Origin: Neoroseomonas terrae
GTDB taxonomy: Bacteria; Pseudomonadota; Alphaproteobacteria; Acetobacterales; Acetobacteraceae
NCBI RefSeq assembly: GCF_018129025.1
Contig: NZ_JAAEDI010000018.1
Span: 1 to 64,000 of the forward strand
Direction: 5' to 3'
DNA: 64,000 bases
Part shown: one piece after another, positions 1 to 64,000 of the stretch
Layout of the letters: each line of letters starts with the position of its first letter
Numbering within the stretch: position 1 is the stretch's first letter
Translations under genes and position numbers: made by a program
The notes under the pieces: generated by a model
The model's database searches: none
What the model saw: the letters and a program-made list of their open reading frames with translations, nothing else
Told to the model about the DNA's origin: nothing

Positions 1-489
1 CGCCGTGTCGTTGCGCGCCACGGCCTCCCGCCCGCTCGGCACCACGCCGGCCAGGCGCAGCCCCGCATCGATCGTCGCGGCGCGATAGGGGTTGCCCCCC
101 AGCTCATGCACGATGATCGCTTCCACCAGCGGCCGCAGATCCTCGAAGCGGTGCAGGTTCAGCTCGGCTCGCTGATTGCGGTCGATGCGCCGCGCGACGG
201 CGGCGATATAGGCATCGGTGTCGTTCTCGTTGCCCGGCGCCCAGCGCGAGACGATGCCGCGGATGGTCCGCAGCCCGTGCCGGTCCTGGTACGTGGTCAG
301 CAGCACCGCCAGGGCGCGGATGCCGTACTCGTGGGACACGAAGCGCGCGAAGCGCCGCCGGCTGCCGTTCAGCGGTGCCGGTTCCAGCGGCGGATCGGCC
401 AGGCCCTGCCATTTGTTCGCCGGGTTGTGCTCGATGTTGCCGGGGTTGCAGTTGCGATAGCCGCGGCTCTGCTTGGGGTCGGACGTCAC
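1..489 (-). CDS. Phage lysis-associated or virion protein (partial, 3' end off the left edge)
   Basis: The frame is open for 163 codons from a GTG at 489 to the window edge, so the C-terminus is missing. The GTG overlaps the holin stop as GTGA, which implies coupled translation. The N-terminus carries 'RGYRNCNPGNIEHNP', 'KWQGL', 'FVSHEYGIRALAVLL' and 'RTIRGIVSRWAPGNENDT'. This pattern is characteristic of a widespread phage family usually labelled 'structural protein' and found near lysis genes. By position, directly after a holin-like gene, it could be a peptidoglycan-degrading enzyme, but no catalytic residues can be assigned. The family resemblance is strong; the biochemical role is inferred. 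Confidence 0.75.
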   Translation of the reverse strand, partial: MTSDPKQSRGYRNCNPGNIEHNPANKWQGLADPPLEPAPLNGSRRRFARFVSHEYGIRALAVLLTTYQDRHGLRTIRGIVSRWAPGNENDTDAYIAAVARRIDRNQRAELNLHRFEDLRPLVEAIIVHELGGNPYRAATIDAGLRLAGVVPSGREAVARNDTA

Positions 490-848
490 TTCTTCTCTCC
501 CGTGGGCGGCGGCGGCAGCAGGCGATCGACCAGCCGGTCGATCCCGCGCGGGCCGATGTTCGCCAGCAGCGCGGTCAGCACCACGCGGCCGTTCTCGCTG
601 TCGAAGCCCAGCAGGCTGGCGGCGTGCCATCCGATCAGCGCGAAGGCGACGATCAGCGGGACTTCCCAGATGATCAGCGTCAGCACGCTGCGCGTCGTGA
701 TGGGCATGTCCCGCCGCGCTTCCAGGATGAGCAAAGCGCGGCCTGCGAAGGCCGCGCCGAGGGACTTGATGATGGGCGCGGTGTCCGGCCCGAGCAGATC
801 GTTCATGGGGCGGACAGACACCTGCGAAGGATGGGACATCGGCGGCAC
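486..848 (-). CDS. Holin-like phage membrane protein
   Basis: This 120-residue protein has a hydrophobic stretch at about residues 50-80 ('LTLIIWEVPLIVAFALIG') followed by a charged and proline-rich tail (PPPPTGEKK). Small size, membrane segments and a position immediately before a lysis-type gene fit a LydA/holin-type inner-membrane pore former that times lysis. ATG is at 848; internal ATGs at 839 and 803 could also serve. Its TGA overlaps the next GTG. The topology of one or two helices cannot be settled by eye, and the holin call rests mainly on context. Confidence 0.6.
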   Translation of the reverse strand: MPPMSHPSQVSVRPMNDLLGPDTAPIIKSLGAAFAGRALLILEARRDMPITTRSVLTLIIWEVPLIVAFALIGWHAASLLGFDSENGRVVLTALLANIGPRGIDRLVDRLLPPPPTGEKK

Positions 849-887
849 CTCCCTGGGGGCGGCGGGCCGAAGCCCGCCGCCTGCGCC

Positions 888-1172
888 TCAGTCGGTGTCG
901 GTGACGGTGATCGCCGTCTGGTCGGTCACATCGACCGCCGACGCCGACTTGTCCTTCACCACCACCCACGATGCCGTGGACAGCGCGCCGGCGCTGGTGG
1001 CGACGACATAAATCAGGTCGCCGATCTCCAGCATGTGCCGGACCGGGTTGAAGTACCCGGCGACGCGCACGACGGTGATCGCATCCTCGGACTTGTAGGT
1101 GTGCATCTTCGGCGCGGCGCCGGACTTGCTCTCACCGCCGGCCGGCTGGAACCCCTTGATGTCGAATGCCAT
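888..1172 (-). CDS. Conserved small phage protein after the capsid gene (possible head decoration)
   Basis: This 94-residue protein begins 'MAFDIKGFQPAGGESKSG' and continues with 'YKSEDAITVVRVAGYFN' and 'MLEIGDLIYVV'. It is predicted to be rich in beta strands. Proteins with this layout are common directly downstream of podovirus capsid genes, where they are thought to be minor virion or decoration proteins. The gene begins 3 nt after the capsid stop. The function is not demonstrated; the location is the main evidence. Confidence 0.65.
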   Translation of the reverse strand: MAFDIKGFQPAGGESKSGAAPKMHTYKSEDAITVVRVAGYFNPVRHMLEIGDLIYVVATSAGALSTASWVVVKDKSASAVDVTDQTAITVTDTD

Positions 1173-1175
1173 GGC

Positions 1176-2003
1176 TCAGCTCTCCGTGCTCTCGACCTCG
1201 ATCACGCCGAGCGCGTCGATGGTCACCGCCCCGCCGCTGAAGGCCTGGGCGGACAGCCAGGACATCATCTGCGGGATGTAATTGACCTCGAGCCCCGTCT
1301 CGACGGAGATCGCGAGGCCGATCGCGTCCGCGTCGAAGGCGAAGTTGGTGCGCGTGGTGGAGTTCAGCGGCAGGCCGCCTTCGTCCATGTCGGGCACCAT
1401 GATGATGTCGAAGCCGAGGATCGCCGGCAGCTTGCCGTCGGTGATCGCCTTCTTCTCGACATAGTCGGCGCTGGTGAACTTCGCCTCGTTCAGCAGGTTG
1501 CCGTAAGCCTTGGCGGAGATGACCAGCTTGCGCTTGCCCCACGGCACGCTGCGCGCGTTCATCAGGCCGGCCGCGGCTTCGACCTTCGCGAAGGTCATGC
1601 CGGTGCTGCCGTGCACGATGTTCGCCGAGCCGTTTGCCGCGTCCAGCGCGTCGATGACCATCTGGTCCGCGCGCCGCGCGATGGCGCCGCCGATGTTCTC
1701 GGCTAGCACCTGGCGCTCGTCGATGTTGTTCAGCACCTGGTCGAGCTTGTCGGTGTAGTCGGACGCCTGCCAGGGCGAGAGGGTGGCCGTCGCCTCCGCA
1801 TACTGCTGCCCCATCGGGATCAGCGGCGTCTGCGGGATGCGCGGCTTCGCCATGGCGCGCTGCGCACGGCGGAACTTGTGGGTGGACCCGATCACGCCCG
1901 TCCTCACACGGACATGCGGGCGAAGGATGCCCATCGACTGATACGCCGCCTTCACCCGGGCGTCGTAGTCGATTTGGACAATCTGCGAGAGGCCGGTGCT
2001 CAT
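1176..2003 (-). CDS. Phage major capsid protein
   Basis: This 275-residue protein matches the Phage_capsid_2-type major head protein: an N-terminal arm (MSTGLSQIVQIDYDARVKAAYQ), a central alpha/beta region with 'LLNEAKFTSADYVEKKAI', and a C-terminal 'NYIPQMMSWLSAQAFSGG' segment. It should assemble the icosahedral shell around the product of the upstream scaffold gene. A GGAGAG Shine-Dalgarno sequence precedes ATG 2003. Unlike its neighbours it is not coupled to the upstream gene: a non-coding spacer of about 300 bp with an intrinsic terminator lies before it. This suggests its own expression control, as expected for the most abundant virion protein. Confidence 0.8.
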   Translation of the reverse strand: MSTGLSQIVQIDYDARVKAAYQSMGILRPHVRVRTGVIGSTHKFRRAQRAMAKPRIPQTPLIPMGQQYAEATATLSPWQASDYTDKLDQVLNNIDERQVLAENIGGAIARRADQMVIDALDAANGSANIVHGSTGMTFAKVEAAAGLMNARSVPWGKRKLVISAKAYGNLLNEAKFTSADYVEKKAITDGKLPAILGFDIIMVPDMDEGGLPLNSTTRTNFAFDADAIGLAISVETGLEVNYIPQMMSWLSAQAFSGGAVTIDALGVIEVESTES

Positions 2004-2300
2004 GGTGGCCCATCTCTCCGAACAGCGCGTTAGCGACGGTTCGCAGTCCGATAGGCCACGCTTTCCGGGGTCCCCTGGCGGGGATAGGCCCTGGCGCGGG
2101 TCGTATCCGCTTCGCCCTTCGGCGGGCGCCTCTCCCGGGGGCTTCTCCCCGCGTAGCCGGAGCTGGCGGCCGTTCCGGCGGTTCTTCCGAAAAGAGCGGC
2201 GGGCCCGAAGGCCCGCCAGTCAAGGGAGGAAACGTCCAAGAACCGCGTCACTGCGGCAGGGGCAGAATGGCAGCCCCTGCTACGGTCCCAAGCGTTATTT
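2004..2300. other. Non-coding spacer between scaffold and capsid genes
   Basis: This 297-bp stretch has no convincing gene. On the leftward transcript it holds, in order, a hairpin with 8-bp arms (GCAGGGGC and GCCCCTGC, 2256-2280), a UUCG-tetraloop terminator (2198-2217), several G/C-rich palindromic stretches, and the capsid ribosome-binding site. A 73-codon leftward frame at 2030-2251 reads through the terminator and is not credible. The spacer probably acts as a 5' untranslated region and transcription-control segment for the capsid gene. Confidence 0.6.
2198..2217 (-). terminator. Intrinsic terminator with UUCG tetraloop between scaffold and capsid
   Basis: On the minus strand the sequence is GGCGGGCC, loop TTCG, GGCCCGCC, followed by GCTCTTTTC. 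The 8-bp perfect GC stem capped by a C(UUCG)G tetraloop with a downstream T-rich tract is the classical form of a Rho-independent terminator. It would end or attenuate the early and packaging transcript before the capsid gene. Confidence 0.7.
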
Positions 2301-3191
2301 TCAGGCGGCGGGCTTCAGCATGCCGCGACGCTGCAATTCGTTCAGCGCGTTCGTGGCCTTGTCGATCTTCGCCTGATCCTTCGTGGCGTAGCCGTCCTGC
2401 AGCATCTTCTGCGCATCGGCCTGGCTCATCGCATCGGCCGCATAGGCATCGGTCGGGATGGCGGGGTGTCCCTGCGCCTCGCGCATCTTCGCCAGGGCGC
2501 GCACGCCGGCGGCGGTGCCCAGCGCCTTCAGCGCCTGCGCTTCGTCCTTCGTCAGCGCGCCGCTCGCCTCCATGCCGCCGATCCATCCGCCGACGTCGCG
2601 CACCAGCTGCTCGCCGCCCGGACCCAGCAGCGCCAGCTCGGCGCGGCGCTCCGCCATGATGGCGGCACGCTCTGCCTCCGGGTCGGGCGCCGCGCCCTGT
2701 GCCTTCGTCATGGCGGCGAGGTACGGCTTCACCAGCGCCTGCAGCTGCGCCTCGGTGACGTTGTGGGCATGCGCGGCCGTGCGCACCGCGACCCACAGCG
2801 GATCGTCGGCCTTGATCAGATCCGCCGGCATGCCCTCGATGGTGGGCAGCGTGTAGCCCTCGGCCGTCTCGGGCATCTTGCCTTCGCCGCGGCTCACCTG
2901 GCCGCGCAGGTCCTTCCAGCTGCGCGCCATCTGCTCGGTGCGCACCTCGCCCTTTTCGGCGTCCCAGAACTGCTCGGCGACGTAGTCAGGTCGCACCGGC
3001 TTCCCGTCGGTCCCCGTGGGCGGGGCGCCGGTGCCGGCGGCATCGAAGATGCTGGGCGGATCACCGCCGGTCGTCGCGGCTGCGCCGCCGCCGGCGTTCG
3101 GGTCGGCACTGCCGCCGCCGCCGGCGCCGCCATCCTCGGCGGCCATGACAGCGCGGCGCATCAGCGCATAGCGGAACGGGTGCATGGTCAC
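2301..3191 (-). CDS. Putative phage scaffolding protein
   Basis: This 296-residue protein has a low-complexity Gly/Ala/Pro-rich N-terminal third (about residues 18-65), then acidic and Ala/Lys/Gln-rich helical sequence with 'EGYTLPTIEGMPADL' and a C-terminal 'MLQDGYATKDQAKIDKATNA' segment. This is typical of podoviral capsid-assembly scaffolds, and the gene lies directly upstream of the major capsid gene. The start is GTG 3191, overlapping the previous TGA, or the in-frame ATG 3185 two codons later. The scaffold role is assigned from composition and gene order. Confidence 0.7.
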   Translation of the reverse strand: MTMHPFRYALMRRAVMAAEDGGAGGGGSADPNAGGGAAATTGGDPPSIFDAAGTGAPPTGTDGKPVRPDYVAEQFWDAEKGEVRTEQMARSWKDLRGQVSRGEGKMPETAEGYTLPTIEGMPADLIKADDPLWVAVRTAAHAHNVTEAQLQALVKPYLAAMTKAQGAAPDPEAERAAIMAERRAELALLGPGGEQLVRDVGGWIGGMEASGALTKDEAQALKALGTAAGVRALAKMREAQGHPAIPTDAYAADAMSQADAQKMLQDGYATKDQAKIDKATNALNELQRRGMLKPAA

Positions 3192-3478
3192 TCTCCGGTG
3201 TGGGTGGGCTGGTCGGCGGCGTGCAGGTCCTGCGCGATCTCGCGCAGCACGGCGGTGCGGCCCTCGCGGTACGCGACGGCGTCGAAGGTGTCGCCCGGCG
3301 CATAGGACGGGCGGGCATAGGCCTCGGCCAGCATGGCGTTGAGCCAGGCGCGGCCGGCGGGATGGCTCAGTGCGGCATGCACGGCGGCGTGGCGCTGCTG
3401 GCGCGCCTGCTGCGCGCGCTGCGCCTGTTCCGCGCCGCCCGGCGCGGACGGGTCGAAGACGTTGAAGTCGGCGTTCAT
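3188..3478 (-). CDS. Bbp19-like small phage protein
   Basis: This 96-residue protein contains 'HPAGRAWLNAMLAEA' and 'GDTFDAVAYREGRTAVLREI', matching the pattern of the Bbp19 family first named in Bordetella phage BPP-1. That family is found between portal and scaffold genes of podoviruses and its function is unknown. ATG 3478 overlaps the upstream stop as ATGA, so I prefer it to a longer frame starting at 3559. Downstream it overlaps the scaffold start as GTGA. Confidence 0.65.
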   Translation of the reverse strand: MNADFNVFDPSAPGGAEQAQRAQQARQQRHAAVHAALSHPAGRAWLNAMLAEAYARPSYAPGDTFDAVAYREGRTAVLREIAQDLHAADQPTHTGE

Positions 3479-3729
3479 GGCTTCACCGCATTGGCCAGCT
3501 TGTTGAGATCGTGGGGGACGATCCAGATATGGCTGCTCGCGCCATCGGGACTGCGGCACGGCAGATACCGGGGGTTGCCGTGGCCGAAGGCGCGGAGGAA
3601 GCCCGCGACGGCCTTGTCGGCCTTGCCCTGGCAGGCCTCGCAGGCCGGCGCATCACCCTCGGCAATGTGCTCGCAGATGGCAAGGCCGGCATCGATGCGC
3701 GCGCGGGTCAGGGTGACGGGATCGCTCAT
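3475..3729 (-). CDS. Small cysteine-containing phage protein of unknown function
   Basis: This 84-residue protein has an N-terminal cysteine cluster (C19, then 'PACEACQG' near residue 30) and a C-terminal 'SSHIWIVPHDLNKLANA'. The CxxC could bind metal, but no recognised zinc domain is visible. ATGA overlaps link it to both neighbours, which supports its reality and its start. I do not recognise the family. Confidence 0.6.
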   Translation of the reverse strand: MSDPVTLTRARIDAGLAICEHIAEGDAPACEACQGKADKAVAGFLRAFGHGNPRYLPCRSPDGASSHIWIVPHDLNKLANAVKP

Positions 3730-3974
3730 TTGGCCTCCGGCGCTTCTGCGGGTCGATCGCGCGTGAAGGCGACGATGCCGGCTTTGTCATGCGGCTTGGG
3801 CCAGACCTCAGCGAAGCGTTCGCTGAGAAAGACATCATCACGGTCGGCGAGGCTGCCGCCGGAGCCCTCTATGCGACCGAGCCGCGAAGCGGCCAGCTCC
3901 CACGTCTTTGCCTCGAAATCGACAGCATACACCGGGCACAGCGGGTCGTTCTCACGGAGGAAGTACCGGATCAT
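3726..3974 (-). CDS. Small phage protein of unknown function after the portal gene
   Basis: This 82-residue protein starts 'MIRYFLRENDPLCPVYAVDF' and includes 'WELAASRLGRIEGSGG'. ATG 3974 overlaps the portal TGA and its own TGA overlaps the next ATG, so it sits in an unbroken chain of coupled genes. A longer frame running antiparallel into the portal gene is an artefact. Nothing in the sequence assigns a function. Confidence 0.6.
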   Translation of the reverse strand: MIRYFLRENDPLCPVYAVDFEAKTWELAASRLGRIEGSGGSLADRDDVFLSERFAEVWPKPHDKAGIVAFTRDRPAEAPEAK

Positions 3975-5614
3975 GCTGCCTTCTCCCCCCCAACAGCCCG
4001 CGACGCCGCATTCCCCAGCGCACCGGCCAGCTGCGCCACCACGGGGCTGGTCAGCGCCTGCTCCGTCTGCGCCGCCTCGCCCTGCGCCTGGTTCTGCGCC
4101 GCGACGTCCTTCTCGCTCGGGATCAGCACCTGCGGCACGCCGGCGCGGATCGCGATGTACCGGCCCGCGTCGTCCAGCTTGATCGCGCGCTGCAGCAGCT
4201 GCGCCCCCAGCTCGCCCATGCTCGCCATCCCCTGGATCAGCATCATCACCGACTGCACGTCGGCGCGGTCCTGCGCCTGGCTCAGCGGGCTGGTCGCCTG
4301 GATGCGCACCGCCTCGTCCTGCAGGCTTTTCATCAGCCCGGCATAGCGTGGCGCGGCGAAGGTGCCGGCTTCGTCCAGGATGTCGATGATGCGGGCGATC
4401 AGCGGCGTCACCGCATCCGCCTGCAGCCGCCCGAAAGCGCCGGTGTCTGCCTGGAAACGCCGCACCCGCTCGACAACCTCCGTCGCCGTCAGCCCGGCCT
4501 GCACCTCCGGCGGCAGGGGATCGTCGAACAGCATCTGCCGGATGCTGGTCTTCATCTTGTCCTGCATCGCCTCGTTGAGCGTGAAGTTGCCCGGCATCTC
4601 CAGCGCCCGCAGGCTGGGGCCGCGCCCGCCCGTGGCATTGCTGCCGACAGGGATCACGACGCCCGGCGCGATGCGGATGGTGTCGGGGTTCAGCACCCCG
4701 TCGTCGACCGCCGTCCAGACGCCGCCGACGCCGAGCGCCCCCGACTTCAGCGCCAGCTCCATCAGCTTGTTGACGGTGCGGATGTCCGGCAGCGCCTGCA
4801 TCAGCGGCCCGCGCCCGTGGATCTCGCCCGGCGCCTTCGTCCAGCGCGTGATGATCCAGGGGTTGGTGCGGTACTTCCGGTCGACGATGCGCGCCTTTTC
4901 CGCCTTCAGCAGCACCTCGAAGCGATAGATGTCGGCCTTCGCGTCGTAGTAGGTGCACTGCAGCAGCTCGACCTCGTCGTCGGGCTTGTCGTGCAGCAAC
5001 CGCTGGAACTCGGGCGGCAGGCGCTTCGCATCGGCATACTTCCGCTGCACCAAGCGCGCCGGCATCCGCTGCGTGAAGAACACGCCTTCCACACCGCCGA
5101 AGGGCCCCTCATCGAAGGCGACCAGGGCAGACGGGACAGCCTCGAAGCGCAGCAGCGGCCCGCGCGTGCGGCGCTGCCCGAAGCGGCCGTTCTCCACCAG
5201 CAGCGCGCCGACGCCCGCCGCCAGGTCCTGCCCCCATTCCGATATCGCCGCGTCGAAATTCGACTGGTGGATGTGGCGGAACATCAGGTCCGTCGCGGCT
5301 TCGAGGTTCGCCTTCTCGGCCTCGGCGCCTTCTTCCTCGGCGATCTCGGGCGGCAGGGCCAGCTGCGCCCATCGCTGCTGCGGCGGAAACAGCGCCTGCT
5401 GCAGCCGGTTCGCGAAGCGCGGCACCGCCACGACGGCGGTGCTGTCGAAGATCATGACGCTGTTGCGGTCCTGGCCGTAGCCATAGGAAGACCAGGCGTC
5501 GCGCTCCGGCATCGCGTAGGCGTAGCAATCGCGCATCAGCGCGGCGAAGGCCTGGCGCTTCTGGTCGGCGCGCTCGTACCGCTTGATCAGCGCCTCGACA
5601 TCCATCGCGGCCAT
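3971..5614 (-). CDS. Phage portal (head-to-tail connector) protein
   Basis: This 547-residue protein matches the podoviral head-tail connector family (T7 gp8-like). It has an N-terminal 'KRQAFAALMRDCYAYAMPER', 'VPRFANRLQQALFPPQQRW', a central 'WIITRWTKAPGEIHGRGPL' with 'NKLMELALKSGALGVGG', and a C-terminal Gln-rich helical tail. It should form the dodecameric ring at one capsid vertex through which TerL pumps DNA and to which the tail binds. ATG 5614 follows a GGGGGG Shine-Dalgarno sequence embedded in the last codons of the upstream gene. The length fits the family. Confidence 0.87.
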   Translation of the reverse strand: MAAMDVEALIKRYERADQKRQAFAALMRDCYAYAMPERDAWSSYGYGQDRNSVMIFDSTAVVAVPRFANRLQQALFPPQQRWAQLALPPEIAEEEGAEAEKANLEAATDLMFRHIHQSNFDAAISEWGQDLAAGVGALLVENGRFGQRRTRGPLLRFEAVPSALVAFDEGPFGGVEGVFFTQRMPARLVQRKYADAKRLPPEFQRLLHDKPDDEVELLQCTYYDAKADIYRFEVLLKAEKARIVDRKYRTNPWIITRWTKAPGEIHGRGPLMQALPDIRTVNKLMELALKSGALGVGGVWTAVDDGVLNPDTIRIAPGVVIPVGSNATGGRGPSLRALEMPGNFTLNEAMQDKMKTSIRQMLFDDPLPPEVQAGLTATEVVERVRRFQADTGAFGRLQADAVTPLIARIIDILDEAGTFAAPRYAGLMKSLQDEAVRIQATSPLSQAQDRADVQSVMMLIQGMASMGELGAQLLQRAIKLDDAGRYIAIRAGVPQVLIPSEKDVAAQNQAQGEAAQTEQALTSPVVAQLAGALGNAASRAVGGEKAA

Positions 5615-5616
5615 GG

Positions 5617-5835
5617 TCAGCCCCCCAGCTTCGACTTGGTGTCGCCGGCGGTGTCACCCCCCAGCAGGGTCGGCCGGCCGCTGCGCAGCCGCGCCACGAT
5701 GGCGGGATTGGCTCCCGTGGTCTCGACCGCGCGGGACGCATCGGCGTCATTCACCGCCATGCCGAAGGCGGCCATCTCCCGCACGCCGGGCTTGTCGTTG
5801 TCAGCCCTCGGCGGGCTGCGGAACATACCGGACAT
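5617..5835 (-). CDS. Small phage protein with C-terminal GRxxLL...LGG motif (copy 2)
   Basis: This 72-residue protein ends 'GRPTLLGGDTAGDTKSKLGG'. The neighbouring 79-residue protein ends with a related GR-x2-LL ... K-x2-LGG tail, suggesting divergent paralogues or a shared binding tail. It lies between TerL-side genes and the portal. Its final codons CTG GGG GGC TGA also form the ribosome-binding site of the portal gene. Function unknown. Confidence 0.65.
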   Translation of the reverse strand: MSGMFRSPPRADNDKPGVREMAAFGMAVNDADASRAVETTGANPAIVARLRSGRPTLLGGDTAGDTKSKLGG

Positions 5836-5836
5836 C

Positions 5837-6076
5837 TCAGCCCCCCAGCGTCGTCTTGGGGGCGCGGCTGTCGTCCGTCACGCCCACCTCACTGTTCAGC
5901 AGCAGGCTGCGGCCGCCGGCGCGCGCGGCACGGGCGCGGCGGGCCGCGTCCGTCTCGGCCTGCTGGGCGGCCAGGCGTGCCGCCTCGGCATCGGCCAGCT
6001 TCGCCTGGCTCTCCTGCGCCGCGACCGCCGCCGGTGACGGCTGCGGCGTCTTCGGGGAACTGAACACGCCACCCAT
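5837..6076 (-). CDS. Small phage protein with C-terminal GRxxLL...LGG motif (copy 1)
   Basis: This 79-residue protein has an Ala-rich helical middle ('AAVAAQESQAKLADAEAARL', likely coiled coil) and the tail 'GRSLLLNSEVGVTDDSRAP' ending KTTLGG. Similar short proteins with an LGG end occur next to podoviral portal genes. The stop region CTGGGGGGCTGA doubles as the Shine-Dalgarno sequence for the next gene. Function unknown. Confidence 0.65.
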   Translation of the reverse strand: MGGVFSSPKTPQPSPAAVAAQESQAKLADAEAARLAAQQAETDAARRARAARAGGRSLLLNSEVGVTDDSRAPKTTLGG

Positions 6077-6085
6077 GGCGGCCTC

Positions 6086-6577
6086 CTATGCTGCGTCGGA
6101 AAGGGAGAGGGTCGGCACTTCCCAGGCGCCCATGGCCCGCAGGCGATGCGCGAGCTGGCGGGGGAAGATGATCCGGGGGGCGGACAGGCCAAGCACCGCC
6201 TTCACGGCCTCGACGCAGGTCATCGGCGGGCGAAGCAGGGCGACGGGGGGCGCGTCATCCGGGTTCGGCACGCGCACTTTCAGCGCGTGGGTGATGCGGT
6301 TGTGCTGCATGTACCAAAGCACGACCTCATCGACCGGATCGGGCCGGACATCGACGATCATCCGGCTGCCGACATGCTCGATGATGATGGTGGACCAGCC
6401 GACGCCATTGCCGCGCATGGCGATGACGTGGCGATAGCCGGGTGCCAGGAACCGGTACCACCAGGGGCGCGGCATGCTGAAGCCGTCGCCGAACAGCACG
6501 AACCATTCCTGCATGGCGGGCTGCTCGATTGCGCGCCGCCGCTGCGTAGCCCCGATGCTTGGCACCCGGCTGCCCAT
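6086..6577 (-). CDS. Conserved phage protein, possible permuted NlpC/P60-like fold
   Basis: This 163-residue protein contains 'PWWYRFLAPGYRHVIAMRG' near residues 38-56 and 'RPPMTCVEAVKAVLGL' near residues 117-132. A histidine in an RHV context followed much later by a cysteine at the start of a helix resembles the order of catalytic residues in circularly permuted NlpC/P60 (LRAT/YiiX-like) proteins. This is my inference, not a family match. ATG 6577 overlaps the upstream TGA; ATG 6514 (MQEWF) is an alternative start. Confidence 0.6.
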   Translation of the reverse strand: MGSRVPSIGATQRRRAIEQPAMQEWFVLFGDGFSMPRPWWYRFLAPGYRHVIAMRGNGVGWSTIIIEHVGSRMIVDVRPDPVDEVVLWYMQHNRITHALKVRVPNPDDAPPVALLRPPMTCVEAVKAVLGLSAPRIIFPRQLAHRLRAMGAWEVPTLSLSDAA

Positions 6578-7047
6578 CAGGCGACGCGCCGGGTGACGGC
6601 GCCGCCGTTGCGCTGCGCTTCCATCGCGGTCAGCTCCGGCTTCTTGTCGTCGTAGTAGGCCTGGAACTGCCGAAGGATGGCCTCCAGGTGCTGTTCCGGC
6701 GTCTCGCCGTGCATCGCTGCGCGCTGCTGGAGGTAGGCCACATGCCGGCCGGTCAGCAGGACGCAGACAGGCGTCAGCTGTCCGGCCGCCGTGGCCGCGT
6801 CGTCCGCCGAGGCGCCGCCGGCGAGAAACTTCTTCTCGTGCGCCTCGAAAGCCTGCATCGCGGAATCGGCCGCCAGCTCTCCGACCGTCGCCATCGCGAC
6901 GTCTCGCGCCGTCATCAGCGGCTCAGGCTCGCGCCAGGTGTCCGTTGGATGGGCATGCGCCGCCGGCGGCGCCGCCGTCTGCTGCACCAACTCGTCGGCG
7001 CGCCTCGGCTCCTCCGGCGGCTGCTGCGCCGTCAGCTTCGTTTCCAT
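6577..7047 (-). CDS. Phage hypothetical protein downstream of TerL
   Basis: This 156-residue protein has a Pro/Ala/Glu-rich N-terminal third (METKLTAQQPPEEP...) and a helical C-terminal part with 'GRHVAYLQQRAAMHGETPEQ'. The GAGGTAGG sequence that includes the TerL stop provides a good Shine-Dalgarno for ATG 7047, 4 nt after the TAG; upstream in-frame starts would lie inside TerL. I do not recognise the family. Confidence 0.6.
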   Translation of the reverse strand: METKLTAQQPPEEPRRADELVQQTAAPPAAHAHPTDTWREPEPLMTARDVAMATVGELAADSAMQAFEAHEKKFLAGGASADDAATAAGQLTPVCVLLTGRHVAYLQQRAAMHGETPEQHLEAILRQFQAYYDDKKPELTAMEAQRNGGAVTRRVA

Positions 7048-7051
7048 GGTC

Positions 7052-8497
7052 CTACCTCGCAAAGACGTTGAAGTCGGTTCCGGCCAGGATCGGCCCCGTG
7101 CGGCCGCTCAGCTGCTGCTGGCGCGCCATCACCTGGTGGTAGTGTCCCCCGTCGAGCAGCGCGTACTGGTGCGCTTCGACCAGGTGGGACGCCCAATTCT
7201 TCAGCGGCTCGGTGCTCCGGCGCCCGGCCGTCACCACCCACTGGTATTCGCTGGTCAGCGCGCGCGCCGTCAGCGTGCAGCTGGGGTCGATCAGCAGGCC
7301 GGGCGTGCGGCCGTCGATCAGCCGCGTCATCGGCAGGCGCAGCGCCTCCATCCGTACCGGCGGCTTGTTCGTCGGCGCCGGCCGGAAGTGGATGCCCGAC
7401 ACGCGACTGACGATCTGTATCCAGTCTTCCTCGCCGGCCGCGGTGTCGGCGCCATAGGCAGCCGACGGATCGGCGATGCCCACCAGCTGGAAGTTCGGGA
7501 ACCGCTCGGCGGCGAGCGCCGCGATGGCGTCTCCGAAGCGCGTGGGGCCGGTGACCGACCCATGTTCCTTCGCGTGCGTGCTGATCTCGGCATACAGCCG
7601 CCACTGCCCGTCCGGCATCAGCTGCCAGAAGCCCGCGCCCGGCGTGCCGCCGGCGTCGGCGCCGACGATGATCTTGCGCCCCTGCAGCGGCTTCAGCGGC
7701 CCCGCGGCGATATGCACATCAGGGTTGAACTCCTGATAGATCGCTTCCTTGTTGCGCGAGAGGCCGGGGATATTCTCGATGCGGCGCTTCCGCTCGAAGG
7801 CCGGCAGGTTCTGCGCCAGCTGCGGATACCAGTTGCGGCCAAGGTTCTGCACGTTCTCCGCCTGCGGCGAGAGGCCGGAGGGCTGGCGGAACATGCGGTG
7901 CCCGGGCTTCACCTGGTTGATGAAGTCCTCGATCACCCAATTGCCGTCCTGCGGGGCGTTACAGGTCCCCCAAACCCATTTCGGATTGCGGGACAGCGTC
8001 TCCATCGGGAAGCGACCGGCGCGGCCGAAGGTCCAGGTCAGGATGTCATCCGGCGCCAGATCGACTTCATCGACATAGGCGAAGGAGAATTCCTTGCCGC
8101 GCATCGCTTCCTCGACGCGCAGGTCGCCGGTCGCCACGAACTCCGCCGTCATCTCCACCACGCCGCCGCGCGGGTGCGGCAGGATGATCTCATGCGTCGC
8201 CGGCTCGCCCTTGCCGCCGCGCCAGGTGCCTTGCGTGCGCGGGAACCACTGCAACCACGACTTCATCGTCGTGGCCTCCAGGTCCTTCAGCAGCCGGCGG
8301 ATCATGACGAACCGCACCGAGGTGACGCCCGGCCGGGTGCGCGGCCAGAGATAGGACTTCGTGATCCCCTTCAGGATTCCGGTCGTCGTCTTGCCCGATC
8401 CTTCCGGCCCCATCAGCACGGTGATAGGCTCGTCGGCATCGACGAAGGCCTGCGCGATCGGCCCGGGCGAGACCAAAATGGGGGCGGCGTCGCTCAT
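7052..8497 (-). CDS. terL: Phage terminase large subunit
   Basis: This 481-residue packaging motor has an N-terminal ATPase with Walker A GPEGSGKT (30-37) and Walker B 'FAYVDEVD' (about 139-146). Its C-terminal RNase H-like nuclease has acidic residues D281 (VGADAGG) and D343 (IADPSAAYGAD). It should cut concatemeric DNA and pump it through the portal. ATG 8497 overlaps the Dam methylase TGA as ATGA, so I reject the longer frame that starts inside that gene. A plausible small subunit lies far upstream at 13275-13766, not next to TerL. Confidence 0.9.
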   Translation of the reverse strand: MSDAAPILVSPGPIAQAFVDADEPITVLMGPEGSGKTTTGILKGITKSYLWPRTRPGVTSVRFVMIRRLLKDLEATTMKSWLQWFPRTQGTWRGGKGEPATHEIILPHPRGGVVEMTAEFVATGDLRVEEAMRGKEFSFAYVDEVDLAPDDILTWTFGRAGRFPMETLSRNPKWVWGTCNAPQDGNWVIEDFINQVKPGHRMFRQPSGLSPQAENVQNLGRNWYPQLAQNLPAFERKRRIENIPGLSRNKEAIYQEFNPDVHIAAGPLKPLQGRKIIVGADAGGTPGAGFWQLMPDGQWRLYAEISTHAKEHGSVTGPTRFGDAIAALAAERFPNFQLVGIADPSAAYGADTAAGEEDWIQIVSRVSGIHFRPAPTNKPPVRMEALRLPMTRLIDGRTPGLLIDPSCTLTARALTSEYQWVVTAGRRSTEPLKNWASHLVEAHQYALLDGGHYHQVMARQQQLSGRTGPILAGTDFNVFAR

Positions 8498-9000
8498 GCC
8501 GCCACCAGCCGCAGCGGCCTGCCACCAAGCGGCACCCATAGGCCGAGGCCGGATTGCCAAAGCGCGTGGTTGCAGACCGCACCCATGCTCAGCAAAACGA
8601 TCCCATGGCCTGGGGATCTGCCGATCGTGCCGTCAGGCCGGATGAACTTCGTCTTCCCCTTCGGGAAAAGCATCGCCTCCGCGCAGGTCGCGTAGGCATG
8701 GAACCACGCCGACGATGTGTAGGCCCGCACCAGAGCGATGCCGTTGCCGTGCAGCAGGAACTTCTTCAGCCAGGGCAGATGCCCGTGGCGGCCGCCGAAC
8801 GGCGGGTTCATCCACACCCGCCCGCGCCACGGCTGCGCTAGCCCATCATCGTCCTTGGTGAACACCCGCGCCGCCGGCACCCAATGCGTTGGACCAGGGC
8901 TGCACGGATCGAGGTCGAAGGTCAGCCGCAGCGCCTCGAAGATGTGCGGCGGCGTGTACCATTCGTCGGAGCGCCCGCGGCTCGGCTCGTGCTCGGCCAT
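8494..9000 (-). CDS. Phage DNA N6-adenine methyltransferase (Dam family)
   Basis: This 168-residue protein matches the phage-type Dam methylase family. It has 'WYTPPHIFEAL' at 14-24, 'DLDPCSP' at 29-35 (S-adenosylmethionine-binding region) and the catalytic 'NPPF' at 65-68. It should methylate adenine in a short DNA motif, perhaps to protect phage DNA from host restriction. ATG 9000 overlaps the upstream TGA by one base, supporting this start over a 227-codon frame that begins inside the next gene. The target sequence is unknown. Confidence 0.85.
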   Translation of the reverse strand: MAEHEPSRGRSDEWYTPPHIFEALRLTFDLDPCSPGPTHWVPAARVFTKDDDGLAQPWRGRVWMNPPFGGRHGHLPWLKKFLLHGNGIALVRAYTSSAWFHAYATCAEAMLFPKGKTKFIRPDGTIGRSPGHGIVLLSMGAVCNHALWQSGLGLWVPLGGRPLRLVAA

Positions 9001-9227
9001 CACGCCGCTATCCGTCGATTGCCGGATTTCGCCCGATACACCGTGACCCGGATCAGCCCGAGGGCGGAGAGGATGCTGTCGGGGATCGGCCGCTTCGCAT
9101 TCAGCACGTCGGACACGTACTGCGGCGACATGCCGTGCTTCTCGGCCCACGCCTGCTGCGACCCCGCCTCGCGGCACGCGGCGCGCAGCCGGCCATAGAC
9201 ATCGGCGGCGGTCAGATCACCGATCAC
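9000..9227 (-). CDS. Small helix-turn-helix phage protein
   Basis: This 75-residue protein contains 'SQQAWAEKHGMSPQYVSDVL' followed by 'AKRPIPDSILSALGL', a Cro/C1-like helix-turn-helix that makes up nearly the whole protein. It may be a transcription regulator at the boundary of replication and packaging genes. The start is GTG 9227, overlapping the helicase TGA as GTGA. Confidence 0.7.
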   Translation of the reverse strand: MIGDLTAADVYGRLRAACREAGSQQAWAEKHGMSPQYVSDVLNAKRPIPDSILSALGLIRVTVYRAKSGNRRIAA

Positions 9228-11119
9228 TCCATCGCCTCCCCATGCTGCGCCCCGCCATCCAGCACCAGATCAAGCGGCACCATCACGCACCGGCTCGCCG
9301 GCCCGCCGAAGCGCATCTCTTTCCCTCGCTCGGCGTCCGGCGCCGTCTCCAGCGCCGCCTTCCAGCCGCCGCTGGTGCCGCTCGCGGCGGCGTAGTGGCT
9401 GCCCCGGAACACCGCGTTGTTCAGCGCGGTGTGCCCGTTCGCGACCGCCAGCATGCCGACGGCGCGGCCATCGCCATTGGGCGACGGCTCGCGGATCGGA
9501 TCATGCTTCCAGCGGCGCATCGGATGCGGGGAGCCTTCGCGCGTCTTCAGCACCACGCGCAGCCCGTAGGACGCCAGTGCCCGCGCCGCGTCGTCGCGGT
9601 CCTTCGCCGGCCACACGTCCTTGTCGCCAGTCTCGCCATTGATCCAGGTGGCCTGCCACGCCACCATGCCGATCAGCGTCCCCAGCGTGCGCTGCTGCCC
9701 GCCGCTGAACGCCGGCACGATGGTGCTGGTGATGCGCTCGATGCAGCGCGCCCATTCCGGCAGTTCCTCGGCGCGGTCGCTGGCGGTGCCGTCCGCGACC
9801 TTCACCGCCGTGTCCGTCAGCTCGTCGCTTTCGGCCGGGTGGTCGTTCAGCGCCACGTCCTGCGCCGCCAGCAGCACGCCGAACTGCTCCGGCCCGCGCC
9901 CCGGCAGGCCCGCCTCCTTCAGCGCATGCTTCCAGCGCGGGAACTCCTGCAGGAAGCGCGGCCAGGCATCGACCATCCGGCGGAACAGCTGCTGCCCCAG
10001 CAGCTCCAGATGGCTGTCGCCCATCTCGGGCTCTTTGGCGTCCGCCTTCAGCGGCAGCAGCGCCAGCAGCATCATGCGCGACAGATCCTGCGCGGTCAGA
10101 GGCGGCCGCAGGATGGAATTGACCAGGCCGGTGAAGCGCACCGTGAAGCTGGCGCTGCCATGGTCCGCCGTGCCGCGCAGCACCGTGCTGCCGGAAGACG
10201 CCGCGCGCATCAGCTCGACCAGGTTGCGGATGCGATCGGGCGTCTCGCCGGCCTCGGCATCGTCGAACAGCACCGCCAGCGCGTCATCCTTCAGCACCGA
10301 CCGGACGCCGGCGGCCGTGGTGTTGCCGGTCATGATGCTGCCGCGCGGCGCATGCAGCAGCCGCGAGAGGTACCGGAACAGCGTGGACTTGCCCGCGGCC
10401 CGCTCGCCGTTCACCCACCCATGCGGGCGCCAGTCGAGCGCGCCGGCATAGAAGGTCGCGCACACCCAGCCGAGCAGCAGCTGCTGGTCGATCCCCGGCC
10501 GCGCCCAATTCCAGCTGCCCAGGTCCGCCAGCACGCGCGCGGCCGGCCCTTCGGCGCCGCCCGGCTGCTCATCCTTCGCCGGCAGCGGCCGCTCCGGCCC
10601 GCGCGGATACACGAAGTCATCATGCCGGCCGGGCTTCAGCGCCTGCTTCCGCACATGGATGGCGCTGCCATGGTGCAGCACCAGGTCATCATCGCGGCCG
10701 CGCCAGATGCCCCGGCCGCGCACGCGCCCCACGGGGTTGAACGGCCCCATGGAGGCGCAGGCGGCCATCAGGTCGCGCGCGACGGTGTCGGGGCGGAAGT
10801 CGACCACCTTCAGCCGCTCGTTGCCGTCCTCGTCGGGCTGCATCTTGATGGTCTTCGCCCAATCGGGCTTCGCGTTCTGGCAGTAGTGCGTGTGCGGGCT
10901 GAACAGCCCATGGATGGCCAGCTTCGAGTGCCCCTTGCGCGGGATCGCGACCATCTGCCCGACGCCGTCGATGTACCAGCACAGGTCGCCCTCGACGCCG
11001 AGGGGCACGACGGGGCAATCCTCCGGCAGATAGTCATCCCGCCGCCGCGCCTCCGGCGCCTCGCGCAGGCGAGACCGGATCGAGGTAACATTGTCCTTGC
11101 GGGGCTTGTCGTCGCTCAT
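9224..11119 (-). CDS. Phage replicative helicase/primase-type ATPase
   Basis: This 631-residue protein has a Walker A 'GERAAGKS' with K244 and a Walker B 'AVLFDDAEAGE' with D286-D287, followed by a helical C-terminal region. The layout resembles phage and plasmid D5/DUF927-like superfamily 3-type helicases that work with a toprim primase, and such a primase is encoded upstream at 11951-12991. The likely role is unwinding at the phage origin. ATG 11119 overlaps the upstream stop as ATGA; about 70 extra codons of open frame upstream are rejected. The exact helicase class is uncertain. Confidence 0.75.
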   Translation of the reverse strand: MSDDKPRKDNVTSIRSRLREAPEARRRDDYLPEDCPVVPLGVEGDLCWYIDGVGQMVAIPRKGHSKLAIHGLFSPHTHYCQNAKPDWAKTIKMQPDEDGNERLKVVDFRPDTVARDLMAACASMGPFNPVGRVRGRGIWRGRDDDLVLHHGSAIHVRKQALKPGRHDDFVYPRGPERPLPAKDEQPGGAEGPAARVLADLGSWNWARPGIDQQLLLGWVCATFYAGALDWRPHGWVNGERAAGKSTLFRYLSRLLHAPRGSIMTGNTTAAGVRSVLKDDALAVLFDDAEAGETPDRIRNLVELMRAASSGSTVLRGTADHGSASFTVRFTGLVNSILRPPLTAQDLSRMMLLALLPLKADAKEPEMGDSHLELLGQQLFRRMVDAWPRFLQEFPRWKHALKEAGLPGRGPEQFGVLLAAQDVALNDHPAESDELTDTAVKVADGTASDRAEELPEWARCIERITSTIVPAFSGGQQRTLGTLIGMVAWQATWINGETGDKDVWPAKDRDDAARALASYGLRVVLKTREGSPHPMRRWKHDPIREPSPNGDGRAVGMLAVANGHTALNNAVFRGSHYAAASGTSGGWKAALETAPDAERGKEMRFGGPASRCVMVPLDLVLDGGAQHGEAME

Positions 11120-11439
11120 GCGGCGCGGCCGTAGCGGAGGATGGAGACGCCGGCGGCGACGTGCGGCAGGTATCCCTGCTCGGCCGCGAACTCCTCGATT
11201 TCTTCCCGCTCGTTCCGCAGCAGCGCATCCAGGACCGCGCGGGTCGCGATCGTCTCGCCATGCTTCAAGCGGATCTTGTCGAACGATCGCAGGATGTCGG
11301 TGGCGCAGAAGTCGCTGGCGAGCTGGCACATCGCGGCGCGCAGGATCGGCGGGAGGCGATCGAAAGCGCGCCAGCTTTCCCCAGCCGCAGCATCCGAGAA
11401 CTTGCGTGCGCCGACGCTATTGCCTGCTGATGCGATCAC
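11116..11439 (-). CDS. DUF6525-like small phage protein
   Basis: This 107-residue protein contains 'ESWRAFDRLPPILRAAMCQL', close to the 'FDRLPPxLRxAL' signature of small DUF6525 proteins common in alphaproteobacterial prophages. It is helical, with an acidic 'NEREEIEEFAAEQG' segment. The start is GTG 11439, overlapping the preceding TGA. The function of the family is unknown and the match is from memory of the motif. Confidence 0.6.
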   Translation of the reverse strand: MIASAGNSVGARKFSDAAAGESWRAFDRLPPILRAAMCQLASDFCATDILRSFDKIRLKHGETIATRAVLDALLRNEREEIEEFAAEQGYLPHVAAGVSILRYGRAA

Positions 11440-11603
11440 GTCCGCCGCTCCAGCGGCGCCTGCGGCACCATCGGCGGCCAGGGACGGATGACGATCGTCA
11501 CGTCATGCCGCGCGAGAAAGGGCTGCACGACCTCCGTCAGCGCGTAGAACACCACGCCCGCCGCCAGCAGCCGCATCGCCGCATTGAACAGCGCGACCTT
11601 CAT
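11436..11603 (-). CDS. Small single-pass membrane protein of the phage replication operon
   Basis: This 55-residue gene is held in place by ATGA at its start and GTGA at its end. The N-terminal helix 'LLAAGVVFYALTEVVQPFL' could span the membrane, followed by a short basic and Pro-rich tail. Its function is unknown. It is supported by coupling to both neighbours and a plausible hydrophobic profile rather than by homology. Confidence 0.55.
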   Translation of the reverse strand: MKVALFNAAMRLLAAGVVFYALTEVVQPFLARHDVTIVIRPWPPMVPQAPLERRT

Positions 11604-11950
11604 GCGCGGAGCGGCCGCAGATAGCCGATCTTCTCGGAGGTTCGGGTGAACTTCCGCAGCACCGCGTCGGCAAGGTTGATGCCCTGAGATTGCGCCAAGA
11701 GATCGAGGTAGATGAAAGCGTCGGCCAACTCGTCGGCGAGCTGCGCGCGTAGCTCCTGAGGCGTCTCCCTATTGCCGGGGATACCATCCCTCACGCGGTT
11801 CAACTTCTTCGCGACGTTGGCAGCCTCCCCCAGCTCGCCGAGGGTTGCCGTCATCCAGTCGCTGAGCGACCAGCTGTTCAGCGCATGGTTGAAGCCGTCG
11901 GGGGCCTCGCAGCGCCTGCGGTTGGCGGCGGAGAAATCGTCCATGTCCAT
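11600..11950 (-). CDS. MazG-like nucleotide pyrophosphohydrolase
   Basis: This 116-residue protein has the all-alpha NTP-PPase pattern 'LGELGEAANVAKKLNRVRDG' followed by 'LADELADAFIYLDLLAQSQG', with metal-binding E-x2-E and E-x2-D motifs (about residues 38-85). Phage MazG-like enzymes hydrolyse non-canonical or alarmone nucleotides. Here the gene lies between the primase and helicase genes, in keeping with nucleotide-pool control during replication. ATG 11950 directly abuts the primase TAA; ATG 11944 is also possible. Confidence 0.8.
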   Translation of the reverse strand: MDMDDFSAANRRRCEAPDGFNHALNSWSLSDWMTATLGELGEAANVAKKLNRVRDGIPGNRETPQELRAQLADELADAFIYLDLLAQSQGINLADAVLRKFTRTSEKIGYLRPLRA

Positions 11951-12991
11951 TTAGGCGGCCCCCCTCCGGCCGCGCAGCGCGGCCTGGTGTTCCTCGTTGA
12001 AGTCCTTGAAGCCCTCGGCCGGCTGCATCGCGAAGACGCTGCGGCCCTCGCGCATGTACCGGTCGATCGCGCGCTCGCGCGCCGTGCGCACGGCGGGGTT
12101 CTCGCCGTCGCGGTCGAAGCACAGCCGCACGTCCATGATCGTCGGCGGCAGCGTCAGCTTCGCCATGTTCCCGATGCTGACGCAGGCGACGACGCGCCAT
12201 TCCGGGCAGTGCAGCGCGATCGTCAGCGCATCCTCGATGCCCTCGGCGATCGCGATGGTGTCGCCCTCGGGCGCGTCCTTCAGCGGCTTGTCCGAGGCCC
12301 CGCGCCACAACGGGATCAGCCCGCCATCGGTCGCCCCCAGCACCTTCTTCGCCGCCTTGATCCGCGCTTTCCCGCGCCCGTCGGGTGCGAGGAAGGTGCG
12401 ATGCGCCCCGATGGTGAACCCCTGGTCCTGGATCAGCGCCACCATGGCGGGGTGCGCGGCGCCGCGCTCCGTGCACCAGGTGCGCGCGTTGAACCGCAGC
12501 ACGTTCGGCGCCCGCCCCAGCGCCTCGAGGCTGATGCCGCGGCCGGCTAGGTACACCTCCGCCGGCGTGCCTGGGATCGGCACGCCAGCCGCCCACAGCC
12601 CCCTGCCCTTCTGGCGCCGCTGCTCGGCCTCGCGCCGCTCCCCTTCCACATCGCGCGGGCGCGGAGGCGGCGGCGCCGGAGCACGGCCCCCCGACCGCGC
12701 CTCACCCAGCCCCAGCCACCCCCGCGCCCACTTCAGCGCCTCGGTCTTGTTGCCCCCAAAGCGGCACACCGCGACCAGGTCGAGCGCATCGCCATGCAGC
12801 CCAGCCGAGAAATCCCCCCAGATCCCCGCCTTGGGCCCGGCGATGCACACCGAGACGCCACGCCCCGGGCTGCCGGCAAGGTCGCCGGCCACCCATTCCC
12901 GCCCTTCGCGCCGGCCACCTGGCAGCAGCTCGCGCGCGAGGCTCTCCGCGCCCTGCGCCAGCAGCCGGACGATCTCGCCAATCTCCATCAT
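11951..12991 (-). CDS. Toprim-domain phage DNA primase
   Basis: This 346-residue protein has an N-terminal segment with 'GIWGDFSAGLHGDALDLVAV', typical of prophage primases, a Pro/Arg linker, and a C-terminal toprim domain with E250 in 'AEGIEDALTIAL' and D293/D295 in 'CFDRDGE'. It should lay down RNA primers for the downstream ATPase. Two adjacent ATGs (12991 and 12988) follow a strong GGGGGAAGG Shine-Dalgarno, so I reject about 90 upstream codons of compositionally biased frame. The usual N-terminal zinc finger is not evident. Confidence 0.8.
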   Translation of the reverse strand: MMEIGEIVRLLAQGAESLARELLPGGRREGREWVAGDLAGSPGRGVSVCIAGPKAGIWGDFSAGLHGDALDLVAVCRFGGNKTEALKWARGWLGLGEARSGGRAPAPPPPRPRDVEGERREAEQRRQKGRGLWAAGVPIPGTPAEVYLAGRGISLEALGRAPNVLRFNARTWCTERGAAHPAMVALIQDQGFTIGAHRTFLAPDGRGKARIKAAKKVLGATDGGLIPLWRGASDKPLKDAPEGDTIAIAEGIEDALTIALHCPEWRVVACVSIGNMAKLTLPPTIMDVRLCFDRDGENPAVRTARERAIDRYMREGRSVFAMQPAEGFKDFNEEHQAALRGRRGAA

Positions 12992-13278
12992 GGCTGCTGC
13001 CTTCCCCCGTCCCCGGGACGGCCCGAACTTGATTTCCGGCCGGCGCCCGATCGTCCAAAGGTCCGACGGGTCCCGTGCGGAGGGGCGGACAGACGGGCGC
13101 GCTCGCGCGCGGGGGTGCCGGGGGGGTAAGGGTGCCGGGGGGTCGGTCGAAGACCGACCCGGGGGGGCCTCGCCGCCTGCCCGCCCGACTGATCCGCGAT
13201 CAGCGGCCAAACATGGCCGAAGGCCAGGGCAGAGGCCGCGTTGCGCCGATCCTTCCAACTGCGAGGCTTCCAACTCAT
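12988..13278 (-). CDS. Possible small phage protein bridging two coupled genes
   Basis: This 96-codon frame begins 'MSWKPRSWKDRRNAASALAF' and its remainder is Pro/Arg/Gly-rich. ATG 13278 overlaps the upstream TGA and its own TGA overlaps the primase ATG. That is the same ATGA architecture seen at almost every junction of this operon, and it is the best evidence that the frame is translated. The low-complexity C-terminal part could equally be spacer. No family is recognised. Confidence 0.4.
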   Translation of the reverse strand: MSWKPRSWKDRRNAASALAFGHVWPLIADQSGGQAARPPRVGLRPTPRHPYPPGTPARERARLSAPPHGTRRTFGRSGAGRKSSSGRPGDGGRQQP

Positions 13279-13766
13279 GCCGCCTCGCCCTCGATAACCC
13301 GTTGATCTTCCTCGCTTTCGTCCGTAAGCCCCAGCTGCTCGGCGACGGCCCCCGAAATCACCACCTGGACCGGCGCCACGGGTGCGCCCGACATCTGGAT
13401 CGCCGTCGGCTGCGCCTGGTGCCAGTAGGGCAGCGACCGCGTCGCGGCATCGAGGATGATCCGCTGCGCCTCCAGCTTCGTGCAGACCAGTCGCTTCGAC
13501 AGCGCCTCCGGCTCCTGCGCGAAGATCGCCGCCAGCCGGCCCAGCGGTGCCGGGAACCGGCTTTCCAACACCTGGAGGTAGGCGCGATGCCGGCCACGCG
13601 CCGCCGCGCTCGGCAGCTCGACGTGCTTCTCGACCAGATCCGCCAGCGGCAGCAGCGCGGCCTGGTCCTGCTCGGCCTTCACGCCGGCGGCCCGGGCCTC
13701 GGCCTCCTTCACCGCCCGCTTCCGGGCGCGTGACGCGCGCATGCGCTCCGCAGCGGTCAGCGCCAC
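13275..13766 (-). CDS. Phage DNA-binding protein, candidate terminase small subunit
   Basis: This 163-residue protein has a basic N-terminal helix ('AERMRASRARKRAVKEAEAR'), a middle 'PLGRLAAIFAQEPEALSKRL' and a C-terminal 'SLPYWHQAQPTAIQMSG'. The 'ALPYxHQKxP' element recalls terminase small subunits of temperate podoviruses, but the position about 5 kb upstream of TerL is unusual, so the call is tentative. I chose GTG 13766, which has GGGAG upstream. The longer TTG start at 13793 runs into the GTCATG repeat array and has no ribosome-binding site. Confidence 0.5.
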   Translation of the reverse strand: MALTAAERMRASRARKRAVKEAEARAAGVKAEQDQAALLPLADLVEKHVELPSAAARGRHRAYLQVLESRFPAPLGRLAAIFAQEPEALSKRLVCTKLEAQRIILDAATRSLPYWHQAQPTAIQMSGAPVAPVQVVISGAVAEQLGLTDESEEDQRVIEGEAA

Positions 13767-14190
13767 GGCCGCAACGCTCCCCGCAACGGGCAAACAGGCG
13801 TCATGCCCGTCATGCCGCCGTCATGCCCCTCATGACGGACTAAGTTCCTGATCCCCTTCCTTATTTCCCTCTCTGTCATGGTGTCATGGAGAGAGGAGTT
13901 CGCGCACATCCGCGCGCGCACGTGTGACCCCCTTAAGGGCATGACGGGCATGACACCGCCCGCAACCCCTAGAGAAAGGCCAGACACAGCCGTCACGCTC
14001 ACTGTGACGGCGCATGACGGCTGCGACAGCGTTGAAAACGCTGGATATTCTCCCTCCCTCCCCGGCGGCGGGCAGGCAATCCGGCCAGGTCGGCGGTCTG
14101 TCTGCCTCTCTGCCTTGGGGGCGGGGGCGAGGGCGAGGACCCGGCGAACCCGCGCCCGCCGGCCGGGGTCGGGGCGAACAGCGCCGGCGC
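13767..14190. repeat. Non-coding segment with nine GTCATG/CATGAC hexamers
   Basis: Five GTCATG sites (13800, 13809, 13820, 13875, 13883) and four CATGAC sites (13831, 13940, 13949, 14013) fall within about 220 bp of non-coding DNA inside the early operon. Several copies are spaced 8-11 bp apart, which puts them on one face of the helix. Hexamer arrays of this type are typical of iterons for initiator proteins or of regulator arrays. A leftward frame at 13757-14194 crosses this stretch but looks spurious. The remainder of the segment shows no gene. Confidence 0.6.
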
Positions 14191-14544
14191 TCATGCCGCG
14201 GCCTCGGGGGGCGGGGCGAGCAGCCGCCGCGCATCGGGGCCGTGGGTGTCCTCCAGCGCCTCAAGGTCTTCGAGCAGCGCGAACGCCAGCTCGGCACGGC
14301 GGCGCAGCTCGGTGACGCCGATGTCGCGGCGGCGCTGCAGCTTGGCGCTGATGGCCTCAACCAGCATGGCGGCCTGGCGCTCTGCCTCGCTCGATCGCGG
14401 GGCCGGGGGCAGGTTGGCGCTGATCCCGACCAGCGCGCCGGCGGCGTTGAACCGCAGCGCGACGGTCAGATCCACGCGATCGTCCACGCCGAGCCGAACG
14501 GGCAGCCGCACCACCTGGCGGGCCAAGGCACCGTCGCGGGTCAT
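14191..14544 (-). CDS. Early phage protein of unknown function
   Basis: This 117-residue protein has a beta-rich N-terminal half ('VVRLPVRLGVDDRVDLTVAL') and a helical C-terminal half ('AERQAAMLVEAISAKLQRRR', 'RAELAFALLEDLEALED'). It is the last gene before the GTCATG array, and ATGA links it to the upstream gene. I do not recognise the family; its location between regulators and the putative origin would suit a replication accessory protein. Confidence 0.6.
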   Translation of the reverse strand: MTRDGALARQVVRLPVRLGVDDRVDLTVALRFNAAGALVGISANLPPAPRSSEAERQAAMLVEAISAKLQRRRDIGVTELRRRAELAFALLEDLEALEDTHGPDARRLLAPPPEAAA

Positions 14545-14882
14545 GCGGCCTTCGCCTGCTCATCGGGGTCGCGTCGCCACCCGGACGACGCGGCCCGCCG
14601 GCATCGCTGGCACAGGAAGTAGAACCGCCCCTCGGGGGCGAAGGGATCGCGGCACGTCAGGCACTCGCGCGACGGGGGCGGGGTGCCGCGCCGCTTGCTG
14701 GCGCCGCTGGCCGTCCAGCCCCGCTGCCTCAGCACCGCCGCCTCCGCCTGGCAGTCCTCGACGTTGCGGCCGAGCCGATAGGCCACGTGCTGGTAACCGC
14801 CGACGCCTTCGCGCAGCAGGTCGAGCAGCTGCTGCCGCTCAGCGTCGGTCCAGCGGCGGGGCGTGTTGCTGGCCGCGCTCAC
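14541..14882 (-). CDS. Myb/SANT-like helix-turn-helix plus zinc-ribbon phage protein
   Basis: This 113-residue protein begins with a SANT/Myb-like helix-turn-helix 'RRWTDAERQQLLDLLREGVG' and 'VAYRLGRNVEDCQAEAAVL' (residues 9-50). The C-terminal part holds two cysteine pairs, CLTC and CQRC, spaced to bind one zinc. It is probably a DNA-binding early regulator. The start is GTG 14882, overlapping the upstream TGA, and its own stop overlaps the next ATG. Confidence 0.65.
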   Translation of the reverse strand: MSAASNTPRRWTDAERQQLLDLLREGVGGYQHVAYRLGRNVEDCQAEAAVLRQRGWTASGASKRRGTPPPSRECLTCRDPFAPEGRFYFLCQRCRRAASSGWRRDPDEQAKAA

Positions 14883-15229
14883 GCCGCGTGATCCGATTTG
14901 ACGACCTTTTCGCGCGCGGCGGGTGAAACCTTCACCGTACCGTCAACTGAATGAGGACCGTCCATGGGGACCAGGCGCAGACCCTCGTACCCCGGGGGCC
15001 GCCAATTGACGCCGTGTGCCTGCGCCAGCCGCCAAACCGCTGGGTGATGACGTGCAGGGATGCGTCCCTCGGCAATCCAGTTGCTGACCGCCTGGGGCGA
15101 GACAGCGCAGGCCTCACTGACGGCCACGCCGCCGCCGAGGGCCTTCATCAAATCCTGCACGCTCATCGCATCGGCGCTGCACGCCTCTGCAACCTGCTCG
15201 TTACGCGACGCGGACGGGTTCGTAACCAT
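14879..15229 (-). CDS. Cro/CII-like regulator, first gene of the leftward operon
   Basis: This 116-residue protein contains the helix-turn-helix 'GGGVAVSEACAVSPQAVSNW' followed by 'AEGRIPARHHPAVWRLAQAH', the form seen in YdaS/Cro-like prophage regulators, about residues 30-75. It is divergent from the repressor gene and lies directly behind a promoter containing an operator, the position of cro in lambda. It probably helps set the lytic decision. ATG 15229 lies only a few bases after the expected transcription start; ATG 15166 (MSVQDL) is an alternative. Confidence 0.75.
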   Translation of the reverse strand: MVTNPSASRNEQVAEACSADAMSVQDLMKALGGGVAVSEACAVSPQAVSNWIAEGRIPARHHPAVWRLAQAHGVNWRPPGYEGLRLVPMDGPHSVDGTVKVSPAAREKVVKSDHAA

Positions 15230-15238
15230 GGGCTCGAC

Positions 15239-15267
15239 GCTAATCCAGGTGACCTGTAGCGTGTCAA
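15239..15267 (-). promoter_or_regulatory. Leftward early promoter with operator in the spacer
   Basis: On the minus strand a perfect -35 TTGACA (15267-15262) is followed by a 16-17 bp spacer that contains the operator palindrome (15256-15246) and a weak -10 GATTAG/ATTAGC. Repressor bound here would block RNA polymerase. The expected start site lies within about 10 bases of the Cro-like ATG, so the mRNA leader is very short. Confidence 0.7.
15246..15256. promoter_or_regulatory. Operator site 1, perfect palindrome CAGGTGACCTG
   Basis: This 11-bp palindrome (CAGGT/ACCTG around a central G) lies between the -35 and -10 of the leftward promoter. The same sequence recurs perfectly twice at the rightward promoter and nearly perfectly at 15290. 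That distribution fits the binding site of the adjacent repressor. Confidence 0.75.
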
Positions 15268-15280
15268 GCGGAGGACTGTG

Positions 15281-15652
15281 ATGACCCTACAGGTGACCGG
15301 CGCGATCATTCGCGTGATGTCGATCCCAGAACGCCCCAGCGATGCCGTGGATGGTGCCGCGACCAGGCTGCGCGCAGCCCGTGAGGTGCTAGGTGTTCAG
15401 CAACAGGACATGGCTCGCGCCTGCGGCGCCGAGCCCCAGCGCTGGAGCAACTGGGAGAGCGCGCGGCATCTGCCCGACGCCCTGGTGATGGTGCGCGCGC
15501 ACCAGCTCTACGGCATCTCGCTCGACTGGGTGTATGCAGCGGACCCTAAGAACCTGCCGGGCCGCCTGCTCGATGGGCTACGCGCCCGATTTCCCGAGCT
15601 TCTCGGCCTGCCACCCTTGGAGCGCGACCGTCGAAGCTCGGACGCCGCTTAG
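15281..15652 (+). CDS. Phage repressor (XRE-type helix-turn-helix, no peptidase domain)
   Basis: This 123-residue protein has an XRE domain from about residue 25: 'RLRAAREVLGVQQQDMARAC' then 'EPQRWSNWESARHLPDALVM' and 'HQLYGISLDWVYA'. It is divergent from the Cro-like gene and flanked by the operators, so it is the likely lysogeny repressor. It has no C-terminal S24/LexA-like domain, so induction cannot use RecA-stimulated self-cleavage of this protein. A GGAGGA sequence 6 nt before ATG 15281 supports this start; operator-like site 2 then falls inside codons 4-7. ATG 15317 is the alternative. Confidence 0.75.
   Translation: MTLQVTGAIIRVMSIPERPSDAVDGAATRLRAAREVLGVQQQDMARACGAEPQRWSNWESARHLPDALVMVRAHQLYGISLDWVYAADPKNLPGRLLDGLRARFPELLGLPPLERDRRSSDAA
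15290..15300. promoter_or_regulatory. Operator site 2, one mismatch (CAGGTGACCGG)
   Basis: This sequence differs by one base from the perfect operator palindrome and lies just inside the repressor reading frame, 44 bp from operator 1. Such placement could allow autoregulation of the repressor gene. Confidence 0.5.
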
Positions 15653-16086
15653 CCTCGAAGGGTGCGCCGGCGACTGGGCGTCGGACGGTCACGCTCGAAG
15701 ACCCGGTCGAATTCTTCCAACTGCGGTGAGTTAGACCAGTCCCCGCATTGAGCAGTGGTCGGCATCGGCCAGTAATGCGATGCCGCGAACAGATTATAAA
15801 CGCCGACATAATAGGCGTGCATGACGTTCTTCACCCCATTGTCGTGGGGCGTTGCCTCGATCTCTGCCGTTAATTGTCGGCGATAGGCCGCCTCCACTAC
15901 GGCGCGCCAGTTGCCGTCGCGGATACCGCAAAACACGATACTTGCGAGAGATCGCGGAACGACCAGCGTCCTGAGGAACGGTGCGGCATCAATATCGTAG
16001 ACGCCCGTCGCATTTGACGCGCTGCCCTGCGCCATACACGCGCAACTTGCCAGCAATCCGCCAGATACAACGAGTGTTCGCAACAT
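15649..16086 (-). CDS. Predicted lipoprotein or secreted moron in the immunity region
   Basis: This 145-residue protein starts with 'MLRTLVVSGGLLASCACMAQ'. LASC fits a lipobox with Cys15 as lipid-attachment site; a standard cleavage near AQG is the alternative. The mature part has conserved-looking 'IVFCGIRDGNWRAVVEAAYR' and C-terminal 'AASHYWPMPTTAQCGDW'. The gene is visibly less GC-rich than its neighbours, runs against both flanking repressor and early genes, and slightly overlaps the repressor 3' end. A lysogeny-expressed cargo gene is likely, perhaps for superinfection exclusion, but no family is recognised. Confidence 0.65.
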   Translation of the reverse strand: MLRTLVVSGGLLASCACMAQGSASNATGVYDIDAAPFLRTLVVPRSLASIVFCGIRDGNWRAVVEAAYRRQLTAEIEATPHDNGVKNVMHAYYVGVYNLFAASHYWPMPTTAQCGDWSNSPQLEEFDRVFERDRPTPSRRRTLRG

Positions 16087-16174
16087 TTGCTCACCCTATC
16101 GCGAGCATTTCTTGCAAGCCAGCATGCCAGCTTCCTGACGGCCTCGCCGGACTACAAGCCCTGAAGCATCAATA

Positions 16175-16185
16175 CAGGTGACCTG
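16175..16185. promoter_or_regulatory. Operator site 3, perfect palindrome CAGGTGACCTG
   Basis: This perfect copy sits 32 bp (about three helical turns) upstream of operator 4. The two share the longer context ATACAGGTGACCTGAATT. It is upstream of the rightward operon and of the lipoprotein gene, and could affect both. Confidence 0.75.
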
Positions 16186-16196
16186 AATTTTCTCGC

Positions 16197-16224
16197 TTGC
16201 GTGATACAGGTGACCTGAATTAGC
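16197..16224 (+). promoter_or_regulatory. Rightward early promoter (twin of the leftward promoter)
   Basis: TTGCGT (16197-16202) and ATTAGC (16219-16224) bracket operator 4. The 20-base core from ACAGGT to ATTAGCG matches the leftward promoter with only two differences, in the opposite orientation about 950 bp away. The two promoters therefore behave as a duplicated divergent pair. The -10 box is weak by eye. Confidence 0.6.
16207..16217. promoter_or_regulatory. Operator site 4, perfect palindrome CAGGTGACCTG
   Basis: This perfect copy of the operator lies inside the spacer of the rightward promoter, the same geometry as operator 1 in the leftward promoter. Confidence 0.75.
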
Positions 16225-16256
16225 GTCGTTCCGCCCTCAAGGAGGGGGGACGAACG

Positions 16257-16505
16257 ATGCTCTCCAACCAGCTCGACAGTTACGCCGGGCATTTCAACGA
16301 TTGGGCCAAGCAGGGCGGCATCCAGATGGACGCGCGCCTCTGCTCGGTCCTGACCAGCAACTTCCGGGAGATGGCCGACCAGGCGCGTCGCCTGGAAGGG
16401 CAGCCCGTGCCCGACGCCCAGCGCCCGCTGCCGCCCGGCGTGGTGCGCCTGGCCGACTTCCGGCCGACCGTCGCGGTCGGCGGTGATGGGGGCCGTGCCG
16501 CCTGA
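16257..16505 (+). CDS. First gene of the rightward phage operon, unknown function
   Basis: This 82-residue protein is helical in its first half ('MLSNQLDSYAGHFNDWAKQG', 'TSNFREMADQARRLEGQ') with a Pro-rich middle and a C-terminal 'GVVRLADFRP'. A strong GGAGGGGGG precedes ATG 16257. It is the first gene under the repressed rightward promoter. No family recognised. Confidence 0.6.
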   Translation: MLSNQLDSYAGHFNDWAKQGGIQMDARLCSVLTSNFREMADQARRLEGQPVPDAQRPLPPGVVRLADFRPTVAVGGDGGRAA

Positions 16506-16720
16506 TGGACGGCATGAGCACCTATCCGCGCAGCGACGCGGATGCCCGCTACACCCTGGCTCGCCTCAGCGAGCTGCTGCCGATGGCCCAGCAGGCGCTG
16601 CTGACCCTCGGCGTCGACACCACCATCGCCACATCGATCGGCCAGGAAGCCACCGCGCTGCGGCAGGAGATCATTGCCGTGCGCGAGGCCCTGCCCGAAA
16701 GCAGGAGTGTCCTTGGATGA
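16505..16720 (+). CDS. Small helical phage protein, unknown function
   Basis: This 71-residue protein is mostly helical ('YTLARLSELLPMAQQALLTL', 'ATALRQEIIAVREALPES'). Its ATG overlaps the previous stop as TGATG. Part of the repressor-controlled run of small genes. Confidence 0.55.
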   Translation: MDGMSTYPRSDADARYTLARLSELLPMAQQALLTLGVDTTIATSIGQEATALRQEIIAVREALPESRSVLG

Positions 16721-16887
16721 AGAAGCCCACGAAGGCGCAGGCGACTGCGCAGATGCAGGCGCACCGCCAGCTGATCGCCACCGCCACCAAGGTTGTCGCG
16801 GAGATCGACCGCCTGGCGCTGGTCTGCGACGGAGTGGAGGATCTGCGCCGCGCGATCACGGACGCGGAAGCGGTGACCGCGGCATGA
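16717..16887 (+). CDS. Very small helical phage protein
   Basis: This 56-residue gene runs from ATG 16717 (ATGA overlap with the previous gene) to a TGA overlapping the next ATG. It reads 'MKKPTKAQATAQMQAHRQLI' then 'ATKVVAEIDRLALVCDGVED'. Coupling at both ends and a basic helical composition support it. Function unknown. Confidence 0.55.
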   Translation: MKKPTKAQATAQMQAHRQLIATATKVVAEIDRLALVCDGVEDLRRAITDAEAVTAA

Positions 16888-17339
16888 GCTGGGACGAGAT
16901 CGAACAGGCCGCGTCCAAACCCACGACCGGGCCGGCTTCGCTATGCAGCGTCAGCCTCAAGGCAGCACGTGGCGGCATGCAGAAGCTCGTCGTCACGCTC
17001 GCCGCCGAGGTGCTGGCGGAGCTGGGATGGGCCTCCGACCAGAGCGTCACGCTCGCGGTCGGCCGTGGCGATGAAGCCGGCTTCGTCCAGCTGCGGGTCC
17101 GGGAAATGGGGGTTCGCCTCCGGCCCATCGGTCGCAGCACCTACCGCACCGTCGCGCTCCGCGTGCCCGACGATATGGCCCGCTGGGAAGCGCCCAAGAA
17201 GGCGGCCAGCCACCAGGTGGTGCGCGTTCGGGGCGAGGTGTGCTGCTTGTTGATCACCCTGCCATGGGATCTGTCAGGCGATCCTGAGGGCGCAGATGAG
17301 GACGAGGCCACGGCCGAAGAGGAGGCGGCAGCGGCATGA
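16884..17339 (+). CDS. Conserved prophage protein with AbrB-like beta region, unknown function
   Basis: This 151-residue protein has 'LVVTLAAEVLAELGWASDQS' followed by 'VTLAVGRGDEAGFVQLRVRE', a pattern of short beta strands around 'LGW.....V.V..G' that recalls AbrB/SpoVT-type folds and recurs in alphaproteobacterial prophages. The C-terminus is acidic (EGADEDEATAEEEAAAA). It may bind DNA or another protein; I cannot assign a function. Confidence 0.6.
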   Translation: MSWDEIEQAASKPTTGPASLCSVSLKAARGGMQKLVVTLAAEVLAELGWASDQSVTLAVGRGDEAGFVQLRVREMGVRLRPIGRSTYRTVALRVPDDMARWEAPKKAASHQVVRVRGEVCCLLITLPWDLSGDPEGADEDEATAEEEAAAA

Positions 17340-17647
17340 ACCAGGTGCATGAAAGCCTGCTGCAGGCTGTCCGCGAGGGTATGGACCTGAATGTCCGGCA
17401 GATCGTCGTGCTGCTGGAACTGGCCGCGGCCAAGGGCCCGCTGTCCGTCCGCGGGCTGGCGCATCACCTGCAGGTGTCGAAGCCTGCCATCACCCGCGCC
17501 ATCGATCGCCTTGAGACGCTTGGCCTCGCGATCCGCCCCGTGAACCCGGCGGATCAGCGGGACAGGCTGCTGCAGCCCACCGAGAAGGGGCGCGAGCAGG
17601 CGCGGCAGCTGTCCAATGCCGCCGCCCCGCTCGCGAGGGCTGCGTGA
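17336..17647 (+). CDS. MarR-family transcriptional regulator encoded by the prophage
   Basis: This 103-residue winged helix-turn-helix has 'LNVRQIVVLLELAAAKGPLS', 'LAHHLQVSKPAITRAIDRLE' (recognition helix) and 'DQRDRLLQPTEKGREQARQL' (wing). The spacing matches MarR proteins, but it lacks much of the N-terminal dimerisation helix and is shorter than the usual 140-150 residues. Its place in the rightward operon suggests control of lysogenic genes. Confidence 0.75.
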   Translation: MNQVHESLLQAVREGMDLNVRQIVVLLELAAAKGPLSVRGLAHHLQVSKPAITRAIDRLETLGLAIRPVNPADQRDRLLQPTEKGREQARQLSNAAAPLARAA

Positions 17648-17760
17648 TGTGGCTCGGCCGCGTCTTGCCCTGCGGGGTGCTGATCCTTGGCAGCTCTGCG
17701 CTGCTGTGGGTCGGCGCCTACATGCTCGGCGGCCTGCTGCTCGACATGGTGCAGCTGTGA
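17647..17760 (+). CDS. 37-residue membrane peptide
   Basis: ATG 17647 overlaps the MarR stop (TGATG) and the TGA at 17760 overlaps the next GTG. The peptide is essentially one hydrophobic helix ('VLILGSSALLWVGAYMLGGL'). It is too short for homology; coupling at both ends is the support. Confidence 0.5.
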   Translation: MWLGRVLPCGVLILGSSALLWVGAYMLGGLLLDMVQL

Positions 17761-18026
17761 ACGCCTTCGCCGAGAAGGCGCGCCTCTGGCAGCCGGAGCA
17801 GGTGGCGGATCGGCTGGCGCTGTCGCCGGCCGCCTTCGCCGCGCGGCGCCGGCGCCTCGAGGATGAGCACGGCTTTCCGGGGCCCGTGCCGGGGCTGGGC
17901 CGCCGCTGGAACCCGGCGGCGGTCGAAGCGTGGCTAGCGCGGCAGGCCGGAGGAATTCCGGATTCACAGCCGGAGACACCGGAAGACATCCTGATCAGCC
18001 GCGCGCGGGCGATGGCGGTTAGCTGA
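17757..18026 (+). CDS. Excisionase/AlpA-like DNA-binding protein
   Basis: This 89-residue protein begins at GTG 17757 (GTGA overlap). 'QPEQVADRLALSPAAFAARR' and 'FPGPVPGLGRRWNPAAVEAW' fit the winged helix-turn-helix of MerR/AlpA/Xis-type proteins ('...PxPxxxGRxWxxxxVxxW'). Position just upstream of the integrase makes it the best candidate for the recombination directionality factor. The call is inferred from pattern and context. Confidence 0.65.
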   Translation: MNAFAEKARLWQPEQVADRLALSPAAFAARRRRLEDEHGFPGPVPGLGRRWNPAAVEAWLARQAGGIPDSQPETPEDILISRARAMAVS

Positions 18027-18201
18027 TCCAGTGAAGAAGGGCCCAGTAAATGGGCCAAATCGTCGACAGGAAGCCGTTGACTGGCACCGCGATGAGCCAG
18101 TTCCACGCGTTGTATGGGTAATCATCGAAGAACGTCAGATAGAGGAAAGTGGCGCAGGAGGCTGCGAAGTACAGCAGCGCCACCGGTTGAGCACGATCCA
18201 T
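18019..18201 (-). CDS. Small two-helix membrane protein inserted between xis-like and int genes
   Basis: This 60-residue protein has two hydrophobic helices ('PVALLYFAASCATFLYLTFF' and 'WLIAVPVNGFLSTIWPIYWA') separated by 'DDYPYNAWN'. GGGAGGTC precedes ATG 18201. Related short proteins with WNWxIAxPVN...IWPIYW occur in other alphaproteobacteria, but no function is known to me. It runs against its neighbours, overlaps the end of the previous gene by 8 bp and is less GC-rich, so it may be another cargo gene. Confidence 0.6.
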   Translation of the reverse strand: MDRAQPVALLYFAASCATFLYLTFFDDYPYNAWNWLIAVPVNGFLSTIWPIYWALLHWIS

Positions 18202-18253
18202 TGCGACCTCCCGACTACGTGAGGCACGGTATCTCAGGGAGATCAAGGCTGTC

Positions 18254-19480
18254 ATGGCGAAGCTGAAGATCCGCCACCTGGTGGCGAAGGCGCTCAAGGG
18301 CGGCAACAAGCTCTATTACTGGCAGCCCCCTGCTGCGCTGCGCGCGGAGGGCTGGAAGGCGGAGCGCCTGCCGGACGATCGGCTAGCTGCGATCGCGCGC
18401 GCCGAGGTGCTGAACGCGGATCTTGATGCCTGGCGCAAGGGCGAGGTCGCGCTGTTGGCGCCGTCGACCGCGAAGGCCCGCACGAAGAAGGCCGCACCCG
18501 GCACTGTCGCCGCGCTGCGCATCGACTACGAAGCCAGCCGTTGGTGGACGAAGCTCGCCCCGAAGACGCGCAAGCAATACGAATGGGCGCTCGACGCGAT
18601 CGAGGATTGGGCCGGCGACCAGCCAGCGCGCGGCATCACGCCGCCGGCGGTGCAAGCCTTCTACGAAATGATGCTGCGCCGGGTGGAGACGCAAGGCCGC
18701 AAGCGCGTCGTCATCGAGACGCCGGCGAAGGCTGCGGCCGCGGTGCGTGTGCTGCGCCTGTTCCTCGCAGCCGGATCGCGCCTCGGCTACCTGCCGCCTG
18801 ACAGCAATCCTGCTGCGCAGCCTGGCATCAGCCTGCGCCGCGCGCGGGAGCCGGTGCTGTGGAAGCCGGAGCACGTGCGGCAGATGGCGGCCGTCGCCGA
18901 TCGGCTGAGCTGGCGCAGCGTCGGCACCGCCATCCTGCTGAATGAATGGATCGGGCAGCGCGAGGCGGACGTGCTGAAGCTGCCGCCATGGAAGGTTTCG
19001 GCCGAGGCGCTGCTGATCCAGCAGGGCAAGACGCGGCGCTGGGTGTCACTGCCGATCCACCTGGTGCCGCAGCTGGTCGAGCGGGTGAAGGGCGAGACGG
19101 AGCGGCCAGGTGCGGTGCAGTCCCTGACGCATCTGCTCGTCCATGAGGGCACCGGGCAGGAGTGGAACGAGCACACCTTCCGGCACGTCTTCGCCGAGGT
19201 CCGCGCCGCCGCCGTCGCCGGGATGCCGGCCGAGGGCGAGGCGCCGGCGATCGAGCCGATGCCGAGCTGCGCCGATCTTCGCTTCATGGAGCTGCGGCAC
19301 ACCGCGGTGACGCGGCTGCACGAAGCCGGGGTGGATGACCTTGGCATCGCCGGCATCACCGGACACACGCCAGGCAGCGTGAAGGCTATCCTGGCGCGGC
19401 ACTACATCATCCGCACCGCGAAGGCGGCGGAGGGGGCGTTCAGGAAGCGTCTGGCGGCGGAAGGTAACGACGCCTCATGA
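18254..19480 (+). CDS. int: Tyrosine-type phage integrase
   Basis: This 408-residue site-specific recombinase has a SAM-like core-binding domain at about residues 90-180 and a catalytic domain with R236 (GQREAD), K259 (QGKTRR), R348-H349 (ELRHT), H371 (GHTPGS) and the nucleophile Y384 (ARHYI). The usual HxxR begins with Glu or Met here rather than His, a tolerated variation. It lies about 1 kb from the 3' end of tRNA-Lys, the probable attachment site. The start ATG 18254 has only a weak AAGG upstream. Confidence 0.92.
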   Translation: MAKLKIRHLVAKALKGGNKLYYWQPPAALRAEGWKAERLPDDRLAAIARAEVLNADLDAWRKGEVALLAPSTAKARTKKAAPGTVAALRIDYEASRWWTKLAPKTRKQYEWALDAIEDWAGDQPARGITPPAVQAFYEMMLRRVETQGRKRVVIETPAKAAAAVRVLRLFLAAGSRLGYLPPDSNPAAQPGISLRRAREPVLWKPEHVRQMAAVADRLSWRSVGTAILLNEWIGQREADVLKLPPWKVSAEALLIQQGKTRRWVSLPIHLVPQLVERVKGETERPGAVQSLTHLLVHEGTGQEWNEHTFRHVFAEVRAAAVAGMPAEGEAPAIEPMPSCADLRFMELRHTAVTRLHEAGVDDLGIAGITGHTPGSVKAILARHYIIRTAKAAEGAFRKRLAAEGNDAS

Positions 19481-19586
19481 GTGCGAATGTCGCTTGATCA
19501 GGGTCCGGAGGCGCGGCAAGACTAGGGTGGAAGCGGCAAGCTCGCGCCTGCCGCCTCCGGTCGATCTGAAGGGTGGCCTGGAAGCC

Positions 19587-19703
19587 TTACTTCCCCTTCT
19601 TGATCGTCTCGACGATGTGCGTCGACGGCTTATTGGTCGCCGTCTTCACCGTCGTGAACTGACCGTTTCCGGCATTTCTGCCGATCGTGGTCGTAGTAGC
19701 CAT
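19587..19703 (-). CDS. 38-residue conserved small protein
   Basis: The gene reads from ATG 19703 to TAA 19587: 'MATTTTIGRNAGNGQFTTVK' followed by 'TATNKPSTHIVETIKKGK'. This 'GRNAxxGQFxxVxxAxxxPxTxxVETIK' pattern occurs in many tiny alphaproteobacterial proteins of unknown role. GGGGGTGAT lies 9 nt before the ATG and is part of a long hairpin that could mask it. Confidence 0.6.
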   Translation of the reverse strand: MATTTTIGRNAGNGQFTTVKTATNKPSTHIVETIKKGK

Positions 19704-19712
19704 GCTTCATCA

Positions 19713-19759
19713 CCCCCTCTCAGGACACGGTGCGTCAACACCGGTGTCCTCAGAGGGGG
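19713..19759. other. Long inverted repeat in the 5' leader of the 38-residue gene
   Basis: The arms CCCCCTCTCAGGACACGGTG and CACCGGTGTCCTCAGAGGGG(G) form about 19 base pairs with one C-C mismatch, one bulge and a six-base loop. No T tract follows on either strand, so it is not a typical terminator. On the minus strand the outer GGGGG is the Shine-Dalgarno sequence of the small gene, so the folded RNA would hide it. Confidence 0.65.
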
Positions 19760-19879
19760 CTGTTGCCTAACCATTCCAATTTACGCGCCTTGGCCCGAGT
19801 CGGGGGAGTCTTTTTGGACGACGCCCCGTCGCCCACGCCGGACTCGACGCCAAGAACGAACTGTGAACATTCTTAGCCA

Positions 19880-20398
19880 ATGGATCAGGACCCACAGGCG
19901 CCAGCGGCCATCGATCGCGCAGTTATCACCGCGATGGAAGACCTTGTCCGGAACGCCATCAATCAGCGCGCAGCATCGGTCGACGAAGCTGCCGCCCTCG
20001 CTGAAGGCTACTGCTTCGCTCGCTATCCTGCCCTGCCCGCGACGACGCTGCGCGACGCCGTGGACCACGTGCTGATGACGCTGCAGATCATGCGCGCTGC
20101 GCCCCTGACGATTGATCGGGACGGGCAGGAGTTGCGCGAGATGGATGACATCACGCTCACCCGACACCTGTCGTACATGCTGCGGTTCAGTGAGACAGGG
20201 CGCCCGCTGAGTGCTCGGCACATCGGGGTGAATGGCGATGCGACGCCCGCTGCGGCTTGGCAGCTGGTGCATCACATGCGAGCCCGCGGCTTCGTCATTA
20301 TGGCGCCGACAAGGAGTGCTGGTCGGGGATCGGCCGGCCCTTACGCGCCGAACGCGCCGGAGGCCTATCGGCCGCCGCAGCCGAGGTCTCAGAGATAG
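19880..20398 (+). CDS. Hypothetical protein at the prophage edge
   Basis: This 172-residue protein is helical in its first 60 residues ('AVITAMEDLVRNAINQRAAS') and has 'LTRHLSYMLRFSETGRPLSA' and 'VHHMRARGFVIMAPTRSAG' later. Codon usage is plausible but no clear Shine-Dalgarno precedes ATG 19880. It is the last gene before the tRNA attachment site. No family recognised. Confidence 0.5.
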   Translation: MDQDPQAPAAIDRAVITAMEDLVRNAINQRAASVDEAAALAEGYCFARYPALPATTLRDAVDHVLMTLQIMRAAPLTIDRDGQELREMDDITLTRHLSYMLRFSETGRPLSARHIGVNGDATPAAAWQLVHHMRARGFVIMAPTRSAGRGSAGPYAPNAPEAYRPPQPRSQR

Positions 20399-20489
20399 CG
20401 TTAGGGGAGGTCGAAAACTTCCAACTCAGGGGCAGTTGGAATTCCAACTCTGTGTTCTAGGGCTGTTCTGTAACAACCCAGGAATTCTT
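20399..20489. other. Right prophage end with TTCCAACTC repeats and a 14-bp palindrome
   Basis: Two direct TTCCAACTC copies (20419 and 20442) and the perfect palindrome GTTGGAATTCCAAC (20435-20448) lie in the less GC-rich stretch between the last prophage gene and the tRNA 3' end. They could be arm-type integrase or Xis binding sites of the right attachment site. Confidence 0.4.
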
Positions 20490-20565
<76 letters not shown>

Positions 20566-20654
20566 GCCGGGCGCCGTCGTGACCGCCGGCGCCGGGGAGG
20601 CGCTTCATACCCTGCACGGCGACTTTGTCCAGCCCCTTTGCGCGACGGCAGGCG

Positions 20655-21800
20655 CTATTCGCGCATGGGTCCCATCTCGGCGTCCCGATGCACATAGGCC
20701 GACAGCAGCAGACCAAAGCCGACCATCACCGTCAGCATCGCCGACCCGCCATGGCTGATCAGCGGCAACGGCACACCGCCCACGGGGATCGACCCCGTCA
20801 CCATCGCCACGTTTACGAAGACGTAGAGAAAGAAGTTGGTGCCAAGCCCGATCGCCAGCAGGCGCCCGAACTGATGCCGACAGCGGAAGGCCACCAGATA
20901 GCAGAAAACCACGACCAGCAGGAGCATGGTCAGGGTCGTCAGGGCCCCGACCAGGCCGAACTCCTCGGCGATCATGGTGAAAATGAAGTCGGTCTGCTTT
21001 TCAGGCAGGAAGTTCAGGTGGCCTTGCGTACCCTGCAGGAACCCCTTCCCCCAAAGCCCGCCGGACCCGAGCGCGATCTTCGATTGGATGATGTTGTAGC
21101 CCGCGCCGAGCGGATCGCTTTCCGGGTCCAGGAAGGTCGTGATGCGCGCCCGCTGGTAGTCGTGCAGTCGCTCGTAGGCGATGGGCGCGGCGATCGCCGC
21201 AGCCCCGAAGCCGATCGCGAACTTCCACCACCGCATGCCCGCGGCCCAGAACACTGCCGCGCCCACCATGCAGGTGATCAGCGCCGTGCCAAGGTTCGGC
21301 TGCTTGAGGATCAGCCCGACCGGCACCAGCACCGCGATCGCCGGCGGGATGAGGAACAGCGGATTGCCCACCTTCTCCCACGACGCCCGATGGAACCAGG
21401 ATGCGAGGGCGAGGACGAGCATGATCTTCATCAACTCGGACGGCTGGAGCTGGATCGGGCCGATGTCGATCCAGCGCTGCGCCCCCTTGCCGATGTTGCC
21501 GTGCAGCAGCACCAGAACGAGCAGCGCGATACCGCCGAGATATCCGACCCAGGCGAAGCGGGCGATCACCCGGATATCCACCATCGCAATGCCGAGCATC
21601 AGCACAACGCCGAAGCCGAAGCGCAGCGCGTGCTTCTGCGCGTAGGTGTCGGGATTGCCGCTGCCAGCCGACAGCAGCGCCACATAGCCCACCGCCGCCA
21701 CGCCGCAGAGCAGCAGCACGAAGGACCAGGGCACCTGCCAGAACTTCTCGAGGATCCCCGCACCGCGGTCGCGGGTCAGTAGCCGGCGCTCGAAGATCAT
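20655..21800 (-). CDS. rodA: Rod-shape determining SEDS glycosyltransferase RodA
   Basis: This 381-residue inner-membrane protein has about ten hydrophobic helices and the SEDS signatures 'GKGAQRWIDIGPIQLQPSEL', 'LKQPNLGTALI', 'PEKQTDFIFTMIAEEFGLVG' and 'GGVPLPLISHGGSAML'. It polymerises lipid II into glycan strands for lateral wall growth together with PBP2. ATG 21800 overlaps the mrdA stop as ATGA, so I reject the longer 495-codon frame that starts inside mrdA. Last gene of the mre operon, followed by tRNA-Lys. Confidence 0.95.
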   Translation of the reverse strand: MIFERRLLTRDRGAGILEKFWQVPWSFVLLLCGVAAVGYVALLSAGSGNPDTYAQKHALRFGFGVVLMLGIAMVDIRVIARFAWVGYLGGIALLVLVLLHGNIGKGAQRWIDIGPIQLQPSELMKIMLVLALASWFHRASWEKVGNPLFLIPPAIAVLVPVGLILKQPNLGTALITCMVGAAVFWAAGMRWWKFAIGFGAAAIAAPIAYERLHDYQRARITTFLDPESDPLGAGYNIIQSKIALGSGGLWGKGFLQGTQGHLNFLPEKQTDFIFTMIAEEFGLVGALTTLTMLLLVVVFCYLVAFRCRHQFGRLLAIGLGTNFFLYVFVNVAMVTGSIPVGGVPLPLISHGGSAMLTVMVGFGLLLSAYVHRDAEMGPMRE

Positions 21801-23698
21801 CGCGGCCCCTCCGCCACGCGCTGGCCAGGCCGCTGAGGGCCGAGCCGCTGGAATGCCTCGATCATGATGTCCCGCGCGATCGGCGCGGCGGCACCCGATC
21901 CGCTGGTGCCGTGCTCGACGATGACCGACAGCGCATAAAGCGGATTGTCGTGCGGCGCGTAGCAGACGAACAGCGCATGGGGCCGCCATTCGCGCGGCAC
22001 CGCATTCACATTGAAGCCACGCTCGCGCTGTTCGCGCGTCACGCGGCGAACCTGGGTGGTACCGGTCTTGCCGGCCATCTGGCCGTACTGCCCCGGCAGG
22101 CGCGCGATCCCCGCCGTACCGCCACCGTTGACCACGGCCCACATCGCCTCACGGATCAGCCGGAGGTCGTTGTCGGACACGCCGAGGCTAGGCCAGTCCT
22201 CTGCCCTGCTGCCGCGTACCGGCCTGCCGCCGATGCTGCGCGTCAGATGCGGCTGCACGGCGCGACCGGACGCGAGCCGCGCCGTCATCACCGCGAGCGA
22301 CAGCGGCGTCAGCTGGTAGAACCCCTGCCCGATCCCATGCACGATGGTGTCGCCGATGGACCAGGATTTCCCCTGGGCGAGGCGCCAGCCCCGCGTCGGC
22401 ATCAGGCCGCGCCGCGTGCCCGGCAGCTCGATATCGAGATCCACGCCGAGGCCGAACCTATTCCCCATCGCGGCGATGCGGTCCATGCCGACGCGCCGCG
22501 CCATCTCGTAGAAGTACACGTCGCAGGACGCCATGATGGCGGTGCGCATGTTCATCCCGCCATGGCCGTTGCGGTTGTGGCAGTGGAAGCGCGTATCGCC
22601 GAAATCGAGGTGGCCGGGGCAGCTTACGATATCGCCTGGCCGGCACACCCGTGCCTCCAGCGCCGCCAGCGCCACGATCATCTTGAAGGTCGATCCTGGC
22701 GCGTAGAGCCCGTTGGTCGCCTTGTTGATCAGCGGCGTGGTGCGCGCCGCGGTCCATTGCCGCCACTGGGCGGCGGAGACGCCGGAATTGAAGATGTTCG
22801 GGTCGAAGGACGGCTTGGTGGCCATCGCCAGGACCTCGCCGTTCCTCGCATCCAGCAGGACGGCCGTGGTGCCTTCCTCGATCCGGCCGCGGATCGCCTT
22901 CTGAAGCTCCGCATCGACGCTGAGCTGCACGTCCTGGCCGGGAATGCCCTCGCGGCGGTCGAGTTCGCGAATGACGCGGCCGACGGCGTTGACCTCCACC
23001 TCCACGGCGCCGGCGCGGCCGCGCAGGATGCGGTCGTGGTGTCGCTCCACCCCCGCGCGGCCGACGCGGATGCCGGGCAGCTGCATCAGCGGGTCGTCGC
23101 CGACATCGCTTTCCGCCGGCGCTGCAACATAGCCGACGACATGGGCCAGGTGCTCGGTCTCCGGGTACATGCGGGTGGTACCCATATCGACCGAGATGCC
23201 CGGCAGGTCGGGCGCGTTCACCTCGATCCGTGCCATCTCGTCCCAGGCCAGGAACTCGCGCAGGACGACCGGGACGAAGCGGCGGTTGCGGCGTATCTCG
23301 CGCTCGATGCGCGCCTTCTCATGATCGGCGAGCGGCACGATCTTCGAGAAGGTCTCGAGCGTGGCGCCGACATCGACGGTCTGCTCGGCCACCAGCAGGG
23401 CACGCCAGTTCAGCCGGTTGCCCGCCACCACCTTGCCGTTGCGGTCCAGGATGCGGCCGCGCGGCGGGGCAAAAAGACGGGCGCTGACGCGGTTCTCCTC
23501 GGCGAGCGTCGCATAGCGCGCGCCCTCCTCCACCTGCAGGCGATAGAGCCGCGAGCCCAGGAAGCCGAAGGCGCCGAGCTGAATGGCGCCCAGCACCGCC
23601 GCGCGGCGGGTGAAGATGCCGCGCCGGCGTTCCTCCTCCTTACGCACCGTCCGCTCACGACCGAGCATCCCGCCGCCGCCCCAGGGCCGCCACTTCAT
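21797..23698 (-). CDS. mrdA: Penicillin-binding protein 2 (transpeptidase)
   Basis: This 633-residue bitopic protein has a membrane anchor at about residues 32-52, a PBP dimerisation domain, and a transpeptidase domain with active-site S336 in 'PGSTFK', an S-C-D second motif near residue 389 and K544-T-G-T. It crosslinks peptidoglycan made by RodA during elongation and is the target of mecillinam-type drugs. It overlaps mreD and rodA by ATGA junctions. The length fits the family. Confidence 0.95.
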   Translation of the reverse strand: MKWRPWGGGGMLGRERTVRKEEERRRGIFTRRAAVLGAIQLGAFGFLGSRLYRLQVEEGARYATLAEENRVSARLFAPPRGRILDRNGKVVAGNRLNWRALLVAEQTVDVGATLETFSKIVPLADHEKARIEREIRRNRRFVPVVLREFLAWDEMARIEVNAPDLPGISVDMGTTRMYPETEHLAHVVGYVAAPAESDVGDDPLMQLPGIRVGRAGVERHHDRILRGRAGAVEVEVNAVGRVIRELDRREGIPGQDVQLSVDAELQKAIRGRIEEGTTAVLLDARNGEVLAMATKPSFDPNIFNSGVSAAQWRQWTAARTTPLINKATNGLYAPGSTFKMIVALAALEARVCRPGDIVSCPGHLDFGDTRFHCHNRNGHGGMNMRTAIMASCDVYFYEMARRVGMDRIAAMGNRFGLGVDLDIELPGTRRGLMPTRGWRLAQGKSWSIGDTIVHGIGQGFYQLTPLSLAVMTARLASGRAVQPHLTRSIGGRPVRGSRAEDWPSLGVSDNDLRLIREAMWAVVNGGGTAGIARLPGQYGQMAGKTGTTQVRRVTREQRERGFNVNAVPREWRPHALFVCYAPHDNPLYALSVIVEHGTSGSGAAAPIARDIMIEAFQRLGPQRPGQRVAEGPR

Positions 23699-24252
23699 GG
23701 TTCGGACTCCGCGTGCCGCATCGCCTCATGCACCCGGGTCAGGAGGTAAGCGAGGATGGGATAAAGCCCGCAGGCCAGGAGCGCCGCATAAAGCGCCGGC
23801 GCGATCGGCGACAGCCGCAGCGCCAGCAGCGACTGCAACCCCCAGTAGAAGACCACGCTGACCAGTGCCGCGACGCAGAAGCCCAGCCAGACCGCCAGGA
23901 AGGATTGCCGCACCAGGGCGAAGCGCAGGCGCACGGCCACTGCGTGCAGCGCCAGCAGGACCAATACCCCGGCGCCCAGGGGCGCATAGGTCAGCAGGTC
24001 CAGCAGAAGGCCGAGTAGGAAGACGACCGGCGGCATCATCGCCGCAGGCCGGAAAACCGACCAGAAGGCGACGCAGGGCAACGTCACGGCAAAGACCGGG
24101 GATGGCAGGTTGATGGGCGCAGCCGCCAGCACCATCAGGAACGCTGTGGAAAAGCCCGGAAACGCCGTGCGCGCCGCATCGTCGATGCGCCGGAGCAGTC
24201 CCGGGGCGGGGGCTGGGCGTCCATGTGGCCGGCGGGCGGGGGGCATGGCCAT
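23695..24252 (-). CDS. mreD: Rod-shape determining membrane protein MreD
   Basis: This 185-residue protein has a Pro/Arg-rich N-terminus and about five hydrophobic helices ('FLMVLAAAPINLPSPVF', 'FLLGLLLDLLTYAPLGAGVL', 'LAVWLGFCVAALVSVVFYWG'). 'GLLLDLLTYAPLG' is the recognisable MreD core. It is an elongasome membrane component next to MreC. The start ATG 24252 is chosen because it follows the mreC stop by about 10 nt; the longer frame runs into mreC. Confidence 0.85.
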   Translation of the reverse strand: MAMPPARRPHGRPAPAPGLLRRIDDAARTAFPGFSTAFLMVLAAAPINLPSPVFAVTLPCVAFWSVFRPAAMMPPVVFLLGLLLDLLTYAPLGAGVLVLLALHAVAVRLRFALVRQSFLAVWLGFCVAALVSVVFYWGLQSLLALRLSPIAPALYAALLACGLYPILAYLLTRVHEAMRHAESEP

Positions 24253-24262
24253 GGCGATCCCC

Positions 24263-25129
24263 TCAGCGGCGGCTCTGCCGCGGCTCCGGTCGCGCGACCG
24301 CTTCCGGCGGGATGATGCCGCGCAGGCCGTAGTCGAACAGCCGCACCGAATCCAGCCGGTCAAGGCGAGCGAAAAGTTCGACCTCCGGTGATCCCTGGGG
24401 TGACATCCGCACGATGCCGACCGGGAGTCCGGCGGGGAAAGCGCCCGCCTCGGCACTGGTGACGATCCGCTCGCCATCCACCGGGATCACGCCTTCCGGC
24501 CAGTGGGCGAGGCGCGGCCGCGCGCCGTTGTTGCCGGCCATGATGGCTCGCGCACGGCTCGCTTCGAGGGTCACGGGCACGCGGCTGTTCATGTCGGTGG
24601 CGAGCAGGACGCGGGCCGACCGCGTTCCGACCTCGGTCACCCGGCCGACGAAGCCGCGCTCGTCGAGCGCCACCTGGCCCTTGCGGATCGAATGCTGTGG
24701 CCCGGTCGCCAGAAGTACAGCACGCGCATAGGTGCCGCCACCATCCGCGACGACCCGCGCCGTGACGAAGGCCGGCGCGGCCTCGGGGAGAAAATTGAGC
24801 TGCCGCCGCAGCATGTCGTTCTCGGTCTCGAGAGCGAGGGCGGACGCATGCCAGCGGCGCAGGCGCTCATTGTCCTCGCGAAGCTGGGCGTTGTCCGCGC
24901 GCAGGCGCCCGAGCTCCTGGACCTCCTCCACCGCGGAACGCACCGCTGCCATGGGCTCGGCGAGCGCGGCGTAGATCGGGGAGAGGGCGTCGGAGAGATG
25001 CGTGCGCAGCCGTTCGGCAAGCAGCGTATCGGCCTTCCCAAGCAACATGACCCCGAAGGCAGCCGCAATCATCAGCGGCAGCGACAGCCGCGCCAGGGCC
25101 TGACGGAGCGGAATGCTCAGCCGGATCAC
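24263..25129 (-). CDS. mreC: Rod-shape determining protein MreC
   Basis: This 288-residue periplasmic protein has an N-terminal membrane helix (about 17-31), a coiled coil (about 65-105, 'VEEVQELGRLRADNAQLRED') and the beta-barrel domain with 'YARAVLLATGPQHSIRKGQV' and 'VPVTLEASRARAIMAGNN'. It links the MreB cytoskeleton to PBP2/RodA. The start is GTG 25129. The C-terminus is short and Pro/Arg-rich. Confidence 0.92.
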   Translation of the reverse strand: MIRLSIPLRQALARLSLPLMIAAAFGVMLLGKADTLLAERLRTHLSDALSPIYAALAEPMAAVRSAVEEVQELGRLRADNAQLREDNERLRRWHASALALETENDMLRRQLNFLPEAAPAFVTARVVADGGGTYARAVLLATGPQHSIRKGQVALDERGFVGRVTEVGTRSARVLLATDMNSRVPVTLEASRARAIMAGNNGARPRLAHWPEGVIPVDGERIVTSAEAGAFPAGLPVGIVRMSPQGSPEVELFARLDRLDSVRLFDYGLRGIIPPEAVARPEPRQSRR

Positions 25130-25200
25130 GCGCCGCCAATTCCCCGTTCAGGATTGCGAAAGCCCCCGACCCCGCCAGGACGGCGGGGCCGACGTCCATA

Positions 25201-26427
<1,227 letters not shown>

Positions 26428-26446
26428 TCACCAGGAGACGGAGACA

Positions 26447-26677
26447 ATGAGAACCACCGCTTTCGCTATCCTCGCCGTTGCCGGACTCACCCTCGGCGCC
26501 TGCGGGCAGACGCCCGGCGAGCGCGCGGTCACCGGCGGCCTGCTGGGCGCGGGTGGTGGTGCCGCGATCGGGTCCCTGTCGGGCAATGCGGGGGCCGGTG
26601 CGCTGATCGGCGGCGCGGCGGGCGCCATCGGTGGCGCGGTCACCGCTCCGCCGCAGCGGGATTACTACTACCGCTGA
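26447..26677 (+). CDS. Small glycine-zipper lipoprotein
   Basis: This 76-residue protein has a lipoprotein signal ending in 'LTLGAC' (lipidated Cys19) followed by a Gly/Ala-rich glycine-zipper segment ('GGLLGAGGGAAIGSLSGNAG') and an aromatic tail (RDYYYR). Such proteins insert into or anchor to the outer membrane; their function is unclear. AGGAGA precedes ATG 26447. Divergent from mreB. Confidence 0.8.
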   Translation: MRTTAFAILAVAGLTLGACGQTPGERAVTGGLLGAGGGAAIGSLSGNAGAGALIGGAAGAIGGAVTAPPQRDYYYR

Positions 26678-26687
26678 TTGCAGCGGG

Positions 26688-26944
26688 TCAGAAAGGCGGC
26701 ACGGCCTTCGTTTCGCCGGGCCGCATTCCACCCAGATGCCGCAGGATCATCGCATAGTCGCGGTGATCCGGCGGATAGACGAAGCGGGTCTGGCCGGAGG
26801 ATGAGTCCGGCCGCGGGTTGAGGTCGAGGATGAGCGTGCCATCGGCCTCCATCCGCGCGATGCCAATGGTCCACATGGCCGTCTGCTGCGCCACCGCTCC
26901 AGCGGAAACCAGCGCGAGAGGCGCACCAAACAGCGACCGCCGGT

Positions 26945-26948
<4 letters not shown>
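26688..26948 (-). CDS. Small exported protein coupled to leuA
   Basis: This 86-residue protein has a signal peptide ('MNRRSLFGAPLALVSAGAVA') and a beta-rich mature part with 'GIARMEADGTLILDLNPRPD' and 'VYPPDHRDYAMILRHLGG'. Its ATG overlaps the leuA stop. The twin Arg could suggest Tat export but the motif is short. No family recognised; co-transcription with leuA need not mean shared function. Confidence 0.65.
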
Positions 26949-28525
<1,577 letters not shown>

Positions 28526-28570
28526 GTCAGGCGTTTCCTGTTTGGCGATGAGGGTGATGCGCGCGGTTGG

Positions 28571-28611
28571 GCTCAGCTTCCCCTGAGCGATGTCCGGCCG
28601 AGTTCAGCCGG
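28571..28611 (-). promoter_or_regulatory. Two hairpins between the leucine leader and leuA
   Basis: On the leftward transcript a CCGGC/GCCGG hairpin (28611-28594) is followed by a GCTCAG/CTGAGC hairpin (28588-28571), just after the leader stop codon. They are candidate attenuator or pause structures, but no T tract follows either one, so a simple intrinsic terminator is not evident. Confidence 0.5.
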
Positions 28612-28614
28612 GCG

Positions 28615-28725
28615 TCACGCCCAGGGGCGGGTAAGTCGAAGGAGAAGGAGCCCAAGAGGCGCGCGCAGCACGGCCGGGGCGGGAAGCCCCAGGGTCAGGC
28701 CGGCCGGGATGGCGCGCAGGATCAT
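28615..28725 (-). CDS. leuL: Leucine-rich leader peptide (candidate leu attenuator)
   Basis: This 36-residue peptide contains 11 leucines and ends 'LGLLLLRLTRPWA' before TGA 28615. Codons in the Leu run are CTT or CTC, uncommon in this genome where CTG dominates, as expected for a ribosome-stalling control region. It lies about 90 bp before leuA. The ATG at 28725 is about 10 nt downstream of a likely -10 box and has no Shine-Dalgarno, so the mRNA may be leaderless. Confidence 0.7.
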   Translation of the reverse strand: MILRAIPAGLTLGLPAPAVLRAPLGLLLLRLTRPWA

Positions 28726-28734
28726 CGCGGGCGG

Positions 28735-28764
28735 ACAATAGCCACGGCCGGGGACCCGCCGCAA
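28735..28764 (-). promoter_or_regulatory. Predicted leuL-leuA promoter
   Basis: On the minus strand TTGCGG (28764-28759) and TATTGT (28740-28735) are separated by 18 bp. The expected start site falls at or just before the A of the leader-peptide ATG. Confidence 0.6.
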
Positions 28765-28802
28765 GGGTCGCGGGAGCAGGCCACCGCCCACTCCCGCGAC
28801 CG

Positions 28803-30362
28803 TCAGGCCTTGTCGACCTGCCAGAACAGGCAGAAGCCGCGGGGGATCCCCGTGATGTTCCGGCGGTAGGCCGTCGGGTCCAGCGACTGCCCGAGCGGGA
28901 CATAGGGCACGTCCAGCATCGCCTGGCGCTGGATCTGCTCGCACAGCGCCTTCTGCGCCGCCTCGTTCGGCGCATCGAACCACTGATCGCGCAGGGCCTC
29001 GATGCGCGGGCTGTCGGGCCAGCCGGCGAAGGCCTGCGCGCCATTGCCGCGAAGCGTCAGATGCGCCGCCGGCGTCAGTTGGTCGAGCCCGGCGAAGGTG
29101 GTGAAGAAGGCGCTCCAGCCGCCCTGCGTCGGTGGCTCCCGCTTCACCCGCCGCTGGTTCATCGCGGCATTGTCCATCGGCATCGGCTCCACGCGGAAGC
29201 CGATGCGCTTCATCAGGTCGACGCCGACCTCCGCCACGCCGCCGATCGCCGAGGCGGAGCTTTGCAGCATCACCACCGTCTCGCCGCCGTAATTGGCCGC
29301 CGCCAGGGCTCGGCGCGCCTCCTCGATGCTCATCGGCGGCTCGATGCCGACCTCGGTCGCCATCGGCCCGGGCGCGAAAAAGCCGATGCGGTCGCGCCAG
29401 AGGTCGCGCTCCTCCCCCATCATCGTCTGCATGAAGTCGGACTGCACCACGGAGCGCAGCACGATGCGACGGATCTCCGGCCGATCGAAGGGTGGATGCA
29501 GATGGTTGAGCCGCATGATGGCGATCTGGCCGCCCGGATCGGTGATCTCGATGCGCACGTCGCGGCTGCGCCGCATCAGCGGCAGCAGGTCGCCCGGCGG
29601 CCGCTCGAACCAGTCGACCTCACCGGCGACGATCGCGCTGGCCGCCGTGCCGGGATCCGGCATGGTGACCCATTCCACGCGGTCCAGCTTCACGACCTTC
29701 GGGCCGGCGGTGAAGCTGACCGGGCCGTCGGCGCGCGGCACGTAGCCGGCAAACTTGCGGTAGATGTTGCGCGCGCCGGGCACCCGCTCGGCGGTGTCGA
29801 AGACGAAGGGACCGCTGCCGATCACCTCCCGCACCGGCTGGAGCGGCGAGGTCATCGCGTGCCGCTCCGGCATGATGCAGGGCATGTTCGATGCCGCCTT
29901 GCCCAGCGCTTCCGGCAGCATCGGGAAGGGCCGCTTCAGGCGGAAGACGATGGTGTTGTCCGTCGGCGCGCTGATCTCATCGGTGATCGCCAGCAGCGTC
30001 TGGCCGAGCGGGTCGCGCGCGCCCCAGCGGCGGATGGAGGCGACGCAGTCGCGCCCCCGCACGGGCTCGCCATCGTGGAATCGCAGGCCCTCGCGCAGGG
30101 TCAGCGTCCAGCGGCGGCCGTCATCCTCCACGACATGACCGGCCACCATCTGCGGATGCGGGCGGTAGTTCTCGTCGAGGCCGTACAGCGTGTCATAGAC
30201 AAGGTAGCCGTGGTTCCGCGTGACGTAGGTGGAGGTCCAGACAGGGTCCGTGATGTCGAGGTCGTTGCGCGGCACGAAGCGCAGCACCTTGGCCTGCTGC
30301 GCCCGTACCTGGGAGGCCGAGAGTGCGGCACCCGCGGCGAGGAGGGTCCGACGCCCGATCAT
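28803..30362 (-). CDS. Family-5 (DppA/OppA-like) extracytoplasmic solute-binding protein
   Basis: This 519-residue protein has a Tat/Sec-type signal ('MIGRRTLLAAGAALSASQVR') and the SBP_bac_5 fold, with 'VAGHVVEDDGRRWTLTLREG' then 'LRFHDGEPVRGRDCVASIRR', plus a C-terminal 'YVPLGQSLDPTAYRRNITG'. Such proteins deliver peptides or other substrates to ABC permeases, but no permease genes are nearby. It is coupled by ATGA to the upstream amidase, so the ligand may be an amide or the amidase product. Confidence 0.88.
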   Translation of the reverse strand: MIGRRTLLAAGAALSASQVRAQQAKVLRFVPRNDLDITDPVWTSTYVTRNHGYLVYDTLYGLDENYRPHPQMVAGHVVEDDGRRWTLTLREGLRFHDGEPVRGRDCVASIRRWGARDPLGQTLLAITDEISAPTDNTIVFRLKRPFPMLPEALGKAASNMPCIMPERHAMTSPLQPVREVIGSGPFVFDTAERVPGARNIYRKFAGYVPRADGPVSFTAGPKVVKLDRVEWVTMPDPGTAASAIVAGEVDWFERPPGDLLPLMRRSRDVRIEITDPGGQIAIMRLNHLHPPFDRPEIRRIVLRSVVQSDFMQTMMGEERDLWRDRIGFFAPGPMATEVGIEPPMSIEEARRALAAANYGGETVVMLQSSASAIGGVAEVGVDLMKRIGFRVEPMPMDNAAMNQRRVKREPPTQGGWSAFFTTFAGLDQLTPAAHLTLRGNGAQAFAGWPDSPRIEALRDQWFDAPNEAAQKALCEQIQRQAMLDVPYVPLGQSLDPTAYRRNITGIPRGFCLFWQVDKA

Positions 30363-31810
30363 GCCGCCACCTCCAGCGCCGGCAGCACGCGGCCGAAGCC
30401 GGGCTGCCCGCCGAGGACCGCCTCCAGCGTCATGGCGATGCGCAGCAGGCGGATGTCGTCGCGATACCGGCCGATCAGTTGAAGGCCGAAGGGCAGCCCG
30501 TCCGGCCCGCGTCCTGCGGGGATGGTCGCCACGGGATGCGCCGTCCAGGTGATCGGCGTGTTGATGTTCGCCTTGGGCATGCGGTCGAAATCGTACTCGT
30601 CCAGCGCGAAACGGGCATTGTCGGCGGCGAGCGCGGCTTCGCGCCGGTTGATGTCCTCGACCGTCGAGAGCGGTTCCGAGGCGCCTGGCGTGATCAGCAC
30701 GTCGTAGCCGAGCAGGAAGGTGGCGAGCGAACGGAAAGCGAGCGACTGCGTGCGCTGCGCGTCGGCGATCATGCGCGCGGAGGCCGCGAAGCCGCGCCGC
30801 AGGTCGACATTCTTCTGCGGGGTGAGCTTGCCCGCCTCGCTCTCATGCACCGCGCCGTAGGAGACGAGATAGGCCAGGGTGCGCAGCATGTAGAAGGCGC
30901 GGGTCATGTCGCCGAGATCGGGCGTCGCCCATTCCACCCGCCCGACATGCGGCGCGATGGCGCCGATCGCTTCCTCGAACCGCGCGCGGATCGCCGGGGT
31001 CACCTCGATGCAGCCGAGATCGGGCGACACCGCCACGCGCAGCGTCTTCGGATCCACCATCTGCGGGGACAGCAGCGGCGAAGGGTCGGGGTTCCAGTCG
31101 AAAGGATCGAGATGGCTGGAGCAGATCATGCCCGCGAGCAGCAGCATCACATCCTCCGCGCTGCGCGCCATCGGCCCGACCACCGAGGAGACGTCGAAGG
31201 CGAGCGGGATGCTCGGATAGGAGATCAGGCCAGGGCTGGGCCGCAGCCCCGCGATGCCATGCGCCGCCGACGGGCCGCGGATGCTGCCGCCCATGTCCGA
31301 TCCGGTGGCGAGGGGCACCATGTCGCTCGCCAGCGCGGTGCCTGTGCCGCCCGAGGAGCCGGAGCTGGAATACCGGCCGTCATGGGCATTGCGCGTCAGC
31401 CCGTAGATGCTGTTCTGCGAGGTGCCGCCCTGCAGCAGCTCCGGCACGTTGGTCTTGCCGATGATGATGCCGCCGGCACGCCGGATCGCGGCGACGGTGG
31501 GGGCATCGGCCGCGGCGACGCGGTCCTTGTAGAGCAGGCTGCCGAGCGTGGTGTGCAGTCCTTCCACATCGGTCGATTCCTTGACGGCAACCGGAAGCCC
31601 GAAGAGCGGCGGCAGGTCGCCGACGCCGGCATCGGCGCTGGCTGCCTCGGCCTCCGCACGGTCCCAGCACATCTCGACGAAGGCGTTGAGATCCGGGTTC
31701 AGCCGCTCAATCCGCCGGCGGTAGGCGCGCAGCACCTCGGCGGCGGAGACGTCGCCGCGCCCCAGGCGGCGCCGCAGTTCGGTGGCGCTCAGCGCCGTCA
31801 GCTCGGTCAT
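30359..31810 (-). CDS. Amidase-signature family amidase
   Basis: This 483-residue hydrolase has the Ser-cisSer-Lys centre: Lys in 'PVAVKESTD', the Gly/Ser-rich 'SSSGSSGGTGTALASD' and 'GSDMGGSIRGPSAAHG', plus 'GGTSQNSIYG'. It should hydrolyse an amide or half-amide to acid and ammonia. ATG 31810 has GAGGGA upstream and is preferred over a longer frame. Paired with a solute-binding gene downstream. The substrate cannot be read from sequence. Confidence 0.9.
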   Translation of the reverse strand: MTELTALSATELRRRLGRGDVSAAEVLRAYRRRIERLNPDLNAFVEMCWDRAEAEAASADAGVGDLPPLFGLPVAVKESTDVEGLHTTLGSLLYKDRVAAADAPTVAAIRRAGGIIIGKTNVPELLQGGTSQNSIYGLTRNAHDGRYSSSGSSGGTGTALASDMVPLATGSDMGGSIRGPSAAHGIAGLRPSPGLISYPSIPLAFDVSSVVGPMARSAEDVMLLLAGMICSSHLDPFDWNPDPSPLLSPQMVDPKTLRVAVSPDLGCIEVTPAIRARFEEAIGAIAPHVGRVEWATPDLGDMTRAFYMLRTLAYLVSYGAVHESEAGKLTPQKNVDLRRGFAASARMIADAQRTQSLAFRSLATFLLGYDVLITPGASEPLSTVEDINRREAALAADNARFALDEYDFDRMPKANINTPITWTAHPVATIPAGRGPDGLPFGLQLIGRYRDDIRLLRIAMTLEAVLGGQPGFGRVLPALEVAA

Positions 31811-31907
31811 GGAAGATCCCTCGACATGGTGAGACAAGTCATTCGGACCCTCGGCGGGACAGTGGTCAACCGAGGGACCGGTTCGCGTGGTGCAGCGCGG
31901 GTTCAGT

Positions 31908-32183
31908 TCAGCCGCAGGTGATGCGCCGCACCGCGCCGTCCACGACCAGCACGGTCGCGCGATCCTCGCGGAAATCCTGCGTCATCATCGTGTCCGGACC
32001 GCCGACCCGCACCGCGCGGATGCCGGGCATCGCGGCCAGTGCGGTGCGCACATCGGCCTCGCTGCGCCCGATCAGCGCAGGGAATGACGCTTCATGCGCC
32101 GCGCAGCCGGCGGCCGCTGCCGGTTGCGCGCAGGCCGCGACGGCGCCGACCAGCAGGGCGGCCATGAGTGCGCCGCGCGTCAT
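31908..32183 (-). CDS. Peptidase inhibitor I78-like exported protein
   Basis: This 91-residue protein has a signal peptide and a mature domain with 'FPALIGRSEADVRTALAAMP', 'IRAVRVGGPDTMMTQDFRED' and 'VLVVDGAVRRITCG', matching the I78 inhibitor pattern (LIG...RvI..G..vTmDfR.dRl.v.vd....I.r..CG). Family members can inhibit serine peptidases. Its ATG overlaps the stop of the binding-protein gene. Family assignment is from motif recognition. Confidence 0.7.
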   Translation of the reverse strand: MTRGALMAALLVGAVAACAQPAAAAGCAAHEASFPALIGRSEADVRTALAAMPGIRAVRVGGPDTMMTQDFREDRATVLVVDGAVRRITCG

Positions 32184-33166
32184 TGCGTCCGTCCGTCGCG
32201 GGTGAGTTCGGCGATCAGGGGGCGCAGCGTGCGTTCCTCCTCCTCCCAATAGGCGGCGAAGCCGGCGGGGCCCTGGAAGGTGATTGGGATGTTGAGCTGG
32301 CTCATTCGTTCGACGTGCTCAGGCGACTTGATGGCCCGTTCCAGGGCGCCGGCGAGCCGGTCGAGCACTTCGGGCGGCAGCCCCGCCGGGCCGACGAAGG
32401 CGCGGGTGGAGCCTGCCACGACATCATAGCCCTGCGATCGCGCGGTCGGCACGCCGGGCAGGAAGGCGCTCGGTTCGGGCGCCAGCACCGCGAGCGGTCG
32501 CATGGCACCCTGGCGAAGCTGCGCCGCGCTGGTGCCAACGGCGAAGATCGCGGCCTCCGTCTGCCCGCCCAGAAGCGCCGTCAGCGCAGGCCCGGCGCCG
32601 TTGAAATGCACCTGGTTGAAGCCGACGCCCGCCAGGCGCTGCAATTGGATCGAGGCGAGATGCTCATGCCCCAATATGCCGTTGTCGGACATGCGGAAAT
32701 CATCGGGCCGCGCCTTCGCCGCGGCGATCATGTCCGGCAGGCTGCGCAGCGGGCTGTCCGTGCGCACCACGATCGCACCCGGGTCGGTCGCATGCAGCGC
32801 GAGCGAGGTGAAGCTCTCCCGCGTAAAACCGGGCTGGCGGGACGGGTCGAGGTAGAGCGTCGTCGTCTGCGGCCAGAGGCCGTAGGCGATGGTCAGCCCA
32901 TCCGGCCGCGCGCGGGCGGCCTGCCCCATGCCGATCTGGCTGCCAGCGCCGGGCCGGTTCTGCACGACCACGGGGGTGCCGAGTTCGCGTTCCAGCAGCG
33001 GCGCCAGGGCGCGCGCGCCGATGTCGTTCCCGCCGCCCGGCGGGTACGGGACGATCAATTCAAGCGTCCGGCCCTGCGCCAAGGCAGGCCGCGTCACGAC
33101 TGCCGCAGCCGCCGCGAGGGCCAACACCGTCCGGCGCCGCAGGGCGCTCACCTTCGAACCCATCAT
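32180..33166 (-). CDS. Bug/TctC-family tripartite tricarboxylate solute-binding protein
   Basis: This 328-residue protein has a signal peptide and the Bug signatures 'ELIVPYPPGGGNDIGARALA', 'VVQNRPGAGSQIGMGQAARA' and 'GNDIGARALAPLLERELGTP'. It should bind a carboxylated ligand in the periplasm. No TctA/TctB membrane subunits are nearby, as is common for the expanded Bug families of Acetobacteraceae and Burkholderiales. ATG is at 33166; an in-frame start a few codons later is possible. Confidence 0.9.
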   Translation of the reverse strand: MMGSKVSALRRRTVLALAAAAAVVTRPALAQGRTLELIVPYPPGGGNDIGARALAPLLERELGTPVVVQNRPGAGSQIGMGQAARARPDGLTIAYGLWPQTTTLYLDPSRQPGFTRESFTSLALHATDPGAIVVRTDSPLRSLPDMIAAAKARPDDFRMSDNGILGHEHLASIQLQRLAGVGFNQVHFNGAGPALTALLGGQTEAAIFAVGTSAAQLRQGAMRPLAVLAPEPSAFLPGVPTARSQGYDVVAGSTRAFVGPAGLPPEVLDRLAGALERAIKSPEHVERMSQLNIPITFQGPAGFAAYWEEEERTLRPLIAELTRDGRTQ

Positions 33167-33238
33167 TCCGGCCCTTTCGCAGTCTGGCGAATGGCCATGC
33201 CCGGCGCTGCCGCCGCCTTCTGCCGGGCGGCGCCGTGG

Positions 33239-34180
33239 TTATGCTAGCGGCGGATGCGTCGACCACCAATGCCGCGCGATGTCGGCGCGGCGACAAATCC
33301 AGACATCCTTCTCGCGCGCCACCCGCGCCAGGAAGCGTTGCAGCGCCGCCGCACGGCCCGGGCGGCCGACGAGGCGGCAATGCAGCCCGACCGACATCAT
33401 CTTCGGCTGGCCGGCGCGGCCTTCGGCCAGCAGCACCTCGAAGGCATCCGTCAGATGGCGTTCCCAGCCGGCCGGCTCGCCGAAGCCGGGCGGCACCGCA
33501 TACTTCATGTCGTTGTTGTCAAGCGTGTAGGGAATGACGAGATGCGGCTTGCCAGCCGCCGTCACGTAATGCGGCAGATCGTCATCATAGGCATCGGAAT
33601 CGTAGAGGAAGCCGCCATGCTCGGCGACCAGCCGCCGCGTGTTGGGGCTGATGCGGCCGGTGTACCAGCCGACGGGGCGCGTGCCGGTCAGACGCTCGAT
33701 CGTCTCGACGCAGCGGGCGATCTCGGCGCGCTCCGTCGCCTCGTCCATCGTGTGGTAGTCGATCCACCGCCAAGCGTGGGAAGCGACCTCATGACCCGCC
33801 GCGGCAAAGGCGCGCGCGGCATCTGGGTTCAGTTCCAGCGCCCGGCCGACGCCATAGACGGTCAGCGGGAAGCTATGCGCGGCGAACGCGCGCAGTACGC
33901 GCCACACGCCGGCTCGCGCGCCGTAGTCGAACTGGGATTCCACGGTCCGGTTGCGCTCGCCGAGGATGGGCGAGCCACCCGGCACCTCATGCAGGTACAG
34001 CTCGCTGCCGGGATCGTCGTTGAGAACCGTGTTCTCTCCGCCTTCCTCGTAGTTCAGCACGAAGGATAGGGCGAGCTTCGCGCCGTTCGGCCACTTCGGG
34101 TCGGGCGGCGTCGGGCCGTATCCCAAAAAGTCGCGCGGATAGTCGGTTTCGGCGGCGAGGAGGTGGGGATGGTCCGGCAT
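33239..34180 (-). CDS. PuuE-like polysaccharide deacetylase-family hydrolase (allantoinase type)
   Basis: This 313-residue protein starts 'MPDHPHLLAAETDYPRDFLG' and has the NodB-fold motifs 'LSFVLNYEEGGENTVLNDD', 'AAAGHEVASHAWRWIDYHTM' (metal-binding His) and 'GHEVASH'. The closest named relatives are PuuE allantoinases of purine catabolism, which hydrolyse allantoin to allantoate. No other urate-pathway gene is visible in the window, so the substrate is uncertain. Start ATG 34180 is chosen over a longer frame lacking support. Confidence 0.82.
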   Translation of the reverse strand: MPDHPHLLAAETDYPRDFLGYGPTPPDPKWPNGAKLALSFVLNYEEGGENTVLNDDPGSELYLHEVPGGSPILGERNRTVESQFDYGARAGVWRVLRAFAAHSFPLTVYGVGRALELNPDAARAFAAAGHEVASHAWRWIDYHTMDEATERAEIARCVETIERLTGTRPVGWYTGRISPNTRRLVAEHGGFLYDSDAYDDDLPHYVTAAGKPHLVIPYTLDNNDMKYAVPPGFGEPAGWERHLTDAFEVLLAEGRAGQPKMMSVGLHCRLVGRPGRAAALQRFLARVAREKDVWICRRADIARHWWSTHPPLA

Positions 34181-34259
34181 GCTCGGCCTTCGCGTCTGGG
34201 TCGGGCCAGGATGCCAGGGTGGCCGGGCGGTGCGAAGTCTCGCGCCGCCCGGCGTGGGC

Positions 34260-35594
34260 TCAGGCCGCCAGGGGCCGCCGGAGCGACCGCGCCCGCACCG
34301 CCCAGCCCTGCGCCACGGGGCTGCCCTCCTTCGCCGCCAGACGCTCGGCGACCATCGCATCGGCCATGCGGGCGTCGCCCGCGCGGATCGCCGCCTCGCA
34401 CAGCGTCCAGGAGAGGACGTCGCGCTGGGCATGGCTGCCGCCAAAGCGGTTGGCGATGCCGCGCGCCGGCAGGATGTGGCGCACCGCCCCGGCGTAGTCG
34501 CCCTGGCCGAACGCCATCAGGCCGCGCGCCAGCGGCAGCCCGACATCACGCGACATCATCGCATTGGTGCCGGTGCCGACGGCGGCGCGTTCCAGCGTCT
34601 CGACGACCGCCAGCTGCGCCGTGCGATCGCCGGTTCCGACGAAGGCCATCATCGCGTGCACGTCGTTGAAGGCGTAGACGCCGTGGCCGATCCGGTCGGT
34701 CCAGCGAGGCGACACCTGCGACCAACGCTCGCCCACGTCGTGCCCCAGTACCCACAGCCTCCAGAGCAGCGCCGAGCCGTCGATGGCCTCCAGCGCCTGG
34801 CCGAAGCCGCCGGCGGAGACGCGCTCGTCAAACAGCCGCAACGCACCGGCAATGTCGCCCTGGTCGATGCAGAACAGCGCGACGTGCCACCAGTTGTGGA
34901 AAGCGAACAGGCTGTCCGGCGACCAACCGGGTGCCGTCGCCTGCATGAAGGCCGCGCCTTCCGCCGCACGTCCCTGCATCTCCATCACATGCGCCACGGC
35001 ATGCGCGGCCCAGCCGTCGCGCGGGTCGATCGCCACCGCCTCGCGCCCTGCGGCCTCCGCCCCTGCAAAATCGGCACACTCCTCCAGCCCGAAGGCGTGC
35101 ATGCCGAGCAGGTAGCCATGCCCCGGCATGCCGCGCTGCCAGTGCGGCATCACGCGCGCGACGCGGTCGCGCAGCATCTGCGACTGGCCGAGGAAGAAAT
35201 CGCCGAGTTGCGCGAACTGCACGGCCAGCAGGTCGGTGGGATGCGCGATGGCGATGCCGGCCCAGGTCTCGGTCGCCGCCTGCAGATCCCCATCCGCCCA
35301 GCGCCGCGCCGCGGCGATGTAGGCGCCTTCCCGTGCGTTGGCGCGCGGTGCCAACGCCTCCGCCGCCGCGAGGCTCGATTGCAACTCTGCATCGAAGGTC
35401 TTGTCCGTGGTGGTGGCGAAGATGCCCGCGCGGAACGCATGCGCCATCACGCAGTCAGGCTGCTCGGCCAGCAGGGCGTCGATCTCGGCGACCGGATCGG
35501 CCTGGTAGATATGGAACTTGGCCATCGCGGCATCGAGGCGGCGGGCCGCATCGTCGCTGCATGAGAGGGCATTGCCCCGGATGTCGGTGGTCAT
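34260..35594 (-). CDS. TTC38-like tetratricopeptide repeat protein
   Basis: This 444-residue all-helical protein has repeats recognisable from 'AHAFRAGIFATTTDKTFDAE' onward and the family signature 'DGWAAHAVAHVMEMQGRAAE' followed by 'FHNWWHVALFCIDQGDIAGA'. These match the TPR-repeat 38 (TTC38) family, whose bacterial members are uncharacterised. AAAGGAC precedes ATG 35594. It starts the leftward block of scavenging-type genes; its role there is unknown. Confidence 0.8.
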   Translation of the reverse strand: MTTDIRGNALSCSDDAARRLDAAMAKFHIYQADPVAEIDALLAEQPDCVMAHAFRAGIFATTTDKTFDAELQSSLAAAEALAPRANAREGAYIAAARRWADGDLQAATETWAGIAIAHPTDLLAVQFAQLGDFFLGQSQMLRDRVARVMPHWQRGMPGHGYLLGMHAFGLEECADFAGAEAAGREAVAIDPRDGWAAHAVAHVMEMQGRAAEGAAFMQATAPGWSPDSLFAFHNWWHVALFCIDQGDIAGALRLFDERVSAGGFGQALEAIDGSALLWRLWVLGHDVGERWSQVSPRWTDRIGHGVYAFNDVHAMMAFVGTGDRTAQLAVVETLERAAVGTGTNAMMSRDVGLPLARGLMAFGQGDYAGAVRHILPARGIANRFGGSHAQRDVLSWTLCEAAIRAGDARMADAMVAERLAAKEGSPVAQGWAVRARSLRRPLAA

Positions 35595-35790
35595 GGCGGG
35601 TCCTTTCCGTTCAGCGTGACGGGAGGATGTCGCGCCGAAAGGGGCAGGTTCTCTACCCGTCCCATGGTGCAGCGGGCGCGGGTTTTGCGAAATCCGCGAT
35701 TTCAACGGCTTGCGAAGTCTTTGGCTGAGACCGAAGCCGGCACCGGCGATTCAACGCACAAGCAGACTGCACTTGCGGTATAGTCATTTC

Positions 35791-36414
35791 ATGAGCGCGA
35801 CCACCCTCAAGCGGGAGAGCGCCCGCGAACGCATCCTCGACCTGGCGGCTGCGGCGGTCCTGCAGAAGGGATTTGGCGCGACATCGATCGAGGAACTGAT
35901 CGCCGGCGCCGGCATCTCCAAGAGCGGTTTCTTCTATCATTTCTCCGACAAGAACGCGCTGGCCAAGGCGTTGCTGGAACGCTCGATGGAGCGCGACCGC
36001 GAGCTTCTCGGCGATGTCTTCGCGCGCGCTGACGACCTCGCCGACGATCCGCTGCATGGCTTCCTGGTCGGGCTCAAGATGCTGGCCGAGCAGATGGCCG
36101 AAATGGCCGAGGTCCATCCCGGCTGCATGGTCGCCTCGATCTGCTACCAGGAACAGTTGTTCGACCGCGAGATCGTCGCCATGAACCGCGCGTCGGTCCT
36201 GGAGTGGCGCCAGTATTTCCGGGCGCGGCTGGATGTCATCGCGGCGCGCTACCCGCCGCGGATTGCCGCAGACCTCGACGGCCTGGCGGACATGCTCTCG
36301 GTCGTTATCGATGGCGGGATCACCATGTCCAAGGTGACGCGGGACGCCTCAATCCTGGCGCAGCAGGTGGCGCTGTATCGCGCCTTCATCCGCGCGATCT
36401 TCCTCGGCACATAA
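35791..36414 (+). CDS. TetR/AcrR-family transcriptional regulator
   Basis: This 207-residue repressor has the TetR helix-turn-helix 'GFGATSIEELIAGAGISKSG' plus 'FFYHFSDKNALAKALL' at about residues 28-63 and a ligand-binding C-terminal half. It is divergent from the TTC38-like gene, which it may control. The box TATAGT at 35779-35784 is only 7 bp before ATG 35791, so the message may be leaderless; no Shine-Dalgarno is present. A shared terminator separates it from ilvC. Confidence 0.88.
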   Translation: MSATTLKRESARERILDLAAAAVLQKGFGATSIEELIAGAGISKSGFFYHFSDKNALAKALLERSMERDRELLGDVFARADDLADDPLHGFLVGLKMLAEQMAEMAEVHPGCMVASICYQEQLFDREIVAMNRASVLEWRQYFRARLDVIAARYPPRIAADLDGLADMLSVVIDGGITMSKVTRDASILAQQVALYRAFIRAIFLGT

Positions 36415-36419
36415 GCGAA

Positions 36420-36447
36420 GGGCGCCGAGGGTTTCCCCCCGGCGCCC
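36420..36447. terminator. Terminator hairpin between convergent tetR-type gene and ilvC
   Basis: GGGCGCCG and CGGCGCCC pair perfectly, with inner GGG/CCC pairing and a TTTC loop, in the 59-bp gap between two convergent genes. No long T tract is present, but the placement fits a bidirectional terminator. Confidence 0.65.
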
Positions 36448-36473
36448 CTAATGCATCCGCGCTGCGGCGCGGC

Positions 36474-38037
<1,564 letters not shown>

Positions 38038-38049
38038 GATACGCGCCCC

Positions 38050-39849
38050 TCAGACCAGGACCTTGCCTTCGTCCGTGACGCCGGCAACGCCGCCCTCCTG
38101 ATCCGGACCCAGGATCATCTCGTTATGGGCGGCGCCGGAGGGGATCATCGGAAAGCAGTTCTCATCCTTGGCCACCGCGATATCCGCGATGACGGGTCCG
38201 GGGTGGGCGATCATCTCGCGGATGCCGGCATCGAGGTCGGCCGGGTCGGTCACGCGGATGCCTTTTGCATGGAAGCTCTCCGCGAGCTTCACGAAGTCGG
38301 GCAGCGCGGCGGAGTAGCTCTCGGAATACCGCCCGCCATGCAGCAATTCCTGCCACTGGCGCACCATGCCCATGTATTCGTTGTTCAGGATGAACACCTT
38401 CACCGGCAGGCGATACTGCGCCAGCGTGCCCATCTCCTGGATGTTCATCAGGATCGAGGCCTCGCCAGCGATGTCGATGCAGAGCGCATCGGGATGCGCG
38501 ATCTGCACGCCCATCGCTGCCGGCAGGCCGTAGCCCATCGTGCCGAGGCCGCCCGACGTCATCCAGCGGTTCGGCTTCTGGAAGCCGAAATACTGCGCGG
38601 CCCACATCTGGTGCTGGCCGACCTCGGTGCTGATGAAGGTCTCGCGGCCAAGCTCGCGGGTAATCTCGTACAGCCGCTTCACCGCGTGCTGCGGCTTGAT
38701 GATCTTGCCTTCCTGGCGATAGCGCAGGCAGTCGATGCCGCGCCATTCGTCGATCCGGCGCCACCAGGTGGTCAGCGCCGCCTTGTCCTGCGCCGCGCCG
38801 TCTTCCTTCCACGCCGCGATCAGCGCAGCCAACACGCGGCCGGCATCGCCCACGATCGGCACCTCGACCGGCACGTTCTTGTTGATCGAGGACGGGTCGA
38901 TATCCGCGTGGATCTTCTTCGAATTCGGCGAGAAGGCGTTCAGCCGCCCCGTCACACGATCATCGAAGCGTGCGCCGATGTTCAGCATGACGTCGCAATC
39001 ATGCATGGCGAGGTTCGCCTCGTAGGTCCCGTGCATCCCCAGCATGCCAACGAACTGCTTGTCGTCGGCCGGGAAGGCGCCAAGCCCCATCAGCGTGTTC
39101 GTGCAGGGAAAGCCCGTCATGTGCACGAAATCGGCGAGCAGCCGCGATGCCTCGGGCCCGGCGTTGATCACGCCGCCGCCGGCATAGACGATTGGCTTCT
39201 TCGCATGCTTCAGCAGCGCGATCGCCTTGCGGATCTGCTCGGCATCCGGCTCGGTCTGCGGGCGGTAGGAACGGTGCTCGGTCTTCGGCGCCTCAGTATA
39301 GGGCGCCTTGTTGATCAGGATGTCCTTCGGCAGGTCGATCACCACCGGGCCGGGACGGCCGGACTTCGCGACGTAGAAGGCCTCATGCACCACGCGGGCG
39401 AGGTCGGCCGACTTCTTGACCAGGTAGTTATGCTTGGTCGCCGGGCGCGTGATGCCGGTGGTGTCGGCTTCCTGGAACGCGTCGTTGCCGATCAGATGCG
39501 TCGGCACCTGACCGGTCAGGCAGACGATCGGGATGCTGTCCAGCAGCGCATCCACCAGCCCCGTCACGGCGTTCGTGGCACCGGGGCCGGACGTCACCAG
39601 CACGCAGCCCACCTTGCCGGTCGAGCGCGCATAGCCCTCGGCCGCATGCACCGCGGCCTGCTCGTGCCGCACCAGGATGTGGCGGATCGCGTTCTGGTTG
39701 AAGATGGCGTCGTAGATCGGCAGGACCGCGCCGCCCGGATAGCCGAAGATGACCTCGACGCCGTTGTCCTTCAGCGCGCGCAGGACGACCTCGGCGCCTG
39801 ACATCGTCAGGGCGGCTTCGGTGCTGGCGGGCTTCGTGGCGGCGGACAT
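38050..39849 (-). CDS. ilvB: Acetolactate synthase large (catalytic) subunit
   Basis: This 599-residue thiamine-diphosphate enzyme condenses pyruvate (or pyruvate with 2-ketobutyrate). It has the N-terminal Pyr domain with 'GYPGGAVLPIYDAI' and the catalytic Glu in 'RHEQAAVHAAEGYARSTGKV', a FAD-binding middle domain, and the PP domain with 'GDASILMNIQEMGT'-like 'GEASILMNIQEMGTLAQYRL'. Here the usual GD of the ThDP motif is G-E, a point to check. ATG 39849 follows GAGGAAAG. First gene of ilvBNC. Confidence 0.95.
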   Translation of the reverse strand: MSAATKPASTEAALTMSGAEVVLRALKDNGVEVIFGYPGGAVLPIYDAIFNQNAIRHILVRHEQAAVHAAEGYARSTGKVGCVLVTSGPGATNAVTGLVDALLDSIPIVCLTGQVPTHLIGNDAFQEADTTGITRPATKHNYLVKKSADLARVVHEAFYVAKSGRPGPVVIDLPKDILINKAPYTEAPKTEHRSYRPQTEPDAEQIRKAIALLKHAKKPIVYAGGGVINAGPEASRLLADFVHMTGFPCTNTLMGLGAFPADDKQFVGMLGMHGTYEANLAMHDCDVMLNIGARFDDRVTGRLNAFSPNSKKIHADIDPSSINKNVPVEVPIVGDAGRVLAALIAAWKEDGAAQDKAALTTWWRRIDEWRGIDCLRYRQEGKIIKPQHAVKRLYEITRELGRETFISTEVGQHQMWAAQYFGFQKPNRWMTSGGLGTMGYGLPAAMGVQIAHPDALCIDIAGEASILMNIQEMGTLAQYRLPVKVFILNNEYMGMVRQWQELLHGGRYSESYSAALPDFVKLAESFHAKGIRVTDPADLDAGIREMIAHPGPVIADIAVAKDENCFPMIPSGAAHNEMILGPDQEGGVAGVTDEGKVLV

Positions 39850-39938
39850 CGGGTGTGATCTTTCCTCGTGGCGTAGCATCGCCCGGCGGGACGATCCCGG
39901 GGGCGAGGCGGGGCTCTTAGACCCCTCGCTGCGGCGCG

Positions 39939-40904
39939 TCAACGCATCCGATCAACAAACGCGAAAATATCGGCCGCCAAACTTTCCGAAAATTGCGTAT
40001 CACCCGCGATACGCGCATGGATCGTATGCGTTCGCGACACATCGGCGAGTGCATGATGCCGGAACCAAGTCGCCTGTCGCTTGGTATATTGCCCGGTGTT
40101 GAGGATCGCACGTTCCGACGCCGCCGCCGCCGTCATCCGCCCCGCCAGCATGGCGGCCAGTTCCGGCACGCCATGGGCGCGCATGGCCGGCAGTGCGGGG
40201 TTCAGGCCCTGCGCGACCAGGGCGCGCACCTCATCCACCGCCCCGCCGCCCAGCATCGTCGCCCAGCGCGCCGCGATCGCCGAGCGCAGCGCCTCCCGGG
40301 GCGGGTCGATCAGGATGGCGGCGAAGCACCACGGTGCCGGCCCGGTGCCGCCACCCGCCTGCCAGGACGCCAGCCCCCTGCCCGTCCCGCGCCAGACCTC
40401 CCAGGCGCGAGCGAGGCGTTGGCTGTCGGAAGGCCGCAGTCGCGCCGCCGTCCCGGGATCCTCCGCGAGCAGCCGGGCGTGCAACACCGCCGGCCCGCCC
40501 TCGGCCAGAAGCCGTCGCGCTTCCTCCCGCGCCGCCTCCGGGATGGCCGGGATGTCAGACAGGCCCTGCGTCAGGGACGAGAAATACATGCCCGTACCGC
40601 CGCACAGGATCGGCAGCCGCCCCGCCGCACGCGCCGCCGCCATGGCGGCCAGCGCCTCGCCGCGCCACCACGCCACGCTGGCCGCTTCAGCCGCCGGCCG
40701 CACGCCGTACAGCGCATGCGGCGCCCGCGCCTCCTCCTCGGGTGTCGGGCGGGCGGTGATGACGCGCAGCTCGCGATAGAGCTGCATGCTGTCGGCGTTG
40801 ATCACCACCCCGCCGACGCGTTCGGCCAGCGCCAGCGCCAGTGCCGACTTGCCGCTCGTCGTCGGTCCGGCCACCAGCAGCGCGGGCGGTTGATCCCCGG
40901 TCAT
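39939..40904 (-). CDS. miaA: tRNA dimethylallyltransferase
   Basis: This 321-residue enzyme adds the dimethylallyl group to A37 of tRNAs that read UNN codons. It has the P-loop 'GPTTSGKS' (13-20), 'NADSMQLYRELRVITARPTP' and 'GGTGMYFSSLTQGLSDIP'. The C-terminal 'ILNTGQYTKRQATWFRHH' fits the family. It ends about 90 bp before the ilvB start and is divergent from serB, separated by only 23 bp. Confidence 0.93.
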   Translation of the reverse strand: MTGDQPPALLVAGPTTSGKSALALALAERVGGVVINADSMQLYRELRVITARPTPEEEARAPHALYGVRPAAEAASVAWWRGEALAAMAAARAAGRLPILCGGTGMYFSSLTQGLSDIPAIPEAAREEARRLLAEGGPAVLHARLLAEDPGTAARLRPSDSQRLARAWEVWRGTGRGLASWQAGGGTGPAPWCFAAILIDPPREALRSAIAARWATMLGGGAVDEVRALVAQGLNPALPAMRAHGVPELAAMLAGRMTAAAASERAILNTGQYTKRQATWFRHHALADVSRTHTIHARIAGDTQFSESLAADIFAFVDRMR

Positions 40905-40927
40905 CGCACGGGCATACCGCGCCGCGC

Positions 40928-41821
40928 ATGGACCATGTTCTGACCCTGGTCGCCCCGCGCGGCGGCCTTGCCACCACCGCGCTGCAGGCAGCGCGCGATG
41001 CGCTCGCCACCATCGGCGCCACGGCGGGCACGCCCGACTGGCTTTCCGCGGATGAAGCGGCCGACCTGCCCTTCGCCGGCCTCGCCGCCGACCAGGCTGA
41101 GGCCGCGGCGCGCGCCGCGCTGGACGGCCAGCCCATCGACCTCATCGCCCAGGCCACGACCGGCCGGCGCAAGCGCCTGCTGATCGCCGACATGGACAGC
41201 ACCATCGTCACGTCCGAGACGCTGGACGAACTCGCCGGCCAAGCCGGCATCAAGGACCAGATCGCCGCCATCACGAAGCGCGCCATGAATGGCGAGCTGA
41301 ACTTCGAGGACGCGCTGCGCGAGCGCGTCGGCAGGCTGAAGGGCCTCGGCGTCGATGCCCTGGACCGCACCTGGGCCGAGACCGTGCTGATGCCCGGCGC
41401 GCGCGAACTGGTCGCGACGATGCGCGCCAACGGCGCCCGCTGCGCGCTGGTCTCCGGCGGCTTCACCTTCTTCACCGGCCGCGTCGCCGCGCTGGTCGGG
41501 TTCCACGAACACCACTCGAACACGCTCCTCGAGGAAGACGGACGTCTCACCGGCCATGTCGCCGAGCCGATCCTCGGGCGCAATGCCAAACTCGCGACGC
41601 TCAAGCGATTGGCGGCTGAAGAAGGCATCGGCCTCGACGCGACGCTGGCCGTGGGCGACGGCGCCAACGACCTCGACATGATCCAGGCGGCGGGCCTTGG
41701 CGTCGCATATCATGCGAAGCCCGTCGTGGCCGCGGCGGCGCGGGCGCGGGTGGAGCACACCGATCTCCGCGCGCTGCTGTTCGCCCAGGGCTATCGCGGC
41801 GCGGCGTTCGCCGGCGTCTGA
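40928..41821 (+). CDS. serB: Phosphoserine phosphatase
   Basis: This 297-residue HAD-family enzyme hydrolyses phosphoserine to serine in the last step of serine synthesis. It has an N-terminal ACT-like region (about 1-75), the catalytic 'ADMDSTIV' with D88 and D90, 'SGGFTFFTG' and 'AVGDGANDLDMIQAAGLGVA'. ATG 40928 is very close to the miaA start and has no clear Shine-Dalgarno; CATACC 10 nt before the ATG would give a leaderless message. The 3' end overlaps the next convergent gene by 31 bp. Confidence 0.93.
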   Translation: MDHVLTLVAPRGGLATTALQAARDALATIGATAGTPDWLSADEAADLPFAGLAADQAEAAARAALDGQPIDLIAQATTGRRKRLLIADMDSTIVTSETLDELAGQAGIKDQIAAITKRAMNGELNFEDALRERVGRLKGLGVDALDRTWAETVLMPGARELVATMRANGARCALVSGGFTFFTGRVAALVGFHEHHSNTLLEEDGRLTGHVAEPILGRNAKLATLKRLAAEEGIGLDATLAVGDGANDLDMIQAAGLGVAYHAKPVVAAAARARVEHTDLRALLFAQGYRGAAFAGV

Positions 41822-43479
41822 CCATGCCAGCCGGGCGCGAGCACCCAGCGCCCGTCAAACTGCCCGAGCATGTCCCGCTCGGGGTCCATGCTGTCGCGCG
41901 CCAGGGCGAGAGATCGCTCATCGCCCAGCACGTAGAAGGTTCGGGGCTCATAAAAGCCGTTGTCGAGTCGCTGCGCGACCACGGCGTTCAGCGCCTCCAC
42001 CGCCCGCGGATCGAGGCGCGCGAGGTACACGGCATCGGTCTGCAGCCCGAGGGTCGCGGCATAGACAGCGACTTCCTCCCAGTTCGGCGCCTGCATGCCT
42101 GTCGGCACGACGCGAACGACGGTGTAGTGCCGGGCCGCTTCCCGCCAGAAGGGGTCGGCGAGGCGTAGCGGCACCTCCGGTGGCTGCGGTGCGAAGTAGT
42201 CGTTCAATCGCGCCAGTCCCGGTCGCAGATCCGCCGCCTGCAGCAGCAGCGCGACGACCAGCACGATGCCCACCCGTCGCCCGCCCAGCCATCCCACCAG
42301 CGCCACGCAGGCACCGAGCAACGCGGCATACAGCACCGGCCAGAAGAAGCGTTCCGACGCGCGCAGCGCATCGGCGTGGGAGACGACCCACGCCGGCAGC
42401 GACAGCACCTCGAATACCTGCCCGCCGATCGCGACGCGGTGCGTGATGGCGATCGCCAGCAGCCCGGCCAGGACCCCCAGGAGAGGCCAGTAGCGGCGCG
42501 ACGGCAGGCAAGGCCGCGCCACCCAAGCGACCAGCCCCAGCGCGAGCACCAGCAGCACGCCGAGGCCTGGGTAGGAGTTCCCGGCCTCCAGATGATCCGC
42601 CGTCTCGATGTCGGGCCATAGGCCGCTCCAGTATCCGCCATCGAAGGGCGCGAGCAGGTCGAGCTGCATCTGCCCGAAGCCGCCCCAAGTGCCGCCGAGG
42701 CCGTCGCTGAGCGCGAAGAAGCCGCTTGCCCACAGCCCGGCAATGCCGGCAACGGGCGCGAGCAGCACTTCCGCCACGAGAGACCAGCCGCGTCGCTCAC
42801 GATCAACCGCCCGCGCCAGCCAGTCGGCCGCCCACAAGGCGCCGACCATCGGCAGGATGTAGGCGTGGATCATCGCCGAGACGGCCATCAGCGCTGCCCA
42901 GGCTAGCAGGCGCCGCAGCCCCGCCCCAGGGACGACGCAAAGCCAGAGTCCCGCCAGCAGCAGGAACTGCCCACCCAAGGCGAAATGCCCGCCCAGGCGC
43001 GCCAGCAGCAGCGGCTGAAGCACGAACAGACCCGCCCCCGCCAGCCGCGCCAGCGAGTCGGCCGTCGCCCGCCCGATCAGCGCCCAGGCGATCAGCGCCT
43101 GCAACGCCCCGCAGGCGTAGATCCAGAGGCCCCAATACTGATCGACCTGGACGACGGGCTGCAGCGCCTTGAAGGCGAAGGCCAGCAGCGGGATCGAATC
43201 GGAATAGAAGATCGAAGAAGCGAGCTCCATTCCCCAGCCCGGATTGCTCCCTGGCGGCCAGTGCCAAGCATCCCGCGCGAAGGTGGTCCAGCCGAGCCAA
43301 TACTGCACGGGGTCAGGGCCGATGCGACCCGACAGCATCCAGCCGGTATCGGATGGCGGCAGGATATGGCCGCCGAAGGTGACATAGATGACGAACGCGC
43401 CGAGGGCGGCCGCCGCCGTTCCCCCGATCCATGCGGCAAGGCCGACGGGCGTCGGATCGGGTTCGGTCGGACGCATCAC
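41791..43479 (-). CDS. DUF6311-family polytopic membrane protein
   Basis: This 562-residue protein has about 10-11 membrane helices in the first 420 residues and a soluble C-terminal part with 'DPFWREAARHYTVVRVVPTG'. The periplasmic motif 'GWMLSGRIGPDPVQYWLGWT' and 'LGWTTFARDAWHWPPGSNPG' ('F..D.WH.PPG.NP..G') marks DUF6311, thought to be related to glycosyltransferase-like (GT-C) membrane proteins. Its substrate is unknown. It ends inside the 3' end of serB. Confidence 0.8.
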   Translation of the reverse strand: MMRPTEPDPTPVGLAAWIGGTAAAALGAFVIYVTFGGHILPPSDTGWMLSGRIGPDPVQYWLGWTTFARDAWHWPPGSNPGWGMELASSIFYSDSIPLLAFAFKALQPVVQVDQYWGLWIYACGALQALIAWALIGRATADSLARLAGAGLFVLQPLLLARLGGHFALGGQFLLLAGLWLCVVPGAGLRRLLAWAALMAVSAMIHAYILPMVGALWAADWLARAVDRERRGWSLVAEVLLAPVAGIAGLWASGFFALSDGLGGTWGGFGQMQLDLLAPFDGGYWSGLWPDIETADHLEAGNSYPGLGVLLVLALGLVAWVARPCLPSRRYWPLLGVLAGLLAIAITHRVAIGGQVFEVLSLPAWVVSHADALRASERFFWPVLYAALLGACVALVGWLGGRRVGIVLVVALLLQAADLRPGLARLNDYFAPQPPEVPLRLADPFWREAARHYTVVRVVPTGMQAPNWEEVAVYAATLGLQTDAVYLARLDPRAVEALNAVVAQRLDNGFYEPRTFYVLGDERSLALARDSMDPERDMLGQFDGRWVLAPGWHGQTPANAAPR

Positions 43480-43591
43480 CTTGCCTGTATCATCGCGGCA
43501 GGTGGCGAAACAACGGCAGCGTCAGATGCGGAGATAGCGCGGCTGCGGCGGTTTGACCGGCGGGGACGTCCCGCCCGGTTACCGCACTTCG

Positions 43592-43613
43592 CCAAAGGCC
43601 GAAGGGCCTTTGG
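43592..43613. repeat. REP-like palindrome, copy 1
   Basis: CCAAAGGCC and GGCCTTTGG form a perfect 9-bp stem with a GAAG loop, followed by AAACCGC. The same element with the same flanks occurs twice more at 61960 and 62101, so it is a dispersed extragenic repeat. Confidence 0.75.
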
Positions 43614-43696
43614 AAACCGCGTCGCGATACCGGCGAGGTCTGTAAGGTAGCGGTGGCGAGACCTGCCCCGCACCATTGGCAGGTCACTCGCCCATC

Positions 43697-43719
43697 GGTG
43701 CCCCGCATCGCGGGGCACC
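43697..43719 (-). terminator. Hairpin downstream of htrA
   Basis: GGTGCCCCGC and GCGGGGCACC form a perfect 10-bp stem with a three-base loop about 50 bp after the htrA stop. No T tract follows, so termination is probable but unproven. Confidence 0.5.
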
Positions 43720-43768
43720 CTGGCAGCGTGAAAGCTGGAGCGGAATGTGATCGGCTCCAGCGCCCACC

Positions 43769-45286
<1,518 letters not shown>

Positions 45287-45407
45287 GCGGAATGGTCCCG
45301 GTCGGATGGTGGACAGGAAGGGATGTGGCGATCCGGCCCCGATCCGGAAGCGGTCATCATGCACCGAAATGCCGGGGGGATGCCATGAATGGCCGTTCAA
45401 GCCTTCT

Positions 45408-45599
45408 TCAGGGCTGCAGGGCCCAGGCGAGGCCGACGCCGGCAACCGCCGCCACCAGCCCGCCGAGCCGCAGCCGCTGCTCCGGCGCTTCCGCCAATGC
45501 CCTCAGGGCCCGACGCATCGCGCCGGGCGCAAGGGCATAGGCGATGCCCTCCAGGGCCAGCACGACGGCCACGCCCTGGAGGAGTCCGACCAGCGTCAC
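45408..45599 (-). CDS. DUF2065-family small membrane protein
   Basis: This 63-residue protein has two hydrophobic helices with 'LALEGIAYALAPGAMRRALR' between and after, the pattern of DUF2065 (YjeT-like) proteins that accompany hflC. It starts at GTG 45599, overlapping the hflC TGA. Function unknown; the conserved link with HflKC suggests a role in membrane protein quality control. Confidence 0.85.
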   Translation of the reverse strand: MTLVGLLQGVAVVLALEGIAYALAPGAMRRALRALAEAPEQRLRLGGLVAAVAGVGLAWALQP

Positions 45600-46579
45600 T
45601 GCTGCGCCGGTGCACCCTGGGCCGGGGGTGGCGCCGGCGACGCGGCCGGTGCCGGCGACGGGCTCGCCGCCGTCTCACTCGGCGCGGTCGGCGTGACCGG
45701 CGCAGCCGACTGACGCTCGCCGCCGAGACCGCGGAAGTAGCGGAAGAACTCGGAATCGGGCGTCATCACCATGCGGCTGTTGCCCTCCGAGAACGCCTCC
45801 CGATAGGCCTGCATGGAGCGCCAGAACTGGAAGAAGTCCACGTCACGGCTGAACGCTTCCGCAACGAGGCGGATCGCTTCCTCCTCGCCCTGGCCGCGCA
45901 GCACGTCGGCCTGCGCCTGGGCTTCCGCCAGCAGCACGGTACGCTCGCGCTCCGCGCCCGCACGGACGCGCTGCGCCACCTCGGCACCCTCGGCGCGCGC
46001 CTCCCGGGCGACACGCTCGCGCTCGGACTGCATGCGCTGGAGGATGGCGTTGGTGTTCTCCTCCGGCAGGTCGGCGCGGCGGATGCGGACATCCACCACC
46101 TCGATGCCGAATTGCTGCGACTCCGCGTTCACCTGGTTGCGGATCTCGCCCATGATGCGCGCGCGGTCGGTGGAAAGCACCGACAGCAGCGGCTCGTTGC
46201 CCAGCACGCGGCGCAGGGACGAGGAGACGATCGAGTTCAGCCGGGCGCGGATGCCCTGCTCGGTCGCACCGACCGTCTGGTAGAATCGCAGCGGGTCGGT
46301 GATGCGGTAGCGCGTGAAGCTGTCGATGATCAGCCGGCGCTGGTCGCCCAGGATGACTTCCTCGCCCGGCGCGTCGAAATCGAGCAGCCGGCGGTCGAAG
46401 GTGATGACCGACTGGATGAAGGGCAGCTTCACATGCAGACCCGGCGTCTCGATGACGCGGATCGGGTCGCCGAGCTGGGTGATCAGCACCTGCTGCGTCT
46501 GCTGCACGGTGAACAGCGAGGAGATCGCCGTGATTCCGATGACGACGACCGCGCCGAGCGCGATGACGGAGCGGTTCAT
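45596..46579 (-). CDS. hflC: FtsH-modulating membrane protein HflC
   Basis: This 327-residue SPFH/prohibitin protein has an N-terminal membrane helix, the SPFH domain ('GLHVKLPFIQSVITFDRRLL') and a coiled coil ('RMQSERERVAREARAEGAEV') with the HflC-type C-terminal 'FFQFWRSMQAYREAFSEGNS'. An unusual Pro/Ala/Gln tail follows. With HflK it forms the cage around FtsH. Coupled to hflK by ATGA and to the DUF2065 gene by GTGA. Confidence 0.95.
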   Translation of the reverse strand: MNRSVIALGAVVVIGITAISSLFTVQQTQQVLITQLGDPIRVIETPGLHVKLPFIQSVITFDRRLLDFDAPGEEVILGDQRRLIIDSFTRYRITDPLRFYQTVGATEQGIRARLNSIVSSSLRRVLGNEPLLSVLSTDRARIMGEIRNQVNAESQQFGIEVVDVRIRRADLPEENTNAILQRMQSERERVAREARAEGAEVAQRVRAGAERERTVLLAEAQAQADVLRGQGEEEAIRLVAEAFSRDVDFFQFWRSMQAYREAFSEGNSRMVMTPDSEFFRYFRGLGGERQSAAPVTPTAPSETAASPSPAPAASPAPPPAQGAPAQQ

Positions 46580-47793
46580 CGCGGCGCTCCCTGCGGCAGG
46601 CGGGGCTGGACGGTGGCGGCCGGTGCCTGCGGCAGCGGCGCCGGCCGCGTCGCCGGCAGGTTACCCTGCGGGCGCTGCTGTTGCAGCGGCCCGCCCTCGC
46701 CCAGCGGCAGGAAGGGCACGATGCCCTGCAGCCGGTCATCGACGAGCACCATCGGGTTGCGCCGCAGGATCTCCTCCATCGTTTCGAGATACAGACGCCG
46801 CGCCGCGACATCCGGCGCAGTGCGGTAGGCCGTCAGCACCGAGATGAAGCGCGCCGCCTCACCGCGGGCGCGGGCGATCTGGCTTTCGCGCGCGCCCTGC
46901 GCCTCCTGGACGATGCGCTCGGCCTCGCCGCGGGCGCGGGGGATGATGTCGTTCCGGAAGGATTCCGCCTCGTTGCGGGCGCGCTCGCGGTCCGCGTTGG
47001 CGCGCTGCACGTCGCGGAAGGCATCGACCACCTGCGCCGGCGGATCGACCTTCTGCAGCTGCACCTGGGTGATCTCAATGCCGGCGCCGTACTGGTCCAT
47101 GATCGCCTGGGTGCCGCGACGGACTTCCTGCTCGATCTGCGCGCGCGCCTCGGTCAGCGCGGGCTGGATCGGAGTGCGGCCGATCACCTCGCGCATCACG
47201 GATTCGGCGGCGAACTTCACCGTGCTTTCCGGGTTGCGCGTATTGAACAGGAATTCGCCCGCATCGCGGATGCGCCAGAAGACGGCGACGTCGATGTCGA
47301 TGATGTTCTCGTCGCCGGTCAGCATCATGCTTTCGGCCAGCACGTCTCGGGATCCCGGGCGGCCACTGACGATGCCCTGTTCGGGCGTGCCGATGAAGCC
47401 GATATCGACACGGTTGATGCGCGTCACGCGAGGCGTCGTCACCGTCTCGACCGGCCAGGGGATGTGGTAGTTGAGGCCCGGCGGCGCGGTGCGCTCGAAG
47501 GCGCCGAAGCGCATGACCACGCCCTGCTCGTCCGGCTGCACGCGATAGAAGCCCGAGGCGCCCCACACCGCCACGAGAACGAGGCCAAGCAGCGCCGCCC
47601 CCTTCCCGCCACCGCGCGGCAGATAGCGGCGCACCGCATCCTGCGCCTGGCGGATCATGTCATCGAGGTCAGGCCCGCGCCCGCCGCCCGGGCCGCCGGA
47701 ACCGCCGCCACCGGGCGGGGGCGGCGAGCCCCACGGGCCACCGGGCTTCGGGTTCCCCCAGGGACTCTGACCGCCGCTGTTGTTCCAGGGCAT
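46576..47793 (-). CDS. hflK: FtsH-modulating membrane protein HflK
   Basis: This 405-residue protein has the typical Gly/Pro-rich N-terminal tail ('MPWNNSGGQSPWGNPKPGGP'), a membrane helix (about 80-96), an SPFH domain with 'VQPDEQGVVMRFGAFERTAP' and coiled coils, and a Gln/Pro-rich C-terminus. It forms alternating rings with HflC that restrict FtsH protease access to membrane substrates. ATG 47793 is chosen from the conserved N-terminus; a much longer frame runs antisense to mrp and is rejected. Confidence 0.94.
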   Translation of the reverse strand: MPWNNSGGQSPWGNPKPGGPWGSPPPPGGGGSGGPGGGRGPDLDDMIRQAQDAVRRYLPRGGGKGAALLGLVLVAVWGASGFYRVQPDEQGVVMRFGAFERTAPPGLNYHIPWPVETVTTPRVTRINRVDIGFIGTPEQGIVSGRPGSRDVLAESMMLTGDENIIDIDVAVFWRIRDAGEFLFNTRNPESTVKFAAESVMREVIGRTPIQPALTEARAQIEQEVRRGTQAIMDQYGAGIEITQVQLQKVDPPAQVVDAFRDVQRANADRERARNEAESFRNDIIPRARGEAERIVQEAQGARESQIARARGEAARFISVLTAYRTAPDVAARRLYLETMEEILRRNPMVLVDDRLQGIVPFLPLGEGGPLQQQRPQGNLPATRPAPLPQAPAATVQPRLPQGAPR

Positions 47794-47979
47794 TCGACGT
47801 TGCGCCTCCGAACTCATCCAGATGGTGACGTCGAACCCGGCGCCTGCCATGTGGGGATGCATGGGACGCCGTGACCGACCAATATGCATGCCGGCCGGGT
47901 CGCCGGGGGGCGACCCGTTAGAAGCGTCAACCTCGCCCGGCGGAGGCGATATTGTCCAGTAACGGGGGCTTTTCAAGCG

Positions 47980-49086
47980 ATGTCTGAGACTCTGGCGGCG
48001 GCGGTGGTAGTGGCGCTGCGGGCCGTGAAGGATCCGCTGACCGGTCGTGACGTGGTCTCGGCAGGCATGGTGCAGGGCCTCGCCGCGCGGGACGGGCTGG
48101 TGCAATTCTCCCTGGAAGTACCGCGCGAACGGGCCGCGCAGATGGAACCCCTGCGCGCCGAGGCGCAGAAGGTTGCCGCCGCGGTGCCGGGCGTGCTGAA
48201 CGTAACCGTCGTACTGACGGCGCACCGGCCGGCCGCGCCGCAACCCGCCACGCCGCGCCAGGCGGCCCGGGCGCCGACCGGCCAGGGTGCGATGCTGTTG
48301 CCGGAGGTCGGGGCCATCGTCGCCGTCGCCTCCGGCAAGGGCGGCGTCGGCAAGTCGACCACGGCCGTCAACCTCGCCGTCGCGCTGGCCGCGCAGGGGC
48401 TGCGCGTCGGGCTGCTGGATGCCGACATCTATGGCCCGTCCCTGCCGCAGATGCTCGGCACGCGGGAGAAGCCGCGCAGCAGCGGCCAGACCATCCAGCC
48501 GCTGTCCCGCTGGGGGCTGAAGGCGATGTCGATCGGCTTCCTGGTGGATGAGGAGACGCCGATGATCTGGCGCGGCCCGATGGTGATGGGCGCGCTGGAA
48601 CAGATGATGGGCCAGGTGGCGTGGGGTGCGCTCGACATCATGGTGGTCGACATGCCGCCGGGCACCGGCGACGCGCAGCTCACCATGTCCCAGCGCGTGC
48701 CGCTGGCAGGCGCGGTGATCGTGTCCACGCCGCAGGACGTCGCACTTCTCGATGCCCGCCGCGGTGTGCGGATGTTCGAGAAGGTCAACGTTCCCGTTCT
48801 CGGGCTGATCGAGAACATGTCCTACTACTGCTGCCCGAACTGCAACCACCGGGCTGAGCTGTTCGGCCATGGCGGGGCGAAGCGCGAGGCCGACCGGCTC
48901 GGCGTCGAGTTCCTGGGCGAATTGCCGCTGAAGCTCGCCATCCGGGAACTGGCCGATGCCGGCACGCCGATCGTCACGGCAAAGCCGGACAGCGAGGAAG
49001 CCGCCACCTATCGCCGCATCGCCGCCCGCCTGTGGGAGAAGGTCCAGGCCAAGGCCGGGGCCGGGCCGGCCATCGTCATCGACTAG
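47980..49086 (+). CDS. mrp: Mrp/ApbC-type iron-sulfur cluster carrier ATPase
   Basis: This 368-residue protein has an N-terminal MIP18-like (DUF59) domain, a deviant Walker A 'SGKGGVGKS' (118-126), 'DADIYGPSLPQMLG', 'VVDMPPGTGDAQLTMSQ' and the cluster-binding C285-P-N-C288. It should assemble and hand on [4Fe-4S] clusters. Its neighbour ilvD and the nearby class I fumarase are Fe-S dehydratases, so linked function is plausible. ATG 47980 is preferred; an earlier in-frame start lacks support. Confidence 0.94.
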   Translation: MSETLAAAVVVALRAVKDPLTGRDVVSAGMVQGLAARDGLVQFSLEVPRERAAQMEPLRAEAQKVAAAVPGVLNVTVVLTAHRPAAPQPATPRQAARAPTGQGAMLLPEVGAIVAVASGKGGVGKSTTAVNLAVALAAQGLRVGLLDADIYGPSLPQMLGTREKPRSSGQTIQPLSRWGLKAMSIGFLVDEETPMIWRGPMVMGALEQMMGQVAWGALDIMVVDMPPGTGDAQLTMSQRVPLAGAVIVSTPQDVALLDARRGVRMFEKVNVPVLGLIENMSYYCCPNCNHRAELFGHGGAKREADRLGVEFLGELPLKLAIRELADAGTPIVTAKPDSEEAATYRRIAARLWEKVQAKAGAGPAIVID

Positions 49087-49167
49087 TCACGCGGTTTTGG
49101 CGCGGCGGCCCAACCGCGCTACACCCCCGCCCTCAGCAGCCGCCAAACCCCCGAGGAAACCCGGCCC

Positions 49168-51024
49168 ATGCCGCAGTACCGTTCCCGCACCACCACCCAT
49201 GGCCGCAACATGGCCGGCGCGCGCGGCCTCTGGCGCGCCACGGGGATGAAGGACGGGGATTTCGGCAAGCCGATCATCGCCATCGCCAATTCCTTCACCC
49301 AGTTCGTGCCCGGCCATGTCCACCTGAAGGACCTCGGCCAACTGGTCGCGCGGGAGATCGAGAAGGCCGGCGGCGTCGCCAAGGAATTCAACACCATCGC
49401 GGTCGATGACGGCATCGCCATGGGGCATGACGGGATGCTGTATTCCCTGCCCTCGCGTGAGCTGATCGCGGACGCCGTGGAATACATGGTCAACGCGCAT
49501 TGCGCGGATGCGATCGTCTGCATCTCCAACTGCGACAAGATCACGCCGGGCATGCTGATGGCCGCGATGCGGCTGAACATCCCGACGATCTTCGTCTCGG
49601 GCGGCCCGATGGAAGCCGGCAAGGTCGTCCATCGCGGCGTGAAGCGGAGCGTCGACCTGATCGACGCCATGATCGTCGCCGCCGACAGCACCGTGACGGA
49701 TGAGGAAGTGGCCGTCATCGAACGTTCGGCCTGCCCGACCTGCGGGTCGTGCTCGGGCATGTTCACCGCCAATTCGATGAACTGCCTGACGGAGGCGCTC
49801 GGCCTCGCGCTGCCCGGCAACGGCACCGTCGTCGCGACGCATGCGGACCGGAAGGAGCTGTTCCTCGAAGCCGGCCGCCGCATCGTCGAGATCACCCGCC
49901 GGCACTACGAGACGGACGATTTCTCCGTCCTCCCGCGGTCCATTGCGACGTTCACGGCTTTCGAGAATGCGATGACACTCGATATCGCCATGGGCGGGTC
50001 CACCAATACCGTCCTGCACCTGCTGGCGGCGGCGCAGGAAGGCGAGGTGCCGTTCTCCATGGCCGACATCGACCGCCTTTCGCGCCGCGTGCCCGTGCTG
50101 TGCAAGGTCGCGCCTTCGGTCATCAATGTGCATGTCGAGGACGTCCACCACGCCGGCGGCATCATGGGCATCCTGGGCGAGCTCGATCGCGGCGGGCTGA
50201 TCGACACCTCCGTCTCCCGCGTCGATGCGCCGACGCTGGCCGAGGCTCTGGCCGAATGGGACGTGAAGCGCAGCCCGACCGAGGCGGTGCAGACCTTCTT
50301 CAAGGCCGCCCCCGGCGGCATCCCGACCACCGTCGCCTTCAGCCAGTCGGCGCGCTGGGACGATGTGGACGATGACCGCTCGACGGGCGTGATCCGCGAT
50401 GTCGAGCACGCCTTCTCGAAGGATGGCGGTCTCGCCGTGTTGTTCGGCAACATCGCCGAGGAAGGCTGCATCGTGAAGACGGCGGGCGTCGATGCCTCGA
50501 TCCTGAAGTTCACCGGCCCGGCGCGGGTGTTCGAGAGTCAGGATGCGTCGGTCGAGGCCATCCTTGGCAAGAAGGTGCAGGCCGGCGACGTGGTCCTGGT
50601 CCGCTACGAGGGCCCGCGCGGCGGCCCCGGCATGCAGGAGATGCTGTATCCGACCAGCTACCTGAAGTCGGTCGGCCTCGGGAAGGCCTGCGCGCTGGTG
50701 ACGGATGGGCGCTTCTCGGGTGGCTCCTCGGGCCTGTCGATCGGCCATTGCTCCCCCGAAGCCGCCGAGGGCGGGCTGATCGGCCTGGTCGAGGATGGCG
50801 ACACCATCGAGATCGACATCCCGAACCGCCGCCTGCACCTCGCCGTGTCAGATGAAGTGCTGGCGCAGCGCCGCGCCGCGATGGAAGCGAAGGGTGCTGA
50901 CGCCTGGCAGCCGGCCGCGCCGCGCAAGCGCAACGTGACGGCGGCGTTGAAGGCTTATGCTGCGCTGACGACCAGCGCCTCGCGCGGCGCGGTGCGCGAT
51001 GTGAGCGGCGTGCGGCGCCGGTGA
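49168..51024 (+). CDS. ilvD: Dihydroxy-acid dehydratase
   Basis: This 618-residue enzyme dehydrates dihydroxyisovalerate and dihydroxymethylvalerate in branched-chain amino-acid synthesis. Cluster-ligand cysteines are in '[12 protein letters not shown]' (C118, C122) and '[11 protein letters not shown]' (C189, C192, C195), and '[14 protein letters not shown]' (33-46) and '[18 protein letters not shown]' mark the family. The pattern fits the [4Fe-4S] bacterial type. It is separated from the rest of the ilv genes by about 9 kb, and follows mrp on the same strand. Confidence 0.95.
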
Positions 51025-51032
51025 AGACGGAC

Positions 51033-51057
51033 TGGAGAGAGGCAGCGCCTCTCTCCA
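51033..51057. terminator. Terminator hairpin after ilvD
   Basis: TGGAGAGAGGC and GCCTCTCTCCA form a perfect 11-bp stem with an AGC loop in the 42-bp gap between convergent ilvD and a small membrane protein gene. It probably serves both strands. Confidence 0.7.
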
Positions 51058-51066
51058 ATCAGACCC

Positions 51067-51315
51067 CTACCGCCGCTGCGTCATCCGCCCTACCACGAAG
51101 CCGAAGACGAAGGTGCCGATCAGGATCGCCGCCACCTCGCCCATCAGCGCGTGCACCAGCGGTAGCCCCACCAGCAGGGCAAGGCTGAAGCTCCCGATGA
51201 AGATCCAGCGCTGCGCCGCTGGCCCGATCGCGGACCAGCGGCTGGCCGCCTTCTTGGTCCGCGCCCGCGGCGTGGCGCGCTTCGGCGCCGAGCGGCCCTT
51301 CGCGCTGCCGCTCAT
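51067..51315 (-). CDS. Small two-helix membrane protein
   Basis: This 82-residue protein has a basic N-terminus (KGRSAPKRATPRARTKKAAS) and two hydrophobic helices ('WIFIGSFSLALLVGLPLVHA' and 'VAAILIGTFVFGFVVGRMTQ'). It ends 8 bp upstream of thyX on the same strand side, read before it is possible co-transcription. No family recognised. Confidence 0.6.
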   Translation of the reverse strand: MSGSAKGRSAPKRATPRARTKKAASRWSAIGPAAQRWIFIGSFSLALLVGLPLVHALMGEVAAILIGTFVFGFVVGRMTQRR

Positions 51316-51324
51316 GCTGGACGT

Positions 51325-52266
51325 TCAGCCGGCATCGCGGCCGATCATCTCCATCAGTTCGCGCCACTCCCGCTTCGACAGGCCCGAAGCGTCCTGCGTC
51401 ACTGCCTCCCCCGCCAGCAGGCACTTCACGATGGCCAGCATCTGCGCGGACAACGTCACTGCCCCCAGCCGGTAGTCGCGGAAGGCATCGAAGGCCATCG
51501 GCACCCAGGCTTTCACGGTGTCGAGCATGGCCCCGGCATAGGCGCGGATCTCGTACTGCGCATGGGCGTCGGCGCGCAGCGACAAAAAATTCAGCAGGTT
51601 GTGAAGGTCCGTCTTCCAGTACCACTGCGTATAGGCGTTGAGCGTCAGGTTCATCCGGGCCAGTTCGCGCGCCAGCCCCTGGCGGCCGGGATCGCGCGGC
51701 GAACCGTCCTCCGCCTCGTTCAGCATATCGAGGTAGTGGTCGTAGTTGCGCGTCGCATCCTCGCGCAGGAGATCGAGGACGCGGGCAGCCTCGTCGCCCT
51801 CCAGCACATCGCCCCGCCCCTGGCGGTTCACCGCGGATTGCGCGGCGAGCTGGTCCGGCGCCGGAATGTAGAATTCCCGGTCGAGAATCGAATAGCGCGC
51901 GGAGTACTCGTTCACGTTCGCCGTGCGGTGGCGAATCCACTGCCGCGCGATGAAGATCGGCAACTTCACGTGGTACTTGATCTCGCACATCTCGAAGGGG
52001 GTCGAGTGCCGATGCCGCATCAGGTAGCGGATCAGCCCGCGATCCTCATTCGCTGCACGGGTGCCGCGGCCATAGGACACGCGGGCGGCCTGCACGATCG
52101 CCGCATCATCGCCCATGTAGTCGATGACGCGAACGAAACCGTGATCGAGTACGGGGATCGCCTGGAAAAGCATCGATTCCAGCGCTGACACGGTCGGACG
52201 CCGCGTGCGGCCCTCCGCGGCGCGGGCGGCGTCGATCTCCTGCTGCTGGTCGGCGGTGAGCGCCAT
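51325..52266 (-). CDS. thyX: Flavin-dependent thymidylate synthase
   Basis: This 313-residue enzyme makes dTMP from dUMP using methylenetetrahydrofolate and FAD. The ThyX motif RHR...S appears as '[14 protein letters not shown]' (112-125, R112, R114, S122) and the flavin site as '[20 protein letters not shown]'. It is longer than many bacterial ThyX proteins, with an N-terminal extension of about 30 residues. ATG 52266 is preferred over a 37-codon longer frame. No thyA is visible in the window. Confidence 0.95.
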
Positions 52267-52383
52267 GGCAATCCCCTGGGCAACGAACCCCGCTTCATAG
52301 GTGACTACCCCGGGGCGGAACAGCCTTGCCATCGAAGGGGGGCCCGGTTCGCAGACCGACCGACCCTCTCCGATCAACCCCGT

Positions 52384-52414
52384 GCCTGGCGCGGTCTATC
52401 CGACCGCGCCAGGC
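52384..52414. promoter_or_regulatory. 12-bp perfect hairpin between thyX and the M20 gene
   Basis: GCCTGGCGCGGT and ACCGCGCCAGGC flank the loop CTATCCG in the 186-bp region between divergent genes. It could be a protein-binding palindrome or a hairpin in the mRNA leader of the M20 gene. Confidence 0.5.
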
Positions 52415-52452
52415 GGGTGCAGCATGGCATCAAACAGCCATAGGGAGCCGCC

Positions 52453-53613
52453 ATGTCCGCCCTCGACGCCATCCGCCGCGACCATGCCGAACTGACTGCC
52501 ATCCGGCAGGACCTCCACGCGCATCCCGAGCTCGGCATGCAGGAGCACCGCACCGCCGCCCGCGTGGCCGAGCTGCTGGAATCCTGGGGTGTCGAGGTCC
52601 ATCGCGGCATCGGCGTGACGGGGGTGGTCGGCGTGCTCCGCAGCGGCACCGGCAACCGCGCCGTCGGCCTCCGCGCGGACATGGACGCCCTGCCGATCGA
52701 GGAACTGAACGACGTCTCCTACCGCTCAACCGCCAAGGGCGTGATGCACGCCTGCGGCCATGACGGTCACACCACGATGCTGCTCGGCGCGGCGAAGTAC
52801 CTCGCGGAATCGCGCAACTTCGACGGCATCGTCCACTTCATCTTCCAGCCCGGCGAGGAAGGCTGCGGCGGGGCGCTGGCCATGCTCGAGGACCGGCTGT
52901 TCGAACGCTTCCCCTGCGATGCCATCTTCGGCATGCACAACCGCCCCGGCATGAAGCTCGGCGAGTACGGCATCCGCAGTGGGCCGACGGCCGCCGGCGG
53001 CGCATTCTTCGACATCGCCATCGCCGGCAAGGGCGCCCATGGCGCGCGGCCCGAGGCCAGCATCGACCCGGTGCTGACCGCGTGCCACGTCACGACCGCC
53101 CTGCAATCCATCGTCAGCCGCACGCTTTCCCCCCGCGACCCGGCCGTGGTCAGCGTGACGAAGGTCGTGGGCGGGGAGGCCTACAATGTCATCCCCGAGA
53201 CCGCGACCATCTCCGGCACCGCCCGCTTCTTCACGCGGGAGGTCGGCGAGCAGATCGAGGAGGCGATGCGTCGCGTGGCGGAAGGCGTTGCCGCCGGCTT
53301 CGGCGCCACGGCAACGCTGTCCTGGCGGCTGATCTTCGCGCCCACCATCAACGACGCGACGCAGACCGAGGCCTACGCCGACGCCGCGGCGGATTTGGTC
53401 GGCAGTGAGAAGGTCGCCCGCAACAACCCGCCCGGCATGGGCTCCGAGGATTTCTCCTTCATGATGGAGAAGGTCCCCGGCGCCTATATCCATGTCGGCA
53501 ACGGCCCCGGCGCGATGCCGCACAACCCGCGCTACCAGTTCAATGACGAGGCGATCCCCTATGGTGCGGCGCTCTATGCGCGTCTTGTGGAGCGCGAACT
53601 AGCCAAGGGCTGA
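52453..53613 (+). CDS. M20D-family amidohydrolase (hippurate hydrolase-like)
   Basis: This 386-residue metal-dependent enzyme has 'RQDLHAHPELGMQEHRTA' (18-35), 'LRADMDALPIEE' with the first metal Asp, 'HACGHDGHTTMLLGAAK' with metal His residues, 'QPGEEGCGGA' and 'MGSEDFSFMMEKVPGAY'. Members cleave N-acyl amino acids such as hippurate or N-acetyl amino acids. The substrate is uncertain. GGGAGCC precedes ATG 52453. Confidence 0.92.
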   Translation: MSALDAIRRDHAELTAIRQDLHAHPELGMQEHRTAARVAELLESWGVEVHRGIGVTGVVGVLRSGTGNRAVGLRADMDALPIEELNDVSYRSTAKGVMHACGHDGHTTMLLGAAKYLAESRNFDGIVHFIFQPGEEGCGGALAMLEDRLFERFPCDAIFGMHNRPGMKLGEYGIRSGPTAAGGAFFDIAIAGKGAHGARPEASIDPVLTACHVTTALQSIVSRTLSPRDPAVVSVTKVVGGEAYNVIPETATISGTARFFTREVGEQIEEAMRRVAEGVAAGFGATATLSWRLIFAPTINDATQTEAYADAAADLVGSEKVARNNPPGMGSEDFSFMMEKVPGAYIHVGNGPGAMPHNPRYQFNDEAIPYGAALYARLVERELAKG

Positions 53614-53644
53614 CCTGGTCGCGCACGGCCGCGCGCGACGCCCC

Positions 53645-55141
53645 TCAGCGGCGCAGGTCCGCGACGGCCGTGGCGCCGGCCAAGCGGCCGAACACGGCGC
53701 CGTTGATCAGCCCCGACCCGCCCGGATAGTTGAAGTAGAAGATGCCGCCGACCAGTTCGCCGGCGGCATACAGGCCCGGGATCGGGGCCTGGTCGGCATC
53801 CAGCACGCGCGCCTCGGCATCGATGCGCAGCCCGCCGAAGGTGAAGGTGATGCCGCAACCGACCTGGTAGGCCTCGAAGGGCCCCTCCTCGATCGTGTTC
53901 GCCCAGTTCGATTTGTTGATCGCGAGACCCTCCGTGCAGCGCCCGTCCTTGACGTTCGGGTTGAAGGGGATTTCCTGTCGCACCGCCGCGTTGTAGGCGC
54001 GGATTTCTTCCAGGAAGGCCTTGCCGTCGACGCCTTCCAGCTTGCCCGCCAGTTCCTCCAGCGTGTCAGCCTTCACCTTCGTCACCTGCTTGATGCGGTA
54101 TTCGTCGCGCAAGACGTGCAGCACCTTCCTGTCGAAGACCTGCCAGGCGAAGTTGCCCGGCTGCTCCAGCACGACGCGGCCGTACTTCGCATAGGTATAG
54201 TTGCGGAAATCCGCCCCCTCATCGAGGAAGCGCCGTCCATTGGCGTTGATCAGCACGGACCAGGGGTAGGAGTGCTTCTGGAAGGCATCGCCCACCGCGA
54301 GGTCGCCATATTCCGGCGCGTTGAAATCCCACTGCACCGCATGGCAGCCGGAATAGTTGCCGAAGGGCGAGGCGCCGATCTCGAGCGCCATCTTGATGCC
54401 GTCGCCGGTGTTGAAACGGGTGCCGCGCACCTTCGCCAGTTCCCACCCCGCGCCGAGATAGCGGGTGCGCCATTCGGCATCACCCTGGAAGCCGCCGGCG
54501 GCGAGCACCACCGACTTCGCCCTGATCGCGTAGATGCGGTCGGCGGTCTTCACCTCGACGCCCTTCACGCCGAAGCCGTCGGTCAGGATGCGACGGGCGC
54601 GAGCGCCGTAGCGGATCTCGATGCCGCGCTTCTTCGCGGCTTCGGTCTCGGCCTGTACCAGGCCCGGCCCGCCGCCATAGGATTCCACGGTCAGCCCGCC
54701 CCAGAACTTGAATTTGCCATCCACCTTGAAGGCCTGACGGCCCCAGATCGGCGCGAACTTCACGCCCTTCGACTGCAGCCAGCGCATGGCGGGGAAGCTG
54801 CCGCGGACCAGGATCTCGCACAGCTCGGGTGACGTCCGGTTCCGCGTGACGCGGAACATGTCGTCGAAGAACTGGTCCTCGGTGTAGGTGCCGAAATCGG
54901 TCTGCGCGACCTCGGCATCGGTCAGGTCCGGCATGATCTCGCGCAGATCCTCGACACCGCGATAGGCGAACCGGATGGCGCCCGCCGTGAAGCGGGTGTT
55001 GCCGCCGGCCTCGTCCTCCGGTGCGCGTTCCAGCATCACGACGCGCGCGCCGTTTTCCTGCGCCGAGAGCGCGGCGCAGAAGGCGGCATTGCCCCCGCCC
55101 ACCACGACGACGTCGAATTCCTCTACCGCTGCATCAGACAT
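53645..55141 (-). CDS. tcuA: FAD-dependent dehydrogenase, TcuA (tricarballylate dehydrogenase)-like
   Basis: This 498-residue flavoprotein has the dinucleotide-binding 'VVVVGGGNAAFCAALSAQEN' (11-30), 'VVLAAGGFQGDAEWRTRYLG', and C-terminal 'GLYAAGELVGGIFYFNYPGG' with 'SGLINGAVFGRLAG', the pattern of fumarate reductase/succinate dehydrogenase-type and TcuA enzymes. TcuA oxidises tricarballylate to cis-aconitate. No tcuB or tcuC is next to it, so the substrate is inferred. ATG 55141 is chosen. A Fur-like palindrome lies about 65 bp upstream. Confidence 0.85.
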   Translation of the reverse strand: MSDAAVEEFDVVVVGGGNAAFCAALSAQENGARVVMLERAPEDEAGGNTRFTAGAIRFAYRGVEDLREIMPDLTDAEVAQTDFGTYTEDQFFDDMFRVTRNRTSPELCEILVRGSFPAMRWLQSKGVKFAPIWGRQAFKVDGKFKFWGGLTVESYGGGPGLVQAETEAAKKRGIEIRYGARARRILTDGFGVKGVEVKTADRIYAIRAKSVVLAAGGFQGDAEWRTRYLGAGWELAKVRGTRFNTGDGIKMALEIGASPFGNYSGCHAVQWDFNAPEYGDLAVGDAFQKHSYPWSVLINANGRRFLDEGADFRNYTYAKYGRVVLEQPGNFAWQVFDRKVLHVLRDEYRIKQVTKVKADTLEELAGKLEGVDGKAFLEEIRAYNAAVRQEIPFNPNVKDGRCTEGLAINKSNWANTIEEGPFEAYQVGCGITFTFGGLRIDAEARVLDADQAPIPGLYAAGELVGGIFYFNYPGGSGLINGAVFGRLAGATAVADLRR

Positions 55142-55206
55142 GGCGTTTCCCGTGACGATCCGTAGGCGTTCCGCGCCGCAGGCGAACCCGCCGGCGGCCG
55201 CGCCAT

Positions 55207-55227
55207 AATTGCGAATGATTCGCAATT
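55207..55227. promoter_or_regulatory. Fur-like palindrome upstream of the tcuA-like gene
   Basis: AATTGCGAA and TTCGCAATT are perfect inverted repeats around TGA. Read as 7-1-7 it is TGCGAAT-G-ATTCGCA, the geometry of a Fur box. It is strikingly AT-rich for this genome and sits in the promoter region of the tcuA-like gene. Confidence 0.6.
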
Positions 55228-55304
55228 TCAGTCAACGCGAAATCAGCGGCGCGTCGCTTGGCCTTTCCCCCTCGAAATCCGGGCTCTGCCGCGCTACATG
55301 GGCT

Positions 55305-55595
55305 CCGTCACCTCGGTGACTATGGCGATAAACGGCGTATGGAATAAGCGTTGCGGACCCGGGGGCGGTACCCGGCGCCTCCACCATCTCACCCGACCGG
55401 TATCGTGGTCGGCGGACGGGGGCGAAACAGGCTCGACGCGCGCGGTAAAGATCCGTCTTTTGCCCGGCATTGTACCGCCGTTATCGGGCTAAATCATAAG
55501 TGCCAACGATAACAGCCGCGAGGCTGTGGCGCTCGCTGCCTAAATAGGTAAGCGCGGTTCGGGGGGCACCGGGCAACAGAAGCCCCCCACTTCCC
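55305..55595 (+). ncRNA. ssrA: Transfer-messenger RNA, permuted two-piece alphaproteobacterial form
   Basis: The acceptor piece comes first and ends with T-arm CCGGG-GGCGGTA-CCCGG, 3' strand CGCCTCC and encoded ACCA (to 55386). The coding piece starts at 55418 with GGGGGCG, which pairs with CGCCTCC to give a 7-bp acceptor stem including the G3-U70 pair required by alanyl-tRNA synthetase. The resume frame at 55502 encodes the tag ANDNSREAVALAA then TAA. A 7-bp GC hairpin (55561-55588) closes the gene. Ends are approximate. The RNA rescues stalled ribosomes and tags their products for ClpXP. Confidence 0.95.
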
Positions 55596-55630
55596 TTTGC
55601 ATCCCGCTGCGTCCGGGCCTAGATGGCCGC

Positions 55631-56152
55631 ATGAGCGATGACGCCAACCCGCCCGAAAGCCTGCTGCCTTACGACCTGTGGGCCGAGGAAGCCCTGCGTG
55701 AGGTCGCCATCCAGGCGATCGAACGCGTCGAAGCGGAAGGCCTGCCCGGCGAGCACCATTTCTACCTTACCTTCCGCACCGACCACCCCGGCAGCGTCGT
55801 GCCCGGGCATCTCAAGGCGCGCTACCCGCAGGAGATCACGATCGTCCTGCAGCACCAGTTCGAGGGCCTGCACGTCGATCGTGCCGCAGGCCGTTTCGAG
55901 GTGACGCTGTTCTTCGGCGGCGTGCCGTCCCGCCTGGTGGTGCCGTTCGGCGCGCTGACCATGTTCCATGACCCGCATGTCCGCTTCGGCCTGCGCTTCC
56001 CTGCGCTCGGCATGGACGCGCCGGTGATGGAGGACGTGCCAGAGGAAGAAACGTCAGCGGAAGGAGTCCCGCCCGCCGAGGCGCCGCCATCCGCACCGGC
56101 GCAGGTCGTGAGCCTGGATGCATTCCGGCGTAAGCCGGCAAAGGACGGTTGA
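55631..56152 (+). CDS. sspB: SspB-type ClpXP adaptor
   Basis: This 173-residue protein matches the alphaproteobacterial SspB family: 'LPYDLWAEEALREVAIQAIE', 'HFYLTFRTDHPGSVVPGHLK' and 'RFEVTLFFGGVPSRLVVPFG', then an acidic linker and a C-terminal 'QVVSLDAFRRKPAKDG' that should dock ClpX. It binds ssrA-tagged proteins and delivers them to ClpXP. It starts about 35 bp after the ssrA gene on the same strand, an unusually direct physical pairing of tag RNA and tag reader. Confidence 0.93.
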   Translation: MSDDANPPESLLPYDLWAEEALREVAIQAIERVEAEGLPGEHHFYLTFRTDHPGSVVPGHLKARYPQEITIVLQHQFEGLHVDRAAGRFEVTLFFGGVPSRLVVPFGALTMFHDPHVRFGLRFPALGMDAPVMEDVPEEETSAEGVPPAEAPPSAPAQVVSLDAFRRKPAKDG

Positions 56153-56268
56153 TGTCGCGTCGGAGAGGCGCCCTTCCCCTACCCCCTCTACCGCAGTTGG
56201 CGCCCTCCCGTCCCCTGCGCTAGAGCAGCCCTACGCGCGCCCAATGCCCGCGCGCCCGGAGATTGTGC

Positions 56269-57933
<1,665 letters not shown>

Positions 57934-57986
57934 GGGTGCCGCTCGTCGCGGCTATCGCCCGGCCGGCCCTGGAGTAGACAGCCACC

Positions 57987-58235
57987 GTGATACCCCGCCA
58001 CCGCATCCCGGCCCGCCACGCCGGGATCGTCATGCCGCTGCTGCTGTCGGTCATCATGACCTGCATCATCTCGGGCGTATCGACCCTCCTCGCCCTGGGA
58101 TTGACGGGGGAGGCGCTCGCCCGGTGGCCGGTCGCCTGGGGCCTGTCCTGGCTCGTCGCCTTCCCGACGCTGCTGGTGGTGCTGCCCATCGTGCGGCACC
58201 TCGTCGCGCACCTCGTCGCGCCGCCCGTGCAATGA
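57987..58235 (+). CDS. DUF2798-family membrane protein
   Basis: This 82-residue protein has two hydrophobic helices ('MPLLLSVIMTCIISGVSTLL' and 'WGLSWLVAFPTLLVVLPIVR') and the typical 'FPTLLVVLPIVRxLV' end of DUF2798. GTG 57987 follows CTGGAG. Function of the family is unknown. Confidence 0.8.
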   Translation: MIPRHRIPARHAGIVMPLLLSVIMTCIISGVSTLLALGLTGEALARWPVAWGLSWLVAFPTLLVVLPIVRHLVAHLVAPPVQ

Positions 58236-58266
58236 CAGTATGGGCGGGCCAAGGAAGGAACGCCCC

Positions 58267-58524
58267 ATGCTGCAACTCCGCCCGAACTGCGAATGCTGCG
58301 GCCGCAACCTGCCGCCCGGGAGCCGCGACGCGCTCATCTGTTCCTTCGAATGCACCTGGTGCGTGGATTGCGCGCGCACGAAGCTGCCCGGCGGGCTGTG
58401 CCCGAATTGCGGCGGCAACCTCGTCGCGCGGCCGATCCGCCCGGCGGAGAAGCTCGCGAAGTTCCCCGCATCAGTCGAGCGCGTCCATCGCCCTGAGCGC
58501 TGCGGCGGCCCTGCAACGGCCTGA
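58267..58524 (+). CDS. DUF1272-family zinc-ribbon-like protein
   Basis: This 85-residue protein starts 'MLQLRPNCECCGRNLPPGSR' and has 'CSFECTWCVDCARTKLPGGL' and 'CPNCGGNLVARPIRP', giving nine cysteines in the first 60 residues and the signature of DUF1272. It probably binds two zinc ions. AAGGAAGGAA precedes ATG 58267. Function unknown. Confidence 0.88.
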   Translation: MLQLRPNCECCGRNLPPGSRDALICSFECTWCVDCARTKLPGGLCPNCGGNLVARPIRPAEKLAKFPASVERVHRPERCGGPATA

Positions 58525-58526
58525 GC

Positions 58527-58787
58527 GTGCCGGACCGCATCCGCCTCCTCGGCATCGTCGCCAATGCCGCGCTCTGCGTCATCTTCGGCTTCTTCGCCAT
58601 CTTCACGCTGGCTGAGGGGCTGACCGGCATGGCCGCCTTCTTCGCCCTGATCGCCGCCGTCGCGGCGTTCAACTGGCATGTCATCCGCAAGGCCGCCGTC
58701 GTGATCGCAGCACAGGCGTCACAGCGCGCGGAGCTCGAGCGGCGCCTCGCCGCCATCCACCTCGCTCCACAGGAATCCCGGCCATGA
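58527..58787 (+). CDS. Small two-helix membrane protein
   Basis: This 86-residue protein has two hydrophobic segments ('GIVANAALCVIFGFFAIFTL' and 'AAFFALIAAVAAFNWHVIRK') and a short helical tail. GTG 58527 directly follows the previous stop and its own stop overlaps the RidA-family ATG, so it is likely co-transcribed. No family recognised. Confidence 0.65.
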   Translation: MPDRIRLLGIVANAALCVIFGFFAIFTLAEGLTGMAAFFALIAAVAAFNWHVIRKAAVVIAAQASQRAELERRLAAIHLAPQESRP

Positions 58788-59170
58788 CCGATCGTCGCCT
58801 CATCTCCTCCGGCTCGAAGTTCGAGGAGGAAATCGGCTACTCCCGCGCCGTCGTCGTGGGCGACGACATCTGGGTGTCGGGCACCACCGGCTACGACTAC
58901 GCGACGATGACGATCGCGGACGACGTCGTCGGGCAATGCGACCAGACCTTCCGCAACATCGCCGCAGCGCTCGCCGAAGCCAGGGCCACGCTGGACGACG
59001 CCGTGCGCGTGATGTTCATCGTGCCGGACCGCGCCGATTGGCAGCCCTGCTGGCCGGTGGTGAAGAAGTATCTCGGCAAGGCGCGGCCGGCTTCGACCCT
59101 GATCCACGCCGGGCTGCAGACCGACGCGATGAAGATCGAGATCGAGGTCACCGCCCGCCGCCGCGGCTGA
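58784..59170 (+). CDS. RidA/YjgF-family protein
   Basis: This 128-residue protein has the Rid fold pattern 'SRAVVVGDDIWVSGTTGYDY', 'QCDQTFRNIAAALAEARATL' and the C-terminal 'RPASTLIHAGLQTDAMKIEI', with the conserved Arg of the active-site region. Rid proteins deaminate reactive enamine or imine intermediates, often from threonine or serine dehydratases, and protect branched-chain amino-acid synthesis. Which subfamily it belongs to is uncertain. Confidence 0.9.
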   Translation: MTDRRLISSGSKFEEEIGYSRAVVVGDDIWVSGTTGYDYATMTIADDVVGQCDQTFRNIAAALAEARATLDDAVRVMFIVPDRADWQPCWPVVKKYLGKARPASTLIHAGLQTDAMKIEIEVTARRRG

Positions 59171-59297
59171 CCGCGGGAAACCCGTTCCGCAACACCCCGT
59201 TACCCTTCGCAGCAACATTGCCCCCATCGCGCCGCAGGCGTCGCGGAGGCTCCGGATCGCGGGCCACTTCGCCCGCACCTGTGAAGGAGTAGCGTAC

Positions 59298-59618
59298 ATG
59301 ACCAGTCGTCGAGGCCTTTTCGTCGCCCTGCCCGCCCTCGCCGCGGCCGCAGCGGGCCTCGCCCTGCCCGCACCGGCCGAGGCGCAGAGCGTCACGCTGA
59401 ACTTCGGCCCGCCTCCGCCGCCGCCCTATGCCCGCCGGCCGCCGCCGCCGCGCCGCGGCCGCACCTGGGTGGACGGCCACTATCGCTGGGATGGCCGCCG
59501 CTATGTCTGGCGGGAGGGCTACTGGGTCCGCGACCAACGCGGCCGCCGCTACGCCCAGCCCCGCTGGGACCAGGATGGCGACCGCTGGCGCTATCGCCCC
59601 GGCCGCTGGGAGCGCTGA
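59298..59618 (+). CDS. Exported YXWXGXXW-type repeat protein
   Basis: This 106-residue protein has a signal peptide ('LFVALPALAAAAAGLALPAP'), a Pro-rich segment and tandem aromatic repeats 'TWVDGHYRWDGRRYVWREGY' and 'GYWVRDQRGRRYAQPRW'. These match small WxxGxY/YXWGXW repeat proteins of the cell envelope with unknown function. Confidence 0.8.
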   Translation: MTSRRGLFVALPALAAAAAGLALPAPAEAQSVTLNFGPPPPPPYARRPPPPRRGRTWVDGHYRWDGRRYVWREGYWVRDQRGRRYAQPRWDQDGDRWRYRPGRWER

Positions 59619-59639
59619 GGCCGCGCCAGGACCGCCCCC

Positions 59640-59663
59640 GGATCGCGGCACCCGCCGCGATCC
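59640..59663 (+). terminator. Hairpin after the repeat-protein gene
   Basis: GGATCGCGGC and GCCGCGATCC form a perfect 10-bp stem with a four-base loop 21 bp after the stop codon. No T tract follows. Likely terminator or mRNA-end stabiliser. Confidence 0.55.
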
Positions 59664-59751
59664 GCGAGCACAAAGCGCGACAGTGCTCGGCGCGAAGGCA
59701 AGAGCCGCGGATGCGGCCCGCCCGCCGTCTGAGGGGACGATCAAAATGCCA

Positions 59752-59781
59752 ACGAACGGTCGCCCAAGGGCGACCGTTCGT
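59752..59781. other. Perfect 14-bp palindrome before the VOC-family gene
   Basis: ACGAACGGTCGCCC and GGGCGACCGTTCGT are separated by AA only. On the minus strand the hairpin is followed by TGGCATTTTG. It lies about 40 bp upstream of the VOC gene and could be a terminator for leftward RNA or a regulatory palindrome. Confidence 0.55.
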
Positions 59782-59818
59782 GTACAGGGCGCGAGCCGCC
59801 GCCGTTCCAGGACCCGAC

Positions 59819-60226
59819 ATGCGCTTCGCCGTCGATCGCCTCGACCACCTGGTCATCACCTGCCGGGACGTCACCATCTCCGCCTCCTGGTACCAGCGCG
59901 TCCTGGGCATGGAGGTCGAGGAGTTCGGCGAGCGGAAGCGCACCGCGCTCAAGTTCGGTGGCCAGAAGATCAACCTCCGCCCGGCCGAGGCGACGCAGCA
60001 GGAATGGTGGACGGGTGCCGCCGGCGGCGTCCCGGGCACCGCCGATCTGTGCTTCATCGTCACGGTCGATGGGGAACAGATCATCGACCATCTGCGGCGC
60101 TGCGGCGTGGCGGTGGAACTCGGCCCGGTGGGAAAGGCGGGTGCGCTCGGACCCATAACCTCGGTCTATTGCCGCGATCCTGACGGCAACCTGATCGAGA
60201 TCTCGACCTACGGTGCGCTGGACTGA
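59819..60226 (+). CDS. VOC (glyoxalase/dioxygenase) superfamily protein
   Basis: This 135-residue protein has the paired beta-alpha-beta modules 'DRLDHLVITCRDVTISASWY' with 'QRVLGMEVEEFGERKRTALK' and 'TADLCFIVTVDGEQIIDHLR', ending 'VYCRDPDGNLIEISTY' with the metal-ligand Glu. Putative ligands are the first His (LDHL) and the last Glu (LIEI). Members include glyoxalase I, dioxygenases and antibiotic-binding proteins; the substrate is unknown. Confidence 0.88.
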   Translation: MRFAVDRLDHLVITCRDVTISASWYQRVLGMEVEEFGERKRTALKFGGQKINLRPAEATQQEWWTGAAGGVPGTADLCFIVTVDGEQIIDHLRRCGVAVELGPVGKAGALGPITSVYCRDPDGNLIEISTYGALD

Positions 60227-60254
60227 GGCCCTATATCGCGGGTCGGAGGACAGT

Positions 60255-61697
60255 ATGACCGCGACCCGCACCAGCCTAGCGCCCGCCGCCGCGACGCGCA
60301 CCGAGACCGACAGCCTCGGCACCGTCGACATTCCTGCCGACCGCTACTGGGGCCCGCAGACCGAACGCGCCCGCGCGCTGTTCCGCATCGGCGACGCCCG
60401 GCTCGACCCCGGCGTGATCCGTGCGACTGGGCTGCAGAAATGGGCTTCGGCCGAGGCGAATCGTCGACTTGGCGAGTTGCCGGATGCCGTCGCCGAGCCG
60501 ATCAAGGCCGCCGCCGCCGAGGTCGAATCGGGCGCCCGCGACGCCGACTTCCCGCTGCCCGTCTGGCAGACCGGGTCCGGCACCCAGACCAACATGAACG
60601 CGAACGAGGTCATCTCGAACCGCGCCAACGAGATGCTCGGCCAGCCGCTCGGCAGCCGGAAGCCGGTGCATCCGAACGACCACGTCAACCGCGGCCAATC
60701 CTCCAACGACAGCTTCCCGACGGTGATGCACCTTGCCGCCGTGGACGCCGTCCGGAAGCGCCTGCTGCCGGGCCTGGCGGAGCTGCACGCCGCGCTCGAC
60801 GCCAAGGCGGTGGAGTACCGCGAGGTCCTGAAGCTCGGCCGAACGCACCTGATGGATGCCGTGCCGGTCACGCTGGGCGGCGAGTTCCACACCTGGGCGC
60901 GCCAGGTGCGCAACGGCATCGACCGCGTTAAGGACACGCTGGCGCGCCTGCTGCTGCTGCCCCAGGGCGGCACCGCCGCGGGCACGGGGCTCAACACCCA
61001 TCCCGACTTCGCCGCCACCTTCTGCGCCCTCGTTGCCGAACGCACCGGGGAGGCCTTTGCACCCAACCCCGACAAGTCGGAGGGCATGGCCGCGCATGAC
61101 GCGTTCGTGGAGCTTCATGGCGCGCTCAACACCGTCGCCGTTTCGCTGAACAAGATCGCCAACGACATCCGCCTGCTGGGGTCCGGCCCGCGCGCCGGCA
61201 TCGCGGAGCTGGTCATCCCGGCCGACGGGCTTTCCAGCAGCATCATGCCCGGCAAGACCAACCCGACGCAGAGCGAGGCCCTGACCATGGTGGCCGCCCG
61301 CGTCATGGGCAACCAGACCACCGTCACCTTCGCCGGCGCCCAGGGGCACCTGGAACTGAACGTGTTCAAGCCCGTGATCATCCAGGCGGTGCTGGAAAGT
61401 GCGACGCTGCTCGGTGACGCCGCGCGGTCCTTCGCCACGCACATGGTCGCGAAGCTGGAACCCAACCGGGCCCGGATCGCGGACCAGATGGCGAAGTCGC
61501 TGATGCTGGTGACCGCGCTCAACCCCCGCATCGGCTACGACAAGGCGGTCCAGATCGCCAAGCTGGCGCTGGTCGAGGACCTGACGCTGAAGGACGCCGC
61601 CGCGAAGCTGGGTCACGTAACGCCTACCGACTTCGACCGCTGGGTACGCCCCGAGGACATGCTGTCACCCGGCGGCACGCTGGAAGGCGGCGGGTGA
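60255..61697 (+). CDS. fumC: Class II (iron-independent) fumarate hydratase
   Basis: This 480-residue enzyme has the superfamily signature 'SSSIMPGKTNPTQSE' (about 325-339), 'GSGTQTNMNANEVISNRANE' and 'VHPNDHVNRGQSSNDSFPT'. It converts fumarate to malate without iron. GGAGGA precedes ATG 60255; the longer frame starts inside the VOC gene. It lies about 2.3 kb from class I fumarase on the same strand, so the cell has both an Fe-S and a stable enzyme. Confidence 0.95.
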   Translation: MTATRTSLAPAAATRTETDSLGTVDIPADRYWGPQTERARALFRIGDARLDPGVIRATGLQKWASAEANRRLGELPDAVAEPIKAAAAEVESGARDADFPLPVWQTGSGTQTNMNANEVISNRANEMLGQPLGSRKPVHPNDHVNRGQSSNDSFPTVMHLAAVDAVRKRLLPGLAELHAALDAKAVEYREVLKLGRTHLMDAVPVTLGGEFHTWARQVRNGIDRVKDTLARLLLLPQGGTAAGTGLNTHPDFAATFCALVAERTGEAFAPNPDKSEGMAAHDAFVELHGALNTVAVSLNKIANDIRLLGSGPRAGIAELVIPADGLSSSIMPGKTNPTQSEALTMVAARVMGNQTTVTFAGAQGHLELNVFKPVIIQAVLESATLLGDAARSFATHMVAKLEPNRARIADQMAKSLMLVTALNPRIGYDKAVQIAKLALVEDLTLKDAAAKLGHVTPTDFDRWVRPEDMLSPGGTLEGGG

Positions 61698-61918
61698 AGC
61701 CGCATCTGGCGAAACGATCCTTCTCCCTGGCCGGCCATCGGACGTCGGTTGCCCTGGAACCCGCGTTCTGGGCCGCGCTGGAAGCGGCGGCACGGCGCCG
61801 GGCGGTCAGCCTGGCGGCGCTGGTAGCCGAGCTGGACGCCGCGCGGGCGGCGGATGGCGCGCCGCTAGCGAGCACGCTGCGGGTGTTCGCACTGGCGGAC
61901 GGCGCGCCGGAGGCATGA
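61694..61918 (+). CDS. Ribbon-helix-helix domain protein
   Basis: This 74-residue protein begins 'MKPHLAKRSFSLAGHRTSVA' followed by 'LEPAFWAALEAAARRRAVSL', the RHH_4 pattern (strand 'RSFSLAGHRTSVALE' then two helices). RHH proteins bind DNA as dimers. GTG 61694 overlaps the fumC stop, suggesting a role linked to fumC or simple co-transcription. Confidence 0.8.
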   Translation: MKPHLAKRSFSLAGHRTSVALEPAFWAALEAAARRRAVSLAALVAELDAARAADGAPLASTLRVFALADGAPEA

Positions 61919-61929
61919 GGCGACGAATT

Positions 61930-62154
61930 GGAGGGGCGCTGCCCCTCCAAGCCGCCCCGCCAAAGGCCGAAAGGCCGTTGGAAACCGCCACTTGGCGCGG
62001 CCGCGACAGTCGCGTTCCCTAGTCAGGCGCCCACGCTGCACCGAAGTTCGGCTTTGTCGGGCCGGGAGGCCTCCGCCTGCTGAACGCCGGGTATTGGTTT
62101 CCAAAGGCCTTTCGGCCTTTGGCGGGGTGAGCCCGAGAGGGGCAGAGCCCCTCT
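61930..62154. repeat. REPIN-like composite inverted-repeat element
   Basis: Outer hairpins GGAGGGGC/GCCCCTCC (61930-61948) and GAGAGGGGC/GCCCCTCTC (62134-62154) flank two inverted CCAAAGGCC...GGCCTTTGG palindromes (61960-61981, with one base change, and 62101-62122). The inner copies face each other with GGTTTCC flanks around a 119-bp centre. The structure is that of two REP elements in inverted orientation. No gene is visible from 61919 to 62290 other than this element. Confidence 0.7.
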
Positions 62155-62290
62155 CGGTACGGCAGCGGACATATCGGAACCACCACGCTCCGGGCTTGAT
62201 CCGGCGGGCCTTTTCGGGATTGATGCGCCGCGATGCGGGCGGCCGACGCAGGCCGTTCGTGCGCGCCATGTTTCAGGTCCAGGGATTACG

Positions 62291-63145
62291 ATGGCCAGCA
62301 CCAGCCACGCGCAAGCCGACTCCGGCGTGCCGCACTACAAGCACCCGTACCATCTGGTGGACCCGTCGCCGTGGCCGCTGCTCGGGTCGTTCAGCGGCGG
62401 CGCGCTGGTGCTTGGCATCGTGCTGTGGGCGCACAGCAACATCCACTGGGTCTTCGGCCTCGGCCTGATGGGCGTGCTCGCCACCATGTTCTTCTGGTGG
62501 CGCGACATCGTGCGCGAGTCGGGCACGCCCGGCTTGCATTCGCCGATCGTGAAGCTCGGTCTCCGCTACGGCATGACGCTGTTCATCGCCTCCGAGGTGA
62601 TGTTCTTCGTCGCCTTCTTCTGGTCCTGGTTCCATTTCGCGCTCTACCCGGAACATGTGTCCGGCGCCGCCGCCCCGGCGATCTGGCCACCCCGCGGCAC
62701 GCTGACATTCGACCCCTGGGGGCTGCCCTTCCTCAACACCATGATCCTGCTGCTCTCGGGCTGCACGGTGACATGGGCGCATGCCGCGCTGATCCAGAAC
62801 GACCGCAAGACACTGGTGAAGGCGCTGGCGCTGACCGTGTGCCTGGGCGCCATCTTCACCGGGCTGCAGGCCTGGGAATACTCGCTGGCCCCGTTCAAGT
62901 TCTACGAGGGCGGCATCTATTCGTCGGTGTTCTTCCTCGCCACGGGCTTCCACGGTTTCCACGTCATCATCGGCACGACCTTCCTGGCGATCTGCCTGAT
63001 CCGGGCCGCGAAGGGCCACTTCACGCCGGAACGCCATTTCGGCTTCGAGGCGGCCGCCTGGTACTGGCACTTCGTCGACGTGGTGTGGCTGTTCCTCTTT
63101 GTCTGCATCTACTGGCTCGGCGCCGGCGAGATCGCCCAGCACTGA
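62291..63145 (+). CDS. ctaE: Cytochrome c oxidase subunit III
   Basis: This 284-residue membrane protein has seven helices and the COX3 signatures 'YHLVDPSPWPLLGSFS' , 'HSPIVKLGLRYGMTLFIASE', 'EVMFFVAFFWSWFHFAL' and 'GFHGFHVIIGTTFLAICLIR' with 'AAAWYWHFVDVVWLFLFVCI'. It is a core subunit of the aa3-type terminal oxidase. It is followed without gap by a DUF983 gene and then surf1, the normal order in alphaproteobacterial cta clusters; the other oxidase genes lie outside the window or elsewhere. Confidence 0.97.
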   Translation: MASTSHAQADSGVPHYKHPYHLVDPSPWPLLGSFSGGALVLGIVLWAHSNIHWVFGLGLMGVLATMFFWWRDIVRESGTPGLHSPIVKLGLRYGMTLFIASEVMFFVAFFWSWFHFALYPEHVSGAAAPAIWPPRGTLTFDPWGLPFLNTMILLLSGCTVTWAHAALIQNDRKTLVKALALTVCLGAIFTGLQAWEYSLAPFKFYEGGIYSSVFFLATGFHGFHVIIGTTFLAICLIRAAKGHFTPERHFGFEAAAWYWHFVDVVWLFLFVCIYWLGAGEIAQH

Positions 63146-63600
63146 TGCCGTCCCTCGAAACCACGCCGTCTGCGGACGACGAGGCAAGGGAAACCAACAC
63201 CGGCCGGGCCCTCAAGCCCGGCCGGATGCCGTTTGGGGGATCGTGTGGCCTGGCTGATGCACCCTCCCCCGTGACGGCCGCCCTGCTCGGCCGCTGCCCG
63301 CGCTGCGGGCAGGGACACCTCTTTGCCGGCGTGCTCGACATCCGCCCACGCTGCGAGGCCTGTGGCCTCGACCTGTCCGCCCATGATGCCGGGGATGGGC
63401 CGGCGGTGGCGGGGATCTTCATCATCGGCGCCATCGCGGTCGGGCTCGCGCTATGGGTTGATGCGCGCTACCGGCCGCCGCTCTGGGTCCATGCCCTGAT
63501 CTGGCCGCTGGTCGTGCTGCCGCTCTCGTTGGTCACCATGCGGCTCGCCAAGGCGGCGCTGGTTGTCCTGCAATGGCGCCACCGGCGCGACGCGGACTGA
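63145..63600 (+). CDS. DUF983-family membrane protein
   Basis: This 151-residue protein has the N-terminal zinc-ribbon-like 'GRCPRCGQGHLFAG' and 'CEACGLDLSAHDAGDGPAV', followed by two membrane helices ('IFIIGAIAVGLALWVDARYR' and 'ALIWPLVVLPLSLVTMRLAK'). DUF983 genes are regular members of cytochrome oxidase clusters between ctaE and surf1. The ATG overlaps the ctaE stop as TGATG. An extended N-terminal tail of about 45 residues is present. Function is unknown, probably oxidase assembly. Confidence 0.9.
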   Translation: MPSLETTPSADDEARETNTGRALKPGRMPFGGSCGLADAPSPVTAALLGRCPRCGQGHLFAGVLDIRPRCEACGLDLSAHDAGDGPAVAGIFIIGAIAVGLALWVDARYRPPLWVHALIWPLVVLPLSLVTMRLAKAALVVLQWRHRRDAD

Positions 63601-63647
63601 ACCCCACCCCTTCCGGCCGGCCCGGGGAGGCCATATAGCGCCCCGAG

Positions 63648-64000
63648 ATGCCCACAAGCCCTGCCTCCCCCCCACCCCGTCCCGGCGCCTGGCGCCGGCT
63701 GGTGCTGCCGGTGCTGGTGATGCTGCCGGCGTTGCTGGCGCTGCTTGGCCTCGGCACCTGGCAGGTGCAGCGCCTGCTGTGGAAGACCGAGCTGCTGGAA
63801 CGCTTCGCCGAGACGGAGGCCGCCCCCGCGCAGCCCGCCGGCGACACGCCCGCCGCCTACAGCAAGGTCTCCCTGACCGGCCGCTTCGACCATGGGCGGG
63901 AAGCCCTGCTGGAACTCGAACTGCGTGGCACCACCCTCGGTGGCCGGCTGGTCACGCCCCTGCTGCGCAACGGTGCCGTGCCGGTGCTGGTCGATCGCGG
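63648..64000 (+). CDS. surf1: SURF1 cytochrome oxidase assembly factor (partial, 3' end off the right edge)
   Basis: The frame is open for 117 complete codons from ATG 63648 to the window edge. It has a Pro-rich start, a membrane helix ('LVLPVLVMLPALLALLGLGT'), 'GTWQVQRLLWKTELLERF' and the beta-rich 'YSKVSLTGRFDHGREALLEL' and 'GRLVTPLLRNGAVPVLVDR', which define SURF1. The family helps heme a insertion into cytochrome oxidase. The position after ctaE and DUF983 supports the call. Confidence 0.92.
   Translation, partial: MPTSPASPPPRPGAWRRLVLPVLVMLPALLALLGLGTWQVQRLLWKTELLERFAETEAAPAQPAGDTPAAYSKVSLTGRFDHGREALLELELRGTTLGGRLVTPLLRNGAVPVLVDR

Follow-up and report, generated by a model that had tools for sequence, protein, structure and literature searches.

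How could an alphaproteobacterium adjust the expression of leuA to its leucine supply through a leader that carries neither a Shine–Dalgarno sequence (SD) nor an evident terminator? This question is raised by a short leucine-rich open reading frame (ORF) located before leuA in Neoroseomonas terrae, within the window analysed here (a stretch of 64,000 nucleotides, with a G+C content of about 69%). The main finding is a conserved RNA helix formed by two leader segments, 2 and 3 (helix 2:3), of which an earlier reading of the DNA, made from its letters alone (the sequence-only reading), made no mention.

The leader locus and its recurrence

The locus comprises the following features:

26945–28525, minus strand: leuA, 2-isopropylmalate synthase (NCBIfam NF002087 and TIGR00973, both above cut-off)
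28615–28725, minus strand: leader ORF of 36 codons, 11 of them Leu, with a predicted 5' UTR of 0–3 nt and without SD (sequence and comparison)
28633–28656, minus strand: segment 1, the Leu control run CTT GGG CTC CTT CTC CTT CGA CTT (comparison and codon counts)
28735–28740, minus strand: -10-like hexamer TATTGT, 9 nt 5' of the leader ATG (sequence and relatives)
28759–28764, minus strand: -35-like hexamer TTGCGG (sequence, and T/G enrichment at -38 to -34 from the leader ATGs in relatives)
28766–28801, minus strand: 16-bp hairpin directly past the stop of the upstream gene (-36 kcal/mol, z -7.2), without T tract

The leader encodes the peptide MILRAIPAGLTLGLPAPAVLRAPLGLLLLRLTRPWA (28725–28615, minus strand, stop codon included) and its stop is separated by 89 nt from the leuA ATG (28525), which is preceded by the SD AGGA; the leader ATG has none. 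As the frame stays open 5' of this ATG, the start of the leader is inferred from conservation. The spacer between TTGCGG and TATTGT is 18 nt long, and the upstream gene ends at 28803. A strict sigma-70 scan of positions 28450–28850 retrieved no promoter, both hexamers being weak by the E. coli consensus and below threshold, so the promoter of the window rests on comparison with relatives. With transcription starting 6–9 nt past a -10 hexamer and the ATG at 9 nt, the 5' UTR would be 0–3 nt long.

The sequence-only reading had proposed a 36-codon frame with 11 leucines and a CTT/CTC-enriched run before leuA, starting without SD close to a -10 box. This description is confirmed: the frame lies on the minus strand and recurs in relatives, the gap to the -10 hexamer is 9 nt, the lack of SD is family-wide, and the Leu run, whose loss in close relatives had been named as a refutation, is kept.

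The leader peptide has no match in Pfam or NCBIfam, and Rfam 15 has none at the window leader at gathering threshold. When nine sources (the window's own locus, L189, and eight others) were compared with Rfam 15 at E<=1, the element remained unmatched; two weak microRNA matches at this level both lie in L079, away from the element. Neither the ilvB-type acetolactate synthase gene of the window (38113–39804, minus strand; inspected up to 40500) nor trpE in this genome showed a similar leader upstream, and a search in distant mode found no plasmid copy of the element. Elsewhere in the window, a tmRNA gene (55268–55591, plus strand) matches RF01849 and RF04321, the Rfam models of alphaproteobacterial and permuted tmRNA.

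The leuA loci fetched at first numbered 30 (29 relatives and the window's own), and all carry the element, 28 by pattern and two (L007 and L025) by alignment. The peptide end LGLLLLRLxRPWA, followed by the stop, and the promoter spacing recur at these related loci. In the window clade (16 aligned sequences including the window), GCGATG is invariant and the leader has 35, 36 or 37 codons; in the 13 sequences of a sister clade, the ORF reads MREVSRR...LLGLRLIRPWA and stop. Third codon positions account for 48% of the substitutions in the former, a modest sign of translation, and for only 36% in the latter. The candidate explanation that the ORF arose by chance is rejected by its conservation across leuA loci.

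Recurrence was also found where the motif played no part in the choice of loci. Out of 20 leuA upstream regions picked without regard to it (long leuA matches among those lacking a locus; partial ones such as G033, G038 and G040 were omitted), 17 contain the element, the exceptions being G055, G068 and G075, in the last of which the script did not locate the leuA start. The last CTT is present in all 17, but the recognition pattern itself required it. The pattern CTTCGACTTNNNCGCCCYTRRGCG retrieved at least 119 loci from species-representative genomes; among the 80 matches listed, most belong to Acetobacteraceae or Rhodospirillales and to Sphingomonadales, and Caulobacter, a Rhizobium MAG and one MAG labelled Clostridia also appear. 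Carriers of the element include type strains of Sphingomonas. A leuA motif lies downstream in 143 of 147 pattern loci; the other four are that of the Clostridia MAG (L059) and three cut by the end of the stretch (L114, L161 and L165).

A covariance model built on the 69-sequence alignment described below (E<=0.01) matched 101 of 385 alphaproteobacterial genomes, at one site each and under about 60 family labels, and 100 of the 101 matches are located directly before leuA (79 by script, 18 by a wider motif and three from the listing of the motif-blind regions). In a sample of the phylum, whose class split is not given, 48 of 299 genomes matched, all of them Alphaproteobacteria. In one genome (G563), the other strand of the same site gives an additional weak match. 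A partial match (L285, G402:C14:107270-107345; E 0.003) precedes an ilvA-like gene and may be due to chance or belong to a relative of the element. Taken with the conservation of the leader, this distribution indicates, at the level of sequence, a conserved element that is widespread in Alphaproteobacteria and of which chance is an unlikely source.

Two kinds of leuA, of the DTTLRDGEQ and DLRDGNQ types, are found downstream of the element; the same leader and helix precede a DLRDGNQ-type gene in L188, L190, L079 and others. As one leader stands before different kinds of leuA, it seems either to have remained in place or to have moved when one leuA was replaced by another.

Family-wide counts were made on 144 nonredundant loci of 221, after the leuA start had been required to lie 20–130 nt past segment 3 and near duplicates had been removed. 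Another set, used to measure the stretch between segment 3 and leuA, omits L059, L114, L132, L161, L165 and L168–L187 (some genomes of the latter return as covariance-model matches), as well as the model matches L285, L261, L279, L281 and L267 and the duplicate L189. Leucine codons cluster towards the end of the leader, their frequency falling with distance upstream of the stem. CTT makes up 113 of the 336 Leu codons within the six codons before CTTCGACTT, compared with 77 of 1709 in the 5' portion of leuA. The last Leu codon (in the window CTT, 28635–28633, 8 nt before the 10-bp helix) is kept in 144/144 loci and a Leu two codons earlier in 140/144, with Arg (120) or Leu (24) between them; Pro precedes the stem's stop position in 143/144, and that position holds a stop in 115 and UGG in 27, including the window. 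These core-position counts overstate the invariance, because the search pattern and the covariance model favour the same positions. The locus thus has one hallmark of an attenuator, a short ORF rich in the amino acid made downstream (11 of 36 codons are Leu, before leuA).

The start of the leader was assessed on 83 of the 221 leaders, namely the nonredundant ones among 103 in which only one ATG could serve as the start. In 31 of them, the best -10 hexamer is located 6–10 nt before the ATG, versus 11.7 expected from shuffles; in the other 52, it is found elsewhere. An SD-like motif precedes only 12 of these leaders (14%; background 15.8%) versus 51 of the 83 leuA starts. In the window clade, -10-like hexamers are mostly found 9–10 nt 5' of the ATG (12 nt in L008, read by eye); in the sister clade, the ORF starts 6–7 nt past TANNNT hexamers such as TATTCT, TAAACT and TAATCT (12 of 13 by script, L026 by eye). 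The spacing script chose a more upstream ATG at 8 of 29 loci, which were read by eye where alignments were shown. These data support a leaderless or nearly leaderless start as a predicted trait of the family.

RNA structures of the leader

The pairings around the end of the leader involve the following features:

28618–28627, minus strand: segment 2, CCCCTGGGCG, which spans the final codons ahead of the stop and forms the 5' arm of the conserved 10-bp helix
28580–28589, minus strand: segment 3, CGCTCAGGGG, 3' arm of the same helix
28594–28611, minus strand: apical hairpin within helix 2:3, of variable sequence across clades
28567–28574, minus strand: GAGCCCAA, long-range partner of TTGGGCTC of the leader (28655–28648), forming the outer helix 1:4
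28571–28588, minus strand: alternative hairpin 3:4 (GCTCAG/CTGAGC), clade-specific, excluding 2:3 and not followed by a U-tract
28528–28540, minus strand: small hairpin CAGG/CCTG holding the leuA SD (folds and clade comparisons)

In 145 of 147 loci, segments 2 and 3 can form at least eight standard pairs out of 10, the exceptions being L059 and the cut locus L114. In a covariation alignment of 69 of the 70 representatives drawn from 159 loci (L094 was omitted), 96.1% of the cells of the helix are paired, a percentage that leans towards 2:3 because segment 3 was located by pairing. Double-compensatory cells amount to 88, whereas shuffles average 34 and sliding the segments yields no more than 13. 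Two of the five covariation measures are not clearly above shuffles: five pairs show double changes versus 3.2 (32 of 500 shuffles are as high), and 11 further pair types occur versus 10.8. The leader thus also presents a conserved RNA structure at its control codons, with compensatory changes, as expected of an attenuator.

In the window, the fold of the whole leader gives the 2:3 pairs probabilities of about 0.6–0.7, and RNAalifold retains the helix in the window clade. In the minimum free energy fold of the window, the Leu run instead pairs with part of segment 3, which extends the outer helix and replaces 2:3. The outer helix TTGGGCTC/GAGCCCAA has pair probabilities of 0.82–1.0 in the window and a partial signal across the family; the RNAalifold consensus of the window clade lacks it and chooses other long-range pairs. 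For the sister clade, RNAalifold chooses a pairing between GGGCTT in the Leu run and AAGCC past segment 3.

RNAalifold also pairs the first leader codons with a stretch shortly before leuA in both clades, at positions of little or no variation: GCGATGA with TCATCGC in the window clade (alignment columns 16–22 with 197–203, window 28728–28722 with 28551–28545) and TGCGTG with CACGCA in the sister clade (columns 33–38 with 184–189), that is, another sequence at a like place.

In 5 of the 13 sister-clade sequences, two pairs of the small hairpin around the leuA SD have undergone compensatory changes; GAGG/CCTC, found in the other eight, is AGGG/CCCT in L012, L016, L019, L022 and L026, and the SD stays paired. 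The window clade has no double change in this hairpin, and one or two of its 16 sequences are broken at three pairs.

Possible mechanisms and outputs

The leader ORF, its Leu codons, its lack of SD, the promoter position and helix 2:3 are supported by comparison of sequences; from the whole we infer the response to leucine, the polarity of the switch and a transcriptional or a translational output. The element is probably an attenuator through which ribosomes regulate leuA in response to leucine; its upstream ORF (uORF) would be leaderless or nearly so, and a ribosome stalled at the last Leu codons would melt an OFF hairpin. The following model can be drawn. Transcription would start at the leader ATG or within about 3 nt of it, and the leader would be read from this (nearly) leaderless 5' end. 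The 5' arm of helix 2:3 lies over the final codons of the leader or over its stop codon. When leucine is ample, the ribosome would finish the peptide and leave, the 2:3 hairpin would form, accompanied by the outer helix 1:4 in the window and in some lineages, and leuA expression would be low. When leucine is short, a ribosome held on the last Leu codons would mask segment 1 together with part of segment 2 and keep the OFF hairpin from forming, and leuA would be expressed; in the window clade, the small 3:4 hairpin could then hold segment 3.

An occlusion model of the ribosome, whose footprint we set ourselves, gives helix 2:3 a probability of 0.14 for a stall at the last Leu codon, 0.91 for a stall two codons earlier and 0 for a ribosome at the stop. 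The geometry of occlusion, together with a TTTTT that follows the 2:3 stem in one relative (L182, genome G056; within ATTTTTATAG), favours 2:3 as the OFF helix, and in L182 this stem and its T-rich sequence plausibly form an intrinsic terminator. Within the model, the most likely design has one OFF hairpin only, which opens when a ribosome stalls on the last Leu codons; were most stalls to occur on upstream Leu codons, starved cells would form 2:3 and the switch would have the opposite polarity. Against this reading count the weak promoter hexamers, the bias of the search pattern and model towards the core Leu positions, the location of segment 3 by its pairing, the two covariation measures close to shuffles, the displacement of 2:3 by the Leu run in the minimum free energy fold of the window and the small change in accessibility of the leuA ribosome-binding site (RBS).

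How the OFF state would lower leuA expression depends on signals past segment 3. A scan of positions 28450–28850 for terminator-like hairpins with a T tract found none, and an intrinsic terminator in the window was rejected on this basis. The sequence-only reading, which had noted that the hairpins downstream of the leader lack T tracts, is borne out, as no consistent U-tract was found in the family. This absence is weak evidence, since the strong hairpin past the upstream gene also lacks a T tract; that hairpin (28766–28801) hints that terminators in this genome may do without U-tracts. TTTT occurs, at no fixed place, in 26 of the 144 loci (6.5 expected when shuffling preserves nothing but base composition), four loci have at least five T in the 9 nt past segment 3 (2.1 expected), and T is mildly enriched just past it (0.253 versus 0.161). 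The terminator with a U-tract that precedes the structural gene in a classical attenuator was thus not found as a consistent feature, and L182 is an exception.

This lack of a consistent U-tract would suit Rho-dependent termination, in which Rho would load on the C-rich stretch before leuA once the early stop has released the ribosome, and would then terminate transcription; a stalled ribosome or the structure that it imposes would prevent this. The stretch between segment 3 and leuA is C-rich and poorer in G (C.336, G.223), with C exceeding G in 118 of 141 loci; the bias is modest, however, the stretch is short (about 50 nt; medians 51 and 45 nt), and a sequence does not reveal whether Rho binds to it. 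We regard this output as unlikely, while giving it appreciable weight. The sequence-only reading had offered a Rho-dependent or a pausing-based output as examples, and either may apply.

Translational attenuation similar to that proposed for the actinobacterial LEU element has a small but real chance of being the right account. The Leu run would pair with the ribosome-binding region of leuA, which a stalled ribosome would free. Among the 137 loci kept of 206 for the duplex test, the duplex between the Leu segment and the region upstream of leuA beats shuffles (p<=0.05) in 39, versus 6.9 expected, and falls short of this level in the other 98. A contiguous complement score of at least 8 is reached in 12 of 144 loci (L257, L238 and L263 are examples) versus 3.0 expected. 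As far as sequences can tell, the complementarity of the Leu run to the wider region upstream of leuA is real in a subset of loci. That the run hides the leuA SD itself was not upheld, as the SD is included in the duplex in 44 of 91 cases versus 45.3 expected from composition. The SD does lie in a small hairpin in the window clade and the sister clade, and modelled mean accessibility of the leuA RBS rises from 0.425 in the free leader to 0.492 and 0.469 in two stalls (0.452 with the ribosome at the stop); the window's own RBS, however, is unmoved by modelled stalling (0.43–0.45 in every state).

In classical four-segment attenuation, 2:3 would be an antiterminator that arises from stalling at the upstream Leu codons, with 3:4 as the terminator, a scheme that appears rather improbable here. 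The 0.91 obtained for a stall two codons before the last Leu codon agrees with it, and hairpin 3:4 exists in the window, where it excludes 2:3, and is enriched in the 34 CCCCTG-type loci (16 versus 7.8 expected). It is scarcer than expected, however, in the other 110 loci (12 versus 21.9), where a universal 3:4 hairpin was rejected on this ground, and not enriched over all 144 (28 versus 29.7); no terminator was found in the window, and a modelled stall on the last Leu codon blocks 2:3.

It is very improbable that the helix is a protein-binding site or the peptide an arrest peptide, with an incidental Leu run: the high conservation of CTTCGACTTA and of the helix and the nearly constant Pro before the stem's stop position would fit, but the conserved Pro and stop codons lie within the stem and track its base pairs, Leu takes the place of the Arg between the last Leu codons in a sixth of the loci (24/144), and the upstream Leu codons are enriched in CTT/CTC.

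Extended to the class, the preferred reading becomes more tentative and is open to serious doubt: alphaproteobacteria would share a one-hairpin attenuator. The ribosome of a leaderless uORF would, by stalling at the last Leu codon, directly melt the OFF hairpin, in whose stem the uORF stop usually lies; the design would need no separate antiterminator and mostly no intrinsic terminator, and would serve both kinds of leuA.

Relation to known leaders

The leader of the leu operon of Gammaproteobacteria resembles the alphaproteobacterial leader in its Leu control codons, its ribosome-mediated sensing and the leuA gene downstream, and differs from it in being led by an SD and in possessing a classical terminator. 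Mycobacterial attenuators with leaderless polycysteine uORFs were reportedly described by Canestrari in 2020. Such uORFs act as attenuators according to a summary given in PMC9031893; they share with the present leader a leaderless short ORF with control codons and differ from it by their Cys codons and by their phylum.

The view of the sequence-only reading that a leaderless attenuator peptide is in itself unusual finds no support, because leaders of S. meliloti (trpL), S. lividans (leuL1, ilvL and trpL1) and C. diphtheriae (ilvB) are reported to be leaderless. In the reports on S. meliloti trpL (rnTrpL), the transcript starts at the leader ATG and the leader is translated, as indicated by ribosome profiling (PMC7298713, PMC10117765). 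Like the present element, it is an alphaproteobacterial attenuator with a leaderless leader ORF (predicted from sequence here); unlike it, trpL has Trp codons, precedes trpE(G) and has a terminator that yields a small RNA, whereas the leuA leader has no evident terminator. S. lividans leuL1 is reported as leaderless and without a typical terminator (PMC8079986); the ilvB leader of C. diphtheriae is reported as leaderless (PMC5784534). In Caulobacter, leaderless messages are common, 375 having been reported (PMC4117421).

The actinobacterial LEU element has a leader with a Leu run for which a base stem between the run and the leuA SD was proposed; the report leaves the mechanism open, and leader mutants of S. 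coelicolor did not fit classical attenuation (PMC1262725). The actinobacterial leuA leaders and the present one have in common an ORF with a Leu run before leuA and, in the case of S. lividans, the lack of a typical terminator. In its description, however, the LEU element is a pseudoknot built on a base stem, whereas the constant part is here a simple 10-bp helix over the leader end; its stem involves the leuA SD, whereas here SD pairing is not above composition and pairing further upstream is found in a subset. In C. jejuni, leuL is a Leu leader with rare Leu codons before leuABCD (PMC3847290); its RNA reportedly ends shortly past the stop codon, and this species belongs to another bacterial group.

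No description of an alphaproteobacterial leuA leader was found in the literature searched, which largely left subscription journals outside its scope; for an alphaproteobacterial ilvB leader, PMC1273637 cites Vitreschak et al. 2004. As leaderless attenuation is known already, what appears to be new is a conserved alphaproteobacterial leucine attenuator with the leader end inside a covarying stem and a predicted output that departs from the textbook. The element may work like the actinobacterial or S. meliloti leaders, yet it matches no catalogued Rfam or protein family.

If this reading is true, many alphaproteobacteria would run leucine synthesis through an RNA element that has no match in Rfam 15 and that would differ from the textbook attenuator by a leader without SD, a stop usually located within the stem and no consistent terminator. 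Its many natural versions would provide a large series on how ribosomes that start on leaderless messages keep up with RNA polymerase or with the folding of the RNA, and leader peptides before leuA could be annotated consistently.
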